Source: Firmicutes bacterium HGW-Firmicutes-4 (lineage in GTDB: Bacteria > Bacillota > Clostridia > Eubacteriales > Eubacteriaceae). From it: 46,310 nucleotides of DNA. The notes under the pieces were generated by a model. That model did not search any database, was not told the DNA's origin, and saw only the letters and a program-made list of their open reading frames with translations. A program made the position numbers and the translations under genes. This document shows positions 1-46,310 of this stretch, one piece after another; positions within the stretch are counted from its first letter, which is position 1, and every line of letters starts with the position of its first letter. Location: positions 1-46,310 of the forward strand of contig PGZR01000010.1 in NCBI GenBank assembly GCA_002841405.1, written 5' to 3'.

Positions 1-285
<285 letters not shown>

Positions 286-300
286 TTGAGGTGAGTTTTA

Positions 301-702
301 ATGGCTGAAACTTTCAGATTAAAAATCATTGCTCCAACCGGTATCTTTTTCGATGATGATGTCGAGCGTATCGTCATCCGGGGAACAGAAGGAGAGTTTG
401 CTGTGCTTGCAGAGCATACCCCTTTAACTACCACAGTAGCCATTGGTACCTTTAATATAATTTTTGGCGATAAAAAAAATAAATGCGGCACCCTTTTAGG
501 GGGCGTTGCTACTATTAATCCCAGAGAAACCATTATTTTAACCGATGCCGCTGAGTGGCCGGAAGAAATTGATCTTAAGCGGGCTCAGGAAGCAAAAGAG
601 CGGGCAATGCAACGTATTCGAGATGAGAAATACGATACAGCCCGGGCTCAGGCGGCCCTGGAAAGAGCAATTGCTCGTATCAATTCAAAAGAAGGTTTAT
701 AA
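301..702 (+). CDS. atpC: F1 ATP synthase subunit epsilon
   Basis: The 133-residue product has the normal length for the epsilon subunit of the F1 central stalk, which couples rotation to catalysis and can inhibit ATP hydrolysis. Residues 1 to about 85 are the beta-sandwich domain, including the family segment EGEFAVLAEHTPL. Residues from about 88 onward are the helical hairpin, rich in Ala, Arg and Glu (KRAQEAKERAMQRI). The ATG is preceded by a GAGGTGAG ribosome-binding site. It is the last gene of the atp operon, as an intrinsic terminator follows directly. Confidence 0.97.
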   Translation: MAETFRLKIIAPTGIFFDDDVERIVIRGTEGEFAVLAEHTPLTTTVAIGTFNIIFGDKKNKCGTLLGGVATINPRETIILTDAAEWPEEIDLKRAQEAKERAMQRIRDEKYDTARAQAALERAIARINSKEGL

Positions 703-724
703 TTCAACGATTTATAGCTAAAAA

Positions 725-766
725 AAGAAAGCCAGGATTCATTGAGAATCCCGGCTTTCTTTTTTA
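725..766 (+). terminator. intrinsic terminator of the atp operon
   Basis: A 15-bp stem with one A-C mismatch pairs 725-740 with 746-761 around a five-base loop and runs into a T-tract. It lies 22 bases after the atpC stop codon. Confidence 0.9.
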
Positions 767-790
767 TTACGCTTTTATTGGGGGAAGTGT

Positions 791-818
791 TTTAATGACT
801 CTTTTTCTGTGCTATAAT
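791..818 (+). promoter_or_regulatory. probable promoter of the nucleotide-sugar operon (extended -10)
   Basis: A perfect TATAAT at 813-818 is preceded by TGC, giving an extended -10 element. The -35 is poor (TTTAAT at 791-796, 16-base spacer). The position between the atp terminator and the 931 gene fits a promoter for the 931-4918 genes. The leader to the start codon would be about 105 bases, and I see no recognisable riboswitch in it. Confidence 0.55.
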
Positions 819-930
819 TTAGGTTGAAAGTTAGGGACATTGTGTGTCAATCGATGAATGATAAAATAAAGAGTAAACAGTGATGTTATGGTTAAGTGAC
901 TGAAAAACCATTGCAAACGGAGGATAAGAA

Positions 931-2262
931 ATGAATATTTGTATAATTGGACTGGGTATTTTAGGAATTACCTATGGTTCTGTTTTGTCCGATTCGGATG
1001 TGAATGTTATCTGCGTCGACACCGATGAAGAAACAATCAATATGCTCACCGAGGGTGAATTGCCGATTTATGAGCCGGGGTTAAAGGCGCTGGTGTCGAC
1101 TTCAGTATCAACCGGCCGACTATACTTCAGCTCGAATATTCAAAGTGCCATTAAAAAGAGCGAAATTATTTTCATAACCTGCGAAGTACCGACCAATGAT
1201 CATGATTTTCCGGATCTTCGTTTTATGAAACCAATCGCCCAAAGCATTGGCAATCATATCGAAGCCTATGTAACCGTTGTGATCAAATCGACGGTACCGC
1301 CGGGTACCTGCCAGATCATTAAACAAACCATTAAAAAAGCTCTTGATGACCGGGAGGCGGATATTCCCTTTGATGTTGTCAGTAATCCTGATTTTGCCCG
1401 CAAAGGCTCGATGATTAAGGATTGTCTGGTGCCGGATATGGTCGTGATCGGATCGGATTCGCCGGCAGCGGTGGAACGATTAAAAAGTGTTTATGACAGC
1501 CTTCATGTCCGGGAAGAAAACTATGTGATCACCGATCCTCAGAGTGCCGAAATGATCAAATACGGAGTGAATGCCTTTCTGGCCACAAAGCTCTCCTTTA
1601 TTAATGAGATGGCTTTGCTGTGTGAAAATGCCAATGCCAACATCCTCGATGTTTCCAATGGCATGGGCCGGGACGAGCGGATTGGTCCCGGCTACCTGGA
1701 AGCGGGCCCAGGTTATGGGGGCAGTGACCTGCCTAAGGATTCCAAGGCGTTGGTGGAGATTGCCAAAGCCTATGGTGAGGATTTTATGGTGCTCAAAGGG
1801 GCCATCCAGGCTAATGAGAAACAAAAGAACAAAATGGTGGAAAAAATCAAACGGATTATGGGCAATCTGGAAGGAAAAACCATCGCCGTTTTAGGTCTGT
1901 CCTACAAACCGGAAACCACGGATATGCGGGAAGCTCCTTCGATCACGATTGTCAAAGGTCTGGTTGGCGATGGGGCCAAGATCCAGATTTACTGTCCGGA
2001 AGGAAATCTGGAAGCCAAATGGCGCTTGCATAACGAAAAAGATGAGATTAGCTACTGTAATGACGTCTATGAGGCGGCTCAAAATGCCGATGCCCTAGTG
2101 CTGATTACCAGTTGGCGGGAATTCAAGGGAATGGATCAGGAGCGGGTTCGGGCAGCCATGAAGGATCGCTTTTTCTTTGATTTTAGAAATCTGTTTGGGG
2201 ATGAACCACCAAAAGGCTTTGTTTATTCAGGTCTGGGGATTCCGGAAAAGGAGATAAAATAA
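931..2262 (+). CDS. UDP-glucose/GDP-mannose dehydrogenase family protein with altered active site
   Basis: The 443-residue protein has the three-part architecture of UDP-glucose 6-dehydrogenases. It has an N-terminal NAD-binding fold beginning with GLGILG, a central domain with KSTVPPGT (119-126) and the K210/N214 pair, and a C-terminal domain with AVLGLSYKPETTDMREAP. The family normally oxidises UDP-glucose to UDP-glucuronate through a thioester on a catalytic Cys in GGSCFPKD. Here that motif reads GGSDLPKD, so Asp266 (codon at 1726-1728) replaces the Cys. The upstream NPEFLREG motif reads NPDFARKG, so two conserved glutamates are Asp154 and Lys158. The fold and family are clear, but normal four-electron oxidation is doubtful. 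It could be a pseudoenzyme, a two-electron enzyme or one with a different substrate. The start follows GGAGG, and galU begins one base after its stop. Confidence 0.9.
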   Translation: MNICIIGLGILGITYGSVLSDSDVNVICVDTDEETINMLTEGELPIYEPGLKALVSTSVSTGRLYFSSNIQSAIKKSEIIFITCEVPTNDHDFPDLRFMKPIAQSIGNHIEAYVTVVIKSTVPPGTCQIIKQTIKKALDDREADIPFDVVSNPDFARKGSMIKDCLVPDMVVIGSDSPAAVERLKSVYDSLHVREENYVITDPQSAEMIKYGVNAFLATKLSFINEMALLCENANANILDVSNGMGRDERIGPGYLEAGPGYGGSDLPKDSKALVEIAKAYGEDFMVLKGAIQANEKQKNKMVEKIKRIMGNLEGKTIAVLGLSYKPETTDMREAPSITIVKGLVGDGAKIQIYCPEGNLEAKWRLHNEKDEISYCNDVYEAAQNADALVLITSWREFKGMDQERVRAAMKDRFFFDFRNLFGDEPPKGFVYSGLGIPEKEIK

Positions 2263-2263
2263 A

Positions 2264-3142
2264 ATGAAAAAAGTTCGTAAAGCAGTTATTCCAGCGGCTG
2301 GGTTGGGTACCCGATTTTTACCAATTACCAAGTCGACGCCGAAAGAAATGCTACCGATTGTGGATAAACCCACGATCCAATATATTATCGAAGAAATTGT
2401 GGCATCGGGGATCGAAGAGATACTCATTATCAACGGCCGCAATAAAGAAAGCATCATCAATCACTTTGACAAGGTTCCAGAACTGGAAGCCCTGTTAAAA
2501 GCCGGCGGCAAAACCGAGGCGTTGGAGCAAGTAGAAGCCATCACAAACATGGCGAAAATCTTTTCAGTACGCCAGAAAGAGGCTAAAGGCCTGGGACATG
2601 CGGTGCTTTGCGCCAAAGAATTTGTGGGCGATGAACCCTTTGCGGTGGTGTTAGGTGATGATATTGTTTACAATGATGGAACTCCGGCCCTGAAGCAAAT
2701 GGTGGATGTCTATAATAAATATGGGGCGTCGGTAATCGGGGTTCAGCAGGTTGCTCCTGACCAGGTCAACAAGTACGGTATCGTTTCCGGGGATGCTGTT
2801 GGGGAACGGGTGTATCAGGTCAATGATCTGGTTGAGAAGCCGGCCATCGGCACTGCGCCTTCCACCATGGCTATTTTAGGACGCTATATCATTACACCGG
2901 GAATATTTGATGTGCTTGAGCAGACTGGCAAAGGCGCCGGTGGTGAAATTCAACTCACGGATGGACTTAAAACCCTGGCGACCATCGAAAAGATGTTTGC
3001 CTATGATTTTATCGGTAAACGTTATGATGTCGGAGACAAGCTTGGCTTTCTTCAGGCTACCGTGGAATACGGCTTAAGGGATAATAAACTGGGTGCAGAT
3101 TTTAAACAATATTTAGAAACTTTATTAAGCGACAACATATAA
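2264..3142 (+). CDS. galU: UTP--glucose-1-phosphate uridylyltransferase
   Basis: The 292-residue enzyme makes UDP-glucose from UTP and glucose 1-phosphate in the cytoplasm. The nucleotide-binding signature GLGTRFLP is at residues 13-20, followed by the KEMLPIVDKP substrate loop. VLGDDIV is the metal-binding segment and EKP a further conserved sugar-site motif. Length and composition match bacterial GalU rather than the dTDP-glucose enzyme RfbA at 7851. It is one base downstream of the 931 gene and shares its GGAGATAAAAT ribosome-binding region, so the two are probably translationally coupled. With the mutase at 3215 it forms the route glucose 6-phosphate to glucose 1-phosphate to UDP-glucose. 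Confidence 0.96.
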   Translation: MKKVRKAVIPAAGLGTRFLPITKSTPKEMLPIVDKPTIQYIIEEIVASGIEEILIINGRNKESIINHFDKVPELEALLKAGGKTEALEQVEAITNMAKIFSVRQKEAKGLGHAVLCAKEFVGDEPFAVVLGDDIVYNDGTPALKQMVDVYNKYGASVIGVQQVAPDQVNKYGIVSGDAVGERVYQVNDLVEKPAIGTAPSTMAILGRYIITPGIFDVLEQTGKGAGGEIQLTDGLKTLATIEKMFAYDFIGKRYDVGDKLGFLQATVEYGLRDNKLGADFKQYLETLLSDNI

Positions 3143-3214
3143 CTAATTGCGACTGTTTGGGCTAGGAACTGACGCCCCCGTGATTACCCCGAAAGGATTG
3201 GAGAAAGGAACACA

Positions 3215-4918
3215 ATGGACTATAAAAAAGCATATCAAAACTGGTTGGATCAGCCGGAGCTGGATGCCGAACTGCGGCAGGAACTGGAAGCCATCAACGA
3301 TGAAAAAGAAATAGAAGACCGCTTTTATGCCGACCTGGAATTTGGTACCGGTGGCATGCGGGGGAAAATGGGTGTTGGCAATAACCGCATGAACATTTAC
3401 ACTGTGGCCAAGGTTACCTATGGTTTGGGAAAATACCTGCTGCGGCAGGATATTCAGAACTGGGAAAAGGGTGTCGTCATTGCCTATGATTCTCGTCACA
3501 ATTCCAGAAAATTTGCGGAAACAGCAGCCGGGGTGCTAGGCAAAATGGGGGTAGCCGCTTACCTTTTTGAAGAGTTGAGGCCAACTCCGGAACTGTCTTT
3601 TGCAGTCCGGGAGCTGAAAGCCGCCGGCGGCATTGTCATCACGGCATCTCATAACCCCAAAGAATACAATGGCTATAAGGTCTATGGTCCAGATGGCGGT
3701 CAGATGGTAACCGTTTCGGCCGATGCTTTAATCGCCGAAATTGCCAAAATACCGGATATCTTTGATATTCCGATTATGACATTGGCGGAAGGCCTCAATC
3801 AGAAAATTATTAAGATGGTCGGCGAAAAAATGGATAACGCTTTTACGGTCGCCGTGACATCGATTTGTATGCCTAATCCCAACAGTGAAGTGAAAGTAGT
3901 TTATACTCCGCTTCATGGTTCGGGCAATCAGCCGGTACGGCGGGTCTTGGCGGAATTAGGTTATCAGCAGGTGACCGTGGTACCGGAACAGGAATTGCCG
4001 GATGGTGATTTTACCACCGCTCCTTATCCAAATCCGGAAGATCGTTCGGTCTTTACTCTGGCCATGGCTCTGGCCGATGAATGCGGAGCGGACATTATTA
4101 TTGGCACTGACCCTGATTGCGATCGGGTGGGAGTGGTTGGCCGGAATCAACAAGGCGAGTTTGAGATTTTTAGCGGGAATCAAACCGGCGCTCTGCTGGT
4201 TGATTATTTCCTCAAAACCCGAACCGAGCTGCCAGAAAATAAGGTTGTTATCAAAACAATCGTCACCAGTGAACTGGGCGGGATTGTGGCAAAATCCCAT
4301 GGCGCTGCAGTAATGGATGTGCTAACCGGCTTTAAATACATTGGCGAATTAATGACTGAGTTTGAGAAGACCGGCGATCATACCTTCGCCTTTGGCTATG
4401 AAGAGAGTTATGGTTATCTGGCCGGAAACTATGCCCGGGATAAGGACGCGGTAGTGGCGTCAGCCCTGGTTTGTGAAATGACGGACTACTATAAAAAACA
4501 GGGCAAGACGCTGTATCAAGCCCTGATTGATTTGTATGAGAAACATGGCTATTTTATTGAAGATGTGGTGGCCTTAACGCTTGAAGGCATCACGGGCAAA
4601 ACAAAAATTACCGCAATCATGGAGAATTTCAGAACGGTCAGCTTCCCCGGTTTTGCCGATGCTAAATTGATTAATTTTAATGATTATGAAGCGGGTATCA
4701 GCAATGACATGGTGTCGGGAGTAAAAACAGCAATTGATCTGCCCCGGTCAAATGTACTGAAATTTGTTTTTGACGACTATTCCTGGTTTGCCTTGCGCCC
4801 ATCAGGGACAGAACCCAAGCTGAAGATTTATTTCTCAGTCACCGGTAAAACCCGGGAACAAGCAACGGCGAAAAAAGAACTGCTGAAAAAGCAGGTAACG
4901 GATTTAATCTCAATGTAA
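3215..4918 (+). CDS. alpha-phosphoglucomutase / phosphomannomutase
   Basis: The 567-residue protein is an alpha-D-phosphohexomutase of the PgcA type, interconverting hexose 6- and 1-phosphates. The phosphoserine loop TASHNP puts the catalytic serine at residue 145. The metal-binding motif DPDCDR is at 299-304. The sugar-binding loop EESYG is at 396-400, and the phosphate-binding loop RPSGTEPK lies near the C-terminus. All four domains are present and the length is normal. The ATG has a GAAAGGA ribosome-binding site, 72 bases after galU, in the same direction, so it is likely in the same transcript. Preference for glucose over mannose is inferred from the neighbouring galU. Confidence 0.93.
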   Translation: MDYKKAYQNWLDQPELDAELRQELEAINDEKEIEDRFYADLEFGTGGMRGKMGVGNNRMNIYTVAKVTYGLGKYLLRQDIQNWEKGVVIAYDSRHNSRKFAETAAGVLGKMGVAAYLFEELRPTPELSFAVRELKAAGGIVITASHNPKEYNGYKVYGPDGGQMVTVSADALIAEIAKIPDIFDIPIMTLAEGLNQKIIKMVGEKMDNAFTVAVTSICMPNPNSEVKVVYTPLHGSGNQPVRRVLAELGYQQVTVVPEQELPDGDFTTAPYPNPEDRSVFTLAMALADECGADIIIGTDPDCDRVGVVGRNQQGEFEIFSGNQTGALLVDYFLKTRTELPENKVVIKTIVTSELGGIVAKSHGAAVMDVLTGFKYIGELMTEFEKTGDHTFAFGYEESYGYLAGNYARDKDAVVASALVCEMTDYYKKQGKTLYQALIDLYEKHGYFIEDVVALTLEGITGKTKITAIMENFRTVSFPGFADAKLINFNDYEAGISNDMVSGVKTAIDLPRSNVLKFVFDDYSWFALRPSGTEPKLKIYFSVTGKTREQATAKKELLKKQVTDLISM

Positions 4919-4958
4919 ATTGCATTGAGATCGGCAGCCGAAAAAAAAGAAAATAAGA

Positions 4959-4995
4959 AAAGGCGTTATCCCAGGAATTGGGATAACGCCTTTTT
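4959..4995. terminator. bidirectional terminator between convergent genes
   Basis: A perfect 15-bp stem (AAAAGGCGTTATCCC at 4959-4973, pairing with 4980-4994) around a six-base loop has a T-run on the right and an A-rich run on the left. It would stop transcription from the mutase gene on the plus strand and from the LCP gene on the minus strand. Confidence 0.85.
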
Positions 4996-5070
4996 AAGAA
5001 ACTTTATAAAATATCAAAGACAAAAATCGGATAAATCAAATTGGTTGAATGAGGACTTAACAACAAAACA

Positions 5071-5610
5071 CTAATTAACTGTTTCCGTAGCCGTGCCGTC
5101 GCTGGCACTGTCTTCTCCGGTTGAATCGGAATTGGATGAATCGGATGAGTCGGATGAGTCAGAATCACTGCCGGAATTGGAGTCAGAACCAGTGTCAGAA
5201 CCGGAAGAACTGCTATCCGAACTGGAGGAGTCTGTTCCAGGTGAGCTTGAGCTATCGGAAGAACCCGATCCAGAGGATTCTGTATTTGAATAAGAAGAAT
5301 CAGTATTGCTGTAATCGGAATAATCGCTGCTACTGTCACTGGGACTGGATTCAGTGTAAGAGGATGAACCGGTGCCAGCATAATAGGCAATGGCATCACT
5401 GATTTCTTTTACTCGCGCTGATGGAACATAAGCCGTATAGGTGCTTGTACCAGCGCTGGTTCCAACTGAAGTGTTGGAGTTTGAACTGGTGGTTGGACTA
5501 TTGACGTTGGTTCGGTTTCCGTTGCTGGTTGAGGTGCTGTCGGTACTGCTGCTATCCGCTGCGGTGGATGAACTGCCGCTGACAGCGGTTGTATCAGTCG
5601 TGGTTGTTGT
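5071..5610 (-). repeat. low-complexity Ser/Asp/Thr-coding tract
   Basis: This stretch codes for the C-terminal tail of the LCP protein and consists of irregular, degenerate serine, aspartate and threonine codons. Such tracts change length easily. The long open frames on the opposite strand here are by-products of the biased composition. Confidence 0.75.
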
Positions 5611-6570
5611 CTGGATCGGACCATAGATAAAGGCATGGAGGGCAATGACATTATCAGCTAAGCTGGTCGGAACCACATATGAAACACTATTGATCATGGC
5701 TGTTGTTACATGAGTATCGGTGGGCAGTCTAAACTCCAGAAATTGCTTGTCCGGGGATTCTAAAAACGCCTTGGCATAGGTTGTCAGCTCGCTGATTGAA
5801 AGGGTTGTTTTAATATAGGGATAAACCTTGCTTAACAGACTGATGCCGGTAGCCATATCGATGTTGAAGGCTTTGTCGGCAATTTGACCGACAACTTCGC
5901 GCTGTCGTTCGGTTCGATAAAAGTCATCATCGCTAAAACGGTTTCGGGCATAGGCCAGCGCCTGAACGCCAGTGATGGTTTGCACCCCGGTTGTTTCAAG
6001 ATAGGGATCGGCTTTACCAACCTTGTCATTAACATCATCAATGTATTTATTGGTCCATTCCAGGACATCTTCGTTTTGAACATTGACTTCAACGCCGCCC
6101 AGGGCGTCAACGGTATCGACCATGGCGTCAAAATTCACAATCACATAGTCTTTGATATTCAAATCAAAATTTTCGTTCAGGGTTTTTACAGCAAGCTCTG
6201 GTCCGCCATAGGCATAGGCGGCATTTATTTTATCAAGACTTTCATAGGTGTCTTTAGTTTCGGGGATCTGGACCAATAAGTCACGCATCACTGAGGTAAC
6301 CTTGATGTTCCCGTTTCGGAAATCCATGGAGACGATCATAATAGTATCGGTACGATCACCTTCAATGTCGCTGCGCCCATCAACTCCAAAAACAGCAATA
6401 TTGATGGTATCAATATCCAGGTCGTTATTGACCTTTAAGTCGGCCTCATCCATTTTCGGTTCAGCGACCATCTCATTTATTTGGCTGATGGTATTAAAGC
6501 CATATACTAGTCCGGTGCCTATTAGTGAGACGATCAGAAATAGGATGACTAAAACTATTTTCTTTTTCAT
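5071..6570 (-). CDS. LytR-CpsA-Psr (LCP) family glycopolymer ligase with Ser/Asp-rich tail
   Basis: The 499-residue protein has an N-terminal membrane anchor (about residues 5-25) and an extracellular LCP domain (about 55-230). LCP enzymes transfer undecaprenyl-linked glycopolymers to peptidoglycan. The family's charged active-site residues are visible: VDGR at 63-66, GDRTDT at 71-76, MRD at 95-97, DKINAAYAYGG at 113-123, RNR at 209-211 and the RTERQR run at 219-224. A linker to about residue 320 is followed by some 180 residues dominated by Ser, Thr and Asp, which is not part of the usual family. The minus-strand ATG has an AAAGGAA ribosome-binding site. It is divergent from the rhamnose genes. 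A second LCP protein (31753-33018) flanks the other end of the polysaccharide locus. Confidence 0.92.
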   Translation of the reverse strand: MKKKIVLVILFLIVSLIGTGLVYGFNTISQINEMVAEPKMDEADLKVNNDLDIDTINIAVFGVDGRSDIEGDRTDTIMIVSMDFRNGNIKVTSVMRDLLVQIPETKDTYESLDKINAAYAYGGPELAVKTLNENFDLNIKDYVIVNFDAMVDTVDALGGVEVNVQNEDVLEWTNKYIDDVNDKVGKADPYLETTGVQTITGVQALAYARNRFSDDDFYRTERQREVVGQIADKAFNIDMATGISLLSKVYPYIKTTLSISELTTYAKAFLESPDKQFLEFRLPTDTHVTTAMINSVSYVVPTSLADNVIALHAFIYGPIQTTTTTDTTAVSGSSSTAADSSSTDSTSTSNGNRTNVNSPTTSSNSNTSVGTSAGTSTYTAYVPSARVKEISDAIAYYAGTGSSSYTESSPSDSSSDYSDYSNTDSSYSNTESSGSGSSDSSSSPGTDSSSSDSSSSGSDTGSDSNSGSDSDSSDSSDSSNSDSTGEDSASDGTATETVN

Positions 6571-6734
6571 GAAGGTTCCTTTCGATTAACGAGCTAAAAT
6601 CATATCAACCAATAATACCATAAATATGCTTAAAAAAACATTGAATTATCATCAAGAATCAAATATAGCGGCAGAAAAGATCGTTTCTGGTGTTTTGCAT
6701 TAATCTTAAAAAGCTGAAAGAATCTAGAAAAAAA

Positions 6735-6763
6735 TAGACTTTTATAAGGATATAAAGTATAAT
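6735..6763 (+). promoter_or_regulatory. promoter of the dTDP-rhamnose genes
   Basis: TAGACT at 6735-6740 and a perfect TATAAT at 6758-6763 are separated by 17 bases. The rest of the 281-base divergent intergenic region (6571-6851) is AT-rich, with no gene I can support. A TATTAT on the minus strand (6612-6617) is a weak candidate -10 for the LCP gene. Confidence 0.65.
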
Positions 6764-6851
6764 GACAATGAATTTTTATGGCTTGACAGCTTAAAAACAG
6801 CGAAAAACAAGAAAATATAAACACAACAAGAACGATGAAATAAGGTGAAAT

Positions 6852-7709
6852 ATGAAAGTTTTATTAACCGGTTCGAATGGTCAGCTGGGGCGGGAATTAA
6901 CCCGGCAGCTCAAGAAAAAAAAGATCAACTATGTTGGATATGACATTCCTGAATTTGACATTACCGACAAAGACAAAATGACGGCAATTATTGCCAAAGA
7001 GCAACCTACCGTGATCATCAATTGTGGGGCACTGACTAATGTGGATGGATGCGAAACACAAAAAGAGTTGGCTATGGCCATTAATGCCGCCGGTCCCAAA
7101 TATTTAGCTGAAATCGCCCGCGATCAGGATATTGTTTTAGTTCAGGTTTCTACCGATTATGTTTTTGACGGGGCGGGGATTACAATAGATGGCACACTGC
7201 GGCCCTATCTGGAAACCGATCCCATCGATCCGAAAACCGTATATGGCGAAAGCAAAGCGGCGGGGGAAAAAGCTGTTTCAGAAACGGCGCCCAAGTATTT
7301 TATTGTCCGGACCGCCTGGCTGTATGGGGATGGCAATAACTTTGTCAAAACGATGCTGGAGCTGGCATCAAAACATCCCCAATTGACGGTTGTAAATGAC
7401 CAGGTCGGTTCGCCAACCAGCACCGTCGATCTGGCAGCAGCGATTATCGATTTGATCCATACCGATCATTACGGGCTTTACCATGGCACCTGCGAAGGAC
7501 AATGCAGCTGGTATGATTTTGCCGTCGAAATTTTCAGATTGTCGGGAATTGAAATTCCCGTGGAACCGGTAACCTCGGAGCAATTTATCAGACCGGCGCC
7601 ACGACCCAAATACTCAGTGCTTGAAAACAAGGCTTTAAATGACTTGACGATGAATCATTTCAGACCCTGGCAGGTTTCGCTGGCAGAATATCTGGAAAAT
7701 TTAAAATAA
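6852..7709 (+). CDS. rfbD: dTDP-4-dehydrorhamnose reductase
   Basis: The 285-residue enzyme catalyses the last step to dTDP-L-rhamnose, NAD(P)H reduction of dTDP-4-dehydro-L-rhamnose. It is an extended SDR protein with the cofactor loop GSNGQLG at 7-13, STDYVFDG at 100-107 and the catalytic YGESK (Tyr131, Lys135). Length is normal. The start is preceded by AAGGTG. It leads the rhamnose set but is separated from rfbA by about 140 bases, and the order D, A, C, B differs from the common B-A-C-D or A-C-B-D layouts. Confidence 0.96.
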   Translation: MKVLLTGSNGQLGRELTRQLKKKKINYVGYDIPEFDITDKDKMTAIIAKEQPTVIINCGALTNVDGCETQKELAMAINAAGPKYLAEIARDQDIVLVQVSTDYVFDGAGITIDGTLRPYLETDPIDPKTVYGESKAAGEKAVSETAPKYFIVRTAWLYGDGNNFVKTMLELASKHPQLTVVNDQVGSPTSTVDLAAAIIDLIHTDHYGLYHGTCEGQCSWYDFAVEIFRLSGIEIPVEPVTSEQFIRPAPRPKYSVLENKALNDLTMNHFRPWQVSLAEYLENLK

Positions 7710-7850
7710 TAATAAAGAATAATCGACGTTGAATTAAAGTATATGGCAAATTGAACTGATAGTGCAGTGTGCGGGCGATTAATAATTGCCCCGAGATTAC
7801 TTTTTAACTCGACTTATATACACCAACAATTTACAAGAGAAGAGGCAATT

Positions 7851-8729
7851 ATGAAAGGTATTATTTTAGCCGGAGGTTCCGGCACCCGACTTTATCCTAT
7901 CACCCGGGCGGTGTCCAAACAATTACTGCCCATTTATGACAAACCGATGATTTATTACCCACTGGCAACTCTAATGCTGGCCGGGATTAAAGATATTTTA
8001 ATTATTTCCACACCCCACGATCTGCCCATGTTTGAACGACTTTTTGGTTCAGGGGAAGAATTGGGGTTGAATTTTGTCTACGCCGAACAGGCAGCTCCTA
8101 ATGGCCTGGCAGAGGCTTTCATTATTGGCGAACAATTCATTGGTGATGACAATGTGGCCTTGGTATTAGGCGATAATATTTTCTATGGTCATGGCTTTAC
8201 TGATACCATTAGAAAAGCGGCGGAACTCGAAAGCGGAGCCGTGATCTTCGGCTATCCGGTGACAGATCCGGAACGCTATGGCGTGGTTGAGTTTGCCAAA
8301 GATGGAACCGTACTCTCCATCGAAGAGAAACCAGAAAGTCCAAAATCCAACTTTGCGGTACCAGGACTTTATTTTTATGATAATACGGTGGTAGAAATTG
8401 CCAAAAATATTAAACCATCGGAACGAGGCGAACTGGAAATTACGACCGTTAATGAGACCTATTTAGAACAGGGTAATTTAAAGGTAGAGTTGTTTGGTCG
8501 GGGAATGGCCTGGCTTGATACGGGAACCCATGACAGTTTAATTGAGGCCTCCAATTTTGTGGAAACGATCCAAAAAAGACAGGGTCTTTATGTCGCCTGC
8601 ATTGAAGAAATTGCCTATTTACGTGACTTTATTAATAAAGAGCAGCTTTTAAGACTGGCGGAACCACTGAAGAAAACCGCCTACGGTCAGTATCTGATCC
8701 AATGTTCCAAAGGTAAGCTGGCGGAATAA
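7851..8729 (+). CDS. rfbA: glucose-1-phosphate thymidylyltransferase
   Basis: The 292-residue protein makes dTDP-glucose from dTTP and glucose 1-phosphate, the entry step to dTDP-L-rhamnose. The signature GGSGTRLYP lies at residues 8-16, followed by [11 protein letters not shown] and the metal-site segment LGDNIFYG. I chose the ATG at 7851 because the protein family starts with MKGIILAGG and an AGAGG ribosome-binding site lies just upstream. An in-frame ATG at 7767 would add 28 residues with no family similarity. The stop codon overlaps the rfbC start (TAATG), so the two are translationally coupled. Confidence 0.97.
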
Positions 8730-9295
8730 TGGCGAAGATAAATGTAATCAAAACGAAAATTGACGGATTGGTGATTATTGAACCATCCGTTTTTGGCGAC
8801 CACCGCGGTTATTTCATGGAAACCTACAACGAGGAAGAATTCCACAATGCCGGTTTAACGATGCGGTTTGTACAGGACAATGAGTCCAAATCCGGCAAGG
8901 GCGTTTTACGAGGGCTTCATTTCCAGACCAAGTTTTCCCAGGGAAAATTGGTTCGGGTAACCAAGGGCGAGGTTTATGATGTCGCTGTGGACCTGCGGAA
9001 TGGCTCGCCGACCTATGGACAATGGGCTGGGGTGCTGTTAACCGAAGAAAACAAGACCATGTTTTATATTCCGGAAGGTTTTGCCCATGGTTTTTTAGTC
9101 GTTTCTGACGAAGCCGTGTTTAACTATAAGTGCACCAATTTATACGCCCCGGAATACGATGGCGGGATTCGCTGGAATGACCCGGCAGTCGGAATCGAAT
9201 GGCCGCTTGAAACAATCGATGAAGTGCTGCTTTCAGAAAAAGACGGACAGCTGCCTTTTTTAAGCGAGATCAGCGATACCTTAAGATTTGAATAG
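8729..9295 (+). CDS. rfbC: dTDP-4-dehydrorhamnose 3,5-epimerase
   Basis: The 188-residue cupin-fold enzyme epimerises dTDP-4-dehydro-6-deoxyglucose at C3 and C5. The catalytic base is His64 in RGLHFQ. Asp84 (YDVAVDLR) forms the dyad, and Tyr133 in FNYKCTNLY is the usual acid. The C-terminal GGIRWNDP is a family hallmark. Length is normal. Its ATG overlaps the rfbA stop by one base. rfbB follows after 28 bases. Confidence 0.97.
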   Translation: MAKINVIKTKIDGLVIIEPSVFGDHRGYFMETYNEEEFHNAGLTMRFVQDNESKSGKGVLRGLHFQTKFSQGKLVRVTKGEVYDVAVDLRNGSPTYGQWAGVLLTEENKTMFYIPEGFAHGFLVVSDEAVFNYKCTNLYAPEYDGGIRWNDPAVGIEWPLETIDEVLLSEKDGQLPFLSEISDTLRFE

Positions 9296-9323
9296 ATCGT
9301 ATTTATAGATAGAAGGAGTAATC

Positions 9324-10427
9324 ATGAAAACAATATTAGTCACCGGTGGTGCCGGATTTATTGGCTCAAACTTTGTAAAATATATGCTCAATCAGCACCC
9401 GGATTATAAAATAGTCAATGTGGATGTGTTAACCTACGCTGGAAACCTGGAAAATTTAACCGATATTGAAGACAATCCCAATTATGTTTTTGCCAAAGGG
9501 GATATTGTCGACCGACCGTTTATCAAAAATCTTTTTGATCAATATAATTTTGATACGGTGGTGAACTTTGCTGCTGAATCTCACGTTGATCGCAGCATCG
9601 AAGATCCGGAGATTTTTGTGCAAACCAATGTGATGGGAACCCTGGTTCTGTTGGACGAGGCAAAAAATCACTGGCAAACGGGAAAAGATGCCTTTGGCTA
9701 CCCAACCTATCGGGACGGGGTTCGATATCATCAGGTATCCACCGATGAGGTTTATGGTGCTCTGGGAAAAACCGGACTGTTTACCGAAGCGACGCCGATC
9801 GCTCCGAACAGCCCTTACTCGGCATCCAAGGCCAGCGCCGACCTGGTGGTCCGCTCTTATGGACAAACCTTTAAACTGCCAGTTACCATCAGCCGCTGCT
9901 CCAATAATTATGGACCCTATCATTTCCCGGAAAAACTGATTCCGCTAATGATCTCCAATGTGGTGGCTTTAAAAAGTTTGCCGGTTTATGGTGATGGGAT
10001 GCAGATCAGAGACTGGCTGCATGTTAAAGATCATTGCAGCGGCATTGATACTATTCTTGAAAAAGGGGTGGCCGGCGAAGTCTATAATATTGGCGGCAAT
10101 AATGAAAAAGCCAATATTGAAATTGTCCATTTAATTATTGAGGATGTCGGCAGTATGCTCCGTTCTGGTAAATATAAAATTGATAATGACGGCTCAAAAA
10201 TCAGCAAAGATCTGATCACCTATGTTGAAGATCGACTGGGACATGACCGCCGTTACGCCATTGATAATACTAAAATAACCACCGAACTGGGTTGGGAACC
10301 AGCTTACACCTTCGAACAGGGGATTGCAGAAACCATTGAATGGTATTTAAACAATCAGGAATGGCTGGAGCAGGTTAAATCCGGTGATTATCAGCAGTAT
10401 TATGAAAATATGTACGGAAAAAAATAA
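9324..10427 (+). CDS. rfbB: dTDP-glucose 4,6-dehydratase
   Basis: The 367-residue extended SDR enzyme converts dTDP-glucose to dTDP-4-dehydro-6-deoxyglucose. The NAD-binding loop GGAGFIGS is at 8-15. The active-site triad Thr140-Asp141-Glu142 (STDEVYG) and the YSASK motif (Tyr165, Lys169) are intact. The conserved AAESHVDRSI and NNYGPYHFPEKLIP segments are also present. It is somewhat longer than the 330-350 residues of many homologues because of short inserts around 112-135 and 285-305. The ribosome-binding site is GAAGGAG. A terminator follows, so the rhamnose operon may end here. Confidence 0.97.
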   Translation: MKTILVTGGAGFIGSNFVKYMLNQHPDYKIVNVDVLTYAGNLENLTDIEDNPNYVFAKGDIVDRPFIKNLFDQYNFDTVVNFAAESHVDRSIEDPEIFVQTNVMGTLVLLDEAKNHWQTGKDAFGYPTYRDGVRYHQVSTDEVYGALGKTGLFTEATPIAPNSPYSASKASADLVVRSYGQTFKLPVTISRCSNNYGPYHFPEKLIPLMISNVVALKSLPVYGDGMQIRDWLHVKDHCSGIDTILEKGVAGEVYNIGGNNEKANIEIVHLIIEDVGSMLRSGKYKIDNDGSKISKDLITYVEDRLGHDRRYAIDNTKITTELGWEPAYTFEQGIAETIEWYLNNQEWLEQVKSGDYQQYYENMYGKK

Positions 10428-10458
10428 AAAACCAGAAAAAGTAGAATAGATCTAAAAT

Positions 10459-10484
10459 AAAAAGCACAATTTTTGTGCTTTTTC
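10459..10484 (+). terminator. intrinsic terminator after rfbB
   Basis: An 11-bp A/T-rich stem (10459-10469 with 10473-10483) has GC pairs in the middle and a three-base loop, and its 3' arm ends in five Ts. No promoter is obvious before the exporter gene 28 bases on, so it may work as a partial terminator with read-through. Confidence 0.75.
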
Positions 10485-10511
10485 ATTTAAAAATAAGAAT
10501 GAGGTGTCAGT

Positions 10512-11321
10512 TTGTACTTGTTTAAAGATTTAATGGATTATATCAGAGATTTGTATGCAAATCGGAAACTGATCCAGAAATTTTCAATAAATGATTTTAA
10601 GTCCCGGTATGCTGGATCGTTTTTGGGTATTATGTGGGCCTTTATACAGCCGACGGTAACCATTGCGGTATACTGGTTTGTATTTGATATTGGTTTGAAG
10701 TCAGCTCCCACTGGGGGGATGCCTTTTATTCTGTTTTTGATAACGGGTATCATTGTCTGGTTTTTCTTTTCCGAATGCCTGGTTAACGGAACTAATTGTT
10801 TTCGGGAATATAGTTATCTGGTAAAAAAAGTTACCTTCAATATTAAAATTTTACCGACGGTAAAAATCATATCCTCGTTGTATACGCATATCTTTTTTAT
10901 TGCTTTTACAGTGGTGATGATGTTGTTATACAGTCAGCCAATCACTCTGCATTTTATTCAGATTCTTTACTATCTGATCTGTTTGATTGTCTTTTTAACC
11001 GGTTTAACCTGGGTAACCGCTTCCCTTCAACCGTTTTTTACGGATATTCTGCAATTTATCAATGTGGGGATGCAGGTGCTTTTCTGGGGCACACCGATCC
11101 TTTGGGATATTAATATCTTTCCGGCAAATCTGTTGTGGATTTTAAAGCTGAATCCGCTTTATTATATCGTCCAGGGATATCGGGAAAGCTTTTTCGGAAC
11201 CGGCTGGTTCTGGGAACATCCGGTTATGACAGCATACTTCTGGGGATTTTCGTTTGTACTGCTACTAATCGGAATCGCAGTCTATCGAAAACTAAGACCG
11301 CATTTTGCTGATGTTTTATAA
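10512..11321 (+). CDS. polysaccharide ABC exporter, permease (Wzm type)
   Basis: The 269-residue protein is an ABC-2 type permease with six hydrophobic segments, and it pairs with the ATPase at 11354 to export lipid-linked polysaccharide across the membrane. Family features are an N-terminal amphipathic stretch before TM1, the segment FKSRYAGSFLGIMWAFIQP, and a late LNPLYYIVQGYRE motif. Translation starts at TTG (10512), with GAGGTG upstream. No in-frame ATG gives a complete N-terminus. The order permease then ATPase is standard for Wzm/Wzt and TagG/TagH systems. Confidence 0.92.
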   Translation: MYLFKDLMDYIRDLYANRKLIQKFSINDFKSRYAGSFLGIMWAFIQPTVTIAVYWFVFDIGLKSAPTGGMPFILFLITGIIVWFFFSECLVNGTNCFREYSYLVKKVTFNIKILPTVKIISSLYTHIFFIAFTVVMMLLYSQPITLHFIQILYYLICLIVFLTGLTWVTASLQPFFTDILQFINVGMQVLFWGTPILWDINIFPANLLWILKLNPLYYIVQGYRESFFGTGWFWEHPVMTAYFWGFSFVLLLIGIAVYRKLRPHFADVL

Positions 11322-11353
11322 AAAAGGTTGATCACAGATCAGTGGAGGAAATT

Positions 11354-12556
11354 ATGTCAGAAGTGGCAATAAAAATAGAAGACGTTACAAAAATCTATCA
11401 GCTTTATCAACGGCCCATGGATCGCTTAAAAGAATCCATGAGTCTGATCCGAAAAAGAGAATATCATCATAAGTTTTATGCCCTCAATAACATTAATCTG
11501 GAAATAAAAAAAGGTGAATCGATTGGCATTGTGGGTAAAAATGGATCAGGGAAGTCAACCCTGCTAAAAATAATTTCCGGTGTCTTGACCCAAAGTAAAG
11601 GCGATGTTTATGTCGATGGTAAGGTTTCGGCCCTGCTGGAACTGGGAACCGGGTTCAACCCGGAGTATACCGGAATCGAAAATATTTATGCCAATGGTCT
11701 GATCATGGGCTACAGTAAGGAAGAAATGGACGAAAAATTGGATGATATCGTCAATTTTGCCCAGATTGGCGAATACATTTATCAGCCGGTCAAAACCTAT
11801 TCCAGTGGGATGTTCGCCCGGCTGGCTTTTGCCACCGCCATTAATGTGGACCCGGAAATATTAATCGTCGATGAAGTTCTGGCTGTTGGCGATGCAAAAT
11901 TCCAGATAAAATGTATCAATAAGATGGAAGAATTTAAAGCTTCAGGAAAAACGGTACTCTTTGTCTCCCACACGCTGGAACAAATCAAGCGCTTTTGCAC
12001 CAAGGGTGTCTGGATTGACCATGGCGAAATGCGGATGTTTGATGAGGTTACTCACGTTATCGATATGTACGAAAGCGAAATGCTTAAAGAATCAATGGAA
12101 CAGAAAGCTCTGGAAAAGGGTAATCCATTAGCTGAAAAAATGGAGTTTGAAGCAAGTCTTGGAAAAATTACTGCGATGAGCTGTAATACGGAAACCTTAA
12201 ATACCTTTGACGATTTCAGTGTCGACATTGAATACGAGTTGTATGATGATCTGTCCAGTGAACCATTGGTAGGGGTGGCTTTTTATACCATTGACCGACA
12301 ATATGTTTTTGGGCCAAACACCCATTTGGATGGCGTCAAGATTCCCAAAACAAAGGGCATCCATCATGTCCGTTATGTGGTGCCAAAGATACCGTTGCTG
12401 GGCGGAAAATATGAAGTGGACATCGGTCTTTTTGCGAATAAAAGCATTGTCAACCTGGACTATGAAACAGCAGCCTTTGTGATCTCGGTTATGGCCGATT
12501 ATTTCACCGAAGGCCTGGTTCATATGGAACATCAATGGGAAATTATTAAGGATTAA
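11354..12556 (+). CDS. polysaccharide ABC exporter, ATP-binding protein with carbohydrate-binding domain (Wzt type)
   Basis: The 400-residue protein energises export by the neighbouring permease. Walker A GKNGSGKST is at 61-69, the signature SSGMFARLAF near 150, Walker B ILIVDEVLAVGD at 169-180 and the switch His at 206. After about residue 245 comes an extra domain of some 155 residues, rich in beta structure, matching the Wzt C-terminal domain. In O-antigen exporters this domain recognises the finished chain end. I place the start at the ATG at 11354, five bases after GGAGG. A GTG at 11342 overlaps that site and is unlikely. The extra domain suggests that export depends on recognising a specific terminal structure. 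Confidence 0.92.
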   Translation: MSEVAIKIEDVTKIYQLYQRPMDRLKESMSLIRKREYHHKFYALNNINLEIKKGESIGIVGKNGSGKSTLLKIISGVLTQSKGDVYVDGKVSALLELGTGFNPEYTGIENIYANGLIMGYSKEEMDEKLDDIVNFAQIGEYIYQPVKTYSSGMFARLAFATAINVDPEILIVDEVLAVGDAKFQIKCINKMEEFKASGKTVLFVSHTLEQIKRFCTKGVWIDHGEMRMFDEVTHVIDMYESEMLKESMEQKALEKGNPLAEKMEFEASLGKITAMSCNTETLNTFDDFSVDIEYELYDDLSSEPLVGVAFYTIDRQYVFGPNTHLDGVKIPKTKGIHHVRYVVPKIPLLGGKYEVDIGLFANKSIVNLDYETAAFVISVMADYFTEGLVHMEHQWEIIKD

Positions 12557-12567
12557 AGAGGAAGGTT

Positions 12568-14784
12568 ATGGGGATGAAAAAAAAATCAGTTATTGAACAA
12601 GAAGAAATAAAATGTTTCATCGATAAAATTGTTAAAGATGAAGCGAGTCAATGTGCGACAGTTCAGGGATGGGCTTTTAATACAAAAACCAAAGAACCGG
12701 TCGAATTATACTTGTTGGGAAGAGAAGCGACGGGAGTTCAATTTAAACGGGATTTCAGAATTGACGTTAATAACAAGTATGCGCTACCGGATGATGCCAA
12801 GATTGGTTTTATTATTGAGTTTGATGAAAAAACCTATGGCGAAAAACTGAAACTGAAGTTAAAGGATGAAAACAACATTCGCATTGTTCCCATTAATTTA
12901 AAAAAGAACTATGATTATCTGAAACAGCCCAACCTGTTTAATGCCAAACGACTGGTTGGCATTACAACCCGAACCGTCGGATATTTCGGGCGCAATGGAT
13001 TGAAAAATACTATCCGCAAAATAAAATTTGAACTCAAATATAAAAACCAGGAAAACTATGATTTCTGGATTGATGTCCATGAAGATTTTGATATCAAAAC
13101 GGTCATGGAAGAAATTAAAAGTTTTTCCTATAATCCTAAGGTTTCCATCGTAATGCCGGTATATAATGTAGAAGAACAATGGCTCAGAGCCTGCATCGAT
13201 TCGGTTCGCAGTCAATATTACCAAAACTGGGAATTATGTATCGCCGATGATTGCTCTACTGACCCCCACATTAAACCGTTGCTGGAAGAATTCAAAATGC
13301 TGGATTCGCGGATTAAGGTGATCTATCGCGAAGAAAATGGCCATATTTCAGAAGCCTCTAACTCGGCGCTGGCCATTGCCACCGGTGAGTTTGTGGGGCT
13401 CTTGGATAATGACGATACGTTGGCTGATTTTGCCCTCTACGAAGTAGTTAAATTATTGAACGAACACCCGGAAGCAGATTTGATTTATAGTGATGAAGAT
13501 AAATTAAGTGAAGACAATAAACGCAGTCAGCCATTTTTCAAAACGGACTGGGCTCCGGACATTCTGCTGGCGACCAATTATATCTGTCATTTTGGCGTTT
13601 ACCGCAAAACCATTATGGACGAAATCGGTGGTTTCAGAAAAGGTTATGAAGGTGCTCAGGATTATGATCTGGTACTTCGCTTCACCGAAAAGACCGATAA
13701 GATTTTCCATATCCAGAAGATCTTGTATCACTGGCGGATGATCAGTAATTCCACCGCGGTCAATCCGGAGTCGAAAGGTTATGCCTTTGAAGCAGGCCTA
13801 AAGTCCCTGGAAGATGCCCTGCAGCGAAGAGGGATTAACGGCACGGTTAGCCATGGCGCCTTTCCTGGGGTTTATAATATTGAGTATGAAATTGTAAATA
13901 ATGGTTTAGTATCGGTGATTATTCCCACCCGGGATAATGCCGCCGACCTAAAAGCCTGTATCGATTCGATTTTCGAGAAGACTATATACGAAAATTTTGA
14001 AATCATCGTCGCCGATAATGGCAGCGAAAAAGAAGAAACATTCAAACTTTTTGAATACTATACAAAAAAACATCCGAATCAGTTTAAGGTAGTACGGATT
14101 GATATCCCCTTCAACTTTTCACAAATTAATAATTTAGCCGTTAAAGAATCACAAGGCGAATACCTGCTGTTCCTGAATAATGATATCACGGTTATCACGA
14201 AAGGCTGGATGAAACGGATGGTCAGCTACGCTCAGCAGGAACATGTTGGTGCAGTTGGAGCAAAACTTTATTATCCTGATAATACCATTCAACATGCCGG
14301 TGTTTTGCTGGGGATGGGCGGCGTTGCCGGACATGGACATGTGGGTTATCCCCGGGGCGATTATGGTTATTTTGGCAAATTGGTCACCACCAATAACTAC
14401 ACCTCGGTGACAGCCGCCTGTATGATGGTGAAACGGGAAGATTTTGATCGGGTTAATGGTTTTGAAGAAAAACTGACAGTAGCCTTTAATGATGTGGATT
14501 TCTGTCTTAAGCTTTATGAAGCAGGAAAATTCAATGTCTGGCTTCATAATGTGGAACTCTATCACTACGAATCAAAATCCCGGGGTGCCGAAGATACCTA
14601 TTCCAAATTTAAGCGTTTTAACAGCGAAATTAAATACATGAAGGATCATTGGCTGAAATATATTAAGAATGATCCCTACTACAATCGAAACTTAACACGG
14701 GTTGATGGGAATTACGCAATTTGTGTGGATATAGTGGGTTATGTCAAGGGAAAAACCGAGGAAGATGAAGAGAACGAGATTTAA
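12568..14784 (+). CDS. two-domain family 2 glycosyltransferase
   Basis: The 738-residue cytoplasmic protein carries two GT2 domains. The first starts near residue 191 (VSIVMPVYN), with DDCSTD at 227-232 and the metal-binding DNDD at 280-283. The second starts near 448 (VSVIIPTRDN), with DNGSEK near 483 and NND at 537-539. A QDYDL motif (364-368) and a DVDF motif mark the acceptor or base regions. Residues 1 to about 185 form a separate domain with no recognised enzyme motif. Two GT2 domains in one chain usually mean that two sugars are added in alternation or sequence. The start has a strong AGAGGAAGG site, 11 bases after the exporter ATPase, so it belongs to that operon. Sugar specificity is unknown, though rhamnose is plausible from context. 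Confidence 0.9.
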   Translation: MGMKKKSVIEQEEIKCFIDKIVKDEASQCATVQGWAFNTKTKEPVELYLLGREATGVQFKRDFRIDVNNKYALPDDAKIGFIIEFDEKTYGEKLKLKLKDENNIRIVPINLKKNYDYLKQPNLFNAKRLVGITTRTVGYFGRNGLKNTIRKIKFELKYKNQENYDFWIDVHEDFDIKTVMEEIKSFSYNPKVSIVMPVYNVEEQWLRACIDSVRSQYYQNWELCIADDCSTDPHIKPLLEEFKMLDSRIKVIYREENGHISEASNSALAIATGEFVGLLDNDDTLADFALYEVVKLLNEHPEADLIYSDEDKLSEDNKRSQPFFKTDWAPDILLATNYICHFGVYRKTIMDEIGGFRKGYEGAQDYDLVLRFTEKTDKIFHIQKILYHWRMISNSTAVNPESKGYAFEAGLKSLEDALQRRGINGTVSHGAFPGVYNIEYEIVNNGLVSVIIPTRDNAADLKACIDSIFEKTIYENFEIIVADNGSEKEETFKLFEYYTKKHPNQFKVVRIDIPFNFSQINNLAVKESQGEYLLFLNNDITVITKGWMKRMVSYAQQEHVGAVGAKLYYPDNTIQHAGVLLGMGGVAGHGHVGYPRGDYGYFGKLVTTNNYTSVTAACMMVKREDFDRVNGFEEKLTVAFNDVDFCLKLYEAGKFNVWLHNVELYHYESKSRGAEDTYSKFKRFNSEIKYMKDHWLKYIKNDPYYNRNLTRVDGNYAICVDIVGYVKGKTEEDEENEI

Positions 14785-14814
14785 CTTAAGTACCCATAAG
14801 ATGTAACGAAAAAA

Positions 14815-14843
14815 TTGACGATGTAAAATATTTGTGATATTAT
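14815..14843 (+). promoter_or_regulatory. strong promoter of the amidase gene
   Basis: TTGACG at 14815-14820 and TATTAT at 14838-14843 are separated by exactly 17 bases. This gives the amidase gene at 14902 its own promoter inside the polysaccharide locus, with a leader of about 50 bases. Confidence 0.8.
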
Positions 14844-14901
14844 CGCTACAACTATAAGTGTTATGACATCGGGTAAAAATTTTAAAGAAAGGAGGAAAAT
14901 A

Positions 14902-17733
14902 ATGGAGCATGTTAAAAACAGAAGAAAGCAGATTGCTTTTGGGGTGATCGTCATCCTGACACTATTTACTTTCTTTTCATATTTTAGTGTGACGGTTAAT
15001 GCGGCCAGCACCACAATCGTGGTTAATCCGGGACATTTAGATGGTACCGATCCTGGGGCAGTGAATAGCAGCAACGGGATACGCGAGGTGGATCTTAATA
15101 ATGCCCTGGCAATTAAAATCGTTGCAACGCTTAGAGCAAGTGGTTATAATGCCCTGTTGAGCCATCCCGTTCCGGGTAATCCCGGGTTGCCAACGATGTT
15201 AGCATCAAGTCCGGTTTATTCAGTATTCTCGACTACCATTTGTAACAAAGCGAATCAAATTGGGGCAGATTTGCTAATCAGTGTTCATCACAATGCTAGC
15301 AGCGACAAGACAGCCAGCGGTTATGAACTCTATTGGAGCAGTTATCATCCCACAGTTGATAATAATGGTATTTACCAGAAAACTGGATTGTGGGGCGATG
15401 GGTCGACTGCTGATTTAGATGCAACACCGCCAACGATTGCTTTAAAATCAAAAGAACTGGCAAATTTATTCAATGAAAACTTTAAAAGTCTGGGCTATGT
15501 ACCCAGTCGGAACAAGGTTGTTGAACGGGATGATGCCATTACGCGGAAAACAAGCATGCCCTCGGTACTGATTGAAGCCGGTTTTGTTTCGAATCCAACT
15601 GAAGCAGTAAAGATGGCCGACGGATCAAATCAACAGAAAATGGCCGATCAGGTTCTGATCAGTGTCAGTGAGCTTTTTGGGACGTCAACAACGCCAATGT
15701 CTGCCAGCAGTTTTACCGCCACGGTTAATGGGGATAAAATCACAGCAACAGTAGAAGGCGTTTCAGCACCCAATGGATTACAGGTTATTTATATACCAAC
15801 CTGGAGTGATAAGGGTGGACAGGACGATTTGAAATGGTACACCGCAACCAAACAAAGTGAGGGCAGTTACAGTGTTACCTTAGATGTTAAAGATCATGGT
15901 TTCGAAAGCGGAGATTACCAATTACACTGTTATGGTGTAGATTCTGATGGTAAATATACTTTGTTGGGAAATACAACTGCGACTGTTATTTCGTCGGTGC
16001 AGGATAAGATGTTGGCAACCAGTGTAACGGCCGGCGTATCTGGCAATAACATTACGGCAACGGTCAAAGGGATAATAGCCCCGAACGGTATCACTTCAGT
16101 ATCGATACCAATCTGGAGCGAAAGCGGCGGTCAGGATGATCTCAAATGGTATACTGCAACCAAACAAACGGATGGTAGCTACAAGGTGATCATTGACATC
16201 AAAGATCATAATTATGATGGTGGCAGCTATAATATTCACGCATATGGAACAGATAGCAACAATAAAATGACGTTTTTGGGCAGTACAACGGCAACCGTAA
16301 AAGTAAATACAATGACAGCCTCCAGCGTTACCGGTACTGTTTTAGGCAGTAAAATCACCGCAACAGTCAAAGGGATAACCGCACCAAACGGTATCACGGA
16401 GATGACACTGCCAATCTGGAGTGAAAATGGCGGCCAGGATGATATAAAATGGTATACAGCGACGAAACAGACAGATGGCAGTTATAAAATCACCATTGAC
16501 ATCAAGGATCATAATTATGATGGTGGAACCTACCACATCCATGCTTATGGTAAAGACAGCAATGGAAAAATGACTTTTGTCGGTTCGGCAACAGCAAATA
16601 TAATTGTTGAGCCCATGACGGCAACCAGTGTTACCGCAAGCGTCGCCGGGAATAAAATTGCAACGACTATTAAGGGAATTCATGCACCGAGTGGAATTAA
16701 GTCAATTTCAGTACCAATCTGGAGTGATGTAAATGGACAAGATGATTTGAAGTGGTACACCGCCACCAAACAAAGTGACGGCAGTTACAGTATCACTATT
16801 GATATCAAAGATCACAATTATTCAGGTGGAACCTATAGTATCCATGCTTATGGAACAGATACTAATGGTAAGATGACATTTTTAGGAAATACTTCAGTGA
16901 GCCTGGCGACAACTCCGATGTCGGCAACAACAGTAACAGCCACCGTATCAGAAAATATTATTACTGCGACGGTTAGCGGAATAACAGCCCCAAATGGGAT
17001 CAACAGTATTTTGATTCCAACCTGGAGTGAAGCCAATGGCCAGGATGACATTAGATGGTACACGGCTACCAAAAAAAGTGATGGCAGCTATCAAATTATG
17101 ATAGATGCTAAAAATCACAATGGCGATAGTGGTTCCTATTTCATTCACGCCTATGGAGTGGAAACAGATGGACGATCCGTATTTCTTGGCAATACGTCGG
17201 TTAGTGTTCGATATGTAGAAACCCCAATTATGGGTGCAACGACAGTGACGGCGGCTCAGTTGGTAGCTTATTATAAGGGAACAGGAAGCACATACCCGCA
17301 GATTTACAATGATCTGGGCGTGAATCTGGAGACCTTTGTTGGGCTCTATATCAGTGAGTGTAACGCCGAAGGCGTTCGAGCTGAGGTTGCCTTTGCTCAG
17401 GCAATGCTGGAAACCGGAAACCTTCAATTTGGTGGAGACGTTAAACCAGCACAATTTAATTTTGCCGGTTTGGGTGCCACTGGAGGTGTTCCAGGTTACG
17501 ATTTTGCAACGGTCTATGGATATAACAAGGTCGGGCTTCAAATCGGAATCAGAGGACACGTACAGCATTTAAAATGTTATGCCAGCAGTGCGGCCTTGAA
17601 TCAAACCAAGGTTGATCCGAGATGGAATGATTCGCTGCGGTTAAGAGCCATTTCAGTTGAAGAACTGGCAGGAACTTGGGCAGCTGACACGACCTATGCG
17701 GGCAAGGTAAAAACGATTATGAAAAAGTTTTAG
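14902..17733 (+). CDS. secreted N-acetylmuramoyl-L-alanine amidase with five GBS-Bsp-like repeats and a GH73 domain
   Basis: The 943-residue protein is a double peptidoglycan hydrolase. A signal peptide (residues 1-35, ending in VNA) is followed by an Amidase_3 domain (about 38-255). Its zinc and catalytic residues are visible: His45 in NPGH, Glu62 in IREVD, His129 in SVHHNA and Glu225 in IEAGF. Five tandem repeats of about 101 residues begin at residues 266, 370, 471, 572 and 673. They match the GBS Bsp-like repeat, with a conserved core such as PIWSE..GQDD.KWYTATKQ. The last domain (777-943) resembles the glucosaminidase (GH73) fold, with likely catalytic Glu837 in QAMLETGN. I chose the ATG at 14902 because AAAGGAGG precedes it. 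An in-frame ATG at 14863 lacks such a site. The gene has its own promoter and terminator. Confidence 0.92.
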   Translation: MEHVKNRRKQIAFGVIVILTLFTFFSYFSVTVNAASTTIVVNPGHLDGTDPGAVNSSNGIREVDLNNALAIKIVATLRASGYNALLSHPVPGNPGLPTMLASSPVYSVFSTTICNKANQIGADLLISVHHNASSDKTASGYELYWSSYHPTVDNNGIYQKTGLWGDGSTADLDATPPTIALKSKELANLFNENFKSLGYVPSRNKVVERDDAITRKTSMPSVLIEAGFVSNPTEAVKMADGSNQQKMADQVLISVSELFGTSTTPMSASSFTATVNGDKITATVEGVSAPNGLQVIYIPTWSDKGGQDDLKWYTATKQSEGSYSVTLDVKDHGFESGDYQLHCYGVDSDGKYTLLGNTTATVISSVQDKMLATSVTAGVSGNNITATVKGIIAPNGITSVSIPIWSESGGQDDLKWYTATKQTDGSYKVIIDIKDHNYDGGSYNIHAYGTDSNNKMTFLGSTTATVKVNTMTASSVTGTVLGSKITATVKGITAPNGITEMTLPIWSENGGQDDIKWYTATKQTDGSYKITIDIKDHNYDGGTYHIHAYGKDSNGKMTFVGSATANIIVEPMTATSVTASVAGNKIATTIKGIHAPSGIKSISVPIWSDVNGQDDLKWYTATKQSDGSYSITIDIKDHNYSGGTYSIHAYGTDTNGKMTFLGNTSVSLATTPMSATTVTATVSENIITATVSGITAPNGINSILIPTWSEANGQDDIRWYTATKKSDGSYQIMIDAKNHNGDSGSYFIHAYGVETDGRSVFLGNTSVSVRYVETPIMGATTVTAAQLVAYYKGTGSTYPQIYNDLGVNLETFVGLYISECNAEGVRAEVAFAQAMLETGNLQFGGDVKPAQFNFAGLGATGGVPGYDFATVYGYNKVGLQIGIRGHVQHLKCYASSAALNQTKVDPRWNDSLRLRAISVEELAGTWAADTTYAGKVKTIMKKF
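15697..17229 (+). repeat. five tandem GBS-Bsp-like repeat units (about 303 bp each)
   Basis: Units start at 15697, 16009, 16312, 16615 and 16918. Units 2 to 4 are closest to one another in protein and DNA. Each encodes a beta-rich module with a WS...GQDD..WYTA centre and a DGSY...KDHN turn. The function of these modules is not established, and wall or glycan binding is a reasonable inference. Confidence 0.9.
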
Positions 17734-17745
17734 ATGAAAAAGAGG

Positions 17746-17776
17746 CAGAGCTGAAGAAATTCAGCTCTGTTTTTTT
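17746..17776 (+). terminator. intrinsic terminator after the amidase gene
   Basis: CAGAGCTGAA (17746-17755) pairs perfectly with 17760-17769 across a four-base loop, followed by seven Ts. Confidence 0.92.
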
Positions 17777-17787
17777 ATCAACTTCAC

Positions 17788-17817
17788 TTGACGCCGGGAA
17801 TAGTTCAATGATAGGGT
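17788..17817 (+). promoter_or_regulatory. possible promoter of the M23 peptidase gene
   Basis: A good -35 (TTGACG at 17788-17793) is followed, after 18 bases, by a poor -10 (TAGGGT). It lies after a terminator and before a gene, so some promoter is expected here. Confidence 0.4.
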
Positions 17818-17853
17818 AGTGATAAGTTGAAGGATTATTACGAGGGAGAAGAA

Positions 17854-19860
17854 ATGATAAAAAGCGCGGACAAGAAAAGTTGGAAAAAACCATTAATCAT
17901 TTTTGGGATATTCATTTTGCTTTTTTCACCGGGTCAAATTATAGCACAGGAAATGACAGAATCTGCTGGTCAGGGAAATATGTTAACAGAAGAAACGCCA
18001 CTGTTGCCTGATACAGAAGCAGATCAAATAAGCGAAAATTCAGAAGCGACGGAAGACGTCCCAGAAAATAATAGTTTGGATTTACAGACAGATGAAGGGG
18101 AAAAATCAACTACTGAGGAGGAAAAGACTGTTGAGGAATCGACAGAACGATCAGCGATTTATCTGGATATAAACGATTTACAAGTAAACGTCACACCAGT
18201 TGCAGAAAATAAGACTCAGTTTACCATCAGTACTGTCGGTTGTGCTGGAAAAACCGGGATTGGCAAGGTTATGTTTCCCACCTGGACAGAACGAAATGGA
18301 CAGGACGAAATACGTTGGTATGAGGGCATACTCAATAGTAATGGTGAATACAGTATTACTGTGGATAGTAAAGACCACGGCTTTGAAACAGGGGAATATC
18401 ATGTCCATACCTATATTTATGGAGTAATGGGGGAAGTTGCTAAAACATATACCACTAGATACAATCTAGAAAAGCCTAATCCATCAATTAGCGTCAGCGA
18501 AGTAGCGAACAATAGCTATAAAGTTCGAGTAGTTGGGGTGAGTAATCCGAGTGGCGTTGTAAGTGTAAAATTTCCCACCTGGAGTCAGCTGAGTGGACAT
18601 GATGACTTGCGCTGGGAGTCTGGTATTTATGTGGGAAATGACACCTGGGAAGCAACCATTTCAATAAATGATTACAAATGCAGTTATGATACATTTATCA
18701 CGCACACTTATGTAACAGATAAAGATGGACAGCAAAAGTATATTGGCGCGGTTGACCAAATTATCAGCAATCCATTCTTAGCGGAACCGCTAGAAATAAA
18801 AACTCAGCAGGATCGAGATGTATCAAAGTTTTCAATCAGTACTCAAAATTGTGTGGCAAAAACTGGTGTTAAGAGTGTTGTTTTTGCCGTGTGGTCGAAT
18901 CGAAATGGACAAGATGAATTAAGATGGTATGAGGGGGAGTTGGGCCCCGATGGCGAATTTTACGCTTATGTTGACATTGAAAACCATGGCTTTGAATCAG
19001 GCGCTTATGTTACCCACGCTTACTTGCGGGGAACGCGGGGAGAAAACATTGCTTTCGCCAATGCAGAATTTATCATGCCAAATATCAACCCATCCATTGA
19101 ATCTGATAAAGCGGTGCTCAATAATATTTTTAAAATACGAATCAAGAATGCGAGCACTGAAAACGGGGTGTCCAGAATTATGATTCCGACCTGGAGCCTA
19201 ACAAATGGTCAGGATGATGTGCGGTGGGAGACGGCCACCTATATTGGAAATCATACCTGGGAAGCCACTATTAATCTGCGTAACTATAATATTATTGTTG
19301 ATGATTTCATTTCACATGTTTATCTGATCGATCAGAACGGAACATATCATTTTTCGAAAGCTGCAACAAAGAAAATCTTGCAGAATACCGCCACTATTTA
19401 TGGTTTTTTCAATTATCCCCTGGATAAAAATTACAAAGCAAATGCTGGTGATCCCACTGATTGGTTTGGACCCCGATGGGGTGATATCCACGAAGGAATT
19501 GATATCCCAGCCCCCTATAATGCCCCCTGCTATGCGGTTGGCAATGGCGTCGTTGAAAAGGCTGGTTATTTTATGGGATATGGGCGCTATGTTAGAATAC
19601 GAACCACCGATCGATATGGTGAAAGTGTCTCTTTCTTTTATGGCCACCTTCAGGAGATCAATGTGGGTGTGGGACAATCTGTAAGTAAGGGCCAAAAGAT
19701 TGGTTCAGTTGGAGGATCGGGTTATAATGCCCAAGGCAAGTACATTGATAATGCCTATGGCCCTCACCTTCATTTTGGAGCAATTGTCAATGCCGATTAC
19801 GCCTGTGTCGATCCGGAAATATGGATTGACTTTCACAACCCTTACAGTAATGCAAATTGA
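17854..19860 (+). CDS. secreted M23 family metallopeptidase with four GBS-Bsp-like repeats
   Basis: The 668-residue protein has a signal peptide or anchor (hydrophobic at about 13-30) and an acidic Glu/Thr-rich linker to about residue 100. Four repeat modules related to those of the preceding amidase follow, with cores such as PTWTERNGQDEIRWYEG. Residues from about 515 are a C-terminal LytM/M23 domain. The zinc-site motifs are intact: His546 and Asp550 in HEGID, and His640 in HLHF. M23 enzymes cut peptide cross-links of peptidoglycan. The ATG at 17854 follows GAGGGAGAA. The upstream in-frame TTG at 17827 is less well placed. With the amidase it forms a pair attacking different wall bonds through the same targeting module. 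Confidence 0.92.
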   Translation: MIKSADKKSWKKPLIIFGIFILLFSPGQIIAQEMTESAGQGNMLTEETPLLPDTEADQISENSEATEDVPENNSLDLQTDEGEKSTTEEEKTVEESTERSAIYLDINDLQVNVTPVAENKTQFTISTVGCAGKTGIGKVMFPTWTERNGQDEIRWYEGILNSNGEYSITVDSKDHGFETGEYHVHTYIYGVMGEVAKTYTTRYNLEKPNPSISVSEVANNSYKVRVVGVSNPSGVVSVKFPTWSQLSGHDDLRWESGIYVGNDTWEATISINDYKCSYDTFITHTYVTDKDGQQKYIGAVDQIISNPFLAEPLEIKTQQDRDVSKFSISTQNCVAKTGVKSVVFAVWSNRNGQDELRWYEGELGPDGEFYAYVDIENHGFESGAYVTHAYLRGTRGENIAFANAEFIMPNINPSIESDKAVLNNIFKIRIKNASTENGVSRIMIPTWSLTNGQDDVRWETATYIGNHTWEATINLRNYNIIVDDFISHVYLIDQNGTYHFSKAATKKILQNTATIYGFFNYPLDKNYKANAGDPTDWFGPRWGDIHEGIDIPAPYNAPCYAVGNGVVEKAGYFMGYGRYVRIRTTDRYGESVSFFYGHLQEINVGVGQSVSKGQKIGSVGGSGYNAQGKYIDNAYGPHLHFGAIVNADYACVDPEIWIDFHNPYSNAN

Positions 19861-19872
19861 GTCATTGATCGT

Positions 19873-19907
19873 AAAAGAGACTGGGAATAGGTTCCGGGTC
19901 TCTTTTT
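19873..19907 (+). terminator. intrinsic terminator after the M23 gene
   Basis: A 14-bp stem with one internal mismatch or wobble pair (19873-19886 with 19893-19906) ends in a T-run. Confidence 0.85.
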
Positions 19908-19928
19908 GTTTAGTAAAGGAAGATCCTG

Positions 19929-19937
19929 TGTTATAAT
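19929..19937 (+). promoter_or_regulatory. extended -10 promoter before the glycosyltransferase at 19973
   Basis: TGT precedes a perfect TATAAT at 19932-19937. No convincing -35 is seen at 17 bases. The position, just after a terminator and 35 bases before the next start codon, supports it. Confidence 0.5.
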
Positions 19938-19972
19938 AAAATGAATTAGTTTATAGAAATAAAGGTAGGTTT

Positions 19973-20956
19973 ATGAAGTGTGATGTGTCAGTTATTATAC
20001 CAAATTACAATGGAGAAAATTTTATTGCAAATTGCCTGAATAGCATGATGGTGCAAAGTTTTAGTGAGTTCGGACATATGGAAATCATCGTCGTTGACGA
20101 TTGTTCGACAGATACCAGTGTCAGGATTATAAAAACATATCAAAATGTGACTTTACTCGAAAATCCTGTAAATTCCGGTTTTGACAAGTCCGTTAATCAG
20201 GGCATTCTGGCCAGCCGGGGGAAATACTGTTTGCTGTTAAATAATGATGTAGTGACTGATCCAGATTTTGTGAAATATTTATATCTGCACATTGATGATA
20301 ATCCCCGGGTTTTTTCAGTGAGTTCAAAAATGATTCGTTTCTACGAACGTGATAAGCTGGATGACACCGGTGATTTTTATAATATTCTTGGTTGGGGTTA
20401 TAAACGGGGCGATGGACAATCGGTGAATTCTTATAATAAGCCAACCGGCATTTTCAGCACCTGTGCCGGAGCTGGGATTTACCGTCGGTCTATTTTGAAT
20501 GAAATCGGCTTGTTTGACGAGGCGTTTTTTGCTTATATGGAAGATGTGGACATTTCCTACCGGGCCTTGATAAATGGCTATAAAAACCGATACGAGCCCA
20601 AGGCGATCTGTTATCATATCGGTAGCGCAACGACCGCAGAAGGTCAAAAGTATAGCCCGTTCAAAGTACAGATTTCGGCACGTAATAATATTTATGTGGC
20701 TTATAAAAATATGCCGTTAATTCAGTTGCTGTTTAACAGCCCGTTTTTGTTACTGGGATTTTTAGTTAAGTATGCCCTTTTTTTAAAAAGAGGCTTTGGT
20801 CGAGACTATGCGGCTGGAATTAAAGAAGGGCTGAAAAACCATAAAAAGTTAGCGAAGATACCCTTTCAATTGAAAAATCTGGGGCACTATTTTCTTATTG
20901 AAGCGCAGTTGGTATTGAACGTATTTCGATTCATTGAAAATAAAATAAGGAAGTAA
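19973..20956 (+). CDS. family 2 glycosyltransferase
   Basis: The 327-residue enzyme begins with the GT2 nucleotide-binding strand VSVIIPNYNG. VDDCSTD is at 41-47, the metal-binding NND at 90-92 and the acceptor-side motif MEDVD at 189-193. The C-terminal third has a hydrophobic segment around 238-262 flanked by basic residues, suggesting membrane association. This is the layout of WcaA/WbbL-like polysaccharide glycosyltransferases that extend undecaprenyl-linked chains at the inner face of the membrane. The ribosome-binding site is AAAGGTAGG. Donor and acceptor sugars cannot be read from the sequence. Confidence 0.9.
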   Translation: MKCDVSVIIPNYNGENFIANCLNSMMVQSFSEFGHMEIIVVDDCSTDTSVRIIKTYQNVTLLENPVNSGFDKSVNQGILASRGKYCLLLNNDVVTDPDFVKYLYLHIDDNPRVFSVSSKMIRFYERDKLDDTGDFYNILGWGYKRGDGQSVNSYNKPTGIFSTCAGAGIYRRSILNEIGLFDEAFFAYMEDVDISYRALINGYKNRYEPKAICYHIGSATTAEGQKYSPFKVQISARNNIYVAYKNMPLIQLLFNSPFLLLGFLVKYALFLKRGFGRDYAAGIKEGLKNHKKLAKIPFQLKNLGHYFLIEAQLVLNVFRFIENKIRK

Positions 20957-21003
20957 AATGTTTCCTTTTCTACCCTTCCATATTTAAAGGGTATATGGTA
21001 AAA

Positions 21004-21009
21004 TATAAT
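21004..21009 (+). promoter_or_regulatory. candidate -10 element before the glycosyltransferase at 21048
   Basis: A TATAAT at 21004-21009 lies in a 91-base gap that also contains an inverted repeat (TACCCTT with AAGGGTA, 20971-20997) and a short palindrome (GTCTTTTGAAAGAC, 21010-21023). No clear -35 is present. Confidence 0.35.
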
Positions 21010-21047
21010 GTCTTTTGAAAGACAAAAGGGCTTAAGAAAGGCTGAAA

Positions 21048-21914
21048 ATGGAGTTATCGATTATTATTGTTAATTATAAAACAGAAGAATTGACATCAAA
21101 TTGTATTGATTCAATCATAAAAAGTAATACCAAAGGATTGAACTATGAAATCATCCTGGTGGATAATGCTTCCGAAGACGGTAGTATTGAAGCTATTGAA
21201 AAGCAGTTTCCAGCCATAACAATTATAAAAAACACCGAAAACCTGGGATTTTCAAAGGCCAATAATATCGGTATGGAAGCATCACAAGGGGACTATATCC
21301 TTTTGTTGAATTCTGATACGATTGTTGATTTGAATACGTTAAAAGGTGCCATGGCATTTATCAAAGATCATAAACATATCGGGGCCCTCGGTTGTAAGGT
21401 TCTGCTGCCGTCAGGGAGGCTCGATCCAGCCTGTAAACGAAGCTTTCCGACACCGTTAAATGGGCTTTTTCATAGTCTTAATCTGGATTCCGCATTTCCT
21501 GAAAGCACCCGTTTTGGGGCTTATAATCTGACCTATGTGGATGAGAACAAAACATGCTCGATCGATTGTATTATGGGGGCTTTTATGCTGGTTCCAAGAA
21601 GGGTAATCGATGTGGTTGGGATGCTGGATGAGGATTTTTTTATGTATGGGGAAGACGTCGATTGGTGTTATCGGATCAAACAGGCCGGGTTTCAGATCAT
21701 GTATTACCCGGAAGTTCGGATTTTTCATCATAAAAAAGCCAGTGGCATTGGAAAACGGAACCCTAAGGTGATCGCCGCATTTTATGATTCGATGATAATT
21801 TTTTACAATAAACATTATCAAAATAAGTATAATGGGATCACCCGGTGGTGTGTGATCACGGGAACGACAATTATGAAAAAAATAGCATTGGCCAAAAATA
21901 ATCGTAGAAAATAA
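21048..21914 (+). CDS. family 2 glycosyltransferase, rhamnosyltransferase-like
   Basis: The 288-residue enzyme has the compact GT2 form: SIIIVNYKT at the N-terminus, VDNASEDGS at 38-46, NSD at 88-90 and GEDVDWCYR in the second half. This set is typical of dTDP-rhamnosyltransferases of the WbbL group, which fits the rfb genes upstream, although other sugars are possible. There is no strong membrane segment. The ribosome-binding site is AGAAAGG. The next gene, the glycosylphosphotransferase, starts 22 bases after its stop, so they share a transcript. Confidence 0.88.
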   Translation: MELSIIIVNYKTEELTSNCIDSIIKSNTKGLNYEIILVDNASEDGSIEAIEKQFPAITIIKNTENLGFSKANNIGMEASQGDYILLLNSDTIVDLNTLKGAMAFIKDHKHIGALGCKVLLPSGRLDPACKRSFPTPLNGLFHSLNLDSAFPESTRFGAYNLTYVDENKTCSIDCIMGAFMLVPRRVIDVVGMLDEDFFMYGEDVDWCYRIKQAGFQIMYYPEVRIFHHKKASGIGKRNPKVIAAFYDSMIIFYNKHYQNKYNGITRWCVITGTTIMKKIALAKNNRRK

Positions 21915-21936
21915 AACCGGAAGGGGCAGACAAAGA

Positions 21937-23334
21937 ATGATAAAAAGTAATCAGCGTTTTTTTAACTTTATCTTGGTTTTATTCGATATGGGCGTTGTGA
22001 CGGCTTCGCTTTTATTTGCCTGGTATATCCGCTTTGTCTCGCCATTTTTTGACGATGGTGTGCGAACCATGAACTTAAGAGCATATATTGAATTATTAGT
22101 GATCATTATCCCGCTCTATCTGATCCTTTTTCTTTTCTTCGGTCTTTATCAGCCTTATCGCAAACAGCGTTTTTTTAAAGAATGCCGGGAAATAATATTT
22201 GCAAATATTATTGGCATAACGATTTTAATGTCAGCATTGTTTACGATGAAAAGTATTCATTTTTCCCGATATATGTTGGGAATTTTCTTTGTCACTTCTA
22301 CGGTAACGATGATACTGGAGCGGGGTTCGATTCGAAAGATTTTGAGAATGGCCCGGGAACGGGGCTTTAATATCAAGTATATTATTATTGTCGGCGCCGG
22401 TAGTATTGGTCAGACCTTTGCGGCAAAGGTTGCCGGAGATCGGCAGCTGGGTTATAAGGTCACCGGGTATGTTGATGATTATTATCATAAAAGCGATAAG
22501 GATGGGATTCCGATCCTCGGAAAAACCCGGGAAATGAATGAAATCCTTGAAGAATATCAGGTTGATGAGGTAATTATTGCATTGCCTAATACCAGTTATA
22601 AACGGATCGATGAAGTAATCGATATTTGCGAATACCAGGGGATTAAAACCCAAATTATCCCGGATTATTTTCATTTAATTCAGGGAACAACGGCTTATTT
22701 TGATGAATTGGATGGCATTCCTCTGATTAATACCCGCTATATTCCGCTGGATCAGCCATTAAATAAATGGATTAAACGCGTGATTGATATTATCCTTTCG
22801 ATTCTGATTATGATTCTGGTTTCACCAATCATGCTGGTGACAGCAATTCTGGTTAAAGTGACATCACCGGGGCCTATTATCTATAAGCAGATCCGGGTGG
22901 GAATGGGACGAAAAGAGTTTTGGATTTACAAATTCAGATCGATGCGTTGTGATGCCGCCATTCCCGGTGAAATCGGCTGGACCACCGAGAACGATCCGCG
23001 AAAAACAAAATTTGGGGCGTTTATCAGAAAAACCAGTATTGATGAATTGCCACAGTTTTTCAATGTTCTCAAAGGGGACATGAGCATTGTTGGCCCCCGA
23101 CCTGAGCGACCCCATTATGTTACCCAGTTTCAACATGAGATTCCCAAATATATGATTAAACATCATGTCCGCCCGGGGATCACCGGTTGGGCTCAAGTAC
23201 AGGGGTGGCGGGGCGATACCTCAATTCATAAGCGGATCGAGTGCGATATTGAATATATCGAGAAATGGACATTGTGGTTTGATGTCAAAGTCTTTTTTAT
23301 GACGTTTAAAGCGGTATTTGAGAGTGGGTATTAA
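21937..23334 (+). CDS. undecaprenyl-phosphate glycosylphosphotransferase (exopolysaccharide initiating enzyme)
   Basis: The 465-residue membrane protein starts polysaccharide synthesis by transferring a sugar 1-phosphate from a UDP-sugar to undecaprenyl phosphate. It has four to five N-terminal membrane segments (about 10-120) and a Rossmann-like domain with GAGSIGQTFA (about 150-160). After a re-entrant helix it has the C-terminal sugar transferase domain, with the family motifs YKFRSMR, STIDELPQFFNVLKGDMS and VGPRPERP. The architecture is that of WbaP/WcaJ-like enzymes. UDP-glucose from GalU or UDP-galactose is the likely donor. AAGGGG precedes the ATG. The next gene starts two bases after the stop. 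Confidence 0.94.
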   Translation: MIKSNQRFFNFILVLFDMGVVTASLLFAWYIRFVSPFFDDGVRTMNLRAYIELLVIIIPLYLILFLFFGLYQPYRKQRFFKECREIIFANIIGITILMSALFTMKSIHFSRYMLGIFFVTSTVTMILERGSIRKILRMARERGFNIKYIIIVGAGSIGQTFAAKVAGDRQLGYKVTGYVDDYYHKSDKDGIPILGKTREMNEILEEYQVDEVIIALPNTSYKRIDEVIDICEYQGIKTQIIPDYFHLIQGTTAYFDELDGIPLINTRYIPLDQPLNKWIKRVIDIILSILIMILVSPIMLVTAILVKVTSPGPIIYKQIRVGMGRKEFWIYKFRSMRCDAAIPGEIGWTTENDPRKTKFGAFIRKTSIDELPQFFNVLKGDMSIVGPRPERPHYVTQFQHEIPKYMIKHHVRPGITGWAQVQGWRGDTSIHKRIECDIEYIEKWTLWFDVKVFFMTFKAVFESGY

Positions 23335-23336
23335 AT

Positions 23337-25502
23337 TTGAATGGAATATTGTCAAATAAGAAAGCAAAGATTTTTATTTTAATAATTCTGCCACTGATAT
23401 TAGCTGGTTTTGGTGAATTATATTTTTTAATGATCGAAAATAAGATAGCGATTGGATTCTTTCAATCTTGGACAGGAATCACCCAAATCATCGTTGTCGT
23501 TAATTATCTCAGACTATTCTTCTTCATGGGTTTGGCTATTGGATTAAGCGTTTTGACGAATGTTTATGGAATGGAAAAACTAACTGGTTTAGCTTATCAA
23601 TATCGTTTCGGGATTTCGGGAGTGTTGTTGATTGCGCTTGTTTTGTTTGAAATTCATGGTTCATCGATCTTGTATTGGCAGAATTATTTAAGTGATCTGA
23701 CCACTGTTTATGAACCATTAATTGGTATATCGAGAGGGATTCGCAGTGATGAGTGGGCGGTCAATACGCCGATGATGTTGTCACAGTATTATAACAATTC
23801 TGGGTTGTTCCCCTATTTCAGCGAAACCATTCGGGGGACATTAACCGATACCTTTATTATTTATGGTCAGCCAGTACGAGATATTGCCATATTTTTTCGC
23901 CCCTTTCATTGGGGTTACTTATTGCTGGCTCCGGCAAAAGGGTTGTCATTTTTTTGGATTAGCCGGGCGATAGCCCTATTCCTGGTCTCTTTTGAGTTTG
24001 GGATGATACTAGCAAAAAAAAGCAAATTGCTGGCACTGATTTATGCGTTGCTGATCACCTGGTCTCCGGTTGTATCGTGGTGGTTCGCCATCAATGGTCT
24101 TGTTGAAATGCTGGTTTTTGGTCAATTGGTTTTGATCATGATCACATTATATATGAATAGTCAGAATTATTTTAAGCGAATGCTTTATGCTCTGGTGATT
24201 TTAGTTTGTGCCGGTGGATACATTTTAACCTTTTATCCGGCCTGGCAAGTACCGCTGGTCTATGTATTTCTGGCATTATTTATAGGCGTCTTTCTTGAAA
24301 ATCACAAATATTTTATTTGGAATAAAAAAGATGTTGGGATTGGGATTGGATTAATTCTTTTATTAAGTCTAGGTATGATTTATGTTTTATCGAAGTCCGG
24401 TGGAACGATCAGTGCAGTGATGAATACCGTTTATCCGGGAGGCAGTGCGGAGACCGGTGGAAACCAGGTTTCACGATTGTTTTTATATCCGGGGAATCTG
24501 TTTTTTTCATTTTCCCGGGAATTAACTTATGCAAATCTCTGTGAATTGGCAGTTTATTTTGATTTCTTTCCAATGGGATTAATTATGACCGGTTGGGTAT
24601 TAGTCAAACAAAAAAAACTGGACAAATTATTAATTCTGATGCTTGTGACAAATGCGATTCTGATATTATGGTGTTTGTTTCCGTGGCCGGAGTGGCTGGC
24701 AAAAGCGACATTATTAAGTTACTCAAAACCGGTCCGGGCATTTCTGGCAGTGGGGTTTTTAAATATCCTGTTGCTGATCCGAGCCCTTGCTTTATTTGAA
24801 GGTACGTTTTCAAAATGGGTAAAAGCTGGCAGTGCGATGGTGATGAGCCTGGTGATCACACTTTTGGCATTTAAAACATATGAAGGCTATCTTGATTTAA
24901 AGATGAGCATTATTATTTTGTTTTTTTTGTTTGGATCATTTTATATCATTTTAAGTGGAAACAAGGACTGGGCCCGAAAAGCTTTGATCGTGATTTCGCT
25001 CATTATTGTCTTTGTGGCAGGATTGTTTGTCAATCCGGTGGTTAGTGGATTGGATGCTATTTATCAACTGAATTTAATCAAGAAAATCGAGCAGATAAAT
25101 ACGGTGAAAAACGGCTTGTGGATTGTCGACTCGGGAGCAGAAATCGGTTTTCCGGTTATAAACTTACCGCTGATGGCCGGGGCGCCGACAATTAACTCGA
25201 CTAATGTTTATCCCACTCTGGAACGATGGCATTTACTGGATCCTGATGGATCGGAAGAAGAGATTTATAACCGTTATGCCCATATCAGCATGAATTTGAC
25301 CAACACGGATAATGAAACAAATTTTGTTTTAAAGTCGCCAGATCTTTTCGAAGTCAATTTAAACATTAATGATTTAGAAAAAATGGAAGCAGCTTATGTT
25401 TTCACGAAACGTGATTTGTCGATGCTTTCAAGCGAGAAAGTAAGTTTTGATGAACTGGCAGATGAAAATGGATTTAAAATATACACAATAAATTATCATT
25501 AA
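23337..25502 (+). CDS. large polytopic membrane protein, GT-C-like glycosyltransferase candidate
   Basis: The 721-residue protein has at least twelve hydrophobic segments and no cytoplasmic enzyme domain. After the third or fourth segment a loop contains the acidic pair in RSDEWAVNTP, the place where GT-C fold transferases keep catalytic acidic residues. A C-terminal soluble part of about 150 residues follows the last membrane segment. Proteins of this look use undecaprenyl-phosphate-linked sugars outside the membrane, but I do not recognise a characterised family. The start is TTG at 23337, two bases after the upstream stop, with GAGAGTGGG upstream. It begins a run of membrane glycosylation genes reaching 31648. 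Confidence 0.72.
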   Translation: MNGILSNKKAKIFILIILPLILAGFGELYFLMIENKIAIGFFQSWTGITQIIVVVNYLRLFFFMGLAIGLSVLTNVYGMEKLTGLAYQYRFGISGVLLIALVLFEIHGSSILYWQNYLSDLTTVYEPLIGISRGIRSDEWAVNTPMMLSQYYNNSGLFPYFSETIRGTLTDTFIIYGQPVRDIAIFFRPFHWGYLLLAPAKGLSFFWISRAIALFLVSFEFGMILAKKSKLLALIYALLITWSPVVSWWFAINGLVEMLVFGQLVLIMITLYMNSQNYFKRMLYALVILVCAGGYILTFYPAWQVPLVYVFLALFIGVFLENHKYFIWNKKDVGIGIGLILLLSLGMIYVLSKSGGTISAVMNTVYPGGSAETGGNQVSRLFLYPGNLFFSFSRELTYANLCELAVYFDFFPMGLIMTGWVLVKQKKLDKLLILMLVTNAILILWCLFPWPEWLAKATLLSYSKPVRAFLAVGFLNILLLIRALALFEGTFSKWVKAGSAMVMSLVITLLAFKTYEGYLDLKMSIIILFFLFGSFYIILSGNKDWARKALIVISLIIVFVAGLFVNPVVSGLDAIYQLNLIKKIEQINTVKNGLWIVDSGAEIGFPVINLPLMAGAPTINSTNVYPTLERWHLLDPDGSEEEIYNRYAHISMNLTNTDNETNFVLKSPDLFEVNLNINDLEKMEAAYVFTKRDLSMLSSEKVSFDELADENGFKIYTINYH

Positions 25503-25512
25503 AGGAGTAGTG

Positions 25513-26457
25513 ATGGAAAAGGGAAAAAAGACAGCGATATTAATCCCCTGTTATAACGAATCAAAAACCATTGAAAAAGTAATTAAGGATCATCAGGCCG
25601 TGATGCCGGATGCTGATATTTATGTTTATGACAACAATTCCAGTGATGGCACTGACGAAATTGCCCGAAAAGCCGGCGCGATTGTCCGGTATGAGTATCG
25701 GCAGGGGAAAGGGAATGTGGTCAGAGCGATGTTTCGGGACATCGATGCCGACTGCTATATTATGACTGACGGAGATGACACCTACCCCGCTGAATTTGCT
25801 CTGGAATTGGAAAAACAAATTTATGAAAAACGGGCTGATATGGCCATCGGTGATCGGTTGTCATCGACCTATTTCACAGAAAACAAGCGTCCTTTTCATA
25901 ATATCGGAAATGTGCTGGTGCGAAAATTAATCAATGTTTTGTTTAAAGCAGAAGTAAAAGATATCATGACCGGCGCCCGGGGGTTCACCAGAGAATTTAT
26001 CAAGTCCTTTCCAGTAACATCAAAAGGCTTTGAAATAGAAACTGAAATGACGATTTTCGCACTGGATAACAATTTTAAAATTGTTGAGGTGCCCATCGAT
26101 TATCGGGATCGACCGGAAGGCAGTGAGTCAAAACTGAACACCTACTCCGATGGCTATAAGGTTTTAATGACCATTGGAACCTTGTTTCGGGATACCAAAC
26201 CCTATTTGTTTTTTTCGATCGTTTCGCTCGTATTGCTAGTAATCAGTGGGATCTTTTTTGTGCCAATTTTAATGAATTATTTTGAAACTGGCATGGTAGC
26301 CAAATATCCGACTCTGATTGTGATTACGGCCTTGTGGATTATTGCGATCATCAGTTTTTTCAGTGGGGTTATTTTGCAGGTGCTAAAAAAACAGCACCGT
26401 CATAACTTCGAAAGACATCTGAATCTGCTCAACGAGATTTGGAGAAAAGAATCCTGA
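25513..26457 (+). CDS. membrane-anchored GT2, polyprenyl-phosphate sugar synthase-like (GtrB/DPM1 type)
   Basis: The 314-residue protein has an N-terminal GT2 domain with LIPCYNES, DNNSSDGTDE and the metal-binding DGDDTYP, then the segment DIMTGARGF. Two C-terminal membrane helices follow (about 230-255 and 268-292). This is the plan of GtrB and dolichyl-phosphate-mannose synthases, which make a lipid-linked monosaccharide at the inner face of the membrane. The ATG at 25513 lies five bases after AAAGGAG; a GTG directly before it is less likely. It stands next to GT-C candidates that could use its product outside the cell. Confidence 0.87.
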   Translation: MEKGKKTAILIPCYNESKTIEKVIKDHQAVMPDADIYVYDNNSSDGTDEIARKAGAIVRYEYRQGKGNVVRAMFRDIDADCYIMTDGDDTYPAEFALELEKQIYEKRADMAIGDRLSSTYFTENKRPFHNIGNVLVRKLINVLFKAEVKDIMTGARGFTREFIKSFPVTSKGFEIETEMTIFALDNNFKIVEVPIDYRDRPEGSESKLNTYSDGYKVLMTIGTLFRDTKPYLFFSIVSLVLLVISGIFFVPILMNYFETGMVAKYPTLIVITALWIIAIISFFSGVILQVLKKQHRHNFERHLNLLNEIWRKES

Positions 26458-26532
26458 TTTAAATAAAGTATATGTGTTAATAAATTTAAAAAAGCAGAGA
26501 CTAAAAATACAAGATATAAAGAGGATAAGTGA

Positions 26533-27693
26533 TTGGAAGAAAGAGAAATCGAGTTAACAATATTAATGCCTTGTCTGAACGAAGCCGAAACATTGGAAAT
26601 TTGCATCAAGAAGGCGATGTCTTTCTTAACAGATAACAAGGTAAACGGAGAGGTGTTGATTGCCGATAACGGCAGTACAGATGGATCTCAGGATATTGCA
26701 ACAAGAAACGGCGCCCGGGTCGTTAATATCGAACAAAAGGGATATGGTAGCGCTCTGAGAGGTGGCAGTGAAAACGCACGTGGTAAATATATCATTATGG
26801 GCGATGCGGACGATAGTTATAATTTTTTGAACCTGATGCCCTTTCTGGAAAAGCTCAGAGAGGGATATGAATTGGTGATGGGAAACCGGTTTAAAGGTGG
26901 TATTGAAAAAGGGGCGATGCCGCCACTGCATAAGTATCTGGGTAATCCGGTGTTATCATTTATCGGGCGGATTTTTTATCCCAGTGAGATTAAAGATTTT
27001 CATTGCGGACTAAGGGGTTATAATCGTGCTGCTATAAAGAGTCTTCAGTTGCAAACAACTGGAATGGAATATGCTAGCGAAATGGTTGTTCAGGCAACCT
27101 TGCACAAGCTGAGAATGATCGAAGTGCCGACAACCTTATCTCCGGATGGTCGGACACGCCCCCCACATTTGAGGAGCTGGCGGGATGGTTGGCGGCATCT
27201 TAAATTTCTGATGATGTACAGTCCTAATTGGACATTCTTGTATCCTGGTCTGATTTTATCTGTTGTCGGGCTGCTGATGATGGTGATTATCGGGGTAGGG
27301 CCAACCAAAATCGGTAATGTCAACTTTGGTATCAATACGATGATGTATGGATCGGCGAGCTTGTTGGTGGGTGTCAATATCATCCTGTTCTCTATGTTTA
27401 CCAAAGCTTATGCACTAAGTTCGGGATTTATTCCCAACAGTCCCAAAACAATTGGCATTTTTGAGAAGTTTACCGTCGAAAAAGGTGTTGTGATTGGGGT
27501 CGCGTTAACCTTGTTGGGTATTGCTGCCACCATTTTTGCTTTTATAATTTGGGGTAATAACTCTTTTGGAAACCTGCAGCCAGAATCAATTATGAAAATA
27601 ACGATTCCAGCGACAACACTGATTGCCATCGGAATTGAATTGATTTTTGCCAGTTTCTTTTTGGGAATTCTGGAAATAGAAAGAAAAAAATAG
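26533..27693 (+). CDS. second membrane-anchored GT2, polyprenyl-phosphate sugar synthase-like
   Basis: The 386-residue protein has the same plan as the gene at 25513. It has LMPCLNEAETL, DNGSTDGSQD and the metal site GDADDSY, then FHCGLRGYNR and a GMEYASEM motif. About four membrane helices follow from residue 230 on, so its membrane part is larger. The sequence differs enough from the first synthase to suggest another sugar. It starts at TTG (26533), with AGAGG nine bases upstream, and no other start codon precedes the conserved region. The 75-base gap before it holds no visible terminator. Confidence 0.88.
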   Translation: MEEREIELTILMPCLNEAETLEICIKKAMSFLTDNKVNGEVLIADNGSTDGSQDIATRNGARVVNIEQKGYGSALRGGSENARGKYIIMGDADDSYNFLNLMPFLEKLREGYELVMGNRFKGGIEKGAMPPLHKYLGNPVLSFIGRIFYPSEIKDFHCGLRGYNRAAIKSLQLQTTGMEYASEMVVQATLHKLRMIEVPTTLSPDGRTRPPHLRSWRDGWRHLKFLMMYSPNWTFLYPGLILSVVGLLMMVIIGVGPTKIGNVNFGINTMMYGSASLLVGVNIILFSMFTKAYALSSGFIPNSPKTIGIFEKFTVEKGVVIGVALTLLGIAATIFAFIIWGNNSFGNLQPESIMKITIPATTLIAIGIELIFASFFLGILEIERKK

Positions 27694-27776
27694 CAACATT
27701 TCAGGCAAGCTAGAGAAAAATTTAGGTTGTCTGTTATTTTGCTTGAAAAAATAAAAACGATTGAGAGGGAAATAAG

Positions 27777-29501
27777 ATGGCATCGACAGGTTCTGGAACA
27801 GAAACGAATCGGTTGCGGATATTTTTTAATAAATATCGGTTAGTGATTTTCATGATTGGTTTTATTATAATTAAACAATTATTAGTCATTGGTATGCCAC
27901 TATTTGCTCATGCTGGGGCAGGACATGATGATCGCTTAATGATCAATATGGCAGACTCTTTAAGCAATGGAGCGTGGTTAGGCGAATACTCCGAAAAAAC
28001 GCTGGTAAAGGGTTTGTTCTTTCCGCTTTTTTTGGTAGCAAATGATGTTTTAGGCATACCTTATTCGCTGTCGATCCCAGGAATTTATTCCCTTGCCTGT
28101 ATGAGCTTTGTTTTTGGAATAAAACGACTATTTCAGACAGAGTTTCCGCTCTTTATTATTTTTTTAGCACTGCTATTCAATCCGATCTCATTCGCTGATG
28201 AAACCTTTCTTCGGGTCTACCGAAATGGTTTAACGGCCACCCAGGCATTAATTATCAGCGGCAGCATGTTTGCCGTTTACCTGACTCGTTTTGAAAAAAA
28301 ACGGTTTCAAATTCTGTGGGCGATTAGTGCGGGGCTTGGACTGGCTTCCCTTTGGCATACTCGGGAAGATGGCATCTGGATTATTCCGTTGGTATTGGGA
28401 GTAATTGTTATTACGTCGATATCCATCATTTTGCAAAAAGAACTGCAGACAAAGGATAAGGTGAAGAAAACAATCATCACTGTCATACCGGTGATGATAC
28501 TGATAGTGTCCACCATCATTATTTCTAGTATTAACTACGCTCATTATGGAGTCTATACCTCCAATGAGTTGAATAAAAGCAATTTTACTAATGCTATCAA
28601 GTTGATCTATTCCGTGGCAGCAAATGAAGAGGTTGAGCGGGCAGCAGTCCCCCGAAGTACGATTTCAAAAATCTATGAGGTATCACCGACACTTAATACG
28701 ATTAAAGAAGAATTGGAATCAAGTCTGGATCGCTGGTCCTGGTATGAAAAAGATGCGAAGGTGCGACAAGTCGAAGACGGATTTTTCTTTTGGGCCTTGA
28801 GAGAAGCGGTCGCTAATGCCGGCTATTACGAAAATGCGGTAAAAGCAAATGATTTTTATGAAAATTTAGCCAAAGAACTAGAAGTCGGATTTGAAAGCGG
28901 CGAGTTAAATCGCAGATCAACGATGCCATCAGCACTGATGTCTCCCTGGCGGGATGGATACTGGGAAGAATTGCCAATTGCTTTTTTTAGAACCATCAAT
29001 TATGTTGTCAGATTTGAAGCGATTAAAACCAGTATGACCGACAGCATCGATGATGGGAAGAATGGAATCTTGCTTTTTGAAGAAATGACAAACAATTCGG
29101 CTCGGATCAAAGGGGAACCAATTTCATTGGGTGTTCAAGTCAGGCTGGCGCTTTTAAATGGCATCACCGGAATTTATCAAATCATTGGGTTCATTGCCTT
29201 TGTTGCGGCTATTTTAGCTTATGGACTGATTTCAATTTTTATATTCATAAAAAAATTGCGAAATAAATATGGACTGATGGATTGCTGGCTGGTACTATCC
29301 GCTTTGCTATTTAGCGCATGTGTTTTAGCTGGCGGTGTTGCCTATACCGATATTTCTGCTTATGTGGCCATTTCATACTGGTATCTGGCTGGAGCTTATC
29401 CATTAATCATTGCATTTAATGCGATTGCGCTTTATAAAATAACAGAAATATTCGTTAAAATGATTTATGAGAAAAAAAGGGACAAAATCAAATCAGATTG
29501 A
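27777..29501 (+). CDS. polytopic membrane protein, GT-C-like glycosyltransferase candidate
   Basis: The 574-residue protein has about ten hydrophobic segments. Just after the first is a loop with AGAGHDDRLM, an acidic pair placed as in GT-C glycosyltransferases. A large extracytoplasmic region (about 270-430) is inserted before the last membrane group. I do not recognise a named family. The ATG follows GAGGG. Its 3' end nearly meets the first SMR-like gene, which starts seven bases after its stop. Confidence 0.7.
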   Translation: MASTGSGTETNRLRIFFNKYRLVIFMIGFIIIKQLLVIGMPLFAHAGAGHDDRLMINMADSLSNGAWLGEYSEKTLVKGLFFPLFLVANDVLGIPYSLSIPGIYSLACMSFVFGIKRLFQTEFPLFIIFLALLFNPISFADETFLRVYRNGLTATQALIISGSMFAVYLTRFEKKRFQILWAISAGLGLASLWHTREDGIWIIPLVLGVIVITSISIILQKELQTKDKVKKTIITVIPVMILIVSTIIISSINYAHYGVYTSNELNKSNFTNAIKLIYSVAANEEVERAAVPRSTISKIYEVSPTLNTIKEELESSLDRWSWYEKDAKVRQVEDGFFFWALREAVANAGYYENAVKANDFYENLAKELEVGFESGELNRRSTMPSALMSPWRDGYWEELPIAFFRTINYVVRFEAIKTSMTDSIDDGKNGILLFEEMTNNSARIKGEPISLGVQVRLALLNGITGIYQIIGFIAFVAAILAYGLISIFIFIKKLRNKYGLMDCWLVLSALLFSACVLAGGVAYTDISAYVAISYWYLAGAYPLIIAFNAIALYKITEIFVKMIYEKKRDKIKSD

Positions 29502-29508
29502 GGGAACA

Positions 29509-29847
29509 ATGAGATTAAAGAACTATTTATTTTTGCATGCAAGTTTATTACTATATTCTTTCGGTTCGGTTTTATCAAAGATGGCCAGCGCAGAAGAATT
29601 TCTATCTTTGGCGTTTATTCTTTACTACAGCCTGTTTTTGGCGGTATTGTTTGTTTATGCACTATTATGGCAGCAAATTTTAAAACGCTTTCCATTAACC
29701 GTAGCATTTGCAAATAAAGCGATTACCATTTTGTGGGGAATTGTCTGGGGCGTTCTGTTTTTTGGGGAAGCATTGCGCTGGGGAATGTTGTTGGGTTCAG
29801 TGATTATTGTTTCAGGAATATATTTGGTGGTGAGTGATGATAAATAA
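29509..29847 (+). CDS. SMR/ArnE-like small membrane protein, first of a tandem pair
   Basis: The 112-residue protein has four hydrophobic helices, with the family's FGEALRWGMLLGSVIIVSGIY ending shared by small multidrug resistance (SMR) and ArnE/ArnF proteins. The helix-1 glutamate that SMR drug pumps need is absent (the region reads LLLYSFGSVLSK). Lack of this residue is typical of ArnE/F-like flippases of undecaprenyl-phosphate sugars. I chose the ATG at 29509 because GAGGGAACA precedes it. An in-frame ATG at 29467 overlaps the upstream gene. It overlaps the next SMR-like gene by 11 bases, so the two are made together. Confidence 0.8.
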   Translation: MRLKNYLFLHASLLLYSFGSVLSKMASAEEFLSLAFILYYSLFLAVLFVYALLWQQILKRFPLTVAFANKAITILWGIVWGVLFFGEALRWGMLLGSVIIVSGIYLVVSDDK

Positions 29848-30187
29848 CGAATGGGTTTATTATGTGCTGTATTTGTTTTCGGTATTGGTAGCCTCTTTAT
29901 CTCAGGTAATCTTGAAAAAAAGTGCCATGATTCATTATGAAACTCGTATCAGAGAGTATCTGAATCCCTATGTTATTGGGGCATATTTTTTCTTTTTTGG
30001 GTCGGCCCTATTAACAACCTTAGCTTATCGGGGGGTACCGTTGACCCTGGGACCGGTTCTGGAATCAACCGGCTATATCTATGTCGGGATTTTGGGGATG
30101 CTGATTTTAAAAGAAAAACTCAGCCGGCGTAAAATTATTGGCAATGTATTGATCGTCGGAGGAATTCTTGTTTATGCTTTTGTTTAG
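29837..30187 (+). CDS. SMR/ArnF-like small membrane protein, second of a tandem pair
   Basis: The 116-residue protein has four hydrophobic helices and the late motif LGPVLESTGYIYVGILGML followed by LKEKLSRRKIIGNVLIV, as in DMT-superfamily half-transporters. Helix 1 (LVASLSQVILKKSA) again lacks the drug-pump glutamate. Its longer middle loop differs from its partner's, as expected for two halves of a heterodimer. The ATG at 29837 lies inside the end of the first gene. A lipid-linked sugar flippase is the likely role, inferred from the sugar synthases and GT-C candidates around it. Confidence 0.8.
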   Translation: MINNEWVYYVLYLFSVLVASLSQVILKKSAMIHYETRIREYLNPYVIGAYFFFFGSALLTTLAYRGVPLTLGPVLESTGYIYVGILGMLILKEKLSRRKIIGNVLIVGGILVYAFV

Positions 30188-30265
30188 GAAATAACTTTCA
30201 GTAACAACAGGAGACTAATTTCTGAACTGAAAAAATCTGATTTTTAGAATGTAGGTGAGATAGAG

Positions 30266-31648
30266 ATGGATAATGATCGTGTCATTAAAAGATATGAAAG
30301 TCAATTGATTCAAAATTTAATGGAATCCCGAAAAACGAATCGACTGCTTTTTTTGGTAATCCTGGCTGTTACCTTTATTTATATGGTTCTTTTAAATTTC
30401 AAAACCCCCCTGATTGCCGATGATTTTGTGTACACCTTTATCTTCGGTACATCAATGCCAGTAATGAATTTTGGCGATATCATTAATTCGCAGATTGCTT
30501 ACTATACAACCTGGGGCGGCCGAGTCGTGGCAGAAACATTGACGCAGCTGTTTATGTTTTTAGGGAAAGATGTCTTTAATATTGCCAATAGCCTATGTTA
30601 CCTTGTTTTTTGTCTGGCTGTTTATTTTCTGGCAGTTGGCCGAAGAATTCGCTTTGAGTTATTATTATTAACCACTGTTTTAATCTGGTTTTTCATCCCG
30701 ATGTTTGGGCAGACAGTGATGTGGTTAACTGGCTCCTGCAATTATTTGTGGTGTGGTACCATTATTCTATTAGCTATTCTTCCCTTTCGTCTGTATGAAG
30801 AGAAGCAGACGAAGTTATTAAACAGTATTTGGTTTGCCCTGGCGATGAGTCCCATATTTTTTATTAGTGGCATTACCAATGAAAATACTGCCGGAGCGAT
30901 GATTTTGATTATGGTTATGTTCAGTGTGGTTTATTTTAAACGCAACCTTGGAATTCCGGCATTTGCATTTACGGCCATATTTTTTTCAGTCAGTGGTTTT
31001 TTATGCATGATCTTCGCGCCAGGAAACAGCCTGCGGGTAGAAAATGAATCGGCAGTAGCTGAGGTAACCATGATGGTGGGCTCAAATCCGATCATTACCC
31101 GGCTCTCATATTTTGCCTACAATCTTTATGCCCTGATGCCGCTGGTAATTTTAGCAGCCATCGCTTTTGTCTTATTGAAAAATGAAAAAGACCGAAAAGC
31201 ATTAGTAAAATTTGGAATCTTTGCCGTGGCTGCAACCGCCGCTATGGTTGTTATGTTGGCGCCCCCGAAATTTCCGCCCCGGGCGATGTTTGGGTTGGCT
31301 GCATTTTTAATTATTGCTGTTGTTTATGCGTTTGGGCAACTCAATCTAACTGAAGAACGGATCAGGAAGTTTGTAATAATTCCAGGATCGGTAGTGATGC
31401 TGTTTTATATTATGTCCTGGGGTTATGTGGGAATAGACGCGATCACAGTCAATAAACAGTATATCGCCCGGGTGCAGATCATTCAGGAACAAAAAAATGA
31501 AGCTCAGATTCAGGTGTCGGAAATTGTACCCTTGTCCAGCCACAATGGCATGTATGGGTTAAAGGATGTCCAACTGGATCCCAACCATTGGGTAAACCGT
31601 GCCCTGGCAGATTATTTTGGCGTTCCGAATATCATCTTAAAGCCATAG
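30266..31648 (+). CDS. polytopic membrane protein of the DUF6056 type, GT-C-like
   Basis: The 460-residue protein has about ten hydrophobic segments and a short C-terminal soluble tail. After the first segment it carries LIADDFVY, an acidic pair in the position used by GT-C enzymes, followed by a WGGR motif and GQTVMWLTGSCNYLW. These features match the uncharacterised DUF6056 group common in Firmicutes surface-sugar loci. Assignment is from memory of the family pattern. It is the last plus-strand gene of the polysaccharide locus, followed by a hairpin and a convergent LCP gene. Confidence 0.75.
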   Translation: MDNDRVIKRYESQLIQNLMESRKTNRLLFLVILAVTFIYMVLLNFKTPLIADDFVYTFIFGTSMPVMNFGDIINSQIAYYTTWGGRVVAETLTQLFMFLGKDVFNIANSLCYLVFCLAVYFLAVGRRIRFELLLLTTVLIWFFIPMFGQTVMWLTGSCNYLWCGTIILLAILPFRLYEEKQTKLLNSIWFALAMSPIFFISGITNENTAGAMILIMVMFSVVYFKRNLGIPAFAFTAIFFSVSGFLCMIFAPGNSLRVENESAVAEVTMMVGSNPIITRLSYFAYNLYALMPLVILAAIAFVLLKNEKDRKALVKFGIFAVAATAAMVVMLAPPKFPPRAMFGLAAFLIIAVVYAFGQLNLTEERIRKFVIIPGSVVMLFYIMSWGYVGIDAITVNKQYIARVQIIQEQKNEAQIQVSEIVPLSSHNGMYGLKDVQLDPNHWVNRALADYFGVPNIILKP

Positions 31649-31710
31649 CGCAAAAAAGCGAGCTGCGCCAGTCTGGATTCGTTTTGAATAATATTAATGA
31701 AAAGTCAATT

Positions 31711-31745
31711 AAAGCCACCCGTTGCCAAGTGCAGCGGGTGGCTTT
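31711..31745. terminator. terminator hairpin between convergent genes
   Basis: A 15-bp stem (31711-31725 with 31731-31745, one G-T pair) with a five-base loop sits between the DUF6056 gene and the minus-strand LCP gene. T-runs on either side are weak, so it may be an inefficient or bidirectional stop. Confidence 0.7.
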
Positions 31746-31752
31746 GATCATG

Positions 31753-33018
31753 CTAGTAGTTTGAAGCTTCTTCAATATAAGAATCCGAATCGTTTGAGGT
31801 TCCATTTACGGTGTTTTCTATTTCATCACTGATTTCCATTGCCGCATCCGATGGGGTATAGTCGGTCTCGTAGACGAATTGATAGAAAGCTTCAATATTT
31901 TCGGCCAGGGTATTGGGGATAACGTAAGAAAGGCCATCGAGCATATCAAGTGAAATCAGTTCATCAATCGGGAAACGACTCTGCTCGATGTCTTTTGAGG
32001 GCATCAAGGCCAGATTTGCGCCGTATTTGAATATTTCCAGGGTGCTCAGGGAGGTTTCCACATAGGGTAAAGTGGCCATCACCAGATTGTATTGCTGCGG
32101 AAGATCAAGATCAAGGGCTTTTGATAAGACTTGTTCAAAAACAACCCGCTGCCGCAGGGTCCGATCAAAGTCGCCATCGCCCACATAGCGGACCCGGCAG
32201 TAAGCCAGGGCCTGAGAGCCATCAACAATCTGGGAACCAGTTTCTTCCAGAAAGGGGGAGCCGGTTGCTACTTTTTCGTTCACATCCATCAGGTATTCAT
32301 TGACCCAGTCCAACTCTTCTTCGGTTTCAATATCGACGGTGACACCGCCGACGGCATTAACCATCGAAACCATGGCGATGAAATCGATGGTGACGTAATC
32401 GGTGATGGTGGTATCAAAATTCTGATTGATGGTTTGCAGTGCCAAATCCGGGCCGCCATAAGCGTAAGCGGCGTTAAGTTTGTCATAGCCGTATTTTTTA
32501 TCAATATAAACATAGGTATCGCGCATCAGCGAGGCGACCTTGACCTTGCTGTGTTCGTAATCAGCGGTTGCCACCATGATGGTATCAGTCCGGTCACCCT
32601 CAACATCATCCCGTCCATCGACGCCGAAAACAGCAACATTGACAATCTTATGCTGTTTTGCAAAGCTGGCAGCTTCATCGCTGATTCCATACTTGCTTAA
32701 ATTTCCTTTCAGATCACTGGTGACATTACCTAAGAAAAAAGCATTGACGGCAAAAGCCGTGGCCATCAGAAATATAATGCTCAGTAAGATGGTTCGCAGA
32801 AATTTTTTCAAAAAGCCACTGGATTTTTTCTTTTTCTTCGGAAGCGGATCAGGAAGGATTACCGGTTTCGTTTTATCCTTTCGCGAACTTTGTTTCGATT
32901 TGGTTTCTGATTTAATGGTCTTTAGGGGGCGCGTATCTTGTCTTAAGTTTTTATTAGATGATTTCTTTGTTGACGGATTCCGTCTATTTTCAATCACATT
33001 TTTTTTTCGATTATTCAA
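31753..33018 (-). CDS. LytR-CpsA-Psr (LCP) family glycopolymer ligase
   Basis: The 421-residue protein has a Lys/Arg-rich cytoplasmic segment of about 70 residues, one membrane helix (about 75-95) and an extracellular LCP domain. Active-site motifs are VDGR at 133-136, GDRTDT at 141-146, MRD at 165-167 and DKLNAAYAYGG, followed by the RVR and RTLRQR clusters. It resembles the LCP protein at 5071-6570 closely in the domain but lacks its Ser/Asp tail and has a different N-terminus. It starts at TTG (33018) with GAGGT upstream. It probably attaches polysaccharide made by this locus to peptidoglycan. It has its own promoter at 33162-33190. Confidence 0.92.
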   Translation of the reverse strand: MNNRKKNVIENRRNPSTKKSSNKNLRQDTRPLKTIKSETKSKQSSRKDKTKPVILPDPLPKKKKKSSGFLKKFLRTILLSIIFLMATAFAVNAFFLGNVTSDLKGNLSKYGISDEAASFAKQHKIVNVAVFGVDGRDDVEGDRTDTIMVATADYEHSKVKVASLMRDTYVYIDKKYGYDKLNAAYAYGGPDLALQTINQNFDTTITDYVTIDFIAMVSMVNAVGGVTVDIETEEELDWVNEYLMDVNEKVATGSPFLEETGSQIVDGSQALAYCRVRYVGDGDFDRTLRQRVVFEQVLSKALDLDLPQQYNLVMATLPYVETSLSTLEIFKYGANLALMPSKDIEQSRFPIDELISLDMLDGLSYVIPNTLAENIEAFYQFVYETDYTPSDAAMEISDEIENTVNGTSNDSDSYIEEASNY

Positions 33019-33161
33019 ATTTTTACCTCATTTGGAAATCATTCAATCCACAACCAAAAAACTTGCAGATTTGCAGCAGAGACGGGTTTTGCGAAGATTT
33101 TCTCATGTCTTTAATTTGGAAACGAGTCCGAATTATCCTATTTTTAGACTTCTAGTAGGGT

Positions 33162-33190
33162 ATTATATCATATTTGTAAATATTTGTAAA
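33162..33190 (-). promoter_or_regulatory. promoter of the second LCP gene
   Basis: On the minus strand TTTACA (33190-33185) and a perfect TATAAT (33167-33162) are 17 bases apart. The leader is about 135 bases long, and I see no known riboswitch in it. Confidence 0.8.
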
Positions 33191-33254
33191 AATAATATAA
33201 ATAGAAAAAACTCGCGACCGGTAAATCTTGTTATACATTTTAGGAAAACTTTGT

Positions 33255-33260
33255 TATAAT
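33255..33260 (+). promoter_or_regulatory. -10 element of the promoter for the coiled-coil gene pair
   Basis: TATAAT at 33255-33260 is about 40 bases before the start codon at 33302. A possible -35 is TTATAC at 33231-33236 (18-base spacer). The divergent region 33019-33301 therefore holds promoters for both directions and no gene. Confidence 0.5.
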
Positions 33261-33301
33261 AGAAGGCAAAGACTGATAGCAAATATAGGAGTGGGGTTAT
33301 T

Positions 33302-33871
33302 ATGGCAAATGAACAGGAACTCAATGAAAAAAATGAGTACTTCGAATATGTTGAATCACGCATTGAAAATTTAGAAAAGTTGATTTTGAAAAAAGATGAA
33401 GAATTAAAATCGCTCATCCTCAGAACCGTTCAAAACGGGGCATCGCAGCCTGAGAAAAACCTGCACAGGGAGAAGTCACAACGACCTGATCCAGGGAATT
33501 TCGAGCGGGTGTTCGAAGATTTGAAGGAAGAAGAAACCCGCTTTTTGAAAAACGAAGGCGAGCTTCCCAATTATAAGGCTGAAGAACTCAATAACCAACT
33601 GGCCAACATCGAAAAACGGGAGAAAATGGTTCAGGATATGCTGGATTCATTGGGGACAGCCCTGGCCATTTTGAAAAAACGCCACGAAGAAGTGAATCGA
33701 AAAGAAGAGACGCTGAATCGCGAGTATCAGAAGCTTCAAGAAATTGAAGCACTGTATCGGAGTACTGAAGGTTTAGACGCATTGACTTCAACCTTTGGGC
33801 AGATTTCAATCGATGGCGGAAGTTCTCAAGAAAACGGCAGAACCTCCTCCAATAATGACAGCAAGGAGTGA
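33302..33871 (+). CDS. coiled-coil protein of unknown function
   Basis: The 189-residue protein is hydrophilic and highly charged, with heptad-like stretches at about 8-45 and 85-155 (for example RIENLEKLILKKDEEL). It has no signal peptide, no membrane segment and no recognised motif. The ending is Ser/Asn-rich. The next gene starts four bases after its stop and also has long coiled-coil regions, so the two products may bind each other. The start has a GGAGTGGGG site. I do not recognise the family. Confidence 0.75.
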   Translation: MANEQELNEKNEYFEYVESRIENLEKLILKKDEELKSLILRTVQNGASQPEKNLHREKSQRPDPGNFERVFEDLKEEETRFLKNEGELPNYKAEELNNQLANIEKREKMVQDMLDSLGTALAILKKRHEEVNRKEETLNREYQKLQEIEALYRSTEGLDALTSTFGQISIDGGSSQENGRTSSNNDSKE

Positions 33872-33875
33872 TTTG

Positions 33876-35456
33876 ATGAGATTAAGTTTTGGTAAATGCT
33901 GGGGTCTGTTGATTTTTGATATCATTGGATTGGCGATCTCTGGTTATGCTTTTTTATTGGGCTATCAGGTAATAGCGACACTTGCGAACGCAAATGCCTA
34001 TATTGTTCTGATGGGATTTTTTGTGGGGATCAAGGCAATTATTTTGGCTTTATACGATTTGAACAGAAACATGCTGCGGAAGAATATTCCCTTCATTGGC
34101 GGAGGGATCACAATTCTGGGGAATGGCATTATATTTGCAATGTGTTTTTTTCTGATTCCAGAAGTACCACTGACATTTTTTATTGGTTTAGCCATTGCGG
34201 ACTTTATGATTATCACCCTCTGCCATCTGTTATGGTGGGTTCTCATCGGTAAAGATGATAATCAGCCCAAAGAAACCAAATTACCGGCAAAAGAAGAGCG
34301 TGCGTCTAAACAAGAGAATAAGAAAGTCTCAAAAAAAGACCTGAAAAATGAAAAGAAAAACGAATCCGGAAAAGTGAATAAAAATTCAGGAAAAAAAGTG
34401 AAAAGTGAGAAAAAAACCTGGTTATCCCGGGATGAGGAAGAGGAATCGGAATACGACAGTATCTTTACCAGCCTGCTGGAAAACGAAAAAAGAGGCCAGC
34501 AACGCTATGTGGAATCTCCTAAAGCCGATGAGCCAAGAGTTTTTGAAGAAGAAAAACGTTATCAAACCAGTGACTTTCTCAATGAGATCAAGGAAAATTT
34601 AAAAAAAGAAAATAAACTGTCGATGGAGCAAACTACAGTGCAAGACGGAGTCGTGATGAAGCCTGCGAATCAGGAATTTACTCTATCACCAGGAAAAAAA
34701 CCAACGGGATTACCTGTCATGGAATCAGCTCAGAACATTGAAGCAGGGATTGAGTCAAAACCGTTAATCAATAATCAGCCAGTTAGCGAGACCATTATCC
34801 TGCCAACGCAGTTACTAGAAGAGACAAACCCAATTTTGCTGGAGAACAGTGCTGATCTTTTTGGTGATTTACCAACGATCAAAGAAAGAAAACCTGATTT
34901 TCAAAAAATGGAGTCTTCAAATTTAGGTCCTTCTGGAATCGAGACGATAGAAATAGGTGACAATGAAGAAGGCTTTCTCTCGATTGAGCGCCGACTAGGC
35001 TATCTATTTCATGAAATTGAGAAATCAATGAAGGAAACCCAATACCTTCAAGGAGCAATCAGTAATTTTCAGAAGGAAGTGGAAAGCTATGAACCCATTG
35101 CCGGCGATGAAAAAATTGTTGCGGCCGGAAATCTGATTCGCGAAAAACTGAAAATGATCATCGATAAACAATTCGTTGTAGATGAGGTTCTCGATGATCT
35201 GATTCGCCTATCCAAACTGATCAATAAACGAATCAATGATTTAGATATTATTGAAGAGGGACTGAACCAGCGCAAGATCGCATTGGATCAAAAGGACTTG
35301 CTAATTGTTGAAGCCCGAAGCCGGAACACGGTGGAGAAAGAAGTGGCAATTCTGCCCGAAGAAGTGGTGCTGGAAAATTTAGACTCTGAGTTCATCGTTG
35401 CCGAAGGTGATTATGAATCGATCCGGAAATATCTGACCGAAAATCCGGAAGAATAG
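33876..35456 (+). CDS. four-helix membrane protein with long charged and coiled-coil cytoplasmic part, unknown function
   Basis: The 526-residue protein has four membrane helices in its first 125 residues (about 9-31, 40-60, 72-94, 99-125). A Lys/Glu-rich stretch follows (130-200), then a low-complexity linker and a predicted coiled coil from about 370 to 490. The four-helix block is weakly reminiscent of the N-terminal membrane domain of CapD/WbpM-type sugar enzymes, but no enzyme domain follows. I chose the ATG at 33876 because AAGGAG lies upstream and the family-like start MRLSFGKC leads straight into helix 1. An upstream in-frame ATG at 33795 lies inside the previous gene. Role unknown; a scaffold linking membrane and cytoplasm is only a guess. 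Confidence 0.75.
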   Translation: MRLSFGKCWGLLIFDIIGLAISGYAFLLGYQVIATLANANAYIVLMGFFVGIKAIILALYDLNRNMLRKNIPFIGGGITILGNGIIFAMCFFLIPEVPLTFFIGLAIADFMIITLCHLLWWVLIGKDDNQPKETKLPAKEERASKQENKKVSKKDLKNEKKNESGKVNKNSGKKVKSEKKTWLSRDEEEESEYDSIFTSLLENEKRGQQRYVESPKADEPRVFEEEKRYQTSDFLNEIKENLKKENKLSMEQTTVQDGVVMKPANQEFTLSPGKKPTGLPVMESAQNIEAGIESKPLINNQPVSETIILPTQLLEETNPILLENSADLFGDLPTIKERKPDFQKMESSNLGPSGIETIEIGDNEEGFLSIERRLGYLFHEIEKSMKETQYLQGAISNFQKEVESYEPIAGDEKIVAAGNLIREKLKMIIDKQFVVDEVLDDLIRLSKLINKRINDLDIIEEGLNQRKIALDQKDLLIVEARSRNTVEKEVAILPEEVVLENLDSEFIVAEGDYESIRKYLTENPEE

Positions 35457-35497
35457 ACCGGGAATAATTCAACATAAAACCAAAAAAAGAACCTGAT

Positions 35498-35615
35498 GTG
35501 TGTGCTGGGCTTGTACGAGTCTGGCGCACACTGGTAATCGATAGGTGGCATTGTATTCTTATCGATTATTTGGGAAACAATAACCATCCTTTTGTTATAT
35601 TAGATGGTTTTTTTT
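35498..35615 (+). ncRNA. structured RNA region: three consecutive hairpins ending in a terminator
   Basis: Hairpin 1 (35498-35531) has an 8-bp outer stem with a further 4-bp inner stem. Hairpin 2 (35535-35568) has a perfect 9-bp stem TAATCGATA/TATCGATTA. Hairpin 3 (35582-35609) runs into eight Ts. The region follows the 33876 gene, and a good promoter for the next gene starts just after it. It does not match any riboswitch I recognise. It may be a structured 3' end or an independent small RNA. Confidence 0.45.
35582..35615 (+). terminator. intrinsic terminator
   Basis: A 7-bp stem (AACCATC 35582-35588 with 35603-35609) and a 14-base loop are followed by a T-run at 35608-35615. It separates the coiled-coil gene pair from the amino-acid transporter operon. 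Confidence 0.75.
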
Positions 35616-35616
35616 A

Positions 35617-35645
35617 TTGCGAATTTTTAATAAAAATGATATACT
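35617..35645 (+). promoter_or_regulatory. promoter of the amino-acid ABC transporter operon, with nearby inverted repeat
   Basis: TTGCGA at 35617-35622 and TATACT at 35640-35645 are 17 bases apart. Downstream, AGTGTAT (35664-35670) and ATACACT (35680-35686) form a 7-bp inverted repeat that could be an operator or a leader hairpin. The start codon at 35716 has AGGAGG. Confidence 0.75.
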
Positions 35646-35715
35646 GCTACCTGTATAAAAGTGAGTGTATTGGCTAAAGATACACTAAAACTTATTATTA
35701 TTAGGAGGAAAAGAA

Positions 35716-36486
35716 ATGAAAAAAATCGCAAAGCTCGGAGTTTTAGTTATGGTAGCGGCCATGGTTTTATCACTTGCTGCTTGTTCCGGCGGAACAACAA
35801 CTAGCAGTGATACTAAGAAATATGTAATCGCTACAGATACAACATTCAAACCATTTGAGTATGAAAATGAAAAAGGTGAACGGGTTGGGATTGATATTGA
35901 TCTTTTAGCAGCAATTGCTGAAGACCAGGGATTCGAATATGAATTGAAAGCAGTCGGTTTTGATGCTGCTTTAGGTGAAGTATCGACGGGTCAGTCTGAC
36001 GGTATGATCGCAGGTATGAGCATTACCGATGAACGTAAAAAAACCTTCGATTTTTCTGATCCATACTTTGATTCAGGCGTAGTAATGGCAGTATCTGCTA
36101 CAAACGATACAATCAAAACCTATGCAGATTTAAAAGGACAAAAAGTTGCGGTTAAAACTGGAACAGAGGGATCTACCTTCGCCGATTCAATCAAAGATCA
36201 ATATGGGTTTACAACGGTCTCTTTTCCAGATTCAGCGAATATGTACGAAGATGTAAAAGCCGGAAATTCAGCAGCTTTGTTTGAAGACTATCCCGTAGTT
36301 GGTGATGCCATCGCCAGCGGTGTGCCACTTAAAATGGTTACTGAAATGGAAAAAGGCAGTTCTTACGGATTCGCAGTGAAATTAGGTCAAAATCCTGAAT
36401 TGATTGAAATGTTCAACACCGGTTTAGCCAACTTGAAAGCTAATGGAAAATATCAGGAAATCCTAGATACGTATATCAAAAAATAA
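35716..36486 (+). CDS. polar amino-acid ABC transporter, substrate-binding lipoprotein
   Basis: The 256-residue protein has a lipoprotein signal peptide with lipobox SLAAC (lipidated Cys23) and a type 3 periplasmic binding fold. Family motifs visible are DTTFKPFEYEN, GIDIDLLAAIAE, GMSITDERKKTFDFSDPYF and the hinge KVAVKTGTEGS. This matches glutamine-type (GlnH-like) binding proteins. The substrate is probably glutamine or another polar amino acid, but arginine or cystine cannot be excluded. It is followed by the permease and ATPase of the same system. Confidence 0.92.
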   Translation: MKKIAKLGVLVMVAAMVLSLAACSGGTTTSSDTKKYVIATDTTFKPFEYENEKGERVGIDIDLLAAIAEDQGFEYELKAVGFDAALGEVSTGQSDGMIAGMSITDERKKTFDFSDPYFDSGVVMAVSATNDTIKTYADLKGQKVAVKTGTEGSTFADSIKDQYGFTTVSFPDSANMYEDVKAGNSAALFEDYPVVGDAIASGVPLKMVTEMEKGSSYGFAVKLGQNPELIEMFNTGLANLKANGKYQEILDTYIKK

Positions 36487-36519
36487 TCTGTTATAAAAAT
36501 TTAACACGTTATTAATTTT

Positions 36520-36606
36520 GAAATCATCTGTCGGCAAACGCTGACAGATGATTTCTCTAAGTTATCTAAAAGTGTTTACTCGCGTGATCGCTTGCGTGTG
36601 AGTAAA
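36520..36606 (+). promoter_or_regulatory. intercistronic hairpins in the amino-acid transporter operon
   Basis: A perfect 13-bp stem (36520-36532 with 36543-36555) lies 33 bases after the binding-protein stop. It is not followed by a real T-run. A second inverted repeat (TTTACTC 36575-36581 with 36600-36606) comes before the permease. Such structures often stabilise the upstream message, giving more binding protein than permease. Confidence 0.55.
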
Positions 36607-36643
36607 GACTGTTGGACAACTGGAATCATAGAAGGAGGTTGAC

Positions 36644-37309
36644 GTGAATATACTCGCATTAATTGTACAGTATTGGCCCCGCCTGATTGCAGGACTGGGT
36701 TTAACGGTTCAAATAACAATCATTTCCCTTATTTTAGCAGGCATTTTAGGGATGGTTTTTGGTCTCTTATCGGTATCAAAGAGAAAAAGTCTTAGAGCAA
36801 TTGCACTTGTCTATGTAGATATTGTTCGGGGGACACCACTATTGGTACAGGCATTTTTTATCTACTTCGGGATTCCGGCGGCTCTGGGCATCCAATCAGA
36901 TCCCGTTGTTTCCGGCGTAATTACCCTAAGCTTGAATGCCGGCGGTTATCTGGCCGAGATTGTCCGCGGTGGAATTGAGTCGATCAGCAGAGGTCAGATG
37001 GAAGCCGCCAGGAGTTTGGGTTTGCCCTATGGGATGGCGATGCGGAGTGTCATTTTACCCCAGGCGATCCGAACCATGACTCCGGCGTTGATCAATCAAT
37101 GTATTATAACTCTAAAAGATACGTCGCTGCTTTCTGTTATTGGGGTGACCGAATTAACCCAGACCGGCCGACTGATCATTGCCAATAATTACCAATCCTT
37201 CGAGGTTTGGGCCATTGTGGCAATGATGTACTTCATCATTATTATGATCTTATCGAAGATCTCAAAACGAATTGAAAGGAAAATGTCTTATGGGAAAAGT
37301 AAAAATTAA
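36644..37309 (+). CDS. polar amino-acid ABC transporter, permease
   Basis: The 221-residue membrane protein has about five helices and the permease-ATPase contact loop. The loop includes the family motif [19 protein letters not shown], followed by [15 protein letters not shown]. It is a HisM/GlnP-type permease of normal length. It starts at GTG (36644), seven bases after AGGAGG. It overlaps the ATPase gene by 20 bases. Confidence 0.94.
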
Positions 37310-38018
37310 GAACCTAAAAAAGAGTTTTGGTGATTTAGAAGTCCTGAAAGATATTAACCTGGAAGTTAAAGAACGTGAAGTAATCTGTATTATTGGCGCT
37401 TCCGGTTCGGGGAAAAGTACCTTATTAAGATGTATCAACGCCTTGGAAGACGCCAGCAGCGGTACCATTGAAGTGGATGGCAATGATATTACCAGGGCCG
37501 ATGGCAATATCAATAAATATCGTCAGGATATTGGGATGGTTTTTCAACAGTTTAATCTTTTTCCGCATATGACGGTTTTGAAAAATATCTCCTTCGCGCC
37601 AGTAGCACTTAAACTTAAAACGAAAGAAGAAGCCGAAGAAACAGCGCTGAAACTGTTAAGACGGGTTGATCTGGAAGAAAAAGCAAACGTCTATCCGGAA
37701 CAGTTATCCGGGGGACAGCAGCAACGGGTAGCTATTGCCCGGGCCCTGGCGATGAATCCAGATGTCATGCTTTTTGATGAACCGACTTCTGCTCTGGATC
37801 CTGAAATGGTTGGGGAAGTTTTAAATGTTATGAAACAGCTGGCCAAAGACGGCATGACCATGATCGTCGTTACCCATGAAATGGGATTTGCCCGAGAAGT
37901 TGCGGATCGGGTGATCTTCATAGATGAAGGCTTTATCGTCGAAGAAGGTCCTCCCAGTGAGATTTTCGGTAATCCCAAGAACCAGAGAACGATTAACTTC
38001 CTGAACAAGGTTTTATAG
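37290..38018 (+). CDS. polar amino-acid ABC transporter, ATP-binding protein
   Basis: The 242-residue GlnQ-type ATPase has Walker [10 protein letters not shown] at 36-44, a Q-loop FQQFNLFPH and the signature [15 protein letters not shown]. Walker [13 protein letters not shown] and the switch His in VVTHEMGF are also intact. The ATG at 37290 is preceded by AAAGGA and gives the family's usual N-terminus. An ATG 18 bases upstream lies before it in frame and has no good site. It starts inside the permease gene, so the two are coupled. Confidence 0.95.
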
Positions 38019-38073
38019 TTGGGATTGTTTAATTAAGCTTGGATACCAGGAATGAATTGAAACAATGACAATG

Positions 38074-38103
38074 AAAACCATCTCGTGAGAGGTGGTTTTT
38101 TTC
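38074..38103 (+). terminator. intrinsic terminator after the amino-acid transporter operon
   Basis: AAAACCATCTC (38074-38084) pairs with GAGGTGGTTTT (38089-38099, one G-T pair) across a four-base loop, followed by more Ts. Confidence 0.92.
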
Positions 38104-38173
38104 TAGGCCAGTGGTAATGATTTTACTTTCTGGGTATAAATGGGGATAGAATGCCAGAGAGGGGATAGAAGCG

Positions 38174-39343
38174 ATGATGATGATAAAAGAGCGGTTAATT
38201 GACTGGTATAACTGGATTAAGACAAGGGTAATTGAAAACAAACAGAGGACCGGAGCCCTGTTGTGTGCGCTTCTTACACTGGTCGGATTTTTCATGCCAT
38301 TTATGACTGCCAAGGCCGAGGTATCGGTAGCGGGGATCATGAACAATACCGTAGCAGTGATTAGTCCCGAGTATGATATCATCAATTTTTCGTTAAGTGA
38401 TTTTGTCAGACAGGAACCGATTGATGACTTTGAGATATATGGGGTGCCGCTTGGTAATCTCAAAATACTGGATCAGTCGGTGCTGGAAATGTTAAGAAAT
38501 CCGCTGCCAGATAAGGGTTACGTTAGCAGTGTGAATGAAGCCTTATCAAGCCCGGCACTGGATTATCTGGTCGATCCCAAGGTTCAGGAAATTGTTGCCA
38601 CCCGGTTTAGTAATGGAACGAACATTAATGCCATTCTGGGTGACCTATGGACGATTATTCAAAGTGTCAGAAATATTGCCGGTAAGGTTAATGATGTGAC
38701 GATTCAGGCCCGTCAGTCCATGGATCAGGTCAATGCTACGATGGCCACCATTGATGGTTATAAAGCCACTGCCAATGGTGGGGTGCTGATTCTATTTCTG
38801 GTTATCATTGGTTTAGTGGTGCTGATTTTATATAAACGAGCCAGTATCAAGCTGTCAATTTTTATTTCCGGATTATTAGCGGTGCTGTTCATAGCAGTGG
38901 GGATTGGTGTCGCGGTGGTTAATAATAGTATTAATGAGCAGCTTGCCAGTTTGGCAAGTCAGGTCAATAATGGAATTGTCGATGCACTAAGAGCTATCTT
39001 AACCGGGACATTTGGAGATGTGGGGACATTTATTGCCAATTATATCAGCGGTCAGGCTAATTTTCTGATCATGTCATTTGCGCTCCAGCTGGAAGTCGGG
39101 TATTGGATCATTTTGCTGGGTTTGTTGGGAACTTTGATCCTGCTGATATTATCAGCCCGCAAAGAGCAGCGGATCAGAGTGGAAGTAGAAATCAGAACAG
39201 CGCTGGACGAATCGGTTTTAGCCGAAGAAATCGATGAAGCGATTGAAGCCCAGAAATACCTGCAGGCGGCGGTATTATTAAGCGCAGCCAATGAAAAGGA
39301 AGAAACGGAACAGATAGTCGTCAGTGGTGAAAGTAAAAAGTAA
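38174..39343 (+). CDS. membrane protein of unknown function
   Basis: The 389-residue protein has one membrane helix near the N-terminus (about 27-45) and a 155-residue non-membrane part. Two adjacent helices (about 203-250), a loop with small residues and a last helix (about 315-340) follow. The C-terminal tail is acidic and cytoplasmic. The middle part has a helical stretch (SVRNIAGKVNDVTIQARQSM). I recognise no family. The start is one of three consecutive ATG codons; the first (38174) fits the AGAGAGGGG site best. It is probably transcribed alone, as terminators stand on both sides. Confidence 0.72.
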   Translation: MMMIKERLIDWYNWIKTRVIENKQRTGALLCALLTLVGFFMPFMTAKAEVSVAGIMNNTVAVISPEYDIINFSLSDFVRQEPIDDFEIYGVPLGNLKILDQSVLEMLRNPLPDKGYVSSVNEALSSPALDYLVDPKVQEIVATRFSNGTNINAILGDLWTIIQSVRNIAGKVNDVTIQARQSMDQVNATMATIDGYKATANGGVLILFLVIIGLVVLILYKRASIKLSIFISGLLAVLFIAVGIGVAVVNNSINEQLASLASQVNNGIVDALRAILTGTFGDVGTFIANYISGQANFLIMSFALQLEVGYWIILLGLLGTLILLILSARKEQRIRVEVEIRTALDESVLAEEIDEAIEAQKYLQAAVLLSAANEKEETEQIVVSGESKK

Positions 39344-39372
39344 GGGATGTCGTATCAATTATTTAAGATAAA

Positions 39373-39400
39373 AAAAGGATGATCCGCGGATCATCCTTTT
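39373..39400. terminator. bidirectional terminator, perfect 28-bp palindrome
   Basis: AAAAGGATGATCCG (39373-39386) is the exact inverse of 39387-39400, with Ts on both outer sides. It lies three bases before the stop codon of the convergent minus-strand gene and serves both directions. Confidence 0.88.
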
Positions 39401-39402
39401 GC

Positions 39403-40678
39403 TTATTCGACTAATTGAGAGATCTTGATGCTTTTGGTATGTTCGATGGGTTCCCAGATTTCAATCGGTTTGATGAAACATAACACATTAATGGGAATCC
39501 AGGAGGCCAGATAAAACCAGAAAGAAAAAACTGAAATATTGTTGATCTGACGGATTTTTTTGCCTTCCAGCCATAATACCATGGCGGTAAAGACCACGCT
39601 GAAGAGGACCCCGCCAATGGAAAAGAGAATGGCAAAGCTCAACGCGTTGGACCAGACACTGGTAGTGATAAACAGCATCCCCAGGATGATAAAGGAACAT
39701 ATAGTATAAATGCAGGTTAATACTTGCATAAAGGGGGCAACCAGAAACATCAGCATATCCATGGCACAACGATTTTTATCCTTGATCACCGCGTCGATGA
39801 GCTGAGGCGAATACTGGTTGAAACACTGAATGGTACCAGTCGACCAACGTTTTCGCTGCGACCAGGATTGATCAAAGGTAATCGGATGTTCGTCGTAGGT
39901 AATCGCTTCGGGAACCCAGGCGACCCGGTAACCCTTGATGATACACTGGGTGGTAAATTCAATATCTTCAGTGAGGCTAAAAGTTTTGAAACCTTCTTTT
40001 TTGATGACATCGGCATGCATCATAAATCCGGTTCCGTTTAAGGTCGCCGACCAGCCCAATTTATGGCGGGCCAGGTTCATAAAGCGATTCAGGGTCCAGT
40101 AAAATACCGATTGGCAACCGGAAATCCACGAATCCTCGGGATTTTTACTGTCGCGGTAACCCTGGGCAATTTTTTCGCCCGATTCAAGAACGTTGTTCAT
40201 CGAGGTGATAAAATGCTTATCAACCAGGTTATCGGCATCAAAAACACAGAAGGCATCGTAAATATCATTTTCTTCAAAAATATAATCAAAGAATTGCGAA
40301 AGGGCGGCACCCTTGGATTTAACTTCAGCCGTACAGGTCATAATCTTGGCTCCGTGTTCAAGGGCCACTTCTTTGGTATCGTCAGTACAATTATTGGGAA
40401 TAACATAGACATCCATCAGTTCTTCCGGATAATCCTGTTGGTGAAGACTTTCGATCAGATTACCAATAACCGCCGCTTCATTCCGTGCGGCAACTACTAC
40501 AGCGATGCGGTTTTTGGGAGGTGAGAGGACATATTTATTGTGTTTGGTATACCCAAATACTCCGATACCTAAGTAATAGATACCATAAATAAAAAACGGG
40601 ATGCCTAAAATAAATAACAGAGTAAAAGTTGTTCGGTTCCAATAACTACCGGATATAGTATAAATGCTTTTTCTTCAT
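39403..40678 (-). CDS. processive family 2 glycan synthase (cellulose/hyaluronan/PNAG synthase-like), frame disrupted near the start
   Basis: The conserved synthase signature is complete: FDADN (DxD) for UDP-sugar binding, TEDIEFT for the catalytic base and QRKRW for the growing chain, followed by several C-terminal membrane helices. Enzymes with this set polymerise beta-linked sugars and extrude the chain. An uninterrupted frame from an internal ATG (40416) would lose the start of the GT2 domain. Upstream in the same frame lie VVVAARNEAAVIGNLIESL and an N-terminal membrane helix, but no ATG, GTG or TTG. The only fitting ATG (40678, minus strand) reaches this frame if one A of a five-A run (40668-40672) is removed. 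That would give 424 residues. So there is a one-base disruption, either a real mutation, a slippage site or a base-calling error. Confidence 0.82.
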
Positions 40679-40679
40679 G

Positions 40680-40717
40680 ACACAACCACCAGGAATTGTC
40701 ATTCATGGTGGTTGTGT
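40680..40717 (-). promoter_or_regulatory. 12-bp hairpin covering the ribosome-binding site of the glycan synthase
   Basis: ACACAACCACCA (40680-40691) and TGGTGGTTGTGT (40706-40717) are perfectly complementary across 14 bases. On the minus strand the second arm contains the GGTGG ribosome-binding candidate seven bases before the ATG at 40678. The remainder of the 187-base gap (40679-40865) shows no gene I can support. Confidence 0.55.
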
Positions 40718-40853
40718 GGGTTTATGTTCGTCGCATTTAAGTTCCTTCATTTTAACACGAAACAGAGTATTTATCAAGGATTGAGGGTGTTTCCTGAAAA
40801 CGAGACCATCATTTTTTTAAGGTTATTCAAAGGTTTGTACTGCTTTTACGTAT

Positions 40854-41066
40854 TTATAAATCCTCTAAATTATCTTTAATCAGGCGGGTCCGCGGCATTT
40901 CGGTTTTATGCATATTGGCAAAATATCCCCACAGCATAATCAATCCGATTGGCCAAATCAGGAGACTCCAAACAACAAGCCACCATTTGGAATAATAAAA
41001 CGGTTTTTTTCCGGCGCTATCGGTTACTTCAGTTTCTTCCATCATATCTAATTTATCTTCTAACAT
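40854..41066 (-). CDS. small membrane protein, unknown function
   Basis: The 70-residue protein has an acidic N-terminus, a tryptophan-rich hydrophobic stretch (about 25-48, including WWLVVWSLLIWPIG) and a basic end. The ATG at 41066 lies eight bases after AAAGGAGG, a strong site, which supports a real gene. A GTG six bases upstream is too close to that site. It precedes the glycan synthase in the same direction, 175 bases away, so it may act with it. No family recognised. Confidence 0.65.
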   Translation of the reverse strand: MLEDKLDMMEETEVTDSAGKKPFYYSKWWLVVWSLLIWPIGLIMLWGYFANMHKTEMPRTRLIKDNLEDL

Positions 41067-41166
41067 TGTCACATCCTCCTTTTTTCTTTGTTGAACTATA
41101 GATACCCGAAAACTCCGAAAAACAACAAAACTGGGAAAACTTAATAAACTAAAGGGTTCATTTTAA

Positions 41167-41208
41167 ATTCATATTGAATGTTTAAACTGGCTATAAAATA
41201 AATTCAAT
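41167..41208 (+). promoter_or_regulatory. probable promoter with inverted repeats before the MacAB-like operon
   Basis: TATAAA at 41192-41197 has a weak -35 (TTCATA, 41168-41173, 18-base spacer). An inverted repeat ATTCA/TGAAT (41167-41179) overlaps the -35, and a further ATTCAAT lies at 41202-41208 just after the -10. These are candidate sites for a regulator, possibly the one encoded at 43922. Confidence 0.45.
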
Positions 41209-41223
41209 GGTTGGAGGATCGAC

Positions 41224-42099
41224 GTGAAAAAACGAAAAACAAAAAAGATTATTATTGGTAGTGTTGTTGCGGTATTAGTGATTGTGGGAGGATTTGCGGG
41301 ATTTCAGGTTTTTGCAAATTCGGCAAAAGATCAGTTTACCGAGACCCCGGCGACAGTGGGAAGTATTGTGAATGACAATCGTTTTTCAGGGGTTATTGAG
41401 AGTCAGTCCCGGGAAGATATCATGGCCACCAGTGCCCTGGAAATAAGTGAGCTCTATGTCAGTGAAGGCGAACTAATCGGCGAAGAGACGGATCTTTATG
41501 AACCGGTTTCAGGGGATCTTGTCACCTCATCCGTGGCCGGGGAAGTTGCCAAGATTTATTATGATGAAGATGAAACCGTGGCTGCTGGTGGCAAAATTAT
41601 GGAGATCGTCGATTTTATCAACCTTCAGGTCAGTATCAAGGTGGACGAATATCAATTGGCCAGCTTAGCAGTGGGAGCACCGGTTACCATCAATATCGAC
41701 AGTATTGGCCGCAGCGTTCAGGGAACAGTCAGTGAAATTAGCCGGGAAGCTAAAAATGAAAATGGGGTCGCTTATTTTACTGCCATCGTTGATTTTCAGG
41801 GAGATGAACAGATTCGCATCGGTATGAATGCCGAAGTGGTCATCGTTAAGGAACAAGCTGAAAATGTAGTGACGGTTCCCGTGGACGCCATTCAATTTGG
41901 GGCTGACAACGAGAGTATTGTCCTGGTGAAAGGCGAGTCTGAAAATCCTGAGCAGCGTCCGGTGACCACCGGGATTACCGATGGCATCAATATCCAAATA
42001 ACTGAAGGTCTTGCCGAAAATGAGGTGGTTTTTATTCCCATGATGACAACCCCTGAGACCACAACCTTCCAGAGACCGGAAACTGGTGGTGAACTCTAA
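41224..42099 (+). CDS. membrane fusion / periplasmic adaptor-like subunit of a MacAB-type ABC system
   Basis: The 291-residue protein has an N-terminal membrane anchor (about 8-30) and an extracytoplasmic part with the lipoyl-like hairpin and beta-barrel of HlyD/MacA adaptors (VAGEVAKIYYDEDETVAAGGKI, then VKVDEYQLASLAVGAPV). It is short because the long helical hairpin is nearly absent. Gram-positive versions work without an outer membrane channel, for example in peptide export or antibiotic resistance. It starts at GTG (41224) after GGAGG. Its stop overlaps the ATPase start (TAATG). Confidence 0.87.
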   Translation: MKKRKTKKIIIGSVVAVLVIVGGFAGFQVFANSAKDQFTETPATVGSIVNDNRFSGVIESQSREDIMATSALEISELYVSEGELIGEETDLYEPVSGDLVTSSVAGEVAKIYYDEDETVAAGGKIMEIVDFINLQVSIKVDEYQLASLAVGAPVTINIDSIGRSVQGTVSEISREAKNENGVAYFTAIVDFQGDEQIRIGMNAEVVIVKEQAENVVTVPVDAIQFGADNESIVLVKGESENPEQRPVTTGITDGINIQITEGLAENEVVFIPMMTTPETTTFQRPETGGEL

Positions 42100-42735
42100 T
42101 GCCCGAAAAAATATTAGCAATGCAGAGTCTCGTCAAGACCTATATAATGGGTGAAGAGGAGCAGGTGGTTTTAAAAGGCATTGATCTGGAAATTAATCGC
42201 GGCGATTTTCTTTCGGTGCTGGGGCCGTCCGGTTCAGGAAAGTCGACCTTGATGAATATTATCGGCTGCCTGGATGTCCCCACCAGTGGGAGCTACTATC
42301 TGTCTGGGGAATTGATTCGCGATCTGCCTGAGGTGGATCTTTCCCATATTCGTAACCGCGAAATCGGTTTTATCTTTCAGCAGTTTCAACTGCTGCCCCG
42401 AAAAAGAACGGCAGGCCCGCAGTGCCCATATTCTGGAACGGGTGGGGCTGGCCGATAAAATGAACAACCGCCCCAATCAGTTATCGGGCGGCCAGCAACA
42501 GCGAGTAGCGATTGCCAGAGCGCTGGTCACCGAGCCAACCATTCTGCTGGCTGATGAACCGACCGGAGCCCTGGATCAACAGACCGGGCATCAGATCATG
42601 GCGCTCTTTAAAGAACTATATCAGGAAGGAAAAACCATCGTGATGATCACCCATGATGCTGATGTGGCTAAAAACGCCAGCCGGATTGTCCGGATTGTCG
42701 ATGGGAATCTCAGTGAGGGGGTGTACAATGCTTAA
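42099..42735 (+). pseudogene. MacB-type ABC ATPase gene with internal deletion and frameshift
   Basis: The first frame (42099-42458) carries Walker A GPSGSGKST and the Q-loop FIFQQFQLLPR, then runs into unrelated sequence. The second frame carries the rest: KERQARSAHILERVGLADK, signature [15 protein letters not shown], Walker B ILLADEPTGALD and the switch His in MITHDAD. The join lies around 42396-42401. Homologues have roughly 16 to 18 further residues at this place (the segment after LLPR up to the KER helix), so about 50 bases are missing and the frame is shifted. The summed length is 212 codons against about 228 in the family. The downstream fragment has a possible GTG start at 42442. As written, no complete ATPase is made. 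Confidence 0.85.
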
Positions 42736-43900
42736 GGAAAGTATTAAAATGGCTTTAGAAAATATCGTCAGCAATAAAATGCGGTCCTTTCTTACGATGC
42801 TGGGTATTATTATCGGGGTGGGATCGGTGATTGCGCTGATCACCATTGTTTCGGGAGCCACCACCACCGTCACCGATCAGGTAGCTTCCATGGGGGCCAA
42901 TACTGTCACCGTCCAGGTTCAGGGAACACCATTGAAACAGGGGCTGACCCAGGGCGATGTCAACAAGATCGCCGAGCTGTCAAACATCTCTGGGATTGCT
43001 CCAACCATTTCCGGTCAAACTACAGTGGCCTTCGACGGCAATACCATGGATGAGATTACTCTCCAGGGAAAAAATGATGTGTACTTTGAAAACACCGAAG
43101 ATGTCATCTCATCGGGACGCATCATCAATACCATTGATACCGAAAATAAAAGCCGGGTGGCGCTGATTGGAAATGACATTGCCAATGAACTCTATGTCGG
43201 CAAAAATCCCATTGGCCAGGAAATTAAAATTGGCGGCATTACCTATCATGTCATTGGGATCCTACAGGAATCGGACAGTTTTGCCTCTGCGGATACCAAC
43301 AGCTCCGTGATCATCCCCTATACCACCGCCATGGGCGTGGTCGGGGCCAAATATATTAACAACATGACCGTCTATATTGCAGACGAGGCGCTGGCCGATA
43401 CCACAACCCGGCAAATTGAAGGGGTCTTAACAAAAGCCTTTAATGGTGATGAAGATGGTTACTCGATTGTCAATATGCAGAGTATTCTCGAGACCATTGA
43501 AGAAATGACCAGCATTCTGTCGATGATGCTGGCGGGGATCGCCTCGATCTCACTGGTAGTCGGGGGCATTGGAATTATGAACATGATGCTGGTTTCGGTT
43601 ACCGAACGGACCAGCGAAATCGGCTTGCGCAAGGCCCTGGGCGCCGAGCCGAAGCAGATACAGCTCCAGTTTCTGATTGAGTCGGTGGTACTCTGCCTGA
43701 TTGGCGGGATCATTGGCTTTATCCTGGGGGTCAGCCTGGCCTGGGTGGTGGCCAATCTGATCGGAACCAGTTTTGCCCTGACCGCCTCCACCGTTTTATT
43801 AGCGATTGGCTTTTCCGCCGCCATCGGTGTGGTTTTTGGTTTTATGCCGGCCCGTAAGGCTTCCCGGCTCAACCCCATTGACGCCCTGCGAAGCATATAG
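42728..43900 (+). CDS. MacB-type ABC permease (FtsX-like)
   Basis: The 390-residue protein has the four-helix MacB/FtsX layout. Helix 1 (FLTMLGIIIGVGSVIALITIVSG) is followed by a large extracytoplasmic domain (about 50-270), and three C-terminal helices include the segment GGIGIMNMMLVSVTERTSEIGLRKALGA, the family hallmark. The ATG at 42728 is preceded by GAGGGGG and lies inside the end of the ATPase gene. The protein is intact, but its partner ATPase at 42099 is broken. Confidence 0.92.
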   Translation: MLKESIKMALENIVSNKMRSFLTMLGIIIGVGSVIALITIVSGATTTVTDQVASMGANTVTVQVQGTPLKQGLTQGDVNKIAELSNISGIAPTISGQTTVAFDGNTMDEITLQGKNDVYFENTEDVISSGRIINTIDTENKSRVALIGNDIANELYVGKNPIGQEIKIGGITYHVIGILQESDSFASADTNSSVIIPYTTAMGVVGAKYINNMTVYIADEALADTTTRQIEGVLTKAFNGDEDGYSIVNMQSILETIEEMTSILSMMLAGIASISLVVGGIGIMNMMLVSVTERTSEIGLRKALGAEPKQIQLQFLIESVVLCLIGGIIGFILGVSLAWVVANLIGTSFALTASTVLLAIGFSAAIGVVFGFMPARKASRLNPIDALRSI

Positions 43901-43921
43901 GAAAGAAAACAGGAGAATAAA

Positions 43922-44593
43922 ATGTTCAGTATTTTAATTTGCGAGGATGATAACCACATTCGCCGACTGTTTCGGGATACTCTGGAAAAAGAAGGTTACT
44001 CAATTTTTGAAGCAAATGACGGGGTCATGGCGCTGGAAGCGCTGGAAAAAAATCATATCGACCTGTTGATCACTGATGTGATGATGCCCCATATGGATGG
44101 CCATGTTTTGACCAAAACCCTACGGGATGGGGGTTTAGAGCTCCCAATCCTGATGATTACCGCCAGGGAAAGCATTGATGATAAAAAAACCGGTTTTAAA
44201 GCCGGCACCGATGATTATATGGTTAAGCCGGTGGATATGGATGAAATGCTGCTGCGGGTCTTTGCTTTATTGCGGCGGGCCAAAATAGCCAATGAACAGC
44301 GACTGGTGGTAGGAAAAACGATTCTGGATTATGAAGCCTTGACCTTAAGCATTGGTGATGAAACGACTACCCTGCCAAAAAAAGAGTTTATGCTGCTGTT
44401 TAAACTGTTATCGGCACCCAACCGGATTTTTACCCGGGCCCAAATTATGGATGAAATCTGGGGCTATGAAAGTGAAAGTGATCACCGCACCGTGGATGTC
44501 CATATCAAACGGTTACGGGAAAAACTGGAAAAAAACCGTGATTTTGAAATCATCACCGTCAAAGGCCTGGGCTATAAAGTCCGGGTTTTATAG
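43922..44593 (+). CDS. response regulator, OmpR/PhoB type
   Basis: The 223-residue protein has a receiver domain with acidic residues at 9-10, phospho-acceptor Asp52 in ITDVMMP, Thr80 and Lys102. A winged-helix DNA-binding domain (about 127-222) carries the usual RTVDVHIKRLREKLE recognition region. It is in the same direction as the MacAB-like genes, 21 bases after them, and the kinase follows after 18 bases. It probably regulates the operon it sits in. The ATG has an AGGAG site. Confidence 0.95.
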   Translation: MFSILICEDDNHIRRLFRDTLEKEGYSIFEANDGVMALEALEKNHIDLLITDVMMPHMDGHVLTKTLRDGGLELPILMITARESIDDKKTGFKAGTDDYMVKPVDMDEMLLRVFALLRRAKIANEQRLVVGKTILDYEALTLSIGDETTTLPKKEFMLLFKLLSAPNRIFTRAQIMDEIWGYESESDHRTVDVHIKRLREKLEKNRDFEIITVKGLGYKVRVL

Positions 44594-44611
44594 TCCGGGA
44601 TAAGGAGTCAT

Positions 44612-45925
44612 ATGAAAAATAGAATTTTTCATTCAATTTACACAAAATTTCTGGTGACCTTTTTAGGAGCACTTTTCTTTTCATCCACCTTAACCTTCGG
44701 GGTGATTTATTGGTCCCAGTTGGGCAATATTCTCGATCAGATCCGGGTGGAGTTGGTTAACCAGGCTCAGGCGGTTCAGACTCTAAATCAGGAGCAGTTG
44801 AGTGATGAAGCAATCACTGATTTATATGCCCAGGGCATTGTGGTGTCCCGGATTGTTGCCAGCCTGGATGAAGCGGGGGCGGTGTTGTCTGAAGAGGAAC
44901 GGGCAAAACTTGAACGGGGGGAGATTGTTTACCTGATTTCCCACCAAGGCCATGATTTTCCGATGGCGCTGGGAAAACTGACCGATGGTTATGTTGTTAC
45001 CATGCCAAATCTGGAAAAAAATCAAATCGCCGGCTTTATGAACCTTCAACGCACGACCATGCTGGTAACCCTGCTAATCGGATCAGTGCTGATCGTCATT
45101 GCCGTCGCGATGATTGCCAAACCGATAAAAGCCGTTTCCGAAGCTACCAAAAAAGTCGCCGACGGTGATTTTGATATCAGACTGAAGGTCGCGGGAAAGG
45201 ATGAGCTGGCGGTGTTGGCCCGAAATTTTAATATCATGACTGCAGCGCTTTCCCGCAATGACTATATCCATCGGGATTTTGTCAGCAATGTGTCCCATGA
45301 GTTTAAAACCCCGATCGCTTCCATTAAAGGATTTGGCAAGCTCTTGAAGGATCCTGATATATCAGAAACCCAGCGGCAGGAATATATCGATATTATTGTC
45401 GATGAAAGCGACCGGCTGTGGAAGCTGTCGGCCAATGTATTAAAACTGTCGGAATTGGAAAATGGCGTTTTGGGGTTGAAGAAAGAAGCCTTTGCGCTGG
45501 ATGAATCAATCCGGCGAGTAGTGCTGCTGCTACAGGAAAAGTGGGAAGCTAAAAATATCGATCTGGATATCCAGTTGGATGAAATTACCTACAAGGGTGA
45601 TCAGGAGCTGATGGCCCAGGTTATTATCAATCTGTTGACCAACGCCATTCATCATAGCCCGGTCGCTGGCGAAATCAGGATTGATCTCCATGAAACGGCC
45701 AAAGAAATTACAATAACAATAGCTGATACTGGAAACGGGATTACCAAGGAAGATCAGGAAAAAATATTTGATCGCTTTTACAAGGCCGATCAATCCCGCA
45801 GTACCCCCGGTACCGGGTTGGGACTTACCATCTCCCAACGCATCGTTGGCCTTCACGGTGGAACCATTGCTGTGGAAAGCATTATCGAAGAGGGCAGTAC
45901 CTTTTGCGTTAGACTGCCAAAATAA
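44612..45925 (+). CDS. sensor histidine kinase
   Basis: The 437-residue protein has two membrane helices (about 12-34 and 150-170) around an extracellular sensor of about 115 residues. A HAMP linker (about 170-222), a HisKA domain with the phospho-acceptor His229 in VSHEFKTP and a HATPase domain follow. The HATPase has an N-box NLLTNAIHHS, DTGNGI and GTGLGLTIS. It is a complete kinase and the partner of the regulator at 43922. A cell-wall stress or peptide signal is plausible from the ABC neighbour, but the ligand is unknown. Confidence 0.95.
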   Translation: MKNRIFHSIYTKFLVTFLGALFFSSTLTFGVIYWSQLGNILDQIRVELVNQAQAVQTLNQEQLSDEAITDLYAQGIVVSRIVASLDEAGAVLSEEERAKLERGEIVYLISHQGHDFPMALGKLTDGYVVTMPNLEKNQIAGFMNLQRTTMLVTLLIGSVLIVIAVAMIAKPIKAVSEATKKVADGDFDIRLKVAGKDELAVLARNFNIMTAALSRNDYIHRDFVSNVSHEFKTPIASIKGFGKLLKDPDISETQRQEYIDIIVDESDRLWKLSANVLKLSELENGVLGLKKEAFALDESIRRVVLLLQEKWEAKNIDLDIQLDEITYKGDQELMAQVIINLLTNAIHHSPVAGEIRIDLHETAKEITITIADTGNGITKEDQEKIFDRFYKADQSRSTPGTGLGLTISQRIVGLHGGTIAVESIIEEGSTFCVRLPK

Positions 45926-45931
45926 AAAAGC

Positions 45932-45976
45932 AGGGAGCTGCTCTGATCGTTCGTAATGATCAGAGCAGCTCCCTTT
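45932..45976. terminator. long terminator hairpin between convergent genes
   Basis: A perfect 17-bp stem (45932-45948 with 45958-45974) and a nine-base loop, with A- and T-rich flanks, separate the kinase gene from the minus-strand ABC gene. Confidence 0.85.
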
Positions 45977-45988
45977 AATTTGGATTGT

Positions 45989-46310
45989 TTAACTGATTAT
46001 CGACTCACTGTTTGGCAAGTCATGAACTAATTCATTTCCTTGTTCCGCAGCTTTTTCAAACTGCGAGTTGTAAAGTTTGGCATAAAAACCATTCGCAGCC
46101 AGCAGGTCGAAATGATTGCCCTGTTCGACAATGTCGCCTTCATTCATAACCAGAATGAGGTCGGCATTTTTAATGGTGGATAAGCGGTGGGCGATAACAA
46201 AGCTGGTTCGTCCTTCCATCAGGTTGTCCATGGCTTTCTGGATCAGCACCTCGGTACGGGTATCCACCGAGCTGGTGGCTTCATCGAGAATCAGGATTTT
46301 AGGATCTGCC
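45989..46310 (-). CDS. ABC exporter (MsbA/LmrA type), C-terminal end (partial)
   Basis: The gene runs off the right edge of the window; 106 codons plus the stop are seen. They contain Walker [13 protein letters not shown] and the switch His in [14 protein letters not shown], then the usual end [19 protein letters not shown] of fused membrane-ATPase exporters. The membrane domain lies outside the window, so the substrate is unknown. Exporters of this class are often encoded as heterodimers. Confidence 0.92.

Follow-up and report, generated by a model that had tools for sequence, protein, structure and literature searches.

A galU-linked clade of UDP-glucose dehydrogenase-like proteins without the catalytic cysteine in Acetobacterium and a sister genus

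We have identified a conserved clade of UDP-glucose dehydrogenase (UGDH)-like proteins in which every member examined has lost the catalytic cysteine. The clade occurs in Acetobacterium and one sister genus, is under purifying selection, is closely linked to galU and has a fold that is predicted to be intact. Together these features favour, at what we judge to be about an even chance, a reading in which the clade would no longer perform UDP-glucuronate chemistry and would act as a non-catalytic or partly catalytic nucleotide-binding regulator or scaffold of the Pgm-GalU route. The available text of PMC4794789 gives 18 residues, the catalytic cysteine among them, as invariant in 229 NDP-sugar dehydrogenase sequences, and a literature search, with subscription papers outside its scope, found no description of a nucleotide sugar dehydrogenase clade lacking it. 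The interest of these proteins is that a clade without so invariant a residue is conserved and sits in a UDP-glucose gene cluster. Additionally, the series from canonical through half-lost to mostly lost active sites provides material for studying the conversion of an enzyme into a regulator or a two-electron catalyst.

The window, the whole 46,310-nucleotide stretch of DNA analysed here, belongs to a draft assembly of 3.73 Mb in 225 contigs that is 86% complete. We assign it to Acetobacterium on the basis of named records in which the same UGDH-like protein occurs at up to 97% identity (A. dehalogenans). The gene begins at an ATG preceded by GGAGGA and follows a gene that reads as atpC; beyond galU and pgm lie a convergent LytR-CpsA-Psr gene and then rfbD, rfbA, rfbC and rfbB (atpC and the rfb genes named by recognition). 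A promoter and terminator scan returned 10 promoters against a shuffle mean of 7.5, with nothing above the shuffles for promoters. Elsewhere in the window, the LytR-CpsA-Psr protein (5071-6570, minus strand) carries a very long low-complexity tail rich in Ser, Asp, Thr and Gly, an adjacent pair of cell-wall hydrolase-like genes (14863-19860, plus strand; Amidase_3 plus Glucosaminidase / Peptidase_M23) has GBS Bsp-like repeats common to both, and two open reading frames of 574 and 553 residues (27777-29501 and 33795-35456, plus strand) have no Pfam matches at 0.001.

Table 1. Features of the UGDH-like gene and its downstream neighbours in the window (reference numbering in brackets)
Feature	Position	Strand	Basis
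UGDH-like protein (443 aa) that lacks the catalytic Cys	931..2262	+	Three Pfam domains, AlphaFold2 model, Foldseek
Ile10 for Tyr10	958..960	+	Alignment
Cys84-Glu85-Val86: Val86 for Thr83; Cys84 gained	1180..1188	+	Alignment
NPDFARKG: Asp154 for Glu141, Lys158 for Glu145	1384..1407	+	18/18 Acetobacterium rows
Lys210 and Asn214 (Lys204/Asn208) kept	1558..1572	+	18/18 Acetobacterium rows
GGSDLPKD: Asp266 for catalytic Cys260; Asp270 (Asp264) kept	1717..1740	+	Alignment
galU, UDP-glucose pyrophosphorylase	2264..3142	+	1 base past UGDH-like stop; TIGR01099 cut-off passed by same-place homologues in G001 and G023
pgm, phosphohexomutase	3215..4918	+	Named by recognition

Family membership and active-site residues

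By its domains the protein is a member of the UDPG/GDP-mannose dehydrogenase superfamily. The Pfam UDPG_MGDP_dh N, central and C domains matched with E-values of 3.7e-51, 4.8e-30 and 1.7e-28, at 173.8, 104 and 99.4 bits against cut-offs of 27, 25.4 and 30. The NCBIfam nucleotide sugar dehydrogenase model TIGR03026 was also passed (396 bits against 189.8), as it was by the Cys-less homologues L049, L052 and L024. Thus, predictions of UDP-glucuronate or capsule synthesis drawn from that general name may be wrong for these genes. The NCBIfam TuaD equivalog gave 432.6 against a cut-off of 700, on a model for which the sole canonical relative scored, L003, is a protein of another type. AlphaFold2 models reached a mean pLDDT of 95.2 for the window protein and 93.2 for L049 of the sister genus, and the top Foldseek row for each was a solved UDP-glucose dehydrogenase at a query TM of 0.94 (2y0d_D for the window protein), so the fold is predicted to be intact in both.

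Judged by its residues, the protein would nevertheless fall outside the functional UDP-glucose 6-dehydrogenases. Residues were numbered by the S. pyogenes enzyme and compared with a canonical set of 34 aligned relatives; 11 of the 38 non-Acetobacterium match rows have no locus and lie outside this inspected set. The first-pass annotation, made from the window alone, had read aspartate in place of the catalytic cysteine, Asp154 and Lys158 in place of two glutamates, and three residues (Lys210, Asn214 and Asp270) as kept, and the alignment bears out each of these readings, with the kept residues present in all 18 Acetobacterium rows. The codon at 1726-1728 is GAC, and the Cys260 position holds Asp in 18/18 Acetobacterium rows, Ile (four) or Asp (one) in the sister genus and Cys in 34/34 canonical rows. 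Canonical rows have Glu141 without exception (34/34) and either Glu (26) or Gln (8) at position 145. We take human Glu161 to be the equivalent of Glu141. Both glutamates had been described as central to the second oxidation; this holds for Glu141, and Glu145 is not clearly tied to that step, since it is the human Glu161 mutant that was crystallised with a thiohemiacetal (available text of PMC3184952).

Two further changes lie beyond that annotation. One is at the equivalent of Tyr10, to which the available text of PMC4794789 attributes the hydrolysis of the thioester; the other is at the equivalent of Thr83, a contact of the nicotinamide ribose according to the same text. Tyr occupies position 10 in 32 of the 34 canonical rows; the 18 Acetobacterium rows have Ile (15), Val (2) or Met (1) there, and the five of the sister genus have Val (4) or Leu (1). 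All 23 clade rows have Val86 at the Thr83 position, which is Thr in 33 canonical rows and Ser in one, and Cys84 is present in 23/23 clade rows versus 0/34 canonical rows.

Much of the remaining site is retained. The window protein keeps the first-oxidation residues Thr118, Lys204, Asn208 and Asp264. All 18 Acetobacterium rows have the UDP-glucose contacts Lys326 (Lys320), Arg250 (Arg244) and Arg419, the last of which we assume to align with human Arg442 and to share its UDP-glucose-contact role, and the Acetobacterium form also retains the half of the NAD site that serves the ADP moiety (GxGxxG, Asp30 and Arg333). On a site list picked once the alignment had been seen, 39 of 39 positions were invariant. 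Of the 18 family invariants, the window protein keeps 15 (Thr83, Glu141 and Cys260 are lost) and the sister-genus proteins L048 and L052 keep 10 and 9; 31 of the 34 canonical rows keep them all.

Conservation, selection and ancestry

The UGDH-like gene is present in 18 of 19 Acetobacterium genomes (71-100% identity), and all 18 homologues carry the Asp154/Lys158/Asp266 set. Codon 266 is GAC in six and GAT in 12; thus the codon drifts and the residue stays. Using pairs with dS under 1.5, the UGDH-like gene (11 of 18 genes compared, giving 10 usable pairs of 55) and galU (nine genes, 12 of 36 pairs) both had a median NG86 dN/dS of 0.041; for pgm the median was 0.060 (10 genes, 12 of 45 pairs). 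The gene is therefore maintained by selection in this genus. Its median dN exceeds that of galU (0.134 versus 0.066), partly because the galU set is without the two most distant genomes. One genome assigned to Acetobacterium (G006; 2.2 Mb, listed as 98% complete) gave no match to the UGDH-like gene and has no galU either.

At a threshold of 1e-60, 23 of the 67 genomes searched in the order gave a match, and these belong to two of 26 genera. The second genus contributes five genomes, whose homologues (L048-L052) share 38-46% identity with the window protein; the corresponding value for galU is 74-77%. These homologues directly precede galU, and the locus also includes pgm in all four genomes checked for it. 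They share with the Acetobacterium form the loss of the catalytic cysteine (GGSILPKT in four, GGSDMPKG in L052), Cys84, Val86 and the downstream galU. Unlike that form, they have also lost Lys204 (Asp in four, Ser in one), Asn208 (Ser in five), Asp264 (Thr or Gly), Lys320 (Asp) and the residue corresponding to human Arg442 (Gln). Losses thus affect both oxidation steps in the sister genus, and the second step plus the NAD contact Thr83 in Acetobacterium.

In three close genomes of the sister genus (three of six pairs usable), dN/dS was 0.060 for the UGDH-like gene, 0.034 for galU and 0.033 for pgm. Given the residues lost, this value suggests a protein that could hardly be a dehydrogenase yet is kept in close genomes. 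Between two deeper branches (G023 versus G026) the protein evolves fast: dN was 0.404 for the UGDH-like gene, 0.085 for galU and 0.121 for pgm, at dS values of 1.5, 1.1 and 1.4 that are near saturation, and constraint on the UGDH-like gene looks weaker there.

That the aspartate form might be a conserved clade had been raised for the window protein, and the trees uphold it. Acetobacterium and sister-genus rows form one clade at 100/100, inside the Cys-bearing TuaD-type enzymes, in two trees: one of 61 rows (18 Acetobacterium and five sister-genus, with 25 of 86 aligned rows omitted as duplicates or spare outgroups) and one of 39 rows (12 Acetobacterium, three sister-genus and 24 canonical, with L052, L024 and far outgroups omitted). 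Both runs carry a warning that long branches meet. In the second tree, an AU test rejected a grouping of Acetobacterium with Paenibacillus and Spirochaetes (p-AU 3.3e-5). The shared gains Cys84 and Val86 agree with one clade, with the caveat that their columns, like that of Tyr10, stayed in the trees when three motif stretches were omitted. Both trees reject cysteine losses in the two genera as unrelated lineages. As Asp occurs both in Acetobacterium and in L052, parsimony suggests that Cys to Asp was probably the first step.

Searched across the class, a degenerate GGSDLPKD pattern occurred in five of 391 genomes, four of them Acetobacterium and the fifth with a stop codon in the frame; within this sample the aspartate form is thus not widespread in the class. 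Viral contigs gave no relative. A separate Cys-less UGDH-like protein of Acetobacterium (L024; G018:C18:18220-19467) has Thr at the cysteine position, His at Tyr10 and Gln at Thr118, and keeps 14 of the 18 family invariants. It falls outside the clade, on a long branch of unsure place in the first tree, and lies near a GHMP-kinase-like open reading frame (by recognition) that suggests a heptose cluster; it is possibly an NDP-heptose oxidoreductase.

Linkage to galU and pgm

In 21 of the 23 genomes that carry the UGDH-like gene, galU lies downstream in the same order, its start 4 to 23 bases from the match end with the stop included (approximate, as measured from match ends). Among canonical loci, two of 34 have galU in the flank, upstream on the same strand for L066 and downstream on the same strand at about 0.95 kb for L067; most of the flanks covered span about 1.5 kb, and three extend to at most 8 kb. 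Close linkage is thus typical of the Cys-less form. The phosphohexomutase gene pgm comes after galU in both the window and L087; in A. bakii (L043) galU is present and pgm is absent within 8 kb.

The two exceptions, G011 and G012, have pgm directly after the UGDH-like gene and no galU at 1e-60. With TIGR01099, whose cut-off is 326.8 bits, they reached at best 43.9 and 43.2, on a control that gave signal in 14 of 14 genomes and passed the cut-off in five, and a divergent pyrophosphorylase in these genomes is possible. A search for a eukaryote-type UDP-glucose pyrophosphorylase returned no match in G012, with a control that was silent in all 14 genomes. G012 is a single contig at 100% completeness, and G011 is 85% complete. 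In the first tree they diverge before the remaining 16 Acetobacterium rows, which group at 88/93, and their UGDH-like copies differ by a dN of 0.083 with dS saturated. G012, with no galU above the TIGR01099 cut-off, nonetheless has a Cys-bearing UDP-glucose dehydrogenase homologue (L025). As both genomes keep the UGDH-like gene, GalU is not its sole partner there, and a role as a regulator of GalU only is weakened.

Possible function and comparison with known enzymes

Features expected of a pseudoenzyme are found in this clade: catalytic residues have been lost throughout it, and the gene is kept by selection in both genera, more weakly towards G026. The earlier expectation of another role is upheld as likely. 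Its three proposals, another product, another substrate or a regulator, no longer stand level: since the sister-genus relatives are without first-oxidation residues, weight moves away from another product and towards a regulator or pseudoenzyme.

On our preferred reading, of a UGDH-derived protein kept for nucleotide binding, the Acetobacterium form would bind UDP-glucose through Lys326, Arg250 and Arg419 and the ADP half of NAD through the retained GxGxxG, Asp30 and Arg333, and might act on UDP-glucose supply as a regulator or scaffold that responds to ligand. Asp266 could mimic the product carboxylate, pairing with Lys210 and Asn214 to hold a product-like state, and Lys158 may bring positive charge near the diphosphate, both as putative contacts. 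In the sister genus the UDP-sugar site would be largely gone, leaving little beyond the fold and the ADP-binding half of the NAD site. Several observations count against this reading. The first-oxidation and UDP-binding residues are fixed in 18/18 Acetobacterium rows, which argues against a mere scaffold; galU occurs with no UGDH-like match at 1e-60 in 12 genomes from the family's other genera; constraint is in places weaker than on the neighbours; the canonical gene L067 is also upstream of galU; and no further family member was found in G014, where the UGDH-like protein could thus still act as the UDP-glucose dehydrogenase.

More tentatively, and with a chance that we place well short of even, the ancestor of Acetobacterium and the sister genus may have turned a UGDH into a dedicated sensor of nucleotide sugars and NAD that, from within the galU-pgm cluster, adjusts how much UDP-glucose is supplied. 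The active site would then have died stepwise, first by replacement of Cys with Asp, a stage at which Acetobacterium retains the ligand site, and then by loss of most of the site in the sister genus. The new, fixed Cys84, which lies two residues away from the position that contacts the nicotinamide ribose, would be a possible redox switch.

Catalytic alternatives differ in how much chemistry they retain. A two-electron NDP-sugar oxidoreductase in Acetobacterium seems to us doubtful, though the most credible of them: Asp270, Lys210, Asn214 and Thr121 would carry out a single oxidation, at C6 of UDP-glucose or at a secondary alcohol of another NDP-sugar, and without the cysteine the product would leave as an aldehyde or ketone, or the enzyme would run as a reductase. 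The lost residues do include the second half of the reaction (Tyr10, Glu141 and Cys260), with the first half kept and fixed in all 18 rows. LmbL is a member of the UDPG/GDP-mannose dehydrogenase family that makes a ketone. In lincomycin synthesis it is listed as a dehydrogenase for a step from GDP-octose (available text of PMC12945683). However, Thr83, which the available text of PMC4794789 counts among the residues invariant in 229 sequences, is lost, clade members in the sister genus are without the residues for such chemistry, and among the neighbours read by eye there is no obvious user of a 6-aldehydo sugar. An improbable variant is a four-electron UGDH without the cysteine, in which Asp266 would activate water and the aldehyde would be oxidised as its hydrate, giving UDP-glucuronate without a covalent step. 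The human C276A enzyme can oxidise the aldehyde (available text of PMC3184952), so the second step does not strictly require the cysteine, and G014, at 99% completeness, has no other family member at 0.001. On the other side, Tyr10, Glu141, Glu145 and Thr83 are changed too, and the source genome of the window holds two Cys-bearing paralogues (L003 and L004, with SPEFLREG/GGYCLPKD).

Those paralogues could be partners if the protein were a regulatory subunit of canonical UGDHs acting through mixed dimers. Arg244, which reaches the partner's site, is kept in Acetobacterium, as are Glu201, Lys204, Asn208 and Asn219, invariant residues of the dimer-contact helix; but the paralogues share 24-27% identity with the UGDH-like protein, making mixed dimers unlikely, and neither G014 nor the less complete G007 and G008 has another family match, so we regard this as very improbable. 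A decaying gene or sequencing error has next to no probability. Five functional residues are changed and constraint is weaker between G023 and G026, but the same residues recur in 18 genomes with open frames and a dN/dS of about 0.04, and we reject this explanation for Acetobacterium. The first-pass view that a well-conserved protein one base from galU is not simple decay thus stands.

Among known systems, the TuaD-type UGDHs (solved as 3gg2, BceC 2y0c-e and UgdG 4a7p) have all three Pfam domains in common with the UGDH-like protein; their Foldseek rows show 36-39% identity and query TM values of 0.91-0.95 to the window protein, which retains most of their NAD and UDP-glucose contacts. Unlike them, it is without Cys260, Tyr10, Glu141, Glu145 and Thr83. 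GalF of E. coli likewise belongs to the UDP-glucose route, and its catalytic role has been disputed, according to the available text of PMC4643126; it is, however, a relative of GalU and not of UDP-glucose dehydrogenase.
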